Positions 1 to 35,279 of a stretch of DNA of 35,279 bases are shown here, piece by piece; the stretch's first letter is position 1; each line of letters opens with the position of its first letter. Both the position numbers and the translations under genes were made by a program. Source of the DNA: a virus; IMG/VR virus record IMGVR_UViG_3300042924_004102, positions 1-35,279 of that record, one strand, 5' to 3'. The notes below the pieces were generated by a model. It saw only the letters and a list, made by a program, of their open reading frames with translations. It had not been told where the DNA came from and searched no databases.

Positions 1-2
1 GA

Positions 3-725
3 GAGATGTTCCTCGTCGCTGCCAGACCTTCGATCGGCAAGACCGCACTAGCCACCTCGATGGTCTGCTCGATCTGCATTGGAGCGAAGGTTCCGACGCT
101 CTTCGTGACCTGCGAGATGTCCGAGGCGTCCATAGCGCGCCGCATTATGGCCTCTGTGGCATCGGTCTCGATGGGGACGCTCAAGCGTGGCAACCTCAAC
201 CCGAACGAGTACCAGCGGGTCTTCTCGGCCAACAGCAAGATCGGAGCTGCTCCGCTCTACTACTGCAATGCTGTGTCAGGAATGACATCGGCTCAGGTTG
301 GGGCTGAGATCCGAAGGGCTGTGAGGAAGCATGGGGTCAAGGTGGTCTTCGTCGACTACCTGCAGAAGGTGCTGCCAACCAAGCGTCACGAGAAGCGGAC
401 CTACGAGGTGGCTGAGGTGTCCTCCAAGCTCAAGGCGATCGCGGACTCGTGCGGGGTATCGGTGGTGGCATTGGCCCAGCTGAATCGTGAGAGCGAGAAG
501 GAGAAGGGCAGGACGCCCAGACTCTCCGATCTTGCGGACTCTGGACAGATCGAGCGTGATGCCGATACGGTCTGTCTTCTGACACGAAACAGAGAAGAAT
601 CTCGTGGCGAGGCTCAGCTCCTCGTCGCCAAGCAAAGAGACGGCGAATGCGGTTCGGTTGGCCTCTGGTATGAGGGACCGTTCTGCCGCTTCGACGACAA
701 TCCAGAACTCAAGGAAGTACCATGA
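3..725 (+). CDS. Replicative DNA helicase, DnaB-type C-terminal domain (5' partial)
   Basis: RecA-fold ATPase domain of a DnaB/gp4-like replicative helicase, expected to unwind DNA at the phage fork as a hexamer. Counting from the ATG at 6, the Walker A motif ARPSIGKT is at residues 7-14, the catalytic Glu lies in FVTCEMS (about 37), Walker B VFVDYLQ is at 114-120, the ALAQLNR motif at 155-161, the IERDAD motif at 182-187, and an AKQRDG arginine-finger-like segment at 208-213. The frame stays open to the window edge, and this ATG sits just before Walker A where the family has 'G-x-x-x-x-x-AARPSxGKT', so the true start and N-terminal domain lie outside. The stop overlaps the next start (ATGA). 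Seen: the motifs. Known: the family role. Confidence 0.9.
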   Translation, partial: EMFLVAARPSIGKTALATSMVCSICIGAKVPTLFVTCEMSEASIARRIMASVASVSMGTLKRGNLNPNEYQRVFSANSKIGAAPLYYCNAVSGMTSAQVGAEIRRAVRKHGVKVVFVDYLQKVLPTKRHEKRTYEVAEVSSKLKAIADSCGVSVVALAQLNRESEKEKGRTPRLSDLADSGQIERDADTVCLLTRNREESRGEAQLLVAKQRDGECGSVGLWYEGPFCRFDDNPELKEVP

Positions 726-1471
726 AGAGACTGCAGCACTATCAGCGTCGGGTGTTCGAGTGGCAGCGTGATGTTGCCGGACAGCCTGTAACCACAATCG
801 CCAACCAACGCGATCCGGCCTTCTACGACAAGCAGATGAGCTACGTGAACAGCGAGTGGTTCGACGAGTACCTGCCCCACTCCATCGACTACTCGAAGGC
901 TCTGGCAGAGAACACGCAGTCGCTGCTGCTCAGGACTCCAGCCTCTGCGGAGTCGCTCATCGAATCCGCCAAGCGCATCGAGAACCTGCGCATCGATCTG
1001 GCAGATGATGTCGGCGATGTGGCATTCACGCTCCTTGGGCTACTGAACGCCAGCGGACTGACCATCGGAACCACTCTGGGTGTGCTCCCATCATTCAGCA
1101 GCTTTGCCTCAGCCGAGACCGCTGTGAACATCGACCTGTTCGAGCTGGCGAAAGGGCCGTCCTACGACACAGTCCGGCGCGTGGAGGGCGCGCTGCTGAG
1201 CTTGGTGAAGATCTCCGACTCCATTGGGTTCTCCTTCTATGAGGCGCTCGATGCGGTGTGCGACTCTAATGATACCAAGCTGTGGACCGACGAGGAGGTA
1301 TCTGGAAGCATTGAGAAGGCATCCCAGAACAACTGGATGATCACGCGCCTGAAGGGTCGCACCGATCGCTGCTTCAGGGTCAACGCGCAGAACATGAAGC
1401 TCATCAAGAGCCCGTCCTTCACACCTCCGGACCTCAAGCGCGCAGTTTTCGGCTATAGTGTGTTGACGTAA
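722..1471 (+). CDS. MazG-like NTP pyrophosphohydrolase (all-alpha NTP-PPase fold)
   Basis: Probably hydrolyses a (d)NTP to NMP and pyrophosphate, as in phage nucleotide-pool control. Three family signatures appear in order: an acidic helix EWFDE (about 45-49, the ExxE-type metal site), DDVGD (about 95-99) inside a hydrophobic helix, and a late 'SNDTKLW' (about 182-188) that matches the 'xxSNxSKLWxD' segment of phage MazG-like enzymes. The order and the third motif are the strongest evidence. At 249 residues it is longer than minimal MazG domains, and the last 60 residues are unassigned. It is coupled to the helicase by a 4-nt ATGA overlap, which fits a replication operon. Substrate is unknown. 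Confidence 0.6.
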   Translation: MKRLQHYQRRVFEWQRDVAGQPVTTIANQRDPAFYDKQMSYVNSEWFDEYLPHSIDYSKALAENTQSLLLRTPASAESLIESAKRIENLRIDLADDVGDVAFTLLGLLNASGLTIGTTLGVLPSFSSFASAETAVNIDLFELAKGPSYDTVRRVEGALLSLVKISDSIGFSFYEALDAVCDSNDTKLWTDEEVSGSIEKASQNNWMITRLKGRTDRCFRVNAQNMKLIKSPSFTPPDLKRAVFGYSVLT

Positions 1472-1492
1472 TCGCAAAGGTGTTTTACACCC
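1463..1492 (+). promoter_or_regulatory. Palindrome promoter/operator P1 (TTGACG + AGGTGTTTTACACCC)
   Basis: TTGACG at 1463-1468 is followed after 9 nt by the palindrome AGGTGTTTTACACCC (1478-1492). The palindrome ends 9 nt before the ATG at 1502. Its AT-rich centre (TTTTAC, 1483-1488) could serve as a -10 element, which would give a leader of only a few bases. It is one of nine window copies of GGTGT-N3-ACACC, counting one with a mismatch. Confidence 0.6.
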
Positions 1493-1501
1493 ATTCCACA
1501 C

Positions 1502-1708
1502 ATGAGCGAAATAGTTTCAAAGGAAGAACTGAATCAAGCACTTCATGGGGACAAGCCGGTCGAGTCCTGTCCCGTTCATGGGGACGAACCGCCTGCGATC
1601 AACGTTGGTGGACTTCTGATGGCAAAGCATGACCTTGATGGGCGCTGGTGCATCTGCTGCCTGTTGGAGTTCGCAAAGAAGAACGGATGCCATCGCCTCA
1701 TCAAATGA
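1502..1708 (+). CDS. Small Cys-rich protein, possible zinc ribbon
   Basis: 68 residues, family not identified by name. A CPVHGD motif (about 23-28) and a WCICCLLEF motif (about 49-57) are placed like the two halves of a phage zinc ribbon of the 'CPxC ... CxxCLLEF' type, so metal binding is likely but function is not known. It starts 9 nt after the P1 palindrome with no Shine-Dalgarno sequence. The stop overlaps the next gene's start (ATGA at 1705-1708). Confidence 0.65.
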   Translation: MSEIVSKEELNQALHGDKPVESCPVHGDEPPAINVGGLLMAKHDLDGRWCICCLLEFAKKNGCHRLIK

Positions 1709-1875
1709 AGAAGTACAAGAACCGCCTCTCTCCTGAGACCATCGTCGACTACATCTGCGAAGCGGAGTATCGCGTCGGAGAGATAAAGGAGAAGGTCGTC
1801 ATCTACCAACGCAATGGGAAGCACTACGTCCGCAGGAAGACCGAGTTCTTCTCAAGGTTTGATCCGGCAGACTGA
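1705..1875 (+). CDS. Hypothetical small basic protein (56 aa)
   Basis: Not recognised. I chose the ATG at 1705 because it overlaps the upstream stop as ATGA; an in-frame ATG at 1648 would run through the previous gene. The middle alternates charged and hydrophobic residues (VIYQRNGKHYVRRKTEFF), suggesting a small beta-rich fold. Confidence 0.6.
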   Translation: MKKYKNRLSPETIVDYICEAEYRVGEIKEKVVIYQRNGKHYVRRKTEFFSRFDPAD

Positions 1876-1896
1876 AGACTTTTCGGCACATGAACG

Positions 1897-1928
1897 TTGA
1901 TCAACAAGGCTAGGTGTATAACACCTAG
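1897..1928 (+). promoter_or_regulatory. Palindrome promoter/operator P2, the longest palindrome
   Basis: TTGATC at 1897-1902, a 9-nt gap, then AGGTGTATAACACCT (1912-1926). The palindrome extends one dinucleotide each side to CTAGGTGTATAACACCTAG (1910-1928), with 8-bp arms around ATA. It lies 3-5 nt before the ATG of the RHH gene. The centre TATAAC (1917-1922) resembles a -10 box; a start 7-10 nt downstream would give a leaderless or nearly leaderless mRNA. Confidence 0.65.
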
Positions 1929-1931
1929 GGA

Positions 1932-2174
1932 ATGTCAAACGCCAGGGCTGAAGGAAGGACATTGCTAGCGCTATGGGTATCACAAAAGCAGATGCGCCAG
2001 ATCGACAACCAAGCTTCATCACAGGGCCTGAACCGAAGCCAGTGGGCAAGACTGATGCTCCTCGGCGAAGAGCCTCAAAGCAGCTTGCCTACATCACGAT
2101 CGGCCAAGACCAAGTCAGGGTATGGTTCAAGGACGGGACGATCCACTTCCGGCCGAAGCACAGGCGGAAGGTAG
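1932..2174 (+). CDS. Ribbon-helix-helix DNA-binding protein (candidate regulator)
   Basis: The first 45 residues fit the MetJ/Arc-type RHH pattern: a strand (TLLALWVS, about 10-17), helix A (QKQMRQIDNQASSQG) and helix B opening with LNRSQWARLMLL. Such proteins bind palindromes as dimers and usually repress their own promoters. This gene follows the longest copy of the window's palindrome by 3 nt, so autoregulation is a reasonable inference. The tail after about residue 50 is low-complexity Ser/Arg/Gly, and from about 2085 the better coding signal is in another frame (see the 1973-2248 entry), so the native C-terminus is uncertain. There is no Shine-Dalgarno sequence. Confidence 0.65.
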   Translation: MSNARAEGRTLLALWVSQKQMRQIDNQASSQGLNRSQWARLMLLGEEPQSSLPTSRSAKTKSGYGSRTGRSTSGRSTGGR

Positions 2175-2248
2175 AGAAGCTCAGCCTTGCGGCGGCATAC
2201 GACGTAGCCTGCGGACAACTGCAATTCTTCTATGGGAAAGATAATTGA
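1973..2248 (+). CDS. Overlapping ORF with credible C-terminal half; possible -1 frameshift extension of the RHH gene
   Basis: The N-terminal part of this frame (1973-2080) reads like a shadow of the RHH gene, but from about 2085 it gives a convincing small domain: a strand pair (ITIGQDQVRVWFKDGTIHF) then a helix (SLAAAYDVACGQ). No ATG exists in this frame between 1973 and the domain; a GTG at 2042 is the only other common start and has no ribosome site. The shift from the RHH frame to this one is -1. Either the two are fused by programmed frameshifting or an indel, or the domain is a separate gene with a poor start. The stop overlaps the next gene's start at 2232. Confidence 0.45.
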   Translation: MGITKADAPDRQPSFITGPEPKPVGKTDAPRRRASKQLAYITIGQDQVRVWFKDGTIHFRPKHRRKVEKLSLAAAYDVACGQLQFFYGKDN

Positions 2249-2480
2249 ATCGATGACAAGGGTCTCGCTTAGCGGCGGGAGAGTGGTGCGTGTCTGGCGT
2301 GAAGAGACAAAGCTCAAGTCGGTGTACGAGAACAACGACGTGACTCTGGCCATCATCTCGAACAGCCAGCTGCCTCAGGACAAGCTCGCCGAGCACGTCT
2401 GCAAGCTGGATCGCGTCAACGCGGTCGAGGTGGTCGACTACAAAGGAGACGGCGTCGTCTACTACCCGAGCTGGCCATGA
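2232..2480 (+). CDS. Hypothetical protein (82 aa)
   Basis: Not recognised. The sequence alternates beta-strand-like segments (RVSLSGGRVVRVWRE, DVTLAIISNSQ, AVEVVDYKGDGVVYY) with a short helix, giving a small alpha/beta protein. The ATG at 2232 overlaps the upstream frame; a second in-frame ATG at 2253 is equally possible. The end overlaps the next start by ATGA. Confidence 0.6.
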   Translation: MGKIIESMTRVSLSGGRVVRVWREETKLKSVYENNDVTLAIISNSQLPQDKLAEHVCKLDRVNAVEVVDYKGDGVVYYPSWP

Positions 2481-2707
2481 GCGAACCGCTGCAGTGGGAG
2501 GACGTGTTGACCAAGACGGACGATCCAAAGTCTCCGATGTTCACGACCATCCTGTCTGCGATCATTCTCGAGAATGGCGGATCGATGTCTGTCTCGGTGA
2601 TGAGCCTCAGGGATCTCGTGAAGGGATCTGCAAACATGAGGCTGATCGCTGAGGTGGACTCAGGTCAGCTGGTCGTCTCGCTGGTCCAAGACCCTGCTCT
2701 CAACTGA
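2477..2707 (+). CDS. Hypothetical protein (76 aa)
   Basis: Not recognised. It is acidic to neutral, with a Met/Ser/Val-rich centre (GGSMSVSVMSLRDLV) and a C-terminal strand pair. It starts by ATGA overlap with the upstream gene and ends by TGATG overlap with the nuclease gene, so it is clearly part of the same coupled operon. Confidence 0.6.
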   Translation: MSEPLQWEDVLTKTDDPKSPMFTTILSAIILENGGSMSVSVMSLRDLVKGSANMRLIAEVDSGQLVVSLVQDPALN

Positions 2708-3249
2708 TGCAGATGGGAGCCACAACGCAGAGCGGAAAGGCCTTCATCAAGCATGGCTGGGAAGCTTGCGCTGCGGTCGAGAGGCATGCGATCGATGGAA
2801 AGATCTTCGTCAGGATCTTCGGATTCCCAGACGACCAACCCAGTCGCGTCGATGCTGTGATGATCGACAAGGCCACCAAGGAGATCTTCGGAACTCTCGA
2901 GATCAAGTCGCGCAACATGACCGAGGATGCGTTCTGCGTGAAGTATGACATGGAAGCGATGGTGAGCTTCGACAAGCTGCAGAGCTCGTACGCGAACGTC
3001 ATCAAGCTGATGGTGCCGCACTGGATGTTGATCTACTGCGTCCCAAGCGGGGTGGCCTTCCTGAAGAAGGTGTTCGACGCTGGGAACAAGAGCGACTTCC
3101 GACCCATCGTCGTCTCCAACTTCAAGACCAGAGGCGAGATGGCCCTGATCAACCACACCAGCTCCACCTTCAGGAAGGAGTCCAGATCCTACGTCGACAT
3201 GAAGGGCGCGGAACGGATCGTCGTAAAAACAGTTGAAGTTCAGTTTTGA
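2707..3249 (+). CDS. PD-(D/E)XK-type nuclease
   Basis: 180 residues. The nuclease signature is Asp49 in SRVDAV followed by LEIKSR, with Glu65 and Lys67 as the ExK pair, on adjacent predicted strands; a helix with conserved-looking polar residues follows (about 73-95). PD-(D/E)XK enzymes of this size in phages act in recombination, junction resolution or host DNA breakdown; I cannot choose among these. It follows helicase and MazG-like genes, consistent with DNA metabolism. The start uses TGATG coupling. The stop is only about 10 nt before the next palindrome promoter. Confidence 0.6.
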   Translation: MQMGATTQSGKAFIKHGWEACAAVERHAIDGKIFVRIFGFPDDQPSRVDAVMIDKATKEIFGTLEIKSRNMTEDAFCVKYDMEAMVSFDKLQSSYANVIKLMVPHWMLIYCVPSGVAFLKKVFDAGNKSDFRPIVVSNFKTRGEMALINHTSSTFRKESRSYVDMKGAERIVVKTVEVQF

Positions 3250-3274
3250 CTTTGTCGCTGGGTGTAATACACCT
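3246..3274 (+). promoter_or_regulatory. Palindrome promoter/operator P3 (TTGACT + GGGTGTAATACACCT)
   Basis: TTGACT at 3246-3251 overlaps the stop of the nuclease gene; after 8 nt comes the palindrome at 3260-3274 with centre TAATAC. It ends 10 nt before the ATG at 3285. Confidence 0.6.
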
Positions 3275-3284
3275 CTACACGAAC

Positions 3285-3611
3285 ATGCTTCCTACAATAC
3301 TCAAAGGCATCATCAAGGACATCAAGGACGGCCTCACCATCAGCCAGATCGTGCGCGCCAGACGCTGCACTGCGAAGGAGATCATCGAGGTCGCAGACAA
3401 GCATCTTGGCATCAAGCTCAAGTCTCCCTATGAGGGACGCAAGAAGGGCGGCTGGCCTGTGAAGATCTCCGACAAGCAGATCCTCTCGATGAAGAAGGAC
3501 AAGGCCGCTGGCATGAGCTACGTCGAGATCTCCGAGAAGTACAAGTGCAGCCGGTCCCACGCGAACATGATCATCACTGGTCGTCGCCGAAAGGATGTGC
3601 CCAATGCTTGA
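3285..3611 (+). CDS. Helix-turn-helix DNA-binding protein
   Basis: 108 residues. The C-terminal half has a clear phage-type HTH: KISDKQILSMKKDKAAGMSY, then VEISEKYKCSRSHANMIITG, then a basic GRRRKD tail (about 61-105). The N-terminal half also has a possible HTH (LTISQIVRARRCTAKEIIEV), so this may be a double-HTH protein. I chose the ATG at 3285 because it lies 10 nt past the P3 palindrome; an in-frame start at 3246 would lie inside the -35 box. Likely a regulator; target unknown. Confidence 0.7.
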   Translation: MLPTILKGIIKDIKDGLTISQIVRARRCTAKEIIEVADKHLGIKLKSPYEGRKKGGWPVKISDKQILSMKKDKAAGMSYVEISEKYKCSRSHANMIITGRRRKDVPNA

Positions 3612-3861
3612 GTCTGACTACAGGGACATCGTGACGAAGGCGGTCGACTCTCTTGGAGAGCACTTCGACACCATCCACATCTTCGCCACCGTCCACGATC
3701 CAAGCTCCGATGGTGGAACGGTCAACGTGAGCGCTGGGGTCGGAAACTGGCTCACGCGATACGGACAGGTGAAGGACTTCGTGATCAGGACAGAGCAGCA
3801 CGCCAAGTGCGACGTGATGATCGAACGCAGCGGAGAGGAAGACGATGAAGATGGAGACTGA
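3604..3861 (+). CDS. Hypothetical protein (85 aa), acidic tail
   Basis: Not recognised. It has a mixed alpha/beta core and ends in a strongly acidic tail (RSGEEDDEDGD). The ATG at 3604 has an AAAGG at 3590-3594 at good spacing and overlaps the upstream stop; a second ATG at 3595 has no room for a ribosome site. The end overlaps the next gene. Confidence 0.6.
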   Translation: MLESDYRDIVTKAVDSLGEHFDTIHIFATVHDPSSDGGTVNVSAGVGNWLTRYGQVKDFVIRTEQHAKCDVMIERSGEEDDEDGD

Positions 3862-4264
3862 CACTGGAGAGGGCGGGCAATTCCGCTTCAAGATCAATGG
3901 GCGCACCGTAATGGAGCTCACCGAAGAGGGCATCTTCTACAAGGGTGAGCAGGTTGCGGACGAGCATCTGTCCAAGGCGTTCAAGGAGCTCGTCGCGGAA
4001 CTGGAGCAGGTGAAGACTGCGGACGACGTGCTGTTCCGACTGAAGGGCGGTGACGCCAAGGTGCGGCATCTGGAGCGCGTGGTCAGGGATCTCGAGGTGC
4101 AGAACAGCAGGCAGGCGCTTGAGCTGGCAGCAAAGAACATTGAGATCAAGGAGCTGAAGTTCACCAGCAATCCATCTGTTACGGTGAGCTCTACTTCTGG
4201 AACCACTGCGTGGCATCAACCGATCGACGCGCTCAGGAACATCGCATACGGGAGCACCACGTGA
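3845..4264 (+). CDS. Hypothetical coiled-coil protein (139 aa)
   Basis: Not recognised. The N-terminus (QFRFKINGRTVMELTEEGIF) resembles the short beta segment seen in some phage structural or scaffold-like small proteins. From about residue 40 to 105 the sequence is a long heptad helix (LVAELEQVKTADDV..., VRHLERVVRDLEVQNSRQ), then a Ser/Thr-rich tail. It probably oligomerises. Met1 and Met3 are both possible starts. Confidence 0.6.
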   Translation: MKMETDTGEGGQFRFKINGRTVMELTEEGIFYKGEQVADEHLSKAFKELVAELEQVKTADDVLFRLKGGDAKVRHLERVVRDLEVQNSRQALELAAKNIEIKELKFTSNPSVTVSSTSGTTAWHQPIDALRNIAYGSTT

Positions 4265-4446
4265 AATCGAATGTGATCAGAACTGCTGGAGACCGCAGGT
4301 CGGATGGCTTCTACTTCGTCAACTACGAGAAGACCAAGTACGGCATTCGCGAGAAGTGGGCATCTCCAGAACGGTGGAAGAAGATCAAGGAGTACAACAG
4401 AAAGTACCACTCAGCGCGCAGCCAAATGAGGCGGAGGGTCAAATGA
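4261..4446 (+). CDS. Hypothetical basic protein (61 aa), GTG start
   Basis: Not recognised. The GTG at 4261 overlaps the previous stop (GTGA); longer in-frame ATG starts would overlap the coiled-coil gene by 50 nt. The C-terminal third is very basic and aromatic (RWKKIKEYNRKYHSARSQMR), suggesting nucleic-acid binding. The stop overlaps the next start (ATGA). Confidence 0.55.
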   Translation: MKSNVIRTAGDRRSDGFYFVNYEKTKYGIREKWASPERWKKIKEYNRKYHSARSQMRRRVK

Positions 4447-4946
4447 TCACGTGGGTCTGGGGAATGCTATGGTTCACGTTCGTCACGAACCCGAGGAGCG
4501 TCACTCTGGTGGAGGGCGACTCGTATCGGCTTCGTGCGGTTGCCAACCGTCCAAGCGCCTACCAGTGGTACAAGGATGGTCAGGCCATTCCTGGAGCCAC
4601 CAACAGCATGTATTACATCCAATACATGCTCGAGGGAGACGCGGGTGTCTACAAGGCCGCCGCCACCTATGGAGCCAAGACCATCGAGACGCGCTCCGAG
4701 GTGGTCTCGTACAAGCCGCTCATCAGTGTTCGCATCGATGGAAGTCTGGTGACACTGACTCCAGCACGCGCAGGATCGAAGATCTACTACACGACCGACG
4801 AGACTGAGCCCACCACCAACAGCATGTTGTACGTGCATCCATTCAGGGCGCAGAGCGGGTTCGTCCTCAGGGCGTGTGTTGGAAATGTGGAGATGGACTC
4901 GATGTCGGTGCAGCCAAGGAAAGGAGCAGCCAAGTGGACCCGCTGA
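4443..4946 (+). CDS. Ig-like domain plus chitobiase C-terminal-like domain protein
   Basis: 167 residues starting at the ATG that overlaps the previous stop. A short hydrophobic N-terminus (ITWVWGMLWFTFV) could be a weak signal or anchor. Residues about 16-90 match a bacterial I-set immunoglobulin domain: NPRSVTLVEGDS, then YQWYKDGQAIPGATNS with the core Trp, then EGDAGVYK with the 'DxGxY' corner. Residues about 97-160 match the chitobiase/beta-hexosaminidase C-terminal-type domain by YYTTDETEPT, PF, and a final strand. Both folds usually bind carbohydrate or proteins at surfaces. Such a protein amid early regulatory genes is unusual; possible roles are surface decoration or superinfection exclusion (inference). 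Confidence 0.65.
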   Translation: MITWVWGMLWFTFVTNPRSVTLVEGDSYRLRAVANRPSAYQWYKDGQAIPGATNSMYYIQYMLEGDAGVYKAAATYGAKTIETRSEVVSYKPLISVRIDGSLVTLTPARAGSKIYYTTDETEPTTNSMLYVHPFRAQSGFVLRACVGNVEMDSMSVQPRKGAAKWTR

Positions 4947-5161
4947 AGCGCATTGGACTCTCTAGGGAGCAGGTGGCTGCACTTACTGGTGCAAAGCTGG
5001 AACAGCCAGCGAAGCCACAGAAATCTTTGAAGCACATCGTCAAACCCGATGACACAGCGGCTCTGGTGCGTAAACTCCACCAGCATGGGATGACCACTCG
5101 CGAGATCGTGAGGGAGCTGCGCCTGACGACTGAGACGGTGAATCGATTGCTGTCTCAGTGA
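4934..5161 (+). CDS. HTH protein (75 aa), GTG start
   Basis: I chose the GTG at 4934 because a perfect AAGGAG (4921-4926) lies 7 nt upstream; the in-frame ATG at 4874 has no such site and overlaps the Ig gene more. The C-terminal part (LVRKLHQHGMTTREIVRELR followed by LTTETVNRLLS, about 42-74) is a resolvase/Hin-like HTH, usually DNA-binding. The N-terminal half is Lys/Pro/Ala-rich and unassigned. Confidence 0.65.
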   Translation: MDPLKRIGLSREQVAALTGAKLEQPAKPQKSLKHIVKPDDTAALVRKLHQHGMTTREIVRELRLTTETVNRLLSQ

Positions 5162-5175
5162 TGAAACACTTTTAG

Positions 5176-5280
5176 CCCACTGAGTGGTGGGTGACCGTTC
5201 GGTTAGTTCCTTCCCCCTCCTAGGTGGCTTCACATAATTAATGGCTGCGAGAGTGTGAAACCAAGGGCCTGGCCGAACGG
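5176..5280 (+). promoter_or_regulatory. Structured leader between 4934-5161 and 5281 genes
   Basis: This 119-nt gap holds a local hairpin, CCCAC/GTGGG (about 5176-5191), and a long-range perfect 8-bp stem, CCGTTCGG (5195-5202) with CCGAACGG (5273-5280), whose right arm touches the ATG at 5281. Nested inside are TTCACA (5229-5234) and TGTGAA (5254-5259). A C/T-rich tract (5207-5220) could pair with a purine-rich ribosome site. It looks like a folded 5' leader that could occlude the start codon, but no known riboswitch class is recognised. Confidence 0.4.
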
Positions 5281-5526
5281 ATGTTTTGCAACGAACACAA
5301 CTGGAACGAAGAGGGACTATGCCTTCAGTGCGGAATAAACTATCACGTCGACCTGTATCACCAGCTAAAGCGCGCAAGACTCGAACTGGCAAGAGTGCTG
5401 GAGGAAAACGAGTCCCTAAGGCAAAGGCTGGCGGAGTCGGAGATACATATCCGGAGGATCAGAGCGCGTCTGAAGGAGCTGTCATGCGGATGGACGGCTA
5501 CGACGACTGCATCGTGGGATACGTAG
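5281..5526 (+). CDS. Small Cys-motif and coiled-coil protein (81 aa)
   Basis: The N-terminus carries CNEH and CLQC pairs (residues 3-6 and 14-17), a likely zinc-binding knuckle. It is followed by a Leu-rich coiled coil (LYHQLKRARLELARVLEENE, then SLRQRLAESEIHIRRIRARL, about 25-67). The last 12 residues overlap the next gene and look accidental. Not recognised as a named family. The start is immediately after the right arm of the leader stem. Confidence 0.6.
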   Translation: MFCNEHNWNEEGLCLQCGINYHVDLYHQLKRARLELARVLEENESLRQRLAESEIHIRRIRARLKELSCGWTATTTASWDT

Positions 5527-5711
5527 AGCGCTTCGGCATGAATCCGGTCCTCTGCTACGACAAGGAGAAGGTGCTGGCAAAGCTCACCAAGGAGTTCGGG
5601 AATCGCGAAGACGCGATCGAGTGGTACCACTACAACCAGCTGGGGTCCTACGTTGGCGAAGGAACTCCCTGCTTCCTCATAACAGACAAAGACGATGTCA
5701 TCGATCAGTGA
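5484..5711 (+). CDS. Conserved phage protein, 'VGEGTP' type (75 aa)
   Basis: The ATG at 5484 has AAGGAG (5473-5478) five bases upstream, so this start is preferred over the longer frame that begins at 5286. The product contains MNPVLCYDKEKVLAKL and an ending of the form YHYNQLGSYVGEGTPCFL. I recall this layout ('VLCYD-K..., FN-GAYVGEGTP-F') from uncharacterised phage proteins; function unknown. It overlaps the previous gene by 43 nt. Confidence 0.7.
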   Translation: MRMDGYDDCIVGYVERFGMNPVLCYDKEKVLAKLTKEFGNREDAIEWYHYNQLGSYVGEGTPCFLITDKDDVIDQ

Positions 5712-5940
5712 ACTAACCAGACAGGTGGAAGAGGCCGGACTCTACGATCCGATTCAGGTCGGCGACAAGGTCATCAAGTACACAGGGGACTACACGATGA
5801 AGGGCACTGTGCTTGCGGTGTTTAACACCAGCGCAGGCCAGAGACGATTCGTGGTCGAGCACAACGCAGAGGCTTTCGGAGGCAAGGGCTACTTCCTCCA
5901 CATATACGGACCAAACAACATCAAGAGAGACAACGCATGA
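5695..5940 (+). CDS. Small SH3/KOW-like conserved protein (81 aa)
   Basis: Core pattern VGDKVIKYTGDYTMKGTVLA, then VFNTSAGQRRFVVEH, then LHIYGP matches a widespread small phage/bacterial family with an SH3-like barrel and unknown function. It overlaps the previous gene by 17 nt. A perfect copy of the genome's regulatory palindrome core (5817-5829) lies inside this gene. Confidence 0.7.
   Translation: MSSISELTRQVEEAGLYDPIQVGDKVIKYTGDYTMKGTVLAVFNTSAGQRRFVVEHNAEAFGGKGYFLHIYGPNNIKRDNA
5817..5829. other. Intragenic copy of the palindrome core GGTGTTTAACACC
   Basis: Exact GGTGT-TTA-ACACC inside the codons for LAVFNTS of the SH3-like gene. There is no TTGAC box at the usual distance, and the next gene starts 107 nt downstream. 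It could be an internal operator or a chance match. Confidence 0.4.
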
Positions 5941-6200
5941 GCGACACACCCAAGACGGACGCGCTGGTCATCAACATCCTAGGCGTCGAGCTGGCATCCA
6001 AAGACCTCATCAATCTCTGCAGGGAGATGGAGCGTCAGCTGAACGTGAAGCGTTCGACCAAGCTGGGACGCCCGAGGATCCCGCTGGACATCCAGAAGCA
6101 GATTGCGGAGACGCCACACTCGATCAGCTCAGCGCATCTGGCCAAGACGTTCCGCATCGCGAACAGCACCGTATCCCGCTACAGGAAAGTGGTTAAATGA
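5937..6200 (+). CDS. 'SDTPKTDA' protein with C-terminal HTH (87 aa)
   Basis: It begins with the MSDTPKTDA motif shared with the gene at 7039 and, in diverged form, the gene at 7759. The second half, GRPRIPLDIQKQIAETPHSI then SSAHLAKTFRIANSTVSRYR, is a Hin-type HTH with the GRPR minor-groove arm, so specific DNA binding is likely. Coupled by ATGA at both ends. Confidence 0.65.
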   Translation: MSDTPKTDALVINILGVELASKDLINLCREMERQLNVKRSTKLGRPRIPLDIQKQIAETPHSISSAHLAKTFRIANSTVSRYRKVVK

Positions 6201-6271
6201 GCGATCATGTTGGTTCACTGAAACCGACTGTTTCAGCGGTCGCTGAAATTTGGGAAAGGAGTGAACGATGA
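6197..6271 (+). CDS. 24-residue coupled mini-ORF (possible leader peptide)
   Basis: ATG at 6197 overlaps the upstream stop and the TGA at 6269-6271 overlaps the next ATG, so this 24-codon frame is coupled on both sides. Its first five codons (MSDHVG) nearly duplicate the start of the following gene (MSDHIG), including the DNA ATGAGCGATCAT. It spans the alternative hairpins at 6218-6248 and ends just past the Shine-Dalgarno sequence of the next gene, as expected for a translational attenuator. Confidence 0.45.
   Translation: MSDHVGSLKPTVSAVAEIWERSER
6218..6261 (+). promoter_or_regulatory. Mutually exclusive hairpins ahead of a Shine-Dalgarno site
   Basis: Segment A CTGAAAC (6218-6224) can pair with B GTTTCAG (6230-6236). 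B extended, TTTCAGCG (6231-6238), can instead pair with C CGCTGAAA (6241-6248) across a 2-nt gap. A:B and B:C cannot coexist. AAAGGAG (6255-6261) follows C by six bases. This is the layout of a translation-controlled switch; the DNA would also read as a nested palindrome. Confidence 0.45.
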
Positions 6272-6618
6272 GCGATCATATTGGTGACGTCACCAAAATG
6301 GTCTGTGTCCACTGCGGACTACCATTTTTCCGCGAGCAGAATCAAATCCAAAGCTATCGCTGCGGATCGTCATACGAGGATACGTTCCGGCCTCAGTGGG
6401 CACGTTCGATGACGTGTCTGGAGATACAGAACGGACAACTACAGGACCGCATCAATCTGCTAGAGGCAGCAAATTCCGATGTTGCTCGCATTGCCGCAGA
6501 ACGTGATAGAGCCAACGACCGCATCAAGCGGCTGGAGGAGGCTGGAGATGCGATGGCTCAGGACCACAATCCGTTTACCTTCATCGACTGGCAACGAGTC
6601 AAGGAGGTAAAGCCATGA
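6268..6618 (+). CDS. Zinc-ribbon-like and coiled-coil protein (116 aa)
   Basis: CVHCGLPFF (about 13-21) with further Cys at about 32 and 50 suggests a metal-binding head. Residues about 55-95 form a coiled coil ending in NDRIKRLEE, a motif shared with the genes at 6845 and 7039. Shine-Dalgarno AAAGGAG is 6 nt upstream. Function unknown; it belongs to the local family of small coiled-coil proteins. Confidence 0.65.
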   Translation: MSDHIGDVTKMVCVHCGLPFFREQNQIQSYRCGSSYEDTFRPQWARSMTCLEIQNGQLQDRINLLEAANSDVARIAAERDRANDRIKRLEEAGDAMAQDHNPFTFIDWQRVKEVKP

Positions 6619-6848
6619 TCTACTGCATGGCTGGAATCGTACTGCTCACAGTCTACAGCGCGGTACTTACGTTCTACATCATCCTCACAATTGAAAAGCA
6701 CAACATACTGTGCGGAGCTGTTAGAGACCTAAATGACAAACTGTCGAGGTTTGAACGCAGTGATGAGTGGGGTCGCCTTCAAAAGCCGTTATCCGATCAC
6801 TACACACTAGGCACTGACATCGCGGCGAACAAGGAGATCAATCCATGA
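6615..6848 (+). CDS. Small membrane protein, one N-terminal TM segment (77 aa)
   Basis: Residues about 3-26 (CMAGIVLLTVYSAVLTFYII) form one clear membrane helix, followed by a short coiled coil (AVRDLNDKLSRFER) and a polar tail. The layout resembles an inner-membrane anchor such as an i-spanin, but no partner o-spanin is evident and it is not near the lysozyme. ATGA overlaps at both ends. Confidence 0.6.
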   Translation: MIYCMAGIVLLTVYSAVLTFYIILTIEKHNILCGAVRDLNDKLSRFERSDEWGRLQKPLSDHYTLGTDIAANKEINP

Positions 6849-7042
6849 GTGACGAGACGCCAAGCCAAGTGGATCTAGTCGAACAGCTTTACGATGAGAA
6901 CAAGGCGCTGAAGGAGCGCATCAAGCGGCTGGAGGACATCATCAAAAGGGCTGGATACAAATTCTTTGAGGACGGCACAGATGGTCGGATTGCTGTCAAC
7001 ATGCTGACGATTCTGGATGAAGCGAGGGAGGCCAAGCCATGA
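6845..7042 (+). CDS. Small coiled-coil protein, RIKRLE family (65 aa)
   Basis: Coiled coil LYDENKALKERIKRLEDIIK (about 16-35) and then GYKFFEDGTDGRIAVNMLTI. The second half is clearly paralogous to the next gene (SNRFFADGSDGKVAAEMLTI), so the pair arose by duplication. Function unknown. It starts and ends with ATGA overlaps. Confidence 0.65.
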   Translation: MSDETPSQVDLVEQLYDENKALKERIKRLEDIIKRAGYKFFEDGTDGRIAVNMLTILDEAREAKP

Positions 7043-7317
7043 GCGACACTCCTAGGACTGACGCCGCCCACATCGGCATGGGAATCGTTTTCAGGCAGTT
7101 TGCCCAAGAGCTAGAACGCGAACTCAACGCAGCGAATTCCATCATCCGCCAGCAACAGTTACTCGATGAGGAAAACCTCGCTCTGAGGCAACGCATCAAG
7201 CGGCTTGAGTCCGCCATCAACCGAGCATCCAATCGGTTCTTTGCTGACGGATCGGATGGGAAAGTTGCTGCTGAGATGCTGACGATTATGTGTGGAATTG
7301 CTGAGGAGGAGCCATGA
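7039..7317 (+). CDS. 'SDTPRTDA' small coiled-coil protein (92 aa)
   Basis: MSDTPRTDAAHIG start, then an ARxLExEL-like helix (FAQELERELNAA), then LRQRIKRLESAI and the FFADGSDGK tail shared with the preceding gene. It combines the N-terminal module of the 5937 gene with the C-terminal module of the 6845 gene, suggesting module shuffling. Known from many phages as uncharacterised; role unknown. Confidence 0.7.
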   Translation: MSDTPRTDAAHIGMGIVFRQFAQELERELNAANSIIRQQQLLDEENLALRQRIKRLESAINRASNRFFADGSDGKVAAEMLTIMCGIAEEEP

Positions 7318-7529
7318 AATACAAGCTACAGATGCTCCCTAATTGCGGCCCAAGGGATGGGTTCTTCATCGTCAGGCCTGACAAGAAGATGATCTTCGAT
7401 GTGAATCCAGTGACCATTGTGAAGGAACTCAACAGGTTGCTGCGTGACATCAAGAGCCTTGAGGTAGTGCGTGACAGGTTGCTTGAGAACGCATTGATCG
7501 CAAAGGAGGCCGGTAACAAAAACCGGTAA
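7314..7529 (+). CDS. Hypothetical protein (71 aa)
   Basis: Not recognised. MLPNCGPRDGFFIVRPDKKM at the N-terminus is followed by a Leu-rich helix (VKELNRLLRDIKSLEVVRDR). It is the last gene joined by ATGA overlap before a 20-nt gap. Confidence 0.6.
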   Translation: MKYKLQMLPNCGPRDGFFIVRPDKKMIFDVNPVTIVKELNRLLRDIKSLEVVRDRLLENALIAKEAGNKNR

Positions 7530-7549
7530 GTATTTGTTACACCAACCCA

Positions 7550-7762
7550 ATGAAACTCAGACCCATAGCGTGGTGCGTGTCGCCAGAGGGCGAACCTACA
7601 TTCAGTGAAATGAGCTACACCATCAGGATCGTGGACGAGGGCGGCGGCGAGTACATTGAGGTGGAGGACAAGGATGGCAAGATCGGCTTCAACACAGAGG
7701 AGTGGCCGCATCTGAGAGACGCCATCGAGATCGCCATCAAGCAGACCATAAACCTAGAATGA
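7550..7762 (+). CDS. Hypothetical acidic protein (70 aa)
   Basis: Not recognised. Beta-rich: SYTIRIVDEGGGEYIEVEDK, DGKIGFNTEEW, then a short helix. The upstream gap has TGTTACACC, a half-site of the window's palindrome, and an A/C-rich leader (ACACCAACCCA) instead of a Shine-Dalgarno sequence. Confidence 0.6.
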   Translation: MKLRPIAWCVSPEGEPTFSEMSYTIRIVDEGGGEYIEVEDKDGKIGFNTEEWPHLRDAIEIAIKQTINLE

Positions 7763-8088
7763 ACGATACACAGCCCCAGTGTAGTGAGCAGCGCAGTGAA
7801 ACCCCCAGAACCGACTCCAAGGCGGTCTTCTTCGGATTCAACCCAGACGATGGCGAGGAGTTCGTCACAGCCAAGTTCGCCAGAACTCTGGAGCAGGAGA
7901 TCACCAACGCGGGCAGAACCATCCAATCCCTAAGGGACAAGCTTCAGACAACCCAGATCCAGAACAGGGTCCTGCTCACGCTCTGTGAGGAGGCTCAGGG
8001 ACTGGTCCTGAAGAGCCCCAATGAGGCTTTGATCCGACGCTGGTTCGCGGACCTCAGAGCGATCCAGAAAGAGACGGAAGGGAGGTGA
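7759..8088 (+). CDS. 'ETPRTD' coiled-coil protein (109 aa)
   Basis: After a short polar start, SETPRTDSKAV and then AKFARTLEQEI match the phage 'TPRTD ... ARxLExE' module shared with 7039. A coiled coil follows (RTIQSLRDKLQTTQIQNRVL), then LCEEAQ and a basic tail. I chose the ATG at 7759 because it overlaps the previous stop (ATGA). Confidence 0.65.
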   Translation: MNDTQPQCSEQRSETPRTDSKAVFFGFNPDDGEEFVTAKFARTLEQEITNAGRTIQSLRDKLQTTQIQNRVLLTLCEEAQGLVLKSPNEALIRRWFADLRAIQKETEGR

Positions 8089-8092
8089 GCAT

Positions 8093-8137
8093 ATGAAGAA
8101 GAAGAAAGGTACCAAGAAGAGCGCAGCCAAGAAGTAA
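8093..8137 (+). CDS. 14-residue Lys-rich peptide
   Basis: MKKKKGTKKSAAKK, preceded by a strong GGGAGG (8080-8085) at 7 nt and followed at once by a terminator. Very short Lys-rich peptides of this kind end small-gene operons in other phages; a nucleic-acid-binding or charge role is only a guess. The good ribosome site is the main support. Confidence 0.5.
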   Translation: MKKKKGTKKSAAKK

Positions 8138-8142
8138 GCGCC

Positions 8143-8173
8143 AAGGCCCCTGGGAGACTCCTGGGGGCCTTTT
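8143..8173 (+). terminator. Rho-independent terminator of the left operon
   Basis: Stem AAGGCCCC (8143-8150) with GGGGCCTT (8164-8171), with a smaller inner GGGAG/CTCC pairing, followed by TTTTC. It sits 6 nt after the Lys-rich peptide and at the end of the converging metallopeptidase gene. The reverse direction lacks a good T-tract. Confidence 0.8.
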
Positions 8174-8421
8174 CATTCCCTGACCCTGCGATACCCCTGC
8201 TGCCACACCAGAGAGGCCAGAAACGCCGCATAGGCCTCCACCTTCTGCTCCTCCCATTCCGGCTCCATCAGATGCAAGAGCTCATGGATCAAGGTATCCA
8301 GCCTTTCCTCCTCGCTCTGCCTTGGATCGATCTCCACCACGTTGTCCCCATGCCAAGCCAAGCCATAGGCATTCTCCCGCCCCAGCTTCTTCTCCACCAC
8401 CTTGACCTTCCTTGGCAGCAC
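8173..8421 (-). CDS. Small zinc metallopeptidase (HExxH), GTG start
   Basis: 82 residues. HELLHLMEPEWEEQKVE gives the zincin HExxH with a downstream Glu as a plausible third ligand; this size and the strand before it (NVVEIDPRQSEEERLDTLI) match small phage SprT/gluzincin-like proteins. The GTG at 8421 has GGGAGG (8430-8435 on the plus strand as CCTCCC) at 8 nt. It is the only minus-strand gene in the left half. Substrate unknown. Confidence 0.7.
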   Translation of the reverse strand: MLPRKVKVVEKKLGRENAYGLAWHGDNVVEIDPRQSEEERLDTLIHELLHLMEPEWEEQKVEAYAAFLASLVWQQGYRRVRE

Positions 8422-8604
8422 AGCCAGACCCTCCCATCCCAGCCATCCCCTTCAACACTGAGTCACAACCGCCATACACCCCTACCATTCCTACTATTCT
8501 ACTATTCTGTGTAACAGGACTAGTGCTTGACAGGGGTACCAAGAATCCCCTTATGTATCCCCCAGCTGCTCCTGCTGAATAAGTGAGTGGCCTGTGGTTA
8601 GCAA

Positions 8605-8626
8605 TGAGTCTGCCCTAGCAGACTCA
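8605..8626. repeat. Perfect 9-bp inverted repeat (hairpin)
   Basis: TGAGTCTGC, loop CCTA, GCAGACTCA. No T-tract follows (GGAGGTGCC), so it is not a standard terminator. Confidence 0.6.
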
Positions 8627-8737
8627 GGAGGTGCCCCCTAGCCCAATAAGCTGTGTCGTGAGCGGTGATAGGTGAATCCCCTAACCGTCCACCCGAATCT
8701 GGGAATGGTGGTGGTGGAAGGAAGCCCTAGCACACTG

Positions 8738-8804
8738 TGGAATTCCCAGAGAGTTGATGGGGTGGGTCAACCTATGGAAATCCAAGAGAGTTGAGAAGGG
8801 GGGT
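8738..8804 (+). repeat. Imperfect direct repeat, two 30-bp copies
   Basis: Copies at 8738-8767 and 8775-8804 share TGGAA-x-TCC-x-AGAGAGTTGA followed by a G-rich end, at 37-bp spacing. Confidence 0.5.
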
Positions 8805-8866
8805 ACCCTATATCCCATACGATCACCCCCTCGAACCCCGCTCTACCCCCCCCGTACATACGCACG

Positions 8867-9053
8867 CACGCGGACCAAAACGCGCGTACACGCGGACTAG
8901 ATCGCGCACGCGGACTGTCTAGGGGGGAACGCCTGTGTAACCCTCCGTCACCTAGCGAAGACCGAGCAAAAACGCGCCAAGCGAGGGTAAGGTGTCGGCG
9001 GTAACGTCGGCGGTTCTTTCAAATCGAAGCAACACTGGCGAAAAACGCGGACC
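8867..9053 (+). repeat. Iteron-like boxes CACGCGGAC(C/T)
   Basis: CACGCGGACC at 8867-8876, CACGCGGACT at 8889-8898 and at 8907-8916, plus ACGCGGACC at 9045-9053. The first three are 22 and 18 bp apart, about two helical turns, in a non-coding region. The layout is typical of protein-binding iterons at a replication origin or terminase site. Confidence 0.5.
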
Positions 9054-9180
9054 CGAATGTGTCTCGTTTCGAAGCTTTGAGTGGGCCAGCCCGAGTGGGT
9101 TGGTACTGCGGCGGACGAGTGTCCGGAGCGGCGAGGACTGGGCGGTAAGGCGGTACATGGCCAGTGTGGAGGCACAACAA

Positions 9181-9330
9181 GGCTAGACTTGTTGGCGCAG
9201 TCAACGGGCTGCGCACTAGACAAGCGGTACATATGGTCTCGTTTGAGACCATCCCTTTCCCTTGTTGCTTCGTTTGAGGCGGCAAGGGCTACCCATCACG
9301 CAAGCGGCGTCCTCGTCGCGATGGGTGTAA
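9181..9330 (+). ncRNA. Candidate structured RNA
   Basis: Successive stems on one strand: CTTGT/ACAAG (9188-9192, 9220-9224) enclosing GCGCAG/CTGCGC (9195-9200, 9209-9214); ATGGTCTC/GAGACCAT (9233-9240, 9245-9252, loop GTTT); a 10-bp stem with two G-U pairs (9259-9268, 9279-9288); and ACCCATC/GATGGGT (9291-9297, 9320-9326) with an inner GCGGCG/CGTCGC. It could be the 5' leader of the gene at 9378 or a separate RNA. No known class recognised. Confidence 0.4.
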
Positions 9331-9377
9331 ACGCGCAAAAACGCGCGGCCAACGCTTGCACCACACACACAAGAACT

Positions 9378-9776
9378 ATGTCACTCGCTATCGCTAACTC
9401 CAACTCCATCCCTTCCTGCAAAGACATCCTATCTAAGAAGGGCAGGGTGGTGGGCCAGAAGTTCACCTTCGGAACCCTTACTGCCTCAGAGATCAGGCAG
9501 GCTGGTCGCGGGTTGGGCCTGAAAGGGTCCGCCCTAAACGAATACGTAAATGATGCCCTCCACAACGAGGCGGCGCAGCGCAAGGCTGCGGGAGCGGTAT
9601 TCCTGTCGGTCGCGGAATCGAAGGGGATGCTCCCTGACTCTGCCGACCTTCGGTCTGGTTCTGGGGTGCTCCGTCTCGTGATGCCGAAGGCCACCAAGGT
9701 TGAGACTGCCAAGGATCGCGAAATCGCTCGATTGCAGGCCGAGCTCGCCGAGATGCGCAAGGCGATCAACGCCTAA
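9378..9776 (+). CDS. Hypothetical protein with C-terminal coiled coil (132 aa)
   Basis: Not recognised. The N-terminal half is Ser-rich then beta-like (VVGQKFTFGTLTASEIRQAG); the C-terminus is a coiled coil (DREIARLQAELAEMRKAI). I chose the ATG at 9378 because it follows an A/C-rich SD-less leader (CCACACACACAAGAACT) as seen at other genes here; the same frame is open upstream to 9081 but over hairpin-rich sequence. A terminator-like hairpin and the hammerhead ribozyme follow the stop. Confidence 0.65.
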   Translation: MSLAIANSNSIPSCKDILSKKGRVVGQKFTFGTLTASEIRQAGRGLGLKGSALNEYVNDALHNEAAQRKAAGAVFLSVAESKGMLPDSADLRSGSGVLRLVMPKATKVETAKDREIARLQAELAEMRKAINA

Positions 9777-9784
9777 GACAACAC

Positions 9785-9809
9785 AAGCCCCGAGTCTCGG
9801 GGCTTCCTT
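9785..9809 (+). terminator. Terminator-like hairpin before the ribozyme
   Basis: AAGCCCCGAG (9785-9794) and CTCGGGGCTT (9796-9805), in practice a 7-bp GC-rich stem with a GAGTCTC loop, then CCTTG. The T-run is poor. Its last two T bases are also the first two bases of hammerhead stem III, so the two folds compete slightly. It may protect the 3' end made by ribozyme cleavage. Confidence 0.55.
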
Positions 9810-9861
9810 GTCTGCCGGTATGTTCCGGCACTGATGAGCCCCAGTAGGGCGAAACAAGGAA
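9804..9861 (+). ncRNA. Type III hammerhead self-cleaving ribozyme
   Basis: All catalytic-core parts are present in order: stem III left arm TTCCTTG (9804-9810) ending in the G of GTC; cleavage-site GTC (9810-9812, cut expected after C9812); stem I TGCCGG/CCGGCA (9813-9818, 9825-9830) with loop TATGTT; core CTGATGA (9831-9837); stem II GCCC/GGGC (9838-9841, 9847-9850) with loop CAGTA; GAAA (9851-9854); stem III right arm CAAGGAA (9855-9861). Stem III pairs perfectly over 7 bp plus the U-A next to the core. Open ends on stem III make it type III. It lies between two plus-strand genes and would free a 5'-OH mRNA starting at 9813, 57 nt before the next ATG. Confidence 0.93.
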
Positions 9862-9869
9862 CACCAGTA

Positions 9870-10127
9870 ATGACAGACACAATGGTAGTCGAGGTGACGT
9901 CGGTGATGAAGCCGACAAGAGCCTCCTTTGCGGAGGCATTCGGCACCCGATTTGGTCGGGTGGCCAAGATGGTATCGGTTCCGGTCGGGACCGATATCAT
10001 CCCAGGCGCACCTTCTCGGAGCGAGTGGTGCGTGGCGTGGGAGTGGGAGACCACCGTCTGGGCGGTGGTAATCTGGCCTAAGAGGTCAGCCGCAGCGCGC
10101 CGTAAGGCGCAAGGGGGTGTCCGATGA
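9870..10127 (+). CDS. Hypothetical protein (85 aa) directly after the ribozyme
   Basis: Not recognised. The centre SEWCVAWEWETTVWAVVIWP is Trp-rich; the tail KRSAAARRKAQGG is basic. The ATG at 9870 has the SD-less leader GGAACACCAGTA and starts 8 nt past the hammerhead; a longer in-frame start at 9834 lies inside the ribozyme core. Ends by ATGA overlap with the next gene. Confidence 0.6.
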   Translation: MTDTMVVEVTSVMKPTRASFAEAFGTRFGRVAKMVSVPVGTDIIPGAPSRSEWCVAWEWETTVWAVVIWPKRSAAARRKAQGGVR

Positions 10128-10336
10128 ATCGGGCGCACAAGGACTGGGTGGCCTTCACCCAGTGGCGGTACAACAAGTACCGAGACGCGGCTTGGTGGAA
10201 GTTCCAAGCCGAAAGACTGTGGAGGCCGGTGGCCTCTGTGAGGCGGGCGGTGCGGTGCTCCCTTCGGGGCAACCCTTCCGCCAAGATGCAATGGAGGCTC
10301 GCTCGGAAGTGCCTCCGCAACGACTGGGGGATCTGA
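10124..10336 (+). CDS. Hypothetical Trp/Arg-rich protein (70 aa)
   Basis: Not recognised. Highly basic and aromatic (RYNKYRDAAWWKFQAERLW, then SVRRAVRCSLRG), compatible with nucleic-acid or membrane binding. Coupled by ATGA upstream and TGATG downstream. Confidence 0.55.
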   Translation: MNRAHKDWVAFTQWRYNKYRDAAWWKFQAERLWRPVASVRRAVRCSLRGNPSAKMQWRLARKCLRNDWGI

Positions 10337-10464
10337 TGTGGGGGTATTTTTTCCACCCCGCTCGTGCCGATTGGGTTTACGGCAAGAGCATCGGGGAGCG
10401 CAATGGAATCCACTGGGTGGAGTTCGAGGACGGGACGTCCTACTGGGCGTACCCAAGATCCTGA
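10336..10464 (+). CDS. Hypothetical protein (42 aa)
   Basis: Short aromatic frame: MWGYFFHPARADW, then GIHWVEFEDGTSYWAYP. The TGATG overlap with the upstream stop and the beta-hairpin-like pattern support it as a real gene. Unrecognised. Confidence 0.5.
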   Translation: MWGYFFHPARADWVYGKSIGERNGIHWVEFEDGTSYWAYPRS

Positions 10465-10474
10465 TTCTCACTCC

Positions 10475-10517
10475 AGCCCCATCGGAGACGGTGGGGCTTG
10501 GGAGACAATCAAGTCTC
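10475..10517 (+). promoter_or_regulatory. Paired hairpins before the lysozyme gene
   Basis: Stem AGCCCCATC/GGTGGGGCT (10475-10483, 10490-10498, loop GGAGAC, one G-U pair), then GAGAC/GTCTC (10502-10506, 10513-10517). The GAGAC of the second stem also occurs in the first loop, so GTCTC could pair with either. No T-tract. Either a weak terminator or a leader structure for the lysozyme gene at 10536. Confidence 0.4.
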
Positions 10518-10535
10518 ACAAAACACACACCAGTA

Positions 10536-10883
10536 ATGAACTACTCAGTGATTCTATCCGCCCTGATCTCGATCGAGTCGGGCGGGAACGACAGGGCCAT
10601 CGGGGACGGTGGCGAGGCTAGAGGTCCGCTCCAAATCCACCGAGAGGTGGTGGCGGACGTCAACCGCATCTCGGGGAAGCGGTTCGATTGGGTCCGAATG
10701 ACCAATCGGGCCGAGGCGACTCAGGTGGCAGAGATCTACCTGAAGCACTACGCAACGCCAAAGCGCCTTGGGCGGGCCGTAACGCCTCAGGACGTGGCAA
10801 GGATATGGAATGGCGGGCCGATGGGCTACAAGTCCAAGGCCACCCTGCCATACCTGAAGAAGTTCAACTCACGAATCAAATGA
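10536..10883 (+). CDS. Lysozyme / transglycosylase-like endolysin
   Basis: 115 residues. LISIESGGNDRAIGDGGEAR (from residue 10; catalytic Glu at about 14) then GPLQIHREV, and a later DVARIWNGGPMGYKSKAT match the small SLT/lysozyme-like family found in phages and marine bacteria, which cleaves peptidoglycan glycan strands. No signal peptide is seen, so release would need a holin. The ATG at 10536 follows the SD-less leader ACACACACCAGTA; the same frame is open to 10338 but across hairpins. The stop overlaps a small TM gene, supporting a lysis cassette. Confidence 0.75.
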   Translation: MNYSVILSALISIESGGNDRAIGDGGEARGPLQIHREVVADVNRISGKRFDWVRMTNRAEATQVAEIYLKHYATPKRLGRAVTPQDVARIWNGGPMGYKSKATLPYLKKFNSRIK

Positions 10884-10969
10884 ACAACAAGACTGCCGAT
10901 CTGATCGGCACCATCGCAACCATCCTCATCGGAGCCATCCTGTTCTGGTTGGCTTGGGTGATCTTCTAA
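10880..10969 (+). CDS. 29-residue single-TM peptide, holin candidate
   Basis: MNNKTADLIGTIATILIGAI followed by LFWLAWVIF: a short polar start and one membrane helix. It starts by ATGA overlap with the lysozyme stop. Position and size suggest a minimal holin or holin-like pore peptide, but one-helix proteins of other roles are common. Upstream gene order (enzyme first) is the reverse of many cassettes. Confidence 0.5.
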   Translation: MNNKTADLIGTIATILIGAILFWLAWVIF

Positions 10970-10993
10970 CACCAACCATAAACCATCAGTAGC

Positions 10994-11377
10994 ATGAGAA
11001 AAGTCACCAGAGAAGTCTGCATCGCCTTCCTAGAGGGCCGCCCCAAGCGGGTGGACAACACCGACACCGATGGGGTGACCCTTCGGCTTCACCGCAATCC
11101 CATTGCCCAGTGGCGTATGGATGGCCTGTGGATCACCACCGCAGGGTGGGACACCCGAACCACCTTGGAACGCCTCAAGGGGCTTACCCTGCGCTGCCAC
11201 CTGCAGCAACCCGTCACGCCCACCAGTCCGGTTCCACCAACTGTCTGGAAGCATCGAGGCAGGCTCATGCTGGGCCACCAGCCTTGGGATGGAAGCTGGA
11301 CCCGCATCGAGGTCAATGTGGAGCGGAGCCTGAAACACCTCGCCCTCATCGCGAGCCAGCAGAAGGATGCCGCATGA
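10994..11377 (+). CDS. Hypothetical conserved-looking phage protein (127 aa)
   Basis: Not named. GWDTRTTLERLKGL (about 51-64) resembles a 'xWdTrTTxxRLn' segment that recurs in small phage proteins with unknown function. It starts after ACCATAAACCATCAGTAGC, the CAGTA-type SD-less leader. The stop overlaps the next start (ATGA). Confidence 0.6.
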   Translation: MRKVTREVCIAFLEGRPKRVDNTDTDGVTLRLHRNPIAQWRMDGLWITTAGWDTRTTLERLKGLTLRCHLQQPVTPTSPVPPTVWKHRGRLMLGHQPWDGSWTRIEVNVERSLKHLALIASQQKDAA

Positions 11378-11544
11378 GAGCCTTCTCACACTGGCTTCCA
11401 TTCTCCCAGTGCGAGCTTCTGGAGCTTCTGGAAGCTGCCCGCCTAGCCCTCAAGGACGACAAGACCGCCGAGGAGCTGGACCTAAGCGACGAATACCTCA
11501 AGGAGCTGGCTGACCGGCTCCACCAATACCTGAGAGAGCCATGA
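11374..11544 (+). CDS. Hypothetical helical protein (56 aa)
   Basis: Not recognised. A Leu-rich helical sequence (CELLELLEAARLALKDDKTA, then YLKELADRLHQYL). ATGA overlaps at both ends define it; longer in-frame starts overlap the upstream gene heavily. Confidence 0.55.
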   Translation: MRAFSHWLPFSQCELLELLEAARLALKDDKTAEELDLSDEYLKELADRLHQYLREP

Positions 11545-11873
11545 GCCACTGGAACCCAGCAAAGTTGAAGCAGAAGAACACCGAGCTGGCCCTTTGGAAG
11601 CTCGGATGCGAGCACCCCGCCATCGAGCGGGCCAAGGCGTTGTTTCCGGACGTTGCCACCATCATGCTCTATGAGCGTGGTCGGACGCCCAAGCGCAGGA
11701 CCATCGAGTCCGGTCGTCGCTGGCGATACCAGAGACTCTCTACTGGAGAGTGGGTGAAGGCCGAGCAGAAGCACTATCGGCAACCGCTGAACGGAAAGCG
11801 TCCGGTTCTGGTAGGCTGGACAGAGGGGGCAAACAAGGTCACCTCCTGCGCCACTTTCATCTGGAACTTGTGA
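11541..11873 (+). CDS. Hypothetical basic protein (110 aa)
   Basis: Not recognised. It has a basic centre (RGRTPKRRTIESGRRWRYQR) and a beta-like end. It is the last gene of the 9.9-11.9 kb group; the next gene has its own palindrome promoter 6 nt after this stop. Confidence 0.55.
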   Translation: MSHWNPAKLKQKNTELALWKLGCEHPAIERAKALFPDVATIMLYERGRTPKRRTIESGRRWRYQRLSTGEWVKAEQKHYRQPLNGKRPVLVGWTEGANKVTSCATFIWNL

Positions 11874-11879
11874 CATAGT

Positions 11880-11894
11880 AGGTGTATTACACCT
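11880..11894 (+). promoter_or_regulatory. Palindrome promoter/operator P4 (AGGTGTATTACACCT)
   Basis: A 15-bp perfect-armed palindrome (6-bp arms, centre ATT) ending 3 nt before the ATG at 11898. A weak TTGTGA lies at 11868-11873. If TATTAC (11885-11890) is the -10 box, the mRNA would start at or next to the ATG, i.e. leaderless. Confidence 0.55.
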
Positions 11895-11897
11895 CCA

Positions 11898-12122
11898 ATG
11901 ACCTCCACCCTGACATTCCACCTGCCAGACGACGCCGCCGAACATCGGGCCGCCGTCAATGGTATGGCCTACCGTCTCGCGCTGTCCGAGATTCGTGAAC
12001 AGATCCGGCAGAAGCTGAAGTACGGTCACCACTTCCAGTCCCCTGAGCTGGCGCTGGAATGGGCACACAAGATGGTAATCGACGTCTCCCAAGACGCACT
12101 GAACCCAGACGAGGTTCCCTGA
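11898..12122 (+). CDS. Conserved small phage protein, 'LPDD...KYG' type (74 aa)
   Basis: TLTFHLPDDAAEHRAAVNGM then ALSEIREQIRQKLKYG matches an uncharacterised phage family with 'F-LPED--E---A--G ... LR---KYG'. Function unknown. It lies 3 nt after P4 with no Shine-Dalgarno sequence and is followed by hairpins at 12131-12199. Confidence 0.65.
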   Translation: MTSTLTFHLPDDAAEHRAAVNGMAYRLALSEIREQIRQKLKYGHHFQSPELALEWAHKMVIDVSQDALNPDEVP

Positions 12123-12130
12123 ATCACCGG

Positions 12131-12199
12131 CCGAGGGTGTCCTCGGCTGTTCATGCCTGTCTCCGACGAGTGTCGGCGGCAGGTTTGAGCATTCAAACC
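12131..12199. promoter_or_regulatory. Three consecutive hairpins upstream of the MoxR gene
   Basis: CCGAGG-GTGT-CCTCGG (12131-12146); CCGAC-GAGT-GTCGG (12163-12176) extended by CCTG/CAGG (12156-12159, 12180-12183); GGTTTGA-GCAT-TCAAACC (12182-12199). The last two share bases. No T-tract follows any of them. Could insulate the preceding transcript or bind a protein. Confidence 0.45.
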
Positions 12200-12206
12200 A
12201 AACACT

Positions 12207-12221
12207 AGGTGTAAAACACCC
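12207..12221 (+). promoter_or_regulatory. Palindrome promoter/operator P5 (AGGTGTAAAACACCC)
   Basis: Ends 9 nt before the ATG at 12231 of the MoxR gene. TTCAAA (12193-12198, in the preceding hairpin) is 8 nt upstream where other copies have TTGAC. Leader after it is CATCAGTACT, without a Shine-Dalgarno site. Confidence 0.55.
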
Positions 12222-12230
12222 ATCAGTACT

Positions 12231-13220
12231 ATGAAGTCCTCCGAAATCATCAAGCGCATCGCAACCCTCATGCGTCACCGCAAGCCCTTCCTCCTTACGG
12301 GGTCTCCTGGGCTGGGCAAGACCGACTGCATCGTCGAGGCCGCCAAGCAGGCTGGTCTGCGATGTATCATCAGCCATCCTGTCGTGTCCGACCCGACCGA
12401 CTACAAGGGCATGCCCGCTATCGTCGATGGCAACGCCCACTTCCTGCCCTTCGGCGATCTCAACCAACTCATCGAGGCGGACAAGCCAACGCTCTTCTTC
12501 CTCGACGACATCGGACAGGCTCCGACTTCGGTGCAGGCCGCACTCATGCAGCTGATCCTCTGCCGCAAGGTCAATGGCCACGCCATCAGCGAGCACGTCA
12601 CCTTCGCGGCTGCCACCAACCGACGCAGCGACAAGGCGGGTGTCGGCACGTTCATCACGCCACTGCTCGATCGCTTCGACCAGATCTACGAGCTGGAGTT
12701 CGACTCCAACGACTGGGTCGGCTGGGCACTGCAGAATGGTCAGCCCGAACCGCTCATCGGCTTCGCTCGCTGGCGTCCCTCGCTCATCAGCGACTTCAAG
12801 CAGCCCAAGGACGACCTTTCCAAGTGCCCCACTCCTCGTTCGGTTGCCAAGCTGGGCGACCTCATCAACATCGGACTCGACGACTTCGACACCTACAAGT
12901 CGGCGTGCGGCGAGGGATTCGCGACTGAGTTCTCCGCCTTCCGCAAGACCCGCGACCATATGCCGGACATTGACGGCGTGCTCAAGGATCCGGACGGAAG
13001 CGACCTGCCCACTCGCCCCGATGTTCTCTACGCCACCGCTGCAGCGCTGGCCTTCCGCGTCACCGCAGGCAACTTCGGAAACGTCCTGAAGTACTCCGAG
13101 CGTATGTCCCCTGAGTTTCGGGTGATGCTGGTCCGCGACTGCATCGCCAAGTCCAAGGCGCTGGAATCCTCTCCAGCCCTCACCAAGTGGCTCATCAACA
13201 ACCAATCAGTAATCCTGTGA
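12231..13220 (+). CDS. MoxR-type AAA+ ATPase
   Basis: 329 residues. Walker A GSPGLGKTD (about 24-32), Walker B LFFLDD (about 88-93), sensor-1 region FAAATNR (about 125-131) with Arg/Asp PLLDRFD after it (about 144-150), the usual MoxR/BchI arginine-finger zone. MoxR proteins pair with VWA proteins as chaperones that load metal or remodel partners. The next gene is a VWA protein and is coupled by GTGA overlap, so the assignment is well supported. What the phage pair acts on is unknown. Confidence 0.8.
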   Translation: MKSSEIIKRIATLMRHRKPFLLTGSPGLGKTDCIVEAAKQAGLRCIISHPVVSDPTDYKGMPAIVDGNAHFLPFGDLNQLIEADKPTLFFLDDIGQAPTSVQAALMQLILCRKVNGHAISEHVTFAAATNRRSDKAGVGTFITPLLDRFDQIYELEFDSNDWVGWALQNGQPEPLIGFARWRPSLISDFKQPKDDLSKCPTPRSVAKLGDLINIGLDDFDTYKSACGEGFATEFSAFRKTRDHMPDIDGVLKDPDGSDLPTRPDVLYATAAALAFRVTAGNFGNVLKYSERMSPEFRVMLVRDCIAKSKALESSPALTKWLINNQSVIL

Positions 13221-14368
13221 AGAAGCATCCAATCATCGACAAGGCGTACGTCGCACTCGTCTGCGACCATCCCTTCTGGTCCACGCTGCTGCTCAACCTC
13301 GAGAAGGTTGTCGACACGTCAGCGACTATGTGGACCGATGGCAAGCGACTCGGGTACAACCCTGAGTTCTGCGAGAAGATCGGCAAGGAACAGACCATCG
13401 GCGTGCTCGCTCACGAGGCCGCCCATGTCTTCCTCAAGCACATGCTTCGGCGCAAGGATCGCGATCCGGTCCTGTGGAACATCGCCTGTGATCACGTGGT
13501 CAACGCGCTGATCCTCGACAGCGGACTCAAGCTTCCGGACGGGGCGATCCCACCTATTCGTGGCAAGACCGCTGAGGAAGTCTACGAGGGCCTGCTCCAG
13601 AAGCAGAAGCAACAACAGCAGCAGAGCGGACAAGGCCAAGGCGATCCGTCCAAGGATCAGCAGCAGGGCCAAGACTGGGGCGAGGTGCGTGATCAGAAGG
13701 GTGAGGATGGCGGAGAGCTTTCCGATTCCGAGAAGGCTGAGGCTGAGCGCGACGCCAACATCCTAATCCAGCAGGCTGCCACCGCTGCCAAGCGTGCTGG
13801 CAAGCTGCCAGCGGGTATGGACAAGATCATCGAGCAGGTGCTCGAGCCCAAGGTCGACTGGCGTGACGTGCTGCAGCGGTTCATCGGCGAGCGTGCTCGA
13901 TCCGACTACTCGTGGCAGCGACCCAATCCACGCTACTTCAATCGTGGCATCGTGCTCCCAAGTCTCGACAGCTATGGCATCGGCAAGGTGGTGCTGGCTG
14001 GTGACACGTCTGGTTCCATGACCAGCATTCTTCCACGTGTCTTCTCCGAGATCATCGCAGCACTCGAAGTCTACGAGGAGCAGCACACCCAAGGCATCAC
14101 CGTCCTGTGGTGCGACACACACCTGACAGAGCAGGTGGTCAACGACATCAGCGACCTCAAGCCTGTCGGCGGTGGCGGAACCGACTTCGCTCCTGTCTTT
14201 CGAGCGGTCAACGCACGTCACAACGATGCCAAGGCGGTCGTCTACATCACCGATGGCGAGTGCAGTTCATTCGGTGAGGAGCCTTCCTGTCCAGTCCTGT
14301 GGGCTCTGACCCAGAAGAATAGGCACTTCAAGCCACCCTTCGGCGAAGTCCTCGTGATCAACGAGTGA
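13217..14368 (+). CDS. VWA domain protein with zincin motif, MoxR partner
   Basis: 383 residues from a GTG overlapping the MoxR stop. The N-terminal domain has HEAAHVFLKHML (HExxH at 66-70), and SDSEKAEAERDANILIQQ in a Gln/Glu-rich linker (about 130-185). The C-terminal domain is a VWA fold with the MIDAS motif DTSGSMTS (Asp at about 263), plus later GGGGTDFAPV and VYITDGE metal-site segments. This matches the 'putative metallopeptidase/VWA-like' proteins encoded beside MoxR ATPases. Expected to work with the preceding ATPase; substrate not evident. Confidence 0.8.
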   Translation: MKKHPIIDKAYVALVCDHPFWSTLLLNLEKVVDTSATMWTDGKRLGYNPEFCEKIGKEQTIGVLAHEAAHVFLKHMLRRKDRDPVLWNIACDHVVNALILDSGLKLPDGAIPPIRGKTAEEVYEGLLQKQKQQQQQSGQGQGDPSKDQQQGQDWGEVRDQKGEDGGELSDSEKAEAERDANILIQQAATAAKRAGKLPAGMDKIIEQVLEPKVDWRDVLQRFIGERARSDYSWQRPNPRYFNRGIVLPSLDSYGIGKVVLAGDTSGSMTSILPRVFSEIIAALEVYEEQHTQGITVLWCDTHLTEQVVNDISDLKPVGGGGTDFAPVFRAVNARHNDAKAVVYITDGECSSFGEEPSCPVLWALTQKNRHFKPPFGEVLVINE

Positions 14369-14461
14369 CCACACACACGATCCATCAGTGCGATGCGCTG
14401 GTGGGTCGGAGTGTGGCCATGCGCCACTGTTCAACAACAACACCAAACACACACAAGTATC

Positions 14462-15307
14462 ATGCAACACGAGAAGTACCTGCTGGTATCGTTCCGCACC
14501 TCCAAGTGGTCGGCCCGTAAGTTCGACGCCAAGGCCACCGAGGAGGTCGCCGCAAACCACAACGCGACCGGAGACATCGGTCGGTTCAACAAGCTCTTGC
14601 TCAACAAGAGCGACATCAACCCAGTCAACGCCGCCTTCGCTGCCGCACGTCGCCAGCATGACGGGCTGACCCTTCCTTGGGACGATGACGGTGATCGTCT
14701 GCTCCCTTCCTGCAGGCTGATGGACTACCGCGCCAAGATGCAGCCGCATCTCACCGAGGTGGACAATCGCGTGGCCGATCTGCTCTCACGCTATCAGGAC
14801 CTGATCCACGTCCGCAGGATCGAGCTGAATGGATTGTTCGATCCGGCTGACTACCCAAGCGAGCAGCAGATGCGTGAGAAGTTCGCTCACAAGATCGAGA
14901 TCAAGCCTGTGCCTGCCAGCGAGGCGATCCGATTCGGCGACCCCAACATCGAGCGTGATCTGCGCGAGCAGTACGAGGAGATGATCAAGGAGCGCGTCGA
15001 GGATGCGCAGAAGGAGATCTGGTACCGGCTGATCGATCCGATCAAGCGGATGGTCGATGTGCTGTCCCGAGACGGTCGCGTCTACGAGTCCACCCACAAG
15101 GCAATCCTCGACATCGCCCGACTGGTTCCGCAGTACAACATCAATGGCGATCCCAAGCTGGACAAGGCTGCCAGCGACATCTACGCGCTGATGTCCAAGG
15201 TCAACGTCGACATCCTCCGCGACAGCGAAGCGATCAGAACCATAACCGCCGAGGCTGCTGGAGACATCCTCTCTCGGATGGACTCCAAGTATGCCGGAGC
15301 ATTCTAA
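14462..15307 (+). CDS. Third gene of the MoxR/VWA module (281 aa), unknown
   Basis: Not recognised, but it follows the MoxR and VWA genes. Mostly helical, with a central segment (REQYEEMIKERVEDAQKEIW then RLIDPIKRMVDVLSRDG) and an ending rich in Asp/Ala. The start is ambiguous: the ATG at 14462 follows AACACACACAAGTATC, and an in-frame ATG at 14393 follows CCATCAGTGCG; both fit the local leader style. I prefer 14462 because the extra residues (Gln/His-rich) look like translated leader. Confidence 0.65.
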   Translation: MQHEKYLLVSFRTSKWSARKFDAKATEEVAANHNATGDIGRFNKLLLNKSDINPVNAAFAAARRQHDGLTLPWDDDGDRLLPSCRLMDYRAKMQPHLTEVDNRVADLLSRYQDLIHVRRIELNGLFDPADYPSEQQMREKFAHKIEIKPVPASEAIRFGDPNIERDLREQYEEMIKERVEDAQKEIWYRLIDPIKRMVDVLSRDGRVYESTHKAILDIARLVPQYNINGDPKLDKAASDIYALMSKVNVDILRDSEAIRTITAEAAGDILSRMDSKYAGAF

Positions 15308-15316
15308 TGATCCTGC

Positions 15317-15418
15317 ATGACACCTGAGCTCACGCATCAAATCACCATCACCATCTACACCATACTGGCGATCATCGCCTGCATCATATGGATACTCAAC
15401 AACCACAGACCAAGATAG
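15317..15418 (+). CDS. 33-residue single-TM peptide
   Basis: MTPELTHQITITIYTILAII then ACIIWILNNHRPR: short polar start, one strong membrane helix, a basic end, which predicts an N-out topology. It overlaps the next gene's start (15388) by 31 nt. Possibly a second lysis or membrane-interaction peptide; I cannot assign it. Confidence 0.5.
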   Translation: MTPELTHQITITIYTILAIIACIIWILNNHRPR

Positions 15419-16080
15419 ACTGGGAGCGGTTCCACATCACCAAGATCGCGAGGTTCAATGGCTGCAAGGCCGCCTCTCCATCTGGCGTGGCCCGCTTCAT
15501 CAACAAGCGCAGGAACGCAATGGTCCTCGCTCGGATGCTCAATCGCCCATCAGCGCACAAGCTGACGCCGCTTCCGGATGAGCGCAGCAGTCTGTTTATG
15601 TCCCGACGATACACATCGCATCAGCTCTTCGATTCGCGATTGGAGTCGGCAGCAAGGACGGACTTCCTTATGCGCAACCCAAGGAAGCGGGTGGTTCATA
15701 CCATCAGCCCAACAGGTGATCACCACCACCACCTCCAATGCGGAACCTCTAGGGAGACCGATGGAAGATACTCAAAGGATGTGAACTGGATCAAATACCA
15801 CAGCGCAATCGACATCTTCGATTCTGGACGCGCCATAGTAATCAGATGCACAGGAAGGAACAAAATGCCCAAGCGACTGGAGCTGAGGCGCGCTGGCTTT
15901 TCGTTTAGGAAGCCTCTCTCACCATACGACTACCGAGTCTACTCGATCCAGCTGCATAGGCTAGACTGCGAGCCTCAGAATGGACTGATCGCAACACTGG
16001 GAGCCGACCACCTGTGGGATGACGACGCCCAGAAGAACATCGACCGGCTCTGCGCTGATGCGATCGGAGGTGCAGCATGA
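15388..16080 (+). CDS. Hypothetical protein (230 aa)
   Basis: Not recognised. Features are a His run (GDHHHHLQ, about 111-118), many Arg/Ser residues and a later WIKYHSAIDIFDSGRAIVIR stretch. It starts inside the TM-peptide frame and ends by ATGA overlap with the next gene. Its start is uncertain by about one in-frame Met. Confidence 0.55.
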   Translation: MDTQQPQTKIDWERFHITKIARFNGCKAASPSGVARFINKRRNAMVLARMLNRPSAHKLTPLPDERSSLFMSRRYTSHQLFDSRLESAARTDFLMRNPRKRVVHTISPTGDHHHHLQCGTSRETDGRYSKDVNWIKYHSAIDIFDSGRAIVIRCTGRNKMPKRLELRRAGFSFRKPLSPYDYRVYSIQLHRLDCEPQNGLIATLGADHLWDDDAQKNIDRLCADAIGGAA

Positions 16081-16409
16081 GAATGGCCGACAAGGATTCC
16101 GAAGACTACGCATACAACACAGCGTGCATTGCGCTCATGCTGGCAGGGAGGCTCAACAAGGAGCAAACATATGTCGGCATTGAATGGATCGGGTATGCCG
16201 CACTGGGCATGGCCGATGCCGAACGCATCTCCAGCGAAGGCCTTGGCCTGCTGAAGGTGGACTACGACAAGGTTCTGGATGAGGTGGTGGAGTACATCAG
16301 GGAGTCAGCAACTCAGCCGATCTCATCGTTGGATCTGAGAAGGAAGACCTACGACATCACAATCATCGCAGCGTGCAGGAAGAAGATCGCAGCCAACACA
16401 CAACCATGA
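16077..16409 (+). CDS. Tandem paralogue A (110 aa)
   Basis: Not recognised by name. YAYNTACIALMLAGRLN, then IGYAALGMADAERISSEG, and an ending LRRKTYDITIIAACRKK all align with the next gene, so the two are duplicates. The frame starts at 16077 by ATGA; a second ATG at 16083 is possible. Predicted mainly helical. Confidence 0.6.
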   Translation: MRMADKDSEDYAYNTACIALMLAGRLNKEQTYVGIEWIGYAALGMADAERISSEGLGLLKVDYDKVLDEVVEYIRESATQPISSLDLRRKTYDITIIAACRKKIAANTQP

Positions 16410-16729
16410 GCACATACACAGAAGACTACATTCACGACGCTTGTTTCAACGCAGCACAGCTTGCGTCACGAGTCGCAGAAAGAGCCGGATCCGTACAAGC
16501 TTCCGAGGCGATCGCAAGGGCGGCCTTGGGTATGACAGATGCCGAGTACACAGACGGATTCAAGTGGGGAGAGCGAGCATCATTCGACGACGTTGCTGAC
16601 AGCGTTTCAGAACAGATCGAGATCGTTTTAAGGAATCGTGATCTACCGACAACGTATAGAGAAATAAGACTACACGCTTACAACGCAACGTTGGCAGCCG
16701 CCGCATTCGGTGTGCTCCACAAGGATTGA
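16406..16729 (+). CDS. Tandem paralogue B (107 aa)
   Basis: Paralogue of the preceding gene: YIHDACFNAAQLASRV, IARAALGMTDAEYTDG and LHAYNATLAAAAFGVL align with it. The ATG at 16406 overlaps the upstream stop, after CCAACACACAACC. Unknown function. The next promoter begins inside its last codon. Confidence 0.6.
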   Translation: MSTYTEDYIHDACFNAAQLASRVAERAGSVQASEAIARAALGMTDAEYTDGFKWGERASFDDVADSVSEQIEIVLRNRDLPTTYREIRLHAYNATLAAAAFGVLHKD

Positions 16730-16757
16730 CTTGCAGTACCAATGGTGTAAAACACCT
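16726..16757 (+). promoter_or_regulatory. Palindrome promoter/operator P6 (TTGACT + TGGTGTAAAACACCT)
   Basis: TTGACT at 16726-16731 overlaps the preceding stop; 11 nt later the palindrome at 16743-16757. The centre TAAAAC (16748-16753) is 16 nt from the TTGACT, close to sigma70 spacing. The ATG at 16778 is 20 nt downstream after an A/C-rich leader. Confidence 0.65.
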
Positions 16758-16777
16758 CACACACAACCAATAGAACT

Positions 16778-17050
16778 ATGCTATCACCGAAGACACAGCA
16801 GGAGGTCAGCGAATGCGTGCGGGAGAAGATGACCAGCAACTTCGCAGACATGAAGATCCGCATCGAGCCGATGCGCGAGGCGCTCAGGAAGTTCGAGCAG
16901 GCGGTCAACGATCGCTCACTGGACGGCATGCATCACAGCTTGGCCGATCTCTCCAACACATCACTCAACTGCAGGGCTAGGCTCCAGTACATGCGTGGCA
17001 TCTGGGCCGTCCTCAGGAACGTTCGGGACAAGGACCCTATCGATGAATGA
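16778..17050 (+). CDS. Hypothetical helical protein (90 aa)
   Basis: Not recognised. Helical, with VREKMTSNFADMKIRIEPMR and LRKFEQAVNDRSLDGMHHSL. First gene after P6, ahead of the small TM peptide and recombinase; a regulatory or accessory role is possible but unproven. Confidence 0.6.
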   Translation: MLSPKTQQEVSECVREKMTSNFADMKIRIEPMREALRKFEQAVNDRSLDGMHHSLADLSNTSLNCRARLQYMRGIWAVLRNVRDKDPIDE

Positions 17051-17061
17051 AGGAGCTTCTC

Positions 17062-17145
17062 ATGCGGCTGTGGGACATCGCGCTGATCTTGTTAGAGATC
17101 GCAATCACGATGCTCATGCTCAGCCTCTTATCGATCTTCCAGTGA
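17062..17145 (+). CDS. 27-residue hydrophobic peptide before the recombinase
   Basis: MRLWDIALILLEIAITMLML then SLLSIFQ: almost wholly hydrophobic with two charged residues near the start. A perfect AAGGAG (17050-17055) lies 6 nt upstream. Its TGA (17143-17145) overlaps the GTG of the recombinase, so translation of the two is coupled. It may be a membrane peptide or a translational coupler; no function is known. Confidence 0.55.
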   Translation: MRLWDIALILLEIAITMLMLSLLSIFQ

Positions 17146-18317
17146 ACCCGATCGCAGGCAGATTCAAACCTGCATCCATCCCGTTCAACTCGGATCAGCT
17201 CGAGTCGCTGCTTCCGAAGTACTACGAGATGGACTTCGTCGGACTCACCTACAACACCATCTCGTTCAACAAGGAGGCGCTCAACCAGTTCCTCAAGTGG
17301 ATGCGGAAGGGTGGCTACGAGTCGGTCACAGTCGAGATGCTGCATGAGTACATCAAGTTCATGCAGGACCGGCACACCACGATGATGGCAACCAACAGGT
17401 GGGGTCGCGTGAAACGGTTCTTCCTGTGGATGGAGCGGCTTGGCTACATCGAGCGCAGCCCACATCACGTGGTCAGGAACAGGGTGACTGAGAACATCTC
17501 AAGTCACGTGCGACCGATGACTCTTGAGGAATACCTGAAGCTCAAGCAGGTCTCCGAAGGTCACTGGCTCAACTGGATCTACACGCTGGCTTGGAACAGC
17601 GGGATGGCCCTTGTCGACTGCTGCGCGCTGCGCTGGGGAGACATCAATATGGACCAGTGCTACATCAGCGTTCGCCGTAAGAAGAGCAAGGCCGCTGCGG
17701 TCATTCCATTCTCGCCATCAGACGAGCTTGGGAAGGCGATCGAGGCGATGGCTCAGGTGAAGCACGATCCGGATGACTTCGTGTGCCCAGAGGCTGGCGG
17801 CAGGCTGAGGGATGACACCAGAACCGGCCTGATCAGAAGGCTGTCTCTGAACATGTTCCGAAAGGCGGGCCTGTCCAAGGGCGTGTCGATCCACTCGATG
17901 CGCCGCTCATTCATCACGATGTTGGCCAACTCCAACATGAACACAGTGATGGCGTCGAAGATCAGCGGACACACCAGCCCGAAGATACTGGCTAGGTACG
18001 TGTTCCCAGACCCGAACGTCCTGAGGAAGGGCGTTGCTGAGGCCAAGGAGAAGTTCGGAATGGACAACTTCGCATACGTGGAGCCGTCCAATGTCCGAGT
18101 GAAGGGAAGATCCATAGCTTGGAAGCCCAACAGCCACTACATTGTGAAGAGCGGCAAGGGGCTGAAGCTTCCTGATGGAACACCCATCACATTTGTTTTC
18201 ACCTCCGCAGTAGCGGAAGGTAGAAAGGCGGTCGTCACACCCTGTGACATCGAGATGAACCCTGTGGGAAACCTGCAGATCATCGCCGACATCACTGATG
18301 TGCGACCGTTCGTATAA
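17142..18317 (+). CDS. Tyrosine recombinase (integrase-type), Arg I replaced
   Basis: 391 residues from a GTG that overlaps the TM-peptide stop. The N-terminal core-binding SAM-like domain (about 20-110) is followed by the catalytic domain: HSMRRSF with His251 and Arg254, GHTSPKILARY with His277 and Tyr286, and a beta-hairpin Lys (about 181-182). At the first catalytic Arg position the sequence reads NSGMALVDCCALRW, so Arg is Ala156. A further C-terminal domain of about 80 residues follows. Role: site-specific recombination, integration or dimer resolution; the Arg I change makes classical chemistry uncertain. No attachment site was found. Confidence 0.75.
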   Translation: MNPIAGRFKPASIPFNSDQLESLLPKYYEMDFVGLTYNTISFNKEALNQFLKWMRKGGYESVTVEMLHEYIKFMQDRHTTMMATNRWGRVKRFFLWMERLGYIERSPHHVVRNRVTENISSHVRPMTLEEYLKLKQVSEGHWLNWIYTLAWNSGMALVDCCALRWGDINMDQCYISVRRKKSKAAAVIPFSPSDELGKAIEAMAQVKHDPDDFVCPEAGGRLRDDTRTGLIRRLSLNMFRKAGLSKGVSIHSMRRSFITMLANSNMNTVMASKISGHTSPKILARYVFPDPNVLRKGVAEAKEKFGMDNFAYVEPSNVRVKGRSIAWKPNSHYIVKSGKGLKLPDGTPITFVFTSAVAEGRKAVVTPCDIEMNPVGNLQIIADITDVRPFV

Positions 18318-18345
18318 ACCAAGAACTAACAAACCAAGAACTAAC
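18316..18345 (+). repeat. Perfect 15-bp tandem repeat in the ssb leader
   Basis: AAACCAAGAACTAAC at 18316-18330 and 18331-18345, directly before the ATG at 18347. The first copy overlaps the recombinase stop. The leader has no Shine-Dalgarno site and no G/C stem. Confidence 0.75.
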
Positions 18346-18346
18346 A

Positions 18347-18778
18347 ATGGCATCGTTCAATCAAGTCACGCTGGTCGGCAATATGGTTCGTGATCCCGAG
18401 ATCCGTTCACTCCAGAACGGAACACAGATCGCGAAGTTCACGATCGGCGTAACCCGCAAGTGGCAGACCGAGAACGGGGAGAAGAAGGAAGAGGCAACGT
18501 TCATCGACATCGACACCTTCGGTAAGGTGGCAGCTGTCGTGGAGAAGTTCCTCCGCAAGGGTGATCCGGTCCTCGTCGAGGGTCGCCTCAAGATGGAGCA
18601 GTGGGAGAAGGACGGGCAGAAGCGCAGCAAGCTCATCGTTGTCGCCAACAGCCTGCAGTTGCTGGGCAAGCCTGTGGATACTGGAGTCCGCCAGCCGATC
18701 CAGAGTGAGCCGAGCGCGACCCCTGCTCGGATTCAGCCTCCTCTTCAGGCCCCAGTGCAGGATGACGTTCCGTTCTGA
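18347..18778 (+). CDS. ssb: Single-stranded DNA-binding protein
   Basis: 143 residues with the OB-fold SSB pattern: FNQVTLVGNMVRDPEIRSLQ, then AKFTIGVTRKW, then EKKEEATFIDIDTFGKVAAV, then FLRKGDPVLVEGRLKMEQW. A Pro/Gln-rich linker ends in the acidic DDVPF tip that in bacterial SSBs recruits partner proteins. It binds ssDNA at replication forks, matching the helicase at the left. It is preceded by the 15-bp tandem repeat. Confidence 0.92.
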   Translation: MASFNQVTLVGNMVRDPEIRSLQNGTQIAKFTIGVTRKWQTENGEKKEEATFIDIDTFGKVAAVVEKFLRKGDPVLVEGRLKMEQWEKDGQKRSKLIVVANSLQLLGKPVDTGVRQPIQSEPSATPARIQPPLQAPVQDDVPF

Positions 18779-18784
18779 TCGGAA

Positions 18785-18816
18785 TTGACACACACCAAGC
18801 TTGGTGTTAAACACCT
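18785..18816 (+). promoter_or_regulatory. Palindrome promoter/operator P7 (TTGACA + TGGTGTTAAACACCT)
   Basis: Consensus TTGACA (18785-18790), an 11-nt gap, then the palindrome at 18802-18816. TTAAAC (18807-18812) lies 16 nt after TTGACA. Unlike other copies it has a 60-nt leader with three hairpins before the next start. Confidence 0.65.
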
Positions 18817-18820
18817 CCTC

Positions 18821-18899
18821 GTCGTCGGGAGACGACAGTGAACGCGTGGTGAGTCTCGTCCGACCGTTTCGGATGGGTGACAGTCGGGAATAGACCGAC
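18821..18899 (+). promoter_or_regulatory. Three hairpins in the leader of the 18877 gene
   Basis: GTCGTC-GGGA-GACGAC (18821-18836), a GNRA-capped 6-bp stem; TCCGA-CCGTT-TCGGA (18859-18873); GTCGG with CCGAC (18883-18887, 18895-18899). The GTG start at 18877 sits between the second and third stems, so folding could limit initiation. Confidence 0.45.
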
Positions 18900-19299
18900 A
18901 CCTCTTTCATTGAAGGACTTCATTGGAGAAACGCTCGCAGCATTCCCTCCGAATCTGATCCGAGTTCTTGCGAGAACCGGAAGGGGAAACGCGACGAGGA
19001 ACCTGACCCACGACGAAGTGGCCAAGCGTTCCGGACTCAATAGGTCCAAGGTTCGACAGCTCTCGGCGCTGTCGTCGTGGGATAGGGTGGCGATCGCAGA
19101 TGCGGACGCCTTCCTCAGGGGATGCAACGTGACGCTTAGATCCCTATGGAAGCAGCGGGCATTCCTAAGGCGTAGCCTCGACCCAAGGGAGACATCGACC
19201 CCACTCGCCTACGCTGTGCGAGGGAAGCGCGTCCCAAGGCCGCCATCTGTGGAGACCTTAGTGAAGGCAGCGCTGAGCCGCTCCGTCCGGCGCGCGTAA
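18877..19299 (+). CDS. HTH protein overlapping the giant gene antisense
   Basis: 140 residues from GTG 18877, though the start is uncertain. NLTHDEVAKRSGLNRSKVRQ (about 42-61) is a Cro/CI-like HTH and is followed by VAIADADAFLRGCNVTL, so it may be a transcription regulator. It is the last plus-strand gene. Its final 164 bp run antisense to the 3' end of the giant minus-strand gene. If both are expressed, the convergent overlap is unusual; the C-terminal Arg/Pro-rich tail could instead be spurious. Confidence 0.5.
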   Translation: MTVGNRPTPLSLKDFIGETLAAFPPNLIRVLARTGRGNATRNLTHDEVAKRSGLNRSKVRQLSALSSWDRVAIADADAFLRGCNVTLRSLWKQRAFLRRSLDPRETSTPLAYAVRGKRVPRPPSVETLVKAALSRSVRRA

Positions 19300-22200
19300 G
19301 CTTCAGCTTCTTGGGGCGCAGCTGCTTGATCTTGGTCTTGATCATGCGGAGCGCCTTCGGGCCTCGAGTCAAAGCCCTGATGCGTCGCATAGCGGAAGGC
19401 ATTCCACCAGATCGCTCGGACTTGGGTTTGATTCCATCGACCAGCTTCTGGATCGCAGCGTCTCCACGATCGAACACCGCACGCTGCTCTGGGCTCATGC
19501 GTGAGCGCAGTCCAATCTTCTCGTCGGCAGACAGCATGCGACCGAACGCCTTCTGCTCTGGGAACTGAGACTTGAGAGAAGACTTCACCGCAGACCAAGG
19601 ATCGGACACTCCAGTAGCAGCCTTCACTTCGGCAGCCCTGTTCAGCAGCTGCTGAGCACCAGCAGTATCTCCAGCCGCATTGGCTGCGACCGCGCGTCGG
19701 ATCAGCGAGCTGAACTCGGTCGGCTCCATTCCGCCTCCACCACCGCCACGAGTCTTCAGCTCAAGGCTTCCGGCATTTCTTGAGGCCACGCGAACCGCAT
19801 CAGCAACCGCATCTCGAGACCCAACAGACGGGATCCGGTTCATTACCGGATTGAGGACTGGGAGCGTGCCGCGTACCGCTGAGAGGACAGCGCCAGTGTA
19901 ATCGCCAGTGGAGTTGGCGTACTTGAGCGCACCTGCAAGCGTCGAAATCGCACCAAGCTGCGGGCTGAGCTTCGTGAGATCGGTGAGGTCGGCTCGATTC
20001 TTCTGAGCGCCAACGAATCCGGCAGCGATCTCGCCCCAGTAGGGAACCATTCCGGCAATCGAAACGCCGCCAAGCTTGGCCAGATTCTTTACGGACGGAT
20101 CAGCTATGATGTCCCTAATGGTCGTCTGCGAGTATGGCCTTCCAGTGATGACGCCATAGGCAAGGCTCTTGGCCTCGTTCGCAGGAATCCCTGCAAGCAT
20201 TAGAAGGAGTATCAGCACCGCGAACGATGCGAGCTGAATCGCTGCCGACATGTACTTGTTCTTCCGCTCAGTGCTGACAGAAGAAAGCCCCTCGAGGGTT
20301 CCAAGCCAGTTCGACATCCAGCCTGGGAATCCGATCAGGAACCGAATGGCGCGCCCGAATCCACCCCTAGTCTTGATGACATCTGCACGAGCAGAATCGA
20401 CAGGAAGGTTGGATGCTGCCAACGCACGCATCAACACATCGGACTCAGCGTTCTGATCAGCGATCAGAGGAACAGAGTAGATGTCAGTTCCGGCCTTTCT
20501 GGCAGCTTCGACCCGCTTGTGATAGTCGGTCAGCAGGAACTCAAGGCTGCCTGCGGGCACCAGAATATCCTTCAGGATGATCAGCTGCTCAGGCGTCCAG
20601 CCAGCATTCGCGAAGGCCTCCTTGGAGCTGATGACGTTGTCGGGGTTGGCCCAGTTGTCCCAGCCAGGATTACCTGACTTGGAACGAATCTGCATCATGC
20701 GCTCACCGGCCATGAACATCACAGCCAGATGCTTCAGGAGCGATCTCGAGATCTCATCGTTGGCGAGCTCGTCAGCCTTGGGCTGCATGCTCATCATAAA
20801 CTCCCTGAGCGACGCGACAGCCCGATTGGAGAACATCCTGTCGATCAGACGAGTCGCCCTAGAGTCAACCTCTCCAGGCTGACGAACCACATTCCCATAC
20901 GTGCCCATCTCAGAGATGAGCTTTGCGCTTTCCAGCGGGCTCGCAGCCTCAGGTGACCAGCCGCCCATCTTGGCCATCTGAGCGACACGAGCGTACTCGT
21001 CCGAGACCCTGATGAACCTCTCGGCAAACGCTCCAAAGGCCCTTCGGTTTCTCCGGATGACATCGGACAGGGTCTTGTTATTGACCACAGCCCTCTCGAT
21101 GAGGCGAAGGATCGGCTTTGTTCCAGCGGACAGGAGCGCGCTGGGAGCCGAAGAGATTCCTTTGCCTCGAGTCATTGCCCTAGCGACAACATCGCCGCCA
21201 GCCACACCGAACAGGTAGTTCGTGATCGGAACCATCGGCGTCGTGAGCAGCAGGATCTTCTGCGCCAGTCCGACTTGGCCGAGCAGACCGCTGTCGTCGT
21301 AGACGTTGATGCCCTGAACACGCTGGGTGAACGTGTCTCGAAGCGTCTGAGTCAGGCTCAGCAACGTCTCGGCCTGCGAGCGATCGATGTAGATCTTTCC
21401 GCTCTTGATGTCTTTCTTCAGCGATTCCGGATCATTCTTCATCCGCTCGCCGATGTTGATGATGTACTGCTTCAGCGCTGACTCGACATCCATCATCTGA
21501 CGAGCGATCTGAATCAGGGAAGGAATCTGGGCGGCAACCAGAAGCCCGTTCATCTCAGCGTCTGTGGACAACGTGTACGAATAGAACACGCCAGGAGCCA
21601 CCATCTTACCGCGAGGCTTGGTGAACTGGTTCAGTCCATCCACGACACTGACGATTGCGGTTTGAGATTTGTCGTTTCCGCCACTGATTGAACCATTCGA
21701 GCTCTCTTCGATGTAGTCGCGAGCTTCCTTCTGGCTGACGAGCTTCTCTTTGTCGATCGCGATCGAGAACTTGCGGACCTCATCGAGCAGGCTGCGCTTG
21801 ATTTCCAACTCGATGTCTGCGGTTGGTCCAGCTGTCGGCACCATTCCAGCGATCTGACTGACGAGCTCGTCGGTAGTCGTTGGTGCCGATGCAGGATCCT
21901 TGCGCCAGCGGATCGCCAGCTGCTCGTAGATCTTCGCGTAGTCGCTGGTGTTCTGGAAGTCGCTGTTGGTCTCAGCAACGTATCGCCTCAGGATCTTTAT
22001 GAACGCAGTGGGATCATCGAAGATTGCTTCGATCGCCTTGAGCTGCGCGTTCTCATCCTTGTTGTTGTTGATCGCGTCGATGATCTTCTGAACGTAGAAG
22101 ATCGGTGATCCGGCATAGTTCTCCCTTAGCAGTCTACGAGGAGTGGTTGCAGCGCCTGCGGCAAACGCCCTCCTGAATCGATTGCCTTCCCTGATGAGCG

Positions 22201-25200
22201 TTGGGAAGTACTTGACGACTCCGCCTGCAGAATCACCGCTAGTGACTGCGTACACCTGATCCGAGAAGCGTGCCATCAATTCGATGGCAGCGAGATCCTC
22301 CTTGGTGACGATGTGGCCAAATGGTGTGGCCTCGCCAACCTTGATCATCGGATCCCTGTCGTTCTGGCGGGAGTTGAGGAGCTCGTTTGCAACCTCTTCA
22401 CGCCAGACCATTGGATCCATCCCAGGATGAGATTGGATGGCCCGATACTGAGCAACCTTCAGAGCCTGAGTTCCGAAGAACTTGTTGGCTTTGACAGCGG
22501 ACAGCTTCTTCTCGAGTGAGTCTTGGATGGAGTTGAGCAGAGAAAGCCTCTTGCCCATCGGTCCAGGAATCAATCGAGCCAGCGTCATCCGATTCACCAG
22601 CGCCTTGATTCCAGGAATCCTTCTGCCCAGGGAGAAAGGATTCAGAAACCCAGAGGTCAGCGCAGGAGATGCGGTCTGAGGGCCGTAAATCCTAAGCCTC
22701 TCAGAGAGTCCGGTAAGCGACTCCAGTTCGACAGGATCAGCGTCGGCTGGGTTCGAGCGTAGCTGCTGAAGGCGAGCCTCCACAGCGGCCACAAGCTTGT
22801 AGAAGTCGATGCCAGCCTGAGTGTCCAGCGTGACATCAAGCTGAGGGTTGAAGAAGTACTCCTGACCATCAACAACCCAGCGCTCACCACGTCCACGAGG
22901 ATCAGTGGTTCCAAGGATCTCTGGGTTGGAGTAGCCAAGGTTCTTGGTGGCGGTCGCGTACGAATCCTTGAACTCTGGAGATGCAACGACGCTCTCTAGC
23001 AGAGCGATCTGCTCAAGCGTGGCTCCAAACTCGTTGTCGATTCTCTGGATCTCTCGGTTCAGCGCCTTGAGCCGCTCAAGCGCATCTTCCTTTGCGGACC
23101 GATCCCTGTAGTACCGCTTCGCGAAATCCTCAATGGACACCTTCTTGGACTTCGCAGCAGCAGAGCTTGAAGAAAGCGCGAAGTAGTCCTCGAAGGCTTT
23201 CCGGTCTGCAGCAGCAAGATCGATGTTCGCCTTGTAGTCCTTGATCGTCCTTAGCGAAGAGGCCAGACCTCGATACGACTCGAGAACAGAACGCTTACCA
23301 GAAGCCGGAGGCGTCAGAAGCGTGGTGATCGTCTCAGGAAGAACCTTTCCGCTGAGGATGTTGTTGTCGACGACGTACTTGATGATCGCGTCGTTGTTGC
23401 CAGCTGCCTTCGAGGCTGCGATGACCGAGTCCGGAACAGCTTCTGCGATGATGTCTATGGCCTTAGCAACGTCAGCGTTCTGTTTCTTGATGTAGAAGGC
23501 TGCATTGGTTGCGTTGACCTTGGCCCGCTCAAGAGCTGCATCAACTCCAGCGAATGTGCGCAGGTCGTTGCGGATGTAATTGTAGTAGTCCTTCAGGAGG
23601 GCTCTCTGAGAGTTTTCAGCGACATAGGCTGCAGACTTTGCAGCGATCGCCTCCGCAAGATCAGAGATCATCTTCGGAGATGTCATCTGCACCCGAAGGA
23701 CCTCGAGCTTGGCTTTTTTCTTAGCGAGAACGTCTAGGATATTCTTGCCCTGATTCCATACCGCATAGCTGAAGCTGCCCTTGTTACGGTCATTCGGCCT
23801 GATCGACGACAGCGGAACTGAGGACTGAGAGACTTCGTTCAGGGACTTCAGCCAGCGCATTCCACGCTCAGCAGATTCAGAGAGTCCAGCCAGCTGTGTT
23901 CCAAGCCCTGCTGGAAGGAGTCCGCGCTGCACCGATGCAGACTGCTCGATTGGAACTGTTTGGTAGAAATCCAACCCAGGCCTGCGAATCTCTGATTCGA
24001 CCTGAGCTCGCGTCTTGAAAGGAGTCTTCGAGTACCTGATGTCTGCTGACTGAAGATTGAACCGCTGGCTCAGAGGGATGACGTTTCCAGACGCATCGTA
24101 TGTGACAGGATCTGCAGATTTTATCTGAGATGGAGAGAAGACGACGAACGCTCTTCCAGATGCAGATCCGGCTCCTGCAAAGTTATCTAGGATGACAGTG
24201 TCGTACTTGTAGTCAGACACAGCCTGCCTCGCTTCTTCTCCACGAATTCCCTGACCGTCACCAATCAGCAGAATACGTCTATCACGAAGAGCTTCAGGTC
24301 CGTATCCAACACGTCCAGGATTTACAAACGCTCTAAGGTTGATTCCGCGATCAGATCCCATTTGCCCAGAGTTCGGCTCTGCAGAGAACCAGAACTCACC
24401 CCATACGGAAGATCTCTCGGGATCAAACGATTGGAACTGGCTTCCAGTCGCATGATAACCAGTCAATGTGTAACCAGCGACCCTAGCGGCCTCATCTACA
24501 AGACGCTGAGCAAGCTCAAGATCTCCAGACGAAACCGCATCAAGATACCTGCGATCAATGTCGCTGATGTAGGCCAACGTATCAGCGTTTGAAGACAGCG
24601 TCTCGACCACCTCGTTCCCATTGACTGTGTATGTCGTCGATGGGCGGGACACACGCGCATGAACCTTGGCCACCGCTTTGGCAGCGATGTACTCAGCGGC
24701 GAGTCGAGTCAGCCGAACACCCTTGCTGTTGGCCCACGCAAGCACGCGTCCGGTGATGCGCTGGAACCAGTTGCGTCCGCTCCAAGCCTTGGCAAGAAGC
24801 TCGACCTTGCGGGCGTCCTCTTCGCGAGAGACTGCGGCAGGATCGTACTCAAGTCGGGCAACCTCAGCAGCGATCTCAGCAGCCTCATCTGGCGTGACCT
24901 GTGAGATCTCAGCGGCAAGCTCTCCATTCGCGTTCGCGGCTTCGGACTCCTCGTGAAGCAGGACCCTGTCGATGTCCGCTGCGGAGGAGACCTTTGCGGA
25001 GTTGATCTCGATCCTAACGATTCGACCGTCCGCTTTGCTGATGAAGATGCGGCCATCGAAGTTCGCGTTGGGGTCGTTCACCACACGAACCAATCCGCCA
25101 GCTTGAATGCCGAACCGAGAGAGAAGGCGATCCTCAACAGCAGCAACAGTCAGTCCGGTTGCTGGGCCGACATTGCGGCTGAGAAGCTCTACAACGTCTT

Positions 25201-28200
25201 CCTCGTTTCGATCGTACGCATCCGCCTCTTCAACAAGGCGTGCAGCTCCTCCTTCATTGTAGAGGTCGACAACCTTCTGGAATGCCTGATCCAGCTGAGT
25301 CCTGATGACATCGGTTGAAGATCCAGAGAACGCTTTGGAAAACGACGCCCGATCGAAGCTGCTGACAACCCTGTCGAATGCTGCCCTAAGCTGTTCAGGA
25401 TTCAGGAGAACGCCTCGATTCCTTTGCTCGAGCCCTGCAATGAATTCAGCAAGATCGCTGATGAGCTTCAGATTGAACCTGCGAATGTCTGCCGCAGAAG
25501 CAGAGACCATTGCTTCGCTTGGAGGGATCTCTTCCTTTCGCGCCTGCTGGCCTGTGGTCGTAGTCTCGGCCTGAGACTGTGTCTCTTCAGCTAGAGAGAC
25601 TGGACTGCGCTTTGCTTCGCGCACTGCGTCCACGACGATGGAACGTTGCGCCAGTCTTGGAGACCACTTGGCGGCCCACTCCTTGTCCTTAAGACCTCTG
25701 ATTAGGAACTTTGCTATCTCGTTGTCCCACCTGTCTTGATACGCAGCCGGATCAGCGGCTACGCCTGGAGCTGCCTCCATGAAACGAAGCGCGATCTGCT
25801 GCGGTCCTTTCTTCCAGAAATACGCAGCCTTGTAGATGATCTTATCGCTATCGCTTAGAGAAGCGATGAACTCGTTTCTCTCGGCTTTCTCTTCAGCTGT
25901 CTCCTCTCCGAAGATGGAGCGATCCAGAAGCCTCTCGAACTGAGAGTACTTCTCGCTGGATATAACCTCAGCAATAAGACCAAGAGCCTTGGAGCGATCG
26001 GCATCCTTCTGCTCTGTCTTCGTTGGCTCTCGCTTGGCCTCAGCAGACCGCTTCGTAAACAGTCCGGCTGCGCTCTTGATTCGAAATTGAGGGAACGTGG
26101 TTCCATCAGCGCTCACCCGATCAACGCTATAGCCGCCTTCCGCAAGCGGCCTGAAGGTAAGCACATCTCCGAGAGACACTCCCGATTTCTGAACGAGAGT
26201 CGGCGTGGCGCGAGCGGCCTTGGTTCTGCGAGTCGTGACACCAGCATCGGTCACACGAACCGTAACGCTTCCATCAGGATTCTGACCAACAACGCCATTG
26301 ATGATGCTCTTGCCCAGCTTAGCTGAAGTCTCAGGACCAAACGCCTTGTTGCTCAGCTTGATGCTGTCGCCGCTGGCCAATGGAGTCTCGTCTGCGTAGA
26401 CAAGACCAGTCTGCGCTGCGGGAGCAGGAGCTGAAACTGGGGCGGCAGCTGGAGTTGGAACAGCTGCTGGAGCTTTGGCTTTTGCAGGAGCAGGAGCAGG
26501 AGTTGGCGCTGGGATGTTCCTGTTCAGCGATGACAGGAGCTCGTCAAATGCGTCTGCCGTATCTTCCCTGCCTCCAAGCTCCTTCTGCACGCTGAGCACC
26601 TCGTCGTGGTCAGCTTTTGTAATGTAGCCTAGCTGGAGAGCCTTCTTTGCAAGACTCCTAAGACGAGCTGGAGACTCAAGGTTTGCCGCCGCGCCATCTA
26701 CTTGGTCGATGAAGTTGATGCGAGCTATGTCTTCAGGCTTCTCGACAGGAATCGGAGCTGGAGCTGGAGCTGGGGCGGCAGCTGGAGCTGGAGATTGAGG
26801 TATAGCTGCTGTTTCAAGTGCTTGTTTTAACCTTGGCTTAATAGATTCAAACAATCGAATCCTAGCTGCGGCCCTTCCATCTTCATTGTCAGGCCTGTAT
26901 TCAATGTCGTTAAACCCTTCCGCCTTAAGCGCCGAAGCGACTTCTGGAAGTTTTCCAGCAATATCACGCCCTTTAAGTCCTGTTATAAATCCAATGTTCG
27001 GATTTTCTGGAGACGGTATTACTTGGATAACTGTATCACCTACTACTAGTTGCTTTCCTCCAATGGCTTTAAGCGGGCCGCCTGGCTGAAATAATGAAGG
27101 TTGATAACCGCCTTGAAGCGCATCCGATGGTGCTGCTACTTCCGCCCTTCCTGTGACATCTGCTGGAGCTTGTCCTTGCCGTACTTCCGCCTGCCGATCC
27201 ACGCGGCCAGTGCCTTGGGCTCCTTGACCCCCTTCTTGGACAGCTGGTTGACGAGCTTCTGGAACTTGGACTGGGGCTTCATTGATCTGTTGGAGTTGGC
27301 GTTGTTCTTGTGCGCGAAGATCTCGGAGGCGCTGGGCGACCTCTGGGCTCATTCCTAGGGTCGGCCTAGGCTCTGGAGCTATCGGCCTCGTGGCGGCCCC
27401 ATAGCGGCTCGCCTGAGCGGCTTCCAGTCTTCCTAGAGGAACGCTGGCCTGCTCAGCTTGGAGCTGGGCCATAATGCGCGCTTCCTCTTCGGCCATCTGG
27501 GCTCTGGCTACAGCCTCTTCCTCCTGAAGCTGGGCCATAATGCGTGCCTCCTCCTGAGGATTGGCAACGATACGTCCAGCGGCTTCGACTCTGCGGGCTT
27601 CGGCTTCAGCCCTATTGCGTTCAGCAACCAGTCGCCGCACCGCAGCGCGACGCTCAACCTCTTGCTGGCTCAGGATGACCCCAGTGCCAAAGCCTTCAGG
27701 CGGGTACTGTCCGATCTGCGGCTCAGCGGCAACCTCTGCTGCGGGAGCGGGAGCCTCCTGATACATTCCCTCCGCCTCCAGACGACGACGTTCAGCGTTG
27801 CTGAGACGTGTTCCGGCAGGGCCAACAGATCTTCCTTCACCAAGATAGGTCTGTGCGATTCCACCGACTGTGGAGATCGGAGTGCCAGTCTCTGCGGAGG
27901 GGGCCTGCAGCGGCGCTCCATAGACAGCGCCGACATCGCCACGATCAACAGACCTAGCTCCAAGACGACCAAAGTAATCCTGAAGCTCCTGCTCCAGACG
28001 AGCCTCTCGGAGAGCATCCGCCCTTCTTCCGACACCAGACTGGATTCCTCCGATCACGCCGCCAGTAGCAGCGCCAGCAACTCCAGCCTCAAGAATCCGA
28101 GCCGCTGCCTCTGATGCTGAAGGCAGTTCGCCACCTCCTGCTCCAGTGGCCAGTATTGCAGTAGCCTCCTGTCCAGCTTCGGTCAGGCCTTCTGTGATAG

Positions 28201-29035
28201 TTCCTTTAGCAACGCCACGCGCAACCTCTCCAGCAGCTCCACGAATGCCACGCTGCACCAACTCCCTTGCGGCATCATCAGCAGCCTCTCCGAGAATACG
28301 GCGGGCCACTGTGGATTCGATTCCCATCGACTCGAGAGCGCCGCTTAGGAGACCGCCTCCAACCGCTGCGGCACGCTGCCTGAATCCAGTATCTCCAGTG
28401 GCGTCGACAATGTCAGAGTAAATGGCACCAGCCTCTTGCGGTGCAGTTACAAGCATCGGCCCAAGGAATCCAGCTGTGCGAGCTCCAAGGCCGGTCATTC
28501 CGAGAGCTCCAGCGGTGCCGCCAGTGGCAAGCATCTGCGGAATCTGCTGAGCAAGCAGTGCTCCTAAGTATCCAGTCGCATCTCCAGCATCTTTAATTTC
28601 CCTAAAAGACTTTGGGGCCGTCATCGGGATGTCAGCCATCCCAGACAGTTCGCGACTCGTCTCAAGCAGGCTCCTTGATACTTCTCCAGGAGTTAAAGCG
28701 GCACCAAGTCCGACGACTCCGCCAGCCATTCTGGCCAGTCCGCCAGCAGTCTGACGCCCCAGTTCAGACCGCATCAGGAGCGGAACATCCTTGTCCGACT
28801 CGTAGGCCTCTAACGTCTCAAGTCTGGTCTGTGCGGCACGTCCCTCTTCCTTGAGCTGGGCCATCTGATCCTGAAGGCCAGCCCTCTTGTTGAGGTAGGT
28901 GATGATGTCAGCATCGCTGGCACCATCAGCCCTCGCTAGGGCAGCATTGAAGCCATAGGTCTTTCCAAGGTGGTCAGCGATCTCCGCATCGCTGAATCCA
29001 TCCTCCCTAGCCAGAGCCCAGTTGAATTGAGGCAT
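19136..29035 (-). CDS. Giant polyvalent / internal virion protein with ART-like domain (3,299 aa)
   Basis: Probable virion protein ejected with DNA, or another multi-domain phage protein. Order: N-terminal repeats (ALAREDGFSDAEIADHL, ALARADGASDADIITYL, about 7-50); Gly/Ala-rich hydrophobic segments (about 80-330); a Gln/Glu/Ala coiled region with 'EEARIMAQLQ' repeats (about 490-530); an AT-richer inserted domain (about 640-745); Pro/Ala linkers; a zincin-like segment RVLLHEESEA (His at 1361; no second His); an ADP-ribosyltransferase-like domain with GYHATGS (His 1528) and the SADPVTY/GNVIPLSQRFN/DIRYS ending (to about 1670); long helical segments; a TM helix (LASFAVLILLLMLAGIP, about 2935-2955); and a basic Arg-rich C-terminus. 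The domain pair resembles polyvalent proteins. No polymerase motifs were seen. Confidence 0.8.
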   Translation of the reverse strand: MPQFNWALAREDGFSDAEIADHLGKTYGFNAALARADGASDADIITYLNKRAGLQDQMAQLKEEGRAAQTRLETLEAYESDKDVPLLMRSELGRQTAGGLARMAGGVVGLGAALTPGEVSRSLLETSRELSGMADIPMTAPKSFREIKDAGDATGYLGALLAQQIPQMLATGGTAGALGMTGLGARTAGFLGPMLVTAPQEAGAIYSDIVDATGDTGFRQRAAAVGGGLLSGALESMGIESTVARRILGEAADDAARELVQRGIRGAAGEVARGVAKGTITEGLTEAGQEATAILATGAGGGELPSASEAAARILEAGVAGAATGGVIGGIQSGVGRRADALREARLEQELQDYFGRLGARSVDRGDVGAVYGAPLQAPSAETGTPISTVGGIAQTYLGEGRSVGPAGTRLSNAERRRLEAEGMYQEAPAPAAEVAAEPQIGQYPPEGFGTGVILSQQEVERRAAVRRLVAERNRAEAEARRVEAAGRIVANPQEEARIMAQLQEEEAVARAQMAEEEARIMAQLQAEQASVPLGRLEAAQASRYGAATRPIAPEPRPTLGMSPEVAQRLRDLRAQEQRQLQQINEAPVQVPEARQPAVQEGGQGAQGTGRVDRQAEVRQGQAPADVTGRAEVAAPSDALQGGYQPSLFQPGGPLKAIGGKQLVVGDTVIQVIPSPENPNIGFITGLKGRDIAGKLPEVASALKAEGFNDIEYRPDNEDGRAAARIRLFESIKPRLKQALETAAIPQSPAPAAAPAPAPAPIPVEKPEDIARINFIDQVDGAAANLESPARLRSLAKKALQLGYITKADHDEVLSVQKELGGREDTADAFDELLSSLNRNIPAPTPAPAPAKAKAPAAVPTPAAAPVSAPAPAAQTGLVYADETPLASGDSIKLSNKAFGPETSAKLGKSIINGVVGQNPDGSVTVRVTDAGVTTRRTKAARATPTLVQKSGVSLGDVLTFRPLAEGGYSVDRVSADGTTFPQFRIKSAAGLFTKRSAEAKREPTKTEQKDADRSKALGLIAEVISSEKYSQFERLLDRSIFGEETAEEKAERNEFIASLSDSDKIIYKAAYFWKKGPQQIALRFMEAAPGVAADPAAYQDRWDNEIAKFLIRGLKDKEWAAKWSPRLAQRSIVVDAVREAKRSPVSLAEETQSQAETTTTGQQARKEEIPPSEAMVSASAADIRRFNLKLISDLAEFIAGLEQRNRGVLLNPEQLRAAFDRVVSSFDRASFSKAFSGSSTDVIRTQLDQAFQKVVDLYNEGGAARLVEEADAYDRNEEDVVELLSRNVGPATGLTVAAVEDRLLSRFGIQAGGLVRVVNDPNANFDGRIFISKADGRIVRIEINSAKVSSAADIDRVLLHEESEAANANGELAAEISQVTPDEAAEIAAEVARLEYDPAAVSREEDARKVELLAKAWSGRNWFQRITGRVLAWANSKGVRLTRLAAEYIAAKAVAKVHARVSRPSTTYTVNGNEVVETLSSNADTLAYISDIDRRYLDAVSSGDLELAQRLVDEAARVAGYTLTGYHATGSQFQSFDPERSSVWGEFWFSAEPNSGQMGSDRGINLRAFVNPGRVGYGPEALRDRRILLIGDGQGIRGEEARQAVSDYKYDTVILDNFAGAGSASGRAFVVFSPSQIKSADPVTYDASGNVIPLSQRFNLQSADIRYSKTPFKTRAQVESEIRRPGLDFYQTVPIEQSASVQRGLLPAGLGTQLAGLSESAERGMRWLKSLNEVSQSSVPLSSIRPNDRNKGSFSYAVWNQGKNILDVLAKKKAKLEVLRVQMTSPKMISDLAEAIAAKSAAYVAENSQRALLKDYYNYIRNDLRTFAGVDAALERAKVNATNAAFYIKKQNADVAKAIDIIAEAVPDSVIAASKAAGNNDAIIKYVVDNNILSGKVLPETITTLLTPPASGKRSVLESYRGLASSLRTIKDYKANIDLAAADRKAFEDYFALSSSSAAAKSKKVSIEDFAKRYYRDRSAKEDALERLKALNREIQRIDNEFGATLEQIALLESVVASPEFKDSYATATKNLGYSNPEILGTTDPRGRGERWVVDGQEYFFNPQLDVTLDTQAGIDFYKLVAAVEARLQQLRSNPADADPVELESLTGLSERLRIYGPQTASPALTSGFLNPFSLGRRIPGIKALVNRMTLARLIPGPMGKRLSLLNSIQDSLEKKLSAVKANKFFGTQALKVAQYRAIQSHPGMDPMVWREEVANELLNSRQNDRDPMIKVGEATPFGHIVTKEDLAAIELMARFSDQVYAVTSGDSAGGVVKYFPTLIREGNRFRRAFAAGAATTPRRLLRENYAGSPIFYVQKIIDAINNNKDENAQLKAIEAIFDDPTAFIKILRRYVAETNSDFQNTSDYAKIYEQLAIRWRKDPASAPTTTDELVSQIAGMVPTAGPTADIELEIKRSLLDEVRKFSIAIDKEKLVSQKEARDYIEESSNGSISGGNDKSQTAIVSVVDGLNQFTKPRGKMVAPGVFYSYTLSTDAEMNGLLVAAQIPSLIQIARQMMDVESALKQYIINIGERMKNDPESLKKDIKSGKIYIDRSQAETLLSLTQTLRDTFTQRVQGINVYDDSGLLGQVGLAQKILLLTTPMVPITNYLFGVAGGDVVARAMTRGKGISSAPSALLSAGTKPILRLIERAVVNNKTLSDVIRRNRRAFGAFAERFIRVSDEYARVAQMAKMGGWSPEAASPLESAKLISEMGTYGNVVRQPGEVDSRATRLIDRMFSNRAVASLREFMMSMQPKADELANDEISRSLLKHLAVMFMAGERMMQIRSKSGNPGWDNWANPDNVISSKEAFANAGWTPEQLIILKDILVPAGSLEFLLTDYHKRVEAARKAGTDIYSVPLIADQNAESDVLMRALAASNLPVDSARADVIKTRGGFGRAIRFLIGFPGWMSNWLGTLEGLSSVSTERKNKYMSAAIQLASFAVLILLLMLAGIPANEAKSLAYGVITGRPYSQTTIRDIIADPSVKNLAKLGGVSIAGMVPYWGEIAAGFVGAQKNRADLTDLTKLSPQLGAISTLAGALKYANSTGDYTGAVLSAVRGTLPVLNPVMNRIPSVGSRDAVADAVRVASRNAGSLELKTRGGGGGGMEPTEFSSLIRRAVAANAAGDTAGAQQLLNRAAEVKAATGVSDPWSAVKSSLKSQFPEQKAFGRMLSADEKIGLRSRMSPEQRAVFDRGDAAIQKLVDGIKPKSERSGGMPSAMRRIRALTRGPKALRMIKTKIKQLRPKKLKLTRAGRSGSALPSLRSPQMAALGRASLAQRRRVGSMSPLGRGYALGMPAASIGI

Positions 29036-29056
29036 GTTAGTGTCGGCTTACTGACG

Positions 29057-29989
29057 CTATTGGGATGGTGGCGTAGTGAGATCATACCTTGAAGATCCGA
29101 GACTCACGCCAGAAGGCTTAGCACGACTGACAATATCAGGAGAGATCGCTCCAATGCGTTGAGGAGGCATCATCCCCATACCTCGCCAAGCTTGACCGAC
29201 CTGAGACAAGCGATCATCAACGATCGCGGCTGGAGCTGGATCGACGCTCTTCGGCTTCACAGGAAGGTCTTGTAGCTGCCTATCGTAAAATGGAGCCAAC
29301 GTCTCCTCTGCATATCTGCGAGCTGCCATCTCTGGTGTCATTCCAGCAGTAGCCATGATCTCGTTAATCCTTACTGTGGATCTGTCTTCAGGATTAAACC
29401 ACCGCTGATCAGCATCGTACTGCTTCAGAGCCTTCTGAGTTTCCTCCATCAGGGCAGCAGTATATGCGTTCTGCCTCTCGATCTTCTGATTCTCTTTTAT
29501 GACATCAAGATCTGTAGGCTTAATCCCCAAAAAAGCCCTGCCAGCATCTGGGTTTTTTTCCATCAACTCGAGGATCTTGGCGCGCTCAGCAGAAATTCTA
29601 TCATAAGGCAATCCAGCGATGCGCTCCTGAGCCCTCATCTGAGCCTCTGCGATTCGGCTCTGCTCGCGAATGGCGTCGGCCCGATTCATCGACTCAAGGC
29701 CAGCAATGCGGGCCATCTCGTTTTGATACGAGCCCCTGTTGCGAACGTCGGTCTCGCCAATTCCTATCTGGCCACGACGATACTCGTTCATGCCCATCAC
29801 GTCCTGGCCGCGAATGCCAAGCTCACCCTGACGATAGCGATCCAACGCTTCGCCTTCGGTTCGGCGAATATTGGTGTTCGCAACCGCATTCAGGTAGTTG
29901 CGGTAGGCATTCTGCTCTGCGGCGTCAGCGGCCTGTTGGCCGATTCGGTTCGCCATCAAAGAGTCCAGAGTCGATCCGTATGTTGCCAT
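29057..29989 (-). CDS. Probable internal virion or tail protein (310 aa)
   Basis: Helical, Ala/Arg/Gln/Glu-rich throughout (e.g. IREQSRIAEAQMRAQERIAG) with no cysteine seen, typical of ejected internal proteins. Its N-terminal 100 residues repeat RRGQIGIGE/RQGELGIRG-type units. It lies between the giant gene and the next tail gene with a 21-nt gap, so it belongs to the same late operon. No named family recognised. Confidence 0.6.
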   Translation of the reverse strand: MATYGSTLDSLMANRIGQQAADAAEQNAYRNYLNAVANTNIRRTEGEALDRYRQGELGIRGQDVMGMNEYRRGQIGIGETDVRNRGSYQNEMARIAGLESMNRADAIREQSRIAEAQMRAQERIAGLPYDRISAERAKILELMEKNPDAGRAFLGIKPTDLDVIKENQKIERQNAYTAALMEETQKALKQYDADQRWFNPEDRSTVRINEIMATAGMTPEMAARRYAEETLAPFYDRQLQDLPVKPKSVDPAPAAIVDDRLSQVGQAWRGMGMMPPQRIGAISPDIVSRAKPSGVSLGSSRYDLTTPPSQ

Positions 29990-30010
29990 AAATCGTATGC
30001 GTTATTGGTG

Positions 30011-31015
30011 TCAGGGATTGCTGTAGCTAAGCCCCCAGCTAGTAGAAGGAGGTGGCGTGAATCCATAGTTTCCGTAACCGATCGGAGCTGTCAGCCCAAT
30101 GCTAGGAGCAACTACCGGCTGAGGAGTGTAGGTCGGCTGTGGAAGAGTGTATGCAGCCTGCGGCCTAGAAGGCTGAGCTGTCTGAGCTTTGCCTCCACCC
30201 AGCAATCCACCAAGAAGACCGCCACCGCCTCCACCAACCATTCCACCGCTGTAGAGCGACATGAACGTATCGAGTGCGGAGTTAAGGCTCTGATCCACAG
30301 CACCAGCAGCAGCAGCCCACTTGTTGCGCTGTTCTTTGAATCCAGCGAGGTTCGATCTGGCCACATCGCTAAGGCCACCAAGCTGGGCAATCTCGTTAGC
30401 GCGAGCGGCCTGCAGCGCCTGAAGCGGATTGAGCTCCAGCTGAGCAAGACCCAGAGGCATCTGGTTGCGGTAATCCATCAGCCCAAGCTGCTGATTGATG
30501 TTGGAGACTCTCTCACTGGCAGCACCAGCTGCGGCAGGGTTCAGGCCAGCAAAGATCTGGCTGGCGATCGGAGCACCAAACGCACCGATGTAGCTGGAAC
30601 GCTGCTTGTCCAAGTAGCTGCTGGAAGGACGACCAGCGTAACCAAGACGAGAGGCGGCAGCCTTGTCGGCGCGAGACATTCCACCACCCATCTGACCGAG
30701 AAGCTGGTTCAGCGCAGCGAGATCACCCGCACGAGCCCGCTCGCGATCGGACATGTAGCCGGACTGACGTAGCCCACCAAGCATGCCTCCGACCTCACCC
30801 TCAGTCTGCTGGGTCAAACGACGCGCCTGATTGATAGCTTCCCTGTTGGCCTTCTCGTAGTTGCTCAGGGATTGGCCAGCTTGAGTCCGATACTGGCCCA
30901 TTCCACCGATCGTGGTGCCAATCTCGCCCTGAAGCTCTGGGCTGGTGTACACCCGCTCCATTTTCGGAGGGCTGAATGCATCGAGAACACCGCCAAGATT
31001 GAAGACTCCTGCCAT
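30011..31015 (-). CDS. Probable internal virion/tail protein (334 aa)
   Basis: An N-terminal helical, Gly/Gln-rich region (VGGMLGGLRQSGYMSDRERA), a central helical part, and a low-complexity C-terminus (GGMVGGGGGGLLGGLLGGGK, then Pro/Gln/Tyr repeats). This matches the make-up of ejection or tail-associated proteins but not a specific family. Short hydrophobic Gly patches could interact with membrane. Confidence 0.6.
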   Translation of the reverse strand: MAGVFNLGGVLDAFSPPKMERVYTSPELQGEIGTTIGGMGQYRTQAGQSLSNYEKANREAINQARRLTQQTEGEVGGMLGGLRQSGYMSDRERARAGDLAALNQLLGQMGGGMSRADKAAASRLGYAGRPSSSYLDKQRSSYIGAFGAPIASQIFAGLNPAAAGAASERVSNINQQLGLMDYRNQMPLGLAQLELNPLQALQAARANEIAQLGGLSDVARSNLAGFKEQRNKWAAAAGAVDQSLNSALDTFMSLYSGGMVGGGGGGLLGGLLGGGKAQTAQPSRPQAAYTLPQPTYTPQPVVAPSIGLTAPIGYGNYGFTPPPSTSWGLSYSNP

Positions 31016-31061
31016 AAGATTGATGTTTTACGTAGAGTTGATGGTTCTTCAGTGCCTAGTG

Positions 31062-32897
31062 CTAGTAATAGTCGCCATGCGAGACCCGCATTCCAACGCT
31101 CATTTCGTTCAGTGAGACAGCGCCTCCAATGACAGGACCCTTGTTCGCGTCTGCGACCATGATGCGGAATCCGATCTGAGAACCAGTCCTGAAGAATGGG
31201 AATGTGGCCATCCGGTTGGGCCGCTTATTGGCAGCTATCAACGCAGCCTCAGCTTCGGTCGATAACCGATCGATAGGACGAGGCGTGCTGTCCTGCCAGA
31301 TGAGCTGCCTAGGCTGTGCTCCATAGCCGATGTCGACATGCAGTTTTGCAGCATTCGCATCTACCACGTCAGGAGCATCGTACTCCACAGCGACACGCTG
31401 AACGGTCTTGTTCGTCGGAGAGCCAATGTCCTGCGAGTCCGTCTGAAGAATCGTCACGTAACCACGATCCTCATACGACACAGAGTAGCTTCCAGGAGCA
31501 GCGTTGCAGGTCGATGTGGTCGGATGATCCGTATCGCTCCAAGCGGAGTATGGATAGCCTCGATTGGCCTCTGATGTGATGCAGATTTCGCGAGCGTAGT
31601 AGTCCGGATCGTACTCCTTCAGGCATTTGTCCTGAGCGGAGGCCATAATGAACTTGTACCCATTCGAGCAAGGAGTGCAGTCCGGCTCTAGGCTTGGGTT
31701 CTGATCGGTCAGCTGACACAAAGATCCAGCTGAAGACGGAAGCTCTACGTTTTCGGTCTGGTTCCTGATGTAATCGAGGGTTTCGTTCTCGACGTAGATC
31801 TGAGGGTACGGATTTCCCTCCTTCACCATCAGGCTTCCGGCCGCTTTCGGGTCGCAGATGCCCAAATCTGCCAGCCACCTGCGCACGCTCACCTGATAGG
31901 TCGGCAGATGCGCGCAGAACGCAGTGAATCCAGCGTCAACGATGCAGGATTTCTGGGTATCGAGCTGAAGAACCAAGGAACGCGCTGGAACGATCTCATC
32001 GTCAGCGCACCAAGACATCCAAACCTGACGATCCTGCTCGTTGTAGCCACCAACGACGTTGTAACAGGCCTTCCGGTTCACCTTTCCATAGGAACCAATC
32101 GTGGTGGACGGGATTCCGCCCAGATATTCCGGACGAACACCATCATAGATGGCTCCAGAAGCCTTGAAGATCCAGTCGATGCGCTGAGGAGCCCTGTCCA
32201 GCTCGCCAAGGACGTACACAGTGTCCTCGCCAGCGTAGATGTGGGTTGATCCAAGGTTGACCAACGAGTTCTCGAAGCGAAGCGCTGATGGTCCGCGATA
32301 GATTTCCCTGAAATTGAACACCTCATCGCCGCCAACGAGGTTCACATCGTAGATCGCCTTGTCGGTGTAGACCCTGAACTGCCCGCCAATGGGCTCCATA
32401 GCCAGCACACGCTCGTCTGCGCTCAGATCGATGTAGCCAGCCAGAGAATCGGGCAGCGGAGTGAAGCTAAGCGGGTCATTGAAGTCGCTCCAGTAGACGC
32501 GATTCACGTTGGTCGTGCCCTCAGTGACCGTATTCCCAAGGAACATGAACCCACGCCAAGCTCCGACCGTCTTTGCGACTGTAATGTCCAGCGCGATGAG
32601 GTCGTCTATCTGCGCTGCGGACTCCTCAAAGCCAGAACCGCCAGCGCCTTCGTGGCTCCACCAGATCGGAGAGTCGACTCCGTTTGTGAAGATGGAGATC
32701 CCGCCAATCTGAGCGAACTTCCAGCGAGTCTCAGCGACGCCAGCCTCAGGCCTCACTCCGCCAGCGTTGTCATAGATCACACGCCAGTTTCCATCCAGAC
32801 CTGTATTGCAGAAGAGACGCGAGCGAGTGCCAGCAAGAAGGCGCGTGTCGCCATTCTCACCACGCATATTTGCTAGGAATGTGATGTATTGGCTCAC
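31062..32897 (-). CDS. Tail protein, beta-propeller/nozzle-like (611 aa), GTG start
   Basis: Begins with GTG at 32897, overlapping the stop of the phosphoesterase gene. The opening GDTRLLAGTRSRLF, GNWRVIYDNAGG, and later IFTNGVDSPIWW and VNRVYWSDFNDPLSFTPL are of the repeat type in podovirus tail-hub or nozzle proteins, which seal or conduct DNA at the vertex. Tyr-, Trp- and Asp-rich with several Cys in the last third (CTPCSNGYK). I infer a tail function from sequence type and position, not from a confirmed family. Confidence 0.6.
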   Translation of the reverse strand: MSQYITFLANMRGENGDTRLLAGTRSRLFCNTGLDGNWRVIYDNAGGVRPEAGVAETRWKFAQIGGISIFTNGVDSPIWWSHEGAGGSGFEESAAQIDDLIALDITVAKTVGAWRGFMFLGNTVTEGTTNVNRVYWSDFNDPLSFTPLPDSLAGYIDLSADERVLAMEPIGGQFRVYTDKAIYDVNLVGGDEVFNFREIYRGPSALRFENSLVNLGSTHIYAGEDTVYVLGELDRAPQRIDWIFKASGAIYDGVRPEYLGGIPSTTIGSYGKVNRKACYNVVGGYNEQDRQVWMSWCADDEIVPARSLVLQLDTQKSCIVDAGFTAFCAHLPTYQVSVRRWLADLGICDPKAAGSLMVKEGNPYPQIYVENETLDYIRNQTENVELPSSAGSLCQLTDQNPSLEPDCTPCSNGYKFIMASAQDKCLKEYDPDYYAREICITSEANRGYPYSAWSDTDHPTTSTCNAAPGSYSVSYEDRGYVTILQTDSQDIGSPTNKTVQRVAVEYDAPDVVDANAAKLHVDIGYGAQPRQLIWQDSTPRPIDRLSTEAEAALIAANKRPNRMATFPFFRTGSQIGFRIMVADANKGPVIGGAVSLNEMSVGMRVSHGDYY

Positions 32898-34210
32898 GAC
32901 TCGTTAGTTGATGGTGAAGAAGACGCTGAAACAGTCGGCGCAATCACTGAGATCGTAGGCCCGCTCAAGTAGGCGGCGGTGATGTTCCTGGCCAGCACAG
33001 TCGGAGCCTCGACAGTGATTGTTGGGGCCGATGCAGAAACCGATGCAGAAGCCGATCCATAGCCCTGAGGAGAGACAACAGTCACCACAGGGCCACTCAG
33101 AGAGATGGAGTTAGGAACTGGGAACGTCGGAAGCTGATCGTGCAGGTCCTCGTTCATCGAGGCGCACAGAATCATCGAGTCGATGATAGCGCCGCCCACC
33201 GCAATCGCGTCGATCTTCAGCTCGTGGCCTCTGACTGTGCATCGCAACGCACCGAATCGAGGCGGATTGTCCACGATCGAATCAGTGGTGCTCTGGTTGA
33301 AGTTGTAGAGAGCCGCTCCACCAATGCCAGCAACGACGTACGGGATGTTCTTGTTGGTCCAGCGCTGGTAATTGTGTGCGTGACCATTGATGACGATGTC
33401 GGCACCCATCCCATCGAAGTCCCAGTCCAAGGCCGCGAATGCATACCCAGCTGTGCTGGAGAATGGCGGATGATGGAAGACAACGACCTTCAGCCTAGCC
33501 TCGCTTGAGGCCAGAGCGTCCCTCAGCCAAGTCCACTGCGCGCTGACTGGATTGGTCTCAGTGTTGCCATCCGGCTCAAACATCGTCCCATCGCTGCGAT
33601 AGCCAGAGCTGAGAACGAAGAAGCCGATGTCGCCTCGCTGGAAGGTGTAGTAGTTCTTGTTGTTCTGGAACAGGCTGGGGAACTTGCTTCGGAACCAAGC
33701 CCCAGTTCCATCGTAGTCGACGTCGTGATTTCCGATCGCTGGGTAGAACGATCCGCTTGAGACGAAATCTCCGTACTTCTGAAGCACCACCTCGTCGAAC
33801 TGCTCGTTCGCGTAGGACAGGTCTGTGGCGTTATCCGCTGTGTAGGCGGTCGAGTCCACTGTGACCAGTGTGGAATCAACAGTCAGGCCTCTGGATAGCT
33901 CGTAGACGTTGTCGCCAGCGGTTACAATAAACTCCGGACTCCAGCTTTTAACCAGCTGCGAGACAGCGATCTCGTTCGAGCTGCCAGTTCCATAGTCGGA
34001 AATGACAGCGAACACCTGCTCGTCCATCGGGCCGCTCAGGGCAAGACGCCTAAACCCGCCAAGTCGCCTCAGCTGGCCACGACTGTCTCCGATAGCGTTG
34101 ACGATGAGCCGAAACGCGCCCTCAGCAGTCCGGCCAGAAGGGGATCTGAGATCCAGCTGGCCAGCGTTTAGAGGGATCGGAACATCCTTTAATGGCTGAA
34201 GGCGCTTCAT
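32894..34210 (-). CDS. Tail protein with metallophosphoesterase domain (438 aa)
   Basis: Residues about 66-330 carry the calcineurin-like/purple acid phosphatase motifs in order: VISDYG (about 70-74), TAGDN (about 97-101), AIGNHDVDYD (about 158-167), VVVFHHPPFS, and INGHAHNYQRW. The 60 residues before it (LRSPSGRTAEGAFRLIVNAI, QLRRLGGFRRL) look like the start of a tail protein, and after the domain come NEDLHDQL and a Ser/Val/Thr-rich tail. A phosphatase/nuclease on a virion tail is unexpected; substrate unknown. Confidence 0.75.
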   Translation of the reverse strand: MKRLQPLKDVPIPLNAGQLDLRSPSGRTAEGAFRLIVNAIGDSRGQLRRLGGFRRLALSGPMDEQVFAVISDYGTGSSNEIAVSQLVKSWSPEFIVTAGDNVYELSRGLTVDSTLVTVDSTAYTADNATDLSYANEQFDEVVLQKYGDFVSSGSFYPAIGNHDVDYDGTGAWFRSKFPSLFQNNKNYYTFQRGDIGFFVLSSGYRSDGTMFEPDGNTETNPVSAQWTWLRDALASSEARLKVVVFHHPPFSSTAGYAFAALDWDFDGMGADIVINGHAHNYQRWTNKNIPYVVAGIGGAALYNFNQSTTDSIVDNPPRFGALRCTVRGHELKIDAIAVGGAIIDSMILCASMNEDLHDQLPTFPVPNSISLSGPVVTVVSPQGYGSASASVSASAPTITVEAPTVLARNITAAYLSGPTISVIAPTVSASSSPSTNES

Positions 34211-34926
34211 GCCTGACGATCGGTCCGCATTATGTACCAGATTGCCATCGCCGGAGGCACGATGCTTACAGGGGTCAGAGTGGTGCTGCTGGTGGAATCA
34301 ACCGCGATCGAGTTTGTGGTCGCTAGAGATCCAGTAGAGCGAGCTGTTGTTCCAGCTGCAGATTGACTAATCACAACATTCTGAGGCCACGAGCTACCAT
34401 TAGGATCAGTCCAAGGCCGCTGATTGAACGCGAGGTCGTCGTCGGCAAGTTGAGCAGGATTCAATGTTCCACCGAACCCATGATAGTGGTCCTTGGTTGG
34501 AACGTTCGCTTGGGTCAGAGTGACCGTTTCAGAGCCGAAGAAAGATCCGTCAACCGATCTGACGGTCAGGCCAGTTCCAGCACCGCCGCCGATGATGGCG
34601 CGACCACGAAGGTCGGGAGTGTTGTTGCCTCCATCGCAGAGCACCCAGAAAGGATTTCCATTGTCTGAATCATCACGACCCAGCCGCTCCACTGTGGACT
34701 TCACAGTCGATTCAGGAGCCTTGAGGTAGTAGGCCATGATGGTTCCAGGAGGAGGCAGGAACATCGCCTTGAATTCGGTGGTGGCCTCGCCGCTGACGTC
34801 ATCGAAAGCCCAGTCAAACCACAGCTTCATCTTGCTGTTGAGACCAAGAAGGCTTGTAAGACGCTCGCAGAGGGACTGACCGTTCGATGCAAGTAGGAAG
34901 TCTGAGCCTGTTACCGGCGAACTCAT
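34207..34926 (-). CDS. Tail collar / fibre-like protein (239 aa)
   Basis: The C-terminal region has a tail-collar domain: PPPGTIMAYYLKAPEST, FWVLCDGGNNTPDLRGR, then ETVTLTQANVPTKDHYHG, the classic 'PGxI-Y ... DLRGR ... L--A--P-H-H' series of phage tail-tip and fibre proteins, which mediate host attachment. I chose the ATG at 34926 (MSSPVTG). A longer in-frame GTG at 34998 lies inside a terminator hairpin, so it is unlikely. The gene ends by ATGA overlap with the phosphoesterase gene. Confidence 0.8.
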   Translation of the reverse strand: MSSPVTGSDFLLASNGQSLCERLTSLLGLNSKMKLWFDWAFDDVSGEATTEFKAMFLPPPGTIMAYYLKAPESTVKSTVERLGRDDSDNGNPFWVLCDGGNNTPDLRGRAIIGGGAGTGLTVRSVDGSFFGSETVTLTQANVPTKDHYHGFGGTLNPAQLADDDLAFNQRPWTDPNGSSWPQNVVISQSAAGTTARSTGSLATTNSIAVDSTSSTTLTPVSIVPPAMAIWYIMRTDRQA

Positions 34927-34980
34927 TTCAGTGTCGTACGTTGTCAACCCCTCACCCGCAAGCTGGAGTCGCTTGCCCTG

Positions 34981-35018
34981 TAAAAGGAAAAACCCCACGC
35001 CAATTTCTCAGCGTGGGG
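34981..35018 (-). terminator. Rho-independent terminator after the 64-residue gene
   Basis: Plus-strand arms CCCCACGC (34993-35000) and GCGTGGGG (35011-35018). In minus-strand order this is a perfect 8-bp stem with a 10-nt loop followed by TTTTTCCTTTTA. It separates the 35044-35238 gene from the tail genes, which then need another promoter or read-through. Confidence 0.85.
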
Positions 35019-35043
35019 CGCATTGAGACGTATTCTACAATGC

Positions 35044-35238
35044 TTATTCGGCCGCAGACTTCGATCCGGAAACCTCAACCAGCCGGTTGAAGGCAAGGAT
35101 GGCTCCACGACTGGCGATCAGGTTGGTGTTCGCCTGCTGAAGCTGCTGGGTAAGCTGATTGATCTGCTCCTCCAGCGCCTTGATGTTCTTCTCAACGAGT
35201 TCCCGCTCTTGCTGCACCGATTCGGTAGTGATTGCCAT
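35044..35238 (-). CDS. Small coiled-coil protein (64 aa)
   Basis: A single helix-rich chain with an obvious heptad pattern (EKNIKALEEQINQLTQQLQQ), unrecognised as a family. Its own palindrome promoter lies immediately upstream and its own terminator downstream, so it forms a separate transcription unit that may be strongly expressed. A scaffold, decoration or regulatory role is possible. There is no Shine-Dalgarno site. Confidence 0.65.
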   Translation of the reverse strand: MAITTESVQQERELVEKNIKALEEQINQLTQQLQQANTNLIASRGAILAFNRLVEVSGSKSAAE

Positions 35239-35253
35239 AGGTGTTTTACACTA
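35239..35253 (-). promoter_or_regulatory. Palindrome promoter/operator P8, minus strand
   Basis: Minus-strand TAGTGTAAAACACCT, one mismatch from the full palindrome, ending directly against the ATG at 35238. TTGCCA is 16 nt upstream. With TAAAAC as the -10 box the mRNA would start at or next to the ATG. It shows the element serves both strands and a late-side gene. Confidence 0.55.
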
Positions 35254-35279
35254 GTGCCTCTCTCTGTCGTGGCAAGTTT

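Follow-up and report, generated by a model that had tools for sequence, protein, structure and literature searches.

A type III hammerhead ribozyme with a Shine-Dalgarno sequence in stem III, a probable mRNA-processing element at a phage gene border

What does a hammerhead ribozyme do between two phage genes that are read in the same direction? Hammerheads of phages and bacteria were first found in 2010-2011, and the question is raised here by positions 9804-9861 (+ strand) of an IMG/VR virus record of 35,279 bases, the whole of which was analysed and is called the window. In our judgement this is probably a working type III hammerhead, which processes a polycistronic phage mRNA where the upstream gene gives way to the downstream operon. 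What we observed is its sequence and structure, compensated conservation, a Shine-Dalgarno sequence (SD) within stem III and the repeated occurrence of type III hammerheads ahead of start codons; from these we infer cleavage, the RNA ends that it would leave and its effects on stability and translation.

The hammerhead lies between two co-oriented genes of no known family. The upstream one (9378-9776, +) encodes 132 aa with a C-terminal coiled-coil-like segment, AKDREIARLQAELAEMRK, which is conserved in relatives, and the first downstream one (9870-10127, +) encodes 85 aa. Elsewhere the + strand carries genes for a DnaB-like helicase, an integrase and an AAA ATPase and a DUF2201 metallopeptidase/VWA gene, while large genes, virion and tail proteins among them, occupy the - strand. 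The closest phage records to the DUF2201 protein are about 31% identical; the pair of AAA ATPase and DUF2201 genes has homologues in many other phage records and shares this genome with a tyrosine-type integrase gene (16995-18317, +). Ahead of the upstream gene, about 830 bases (8543-9377) contain several hairpins but no evident gene and no Rfam match. A gene of 3299 aa (19136-29035, -) has no PHROG match, and its only Pfam match, to ART-PolyVal (residues 1523-1642), is below threshold.

All core bases of a complete type III hammerhead are present at 9804-9861 and its stems consist of Watson-Crick pairs throughout (17 of 17; 6, 4 and 7 bp). Stem III is formed by UUCCUUG (9804-9810) and CAAGGAA (9855-9861); its ends are open, while stems I and II are closed by loops, which is what defines type III. 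The cleavage triplet is GUC and, according to the RF00008 alignment, U16.1 and C17 correspond to 9811-9812, with the cut predicted after C9812. Stem I (9813-9830) pairs UGCCGG (9813-9818) with CCGGCA (9825-9830) around the loop UAUGUU (9819-9824), and stem II (9838-9850) pairs GCCC (9838-9841) with GGGC (9847-9850) around CAGUA (9842-9846). Between the stems lie CUGAUGA (9831-9837) and GAAA (9851-9854), both placed by the same alignment (the former also by a core pattern match), which together with U9811 and C9812 make up the consensus CUGANGA...GAAA...U-H. The earlier note, made from the letters alone, had described a complete type III hammerhead between two phage genes; this identification is supported, all its hammerhead coordinates and stem lengths are exact, and so are the distance of 8 nt from 9861 to ATG 9870 and the leader of 57 nt (9813-9869).

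It had further proposed a search with the Rfam hammerhead models, whose outcome was divided. In the search of the whole window RF00008 matched the hammerhead with E=5.4e-7, the only Rfam match at E of 0.5 or less, but its 45.4 bits miss the curated cut-off of 48.5 bits, an annotation threshold rather than a defining property of hammerhead ribozymes, and for this reason a default Rfam scan of the window reports nothing. The expected number of matches to the bare core pattern is 0.04 per window, and the stem-aware hammerhead finder, run on 1.95 Mb of shuffled sequence, gave no false positives. The minimum free energy (MFE) structure of the isolated 58-mer is the hammerhead itself with only the outermost U-A pair open (z -3.35). 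Other Rfam matches near the site (asX2, Phe_leader, rimP and others) scored far under their own cut-offs and were set aside as chance. A viroid-like, retrozyme or circular-RNA origin was also rejected, the window having one core match, one Rfam match and no second hammerhead, whereas such elements carry two hammerheads, or repeats, that delimit a circular RNA unit.

Scans of viral contigs returned two distinct relatives of the locus, one represented by two near-identical contigs (L004/L005) and the other by L008, so that the family has three distinct members only. The upstream hairpin described below, the ribozyme and the ATG are kept in all of them. Compared with the relatives, four pairs are compensated (three in stem I and one in stem II), none is broken and stem III is invariant; both L005 and L008 have an extra A between A9 and stem II, directly after CTGATGA, which is absent from the window. 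In L008 a different gene (5011-5415) directly follows the same hairpin and ribozyme in the place of 9870-10127, hence conservation attaches to the boundary rather than to any one gene. The relatives also bear on the choice of start codon: the window also has an ATG at 9834, within the hammerhead core, that shares the frame of 9870, yet in both L005 and L008 the corresponding frame is closed by a stop immediately ahead of the real start, which makes 9870 the likely start. No relative of the locus DNA or of either neighbouring protein was found among INPHARED phage records, and protein searches with a profile of the upstream gene and with the 85-aa protein found no members beyond the two near-identical contigs. 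Related genomes keeping the flanks but changing core bases without compensation had been named as evidence against a functional ribozyme; an IMG/VR search for the hairpin and stem III arm, with no core required, returned only contigs of this family, all with an intact ribozyme, and none with a lost core.

Pairing between the loops was another proposal of the earlier note, to be sought as covariation in related phages; a tertiary contact between loops I and II is what hammerheads need for activity at physiological Mg2+. Loops I and II could pair through UGUU/AGUA in the window and UGCU/AGCA in a relative, and complementarity of at least 4 was found in 22 of 68 hammerheads, where randomly dealt loops give 16.5 and 45 of 1000 shuffles reach 22. 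The signal for a loop I/loop II pseudoknot is thus weak, and covariation was seen only to that extent.

The function of the element is best approached through the placement of hammerheads in viral contigs generally. Our type III scan pattern contained neither SD nor ATG, which leaves the sample unbiased for adjacency to starts; scan matches, the window family and matches of another scan yielded 71 distinct hammerheads of type III whose flanks were long enough. As many as 57 of the 71 lie just before an SD and ATG with an open frame, compared with 6.4% of random positions and 0 of 71 on the other strand, which supports the earlier suggestion of a translation-ready 5' end; the location of the window hammerhead is typical of phage type III hammerheads. 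In the type I scan a stop codon was found within 30 nt upstream in 84 of 152 cases (7% at random), whereas for type III such proximity was at the random level. After grouping of related flanks, the median distances to the upstream stop and the downstream start were 51 nt and 15 nt for type III (20 clusters) and 2 nt and 26 nt for type I (44 clusters), and the difference in placement by cluster was significant (Fisher p=2e-4). Type II hammerheads, identified with Rfam and the stem-aware finder, occupy internal gene borders (medians 3 nt after the stop and 25 nt before the start) and occur in runs of up to seven that follow an opening type III. On strands carrying type III and another type, type III came first in 50 of 52 cases (20 expected); with at least 2 kb visible upstream this held for 34 of 34, though these represent few lineages, and at 1 kb for 6 of 7 clusters.

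Runs at successive gene borders were seen in L018 (9454-12341, +), L024, L021, L012, L022 and L138, each with one type III followed by up to seven type II hammerheads; these lie some 0-10 nt past a stop, with the next start some 17-32 nt further on. Between the hammerheads of the phage contig L022, a short stretch (1828-1919, +) matches the Rfam tmRNA model with 50.7 bits (cut-off 47) and may be either a reduced tmRNA or spurious.

After the predicted cut the ribozyme body stays with the downstream product in type III, with stem I at its 5' end, and with the upstream product in type I. Since type III hammerheads stand before starts and type I after stops, position follows the product that keeps the structure. 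A general rule can be proposed, to which we give about an even chance: that topology is matched to the gene end, with the first gene preceded by type III, internal borders marked by type II and the stop codon directly followed by type I, and that the product in need of protection keeps the ribozyme body as an end cap, a polycistronic transcript being diced in this way into capped single mRNAs; the window would then hold an operon-opening element with its SD in stem III. This adjacency of type III to starts, type I to stops and type II to internal borders supports the mRNA-processing reading, and we infer that these hammerheads divide polycistronic mRNAs and serve as caps for the ends so formed.

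The SD of the downstream gene, AAGGA (9856-9860, 9 nt before ATG 9870), forms five pairs with the anti-SD (-5.4 kcal/mol) and lies wholly within stem III, which in the window family is invariant whereas stems I and II vary. This raises the possibility, which we regard as doubtful although it is the strongest of the alternatives, that the ribozyme is a translation switch: the SD would be hidden in the uncut stem III, the cut would make that stem intermolecular, its 5' arm would refold into the hairpin, and translation would occur only after cleavage. An SD inside stem III recurs in five or more contexts of unlike sequence (the window family, L007, L009, L014 and the group of L012, L018, L021, L022 and L138), and folding indicates that each of the three family members has a 5' product able to refold with the arm paired upstream. 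It is found, however, in just 9 of 70 type III hammerheads, the SD lying mostly 3' of stem III. A search of prokaryote genomes for the SD-in-stem-III pattern gave 59 matches with real stems in one (L138, a contig of an Acidimicrobiaceae MAG), and for this reason the pattern alone is no evidence. The idea that upstream sequence captures the anti-SD arm was rejected as a general means of release (0.444 against 0.433 in shuffled sequence, 69 hammerheads, p=0.77), and in the window it did not exceed that with shuffled upstream sequence (p=0.25). A ribosome could also open 7 bp unaided. Release of the SD by cleavage may occur, but it is not favoured by the arm-capture test.

Preceding the ribozyme is a GC-rich hairpin, AAGCCCCGAG-U-CUCGGGGCUU (9785-9805, +), whose outer two U overlap stem III. 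The upstream 42 nt have a folding z of -3.9 in the window and of -3.8 and -2.0 in the relatives. The hairpin is genuine, yet it is a poor terminator: an intrinsic terminator consists of a GC-rich hairpin and a U-run on the transcribed strand, and here the + strand tail, CCUUGUCU, has no U-run, while the terminator scan calls the hairpin on the - strand only. The earlier description of a terminator-like hairpin stands as regards the hairpin and needs qualifying as regards termination on the + strand. It follows from the missing U-run that polymerase should pass, and the hairpin is better read as a cap at the 3' end of the upstream mRNA. The suggestion that the ribozyme replaces conventional termination found no support, because a ribozyme cuts the transcript and does not stop polymerase. 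An arrangement in which most upstream transcripts stop at the hairpin and read-through is trimmed by the ribozyme would agree with a GC-rich hairpin kept directly after the upstream stop codon in three genomes; we nevertheless consider it unlikely given the tail, the identity of the stem III arm with the hairpin's last bases and tail, and the fact that behind a strong terminator the ribozyme would not be transcribed.

Folding of a longer segment brings in another alternative. Without constraint, 9770-9890 prefers a GACAA/UUGUC pairing which breaks stem III (MFE -57.0 against -52.1 kcal/mol for the hammerhead-constrained fold), and such an extended hairpin might keep the ribozyme off until a signal or protein frees it. 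We find regulation of this kind quite improbable: in L005 and L008 the gap is smaller (2.4 and 2.0 kcal/mol, respectively), within model error, and neither an aptamer-like domain nor an additional conserved region was seen nearby. Furthermore, loop tertiary contacts stabilise hammerheads and are outside the folding energy model. That the motif is a functionless relic or due to chance, to which the score under the Rfam cut-off might point, is very improbable in view of the compensatory changes, conserved position, start-codon adjacency and RF00008 E-value near 5e-7.

Under the mRNA-processing reading, polymerase would read through hairpin 9785-9805, and the ribozyme would fold and then cut after C9812. 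The upstream mRNA would end in a 2',3'-cyclic phosphate close behind the stable hairpin, and the downstream mRNA would begin with a 5'-OH at U9813, with stem I at its extreme 5' end followed by stem II and with the SD freed from an intramolecular stem III. The expected net effect is a separate downstream mRNA, resistant to decay and ready for ribosomes. In bacteria, mRNAs with a stem-loop at an end are known to be degraded more slowly (review PMC7509114). Weighing against this reading are the alternative fold preferred by 9770-9890, the chance that the cut products stay joined by stem III pairing (predicted at -7.2 kcal/mol), a family of only three distinct members and the missed Rfam cut-off.

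With the type III hammerheads of RF00008 the window shares the complete core, three stems, open stem III and GUC triplet, and it differs in its score and in having loops of 6 nt (I) and 5 nt (II). The plus-strand hammerhead of chrysanthemum chlorotic mottle viroid (CChMVd, PMC3705267) has an extra A as in L005 and L008; it cuts replication multimers, whereas the phage hammerhead would act on phage mRNA. Splitting of transcripts by phage hammerheads was proposed in 2011, and the window ribozyme is a further candidate of this kind. The rule relating type to position was not found in the accessible text of Perreault et al. 2011 or in other accessible literature; seen in several phage groups, it predicts which mRNA end each hammerhead type protects. 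According to the accessible text of Perreault et al. 2011 (PMC3088659), the hammerhead of haloviruses HF1/HF2 (HHphage) lies 13 nt before a start codon, with the mapped mRNA 5' end at most 3 nt from the cleavage site, a precedent for the mRNA-processing reading. Like the window element it precedes the start of the first gene of an operon by a few nt, but it has the core variant of an archaeal virus, whereas the window has the full consensus core and an SD in stem III. The same text proposes that clustered prophage hammerheads may divide transcripts into mRNAs the length of an operon or a gene, and reports them as active in vitro and, for the one of Agrobacterium tumefaciens, also in E. coli. 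Those clusters differ from the window, where a single hammerhead is accompanied on its upstream side by an ordinary hairpin; the window offers a compact test case of one ribozyme, one hairpin and one SD inside stem III.
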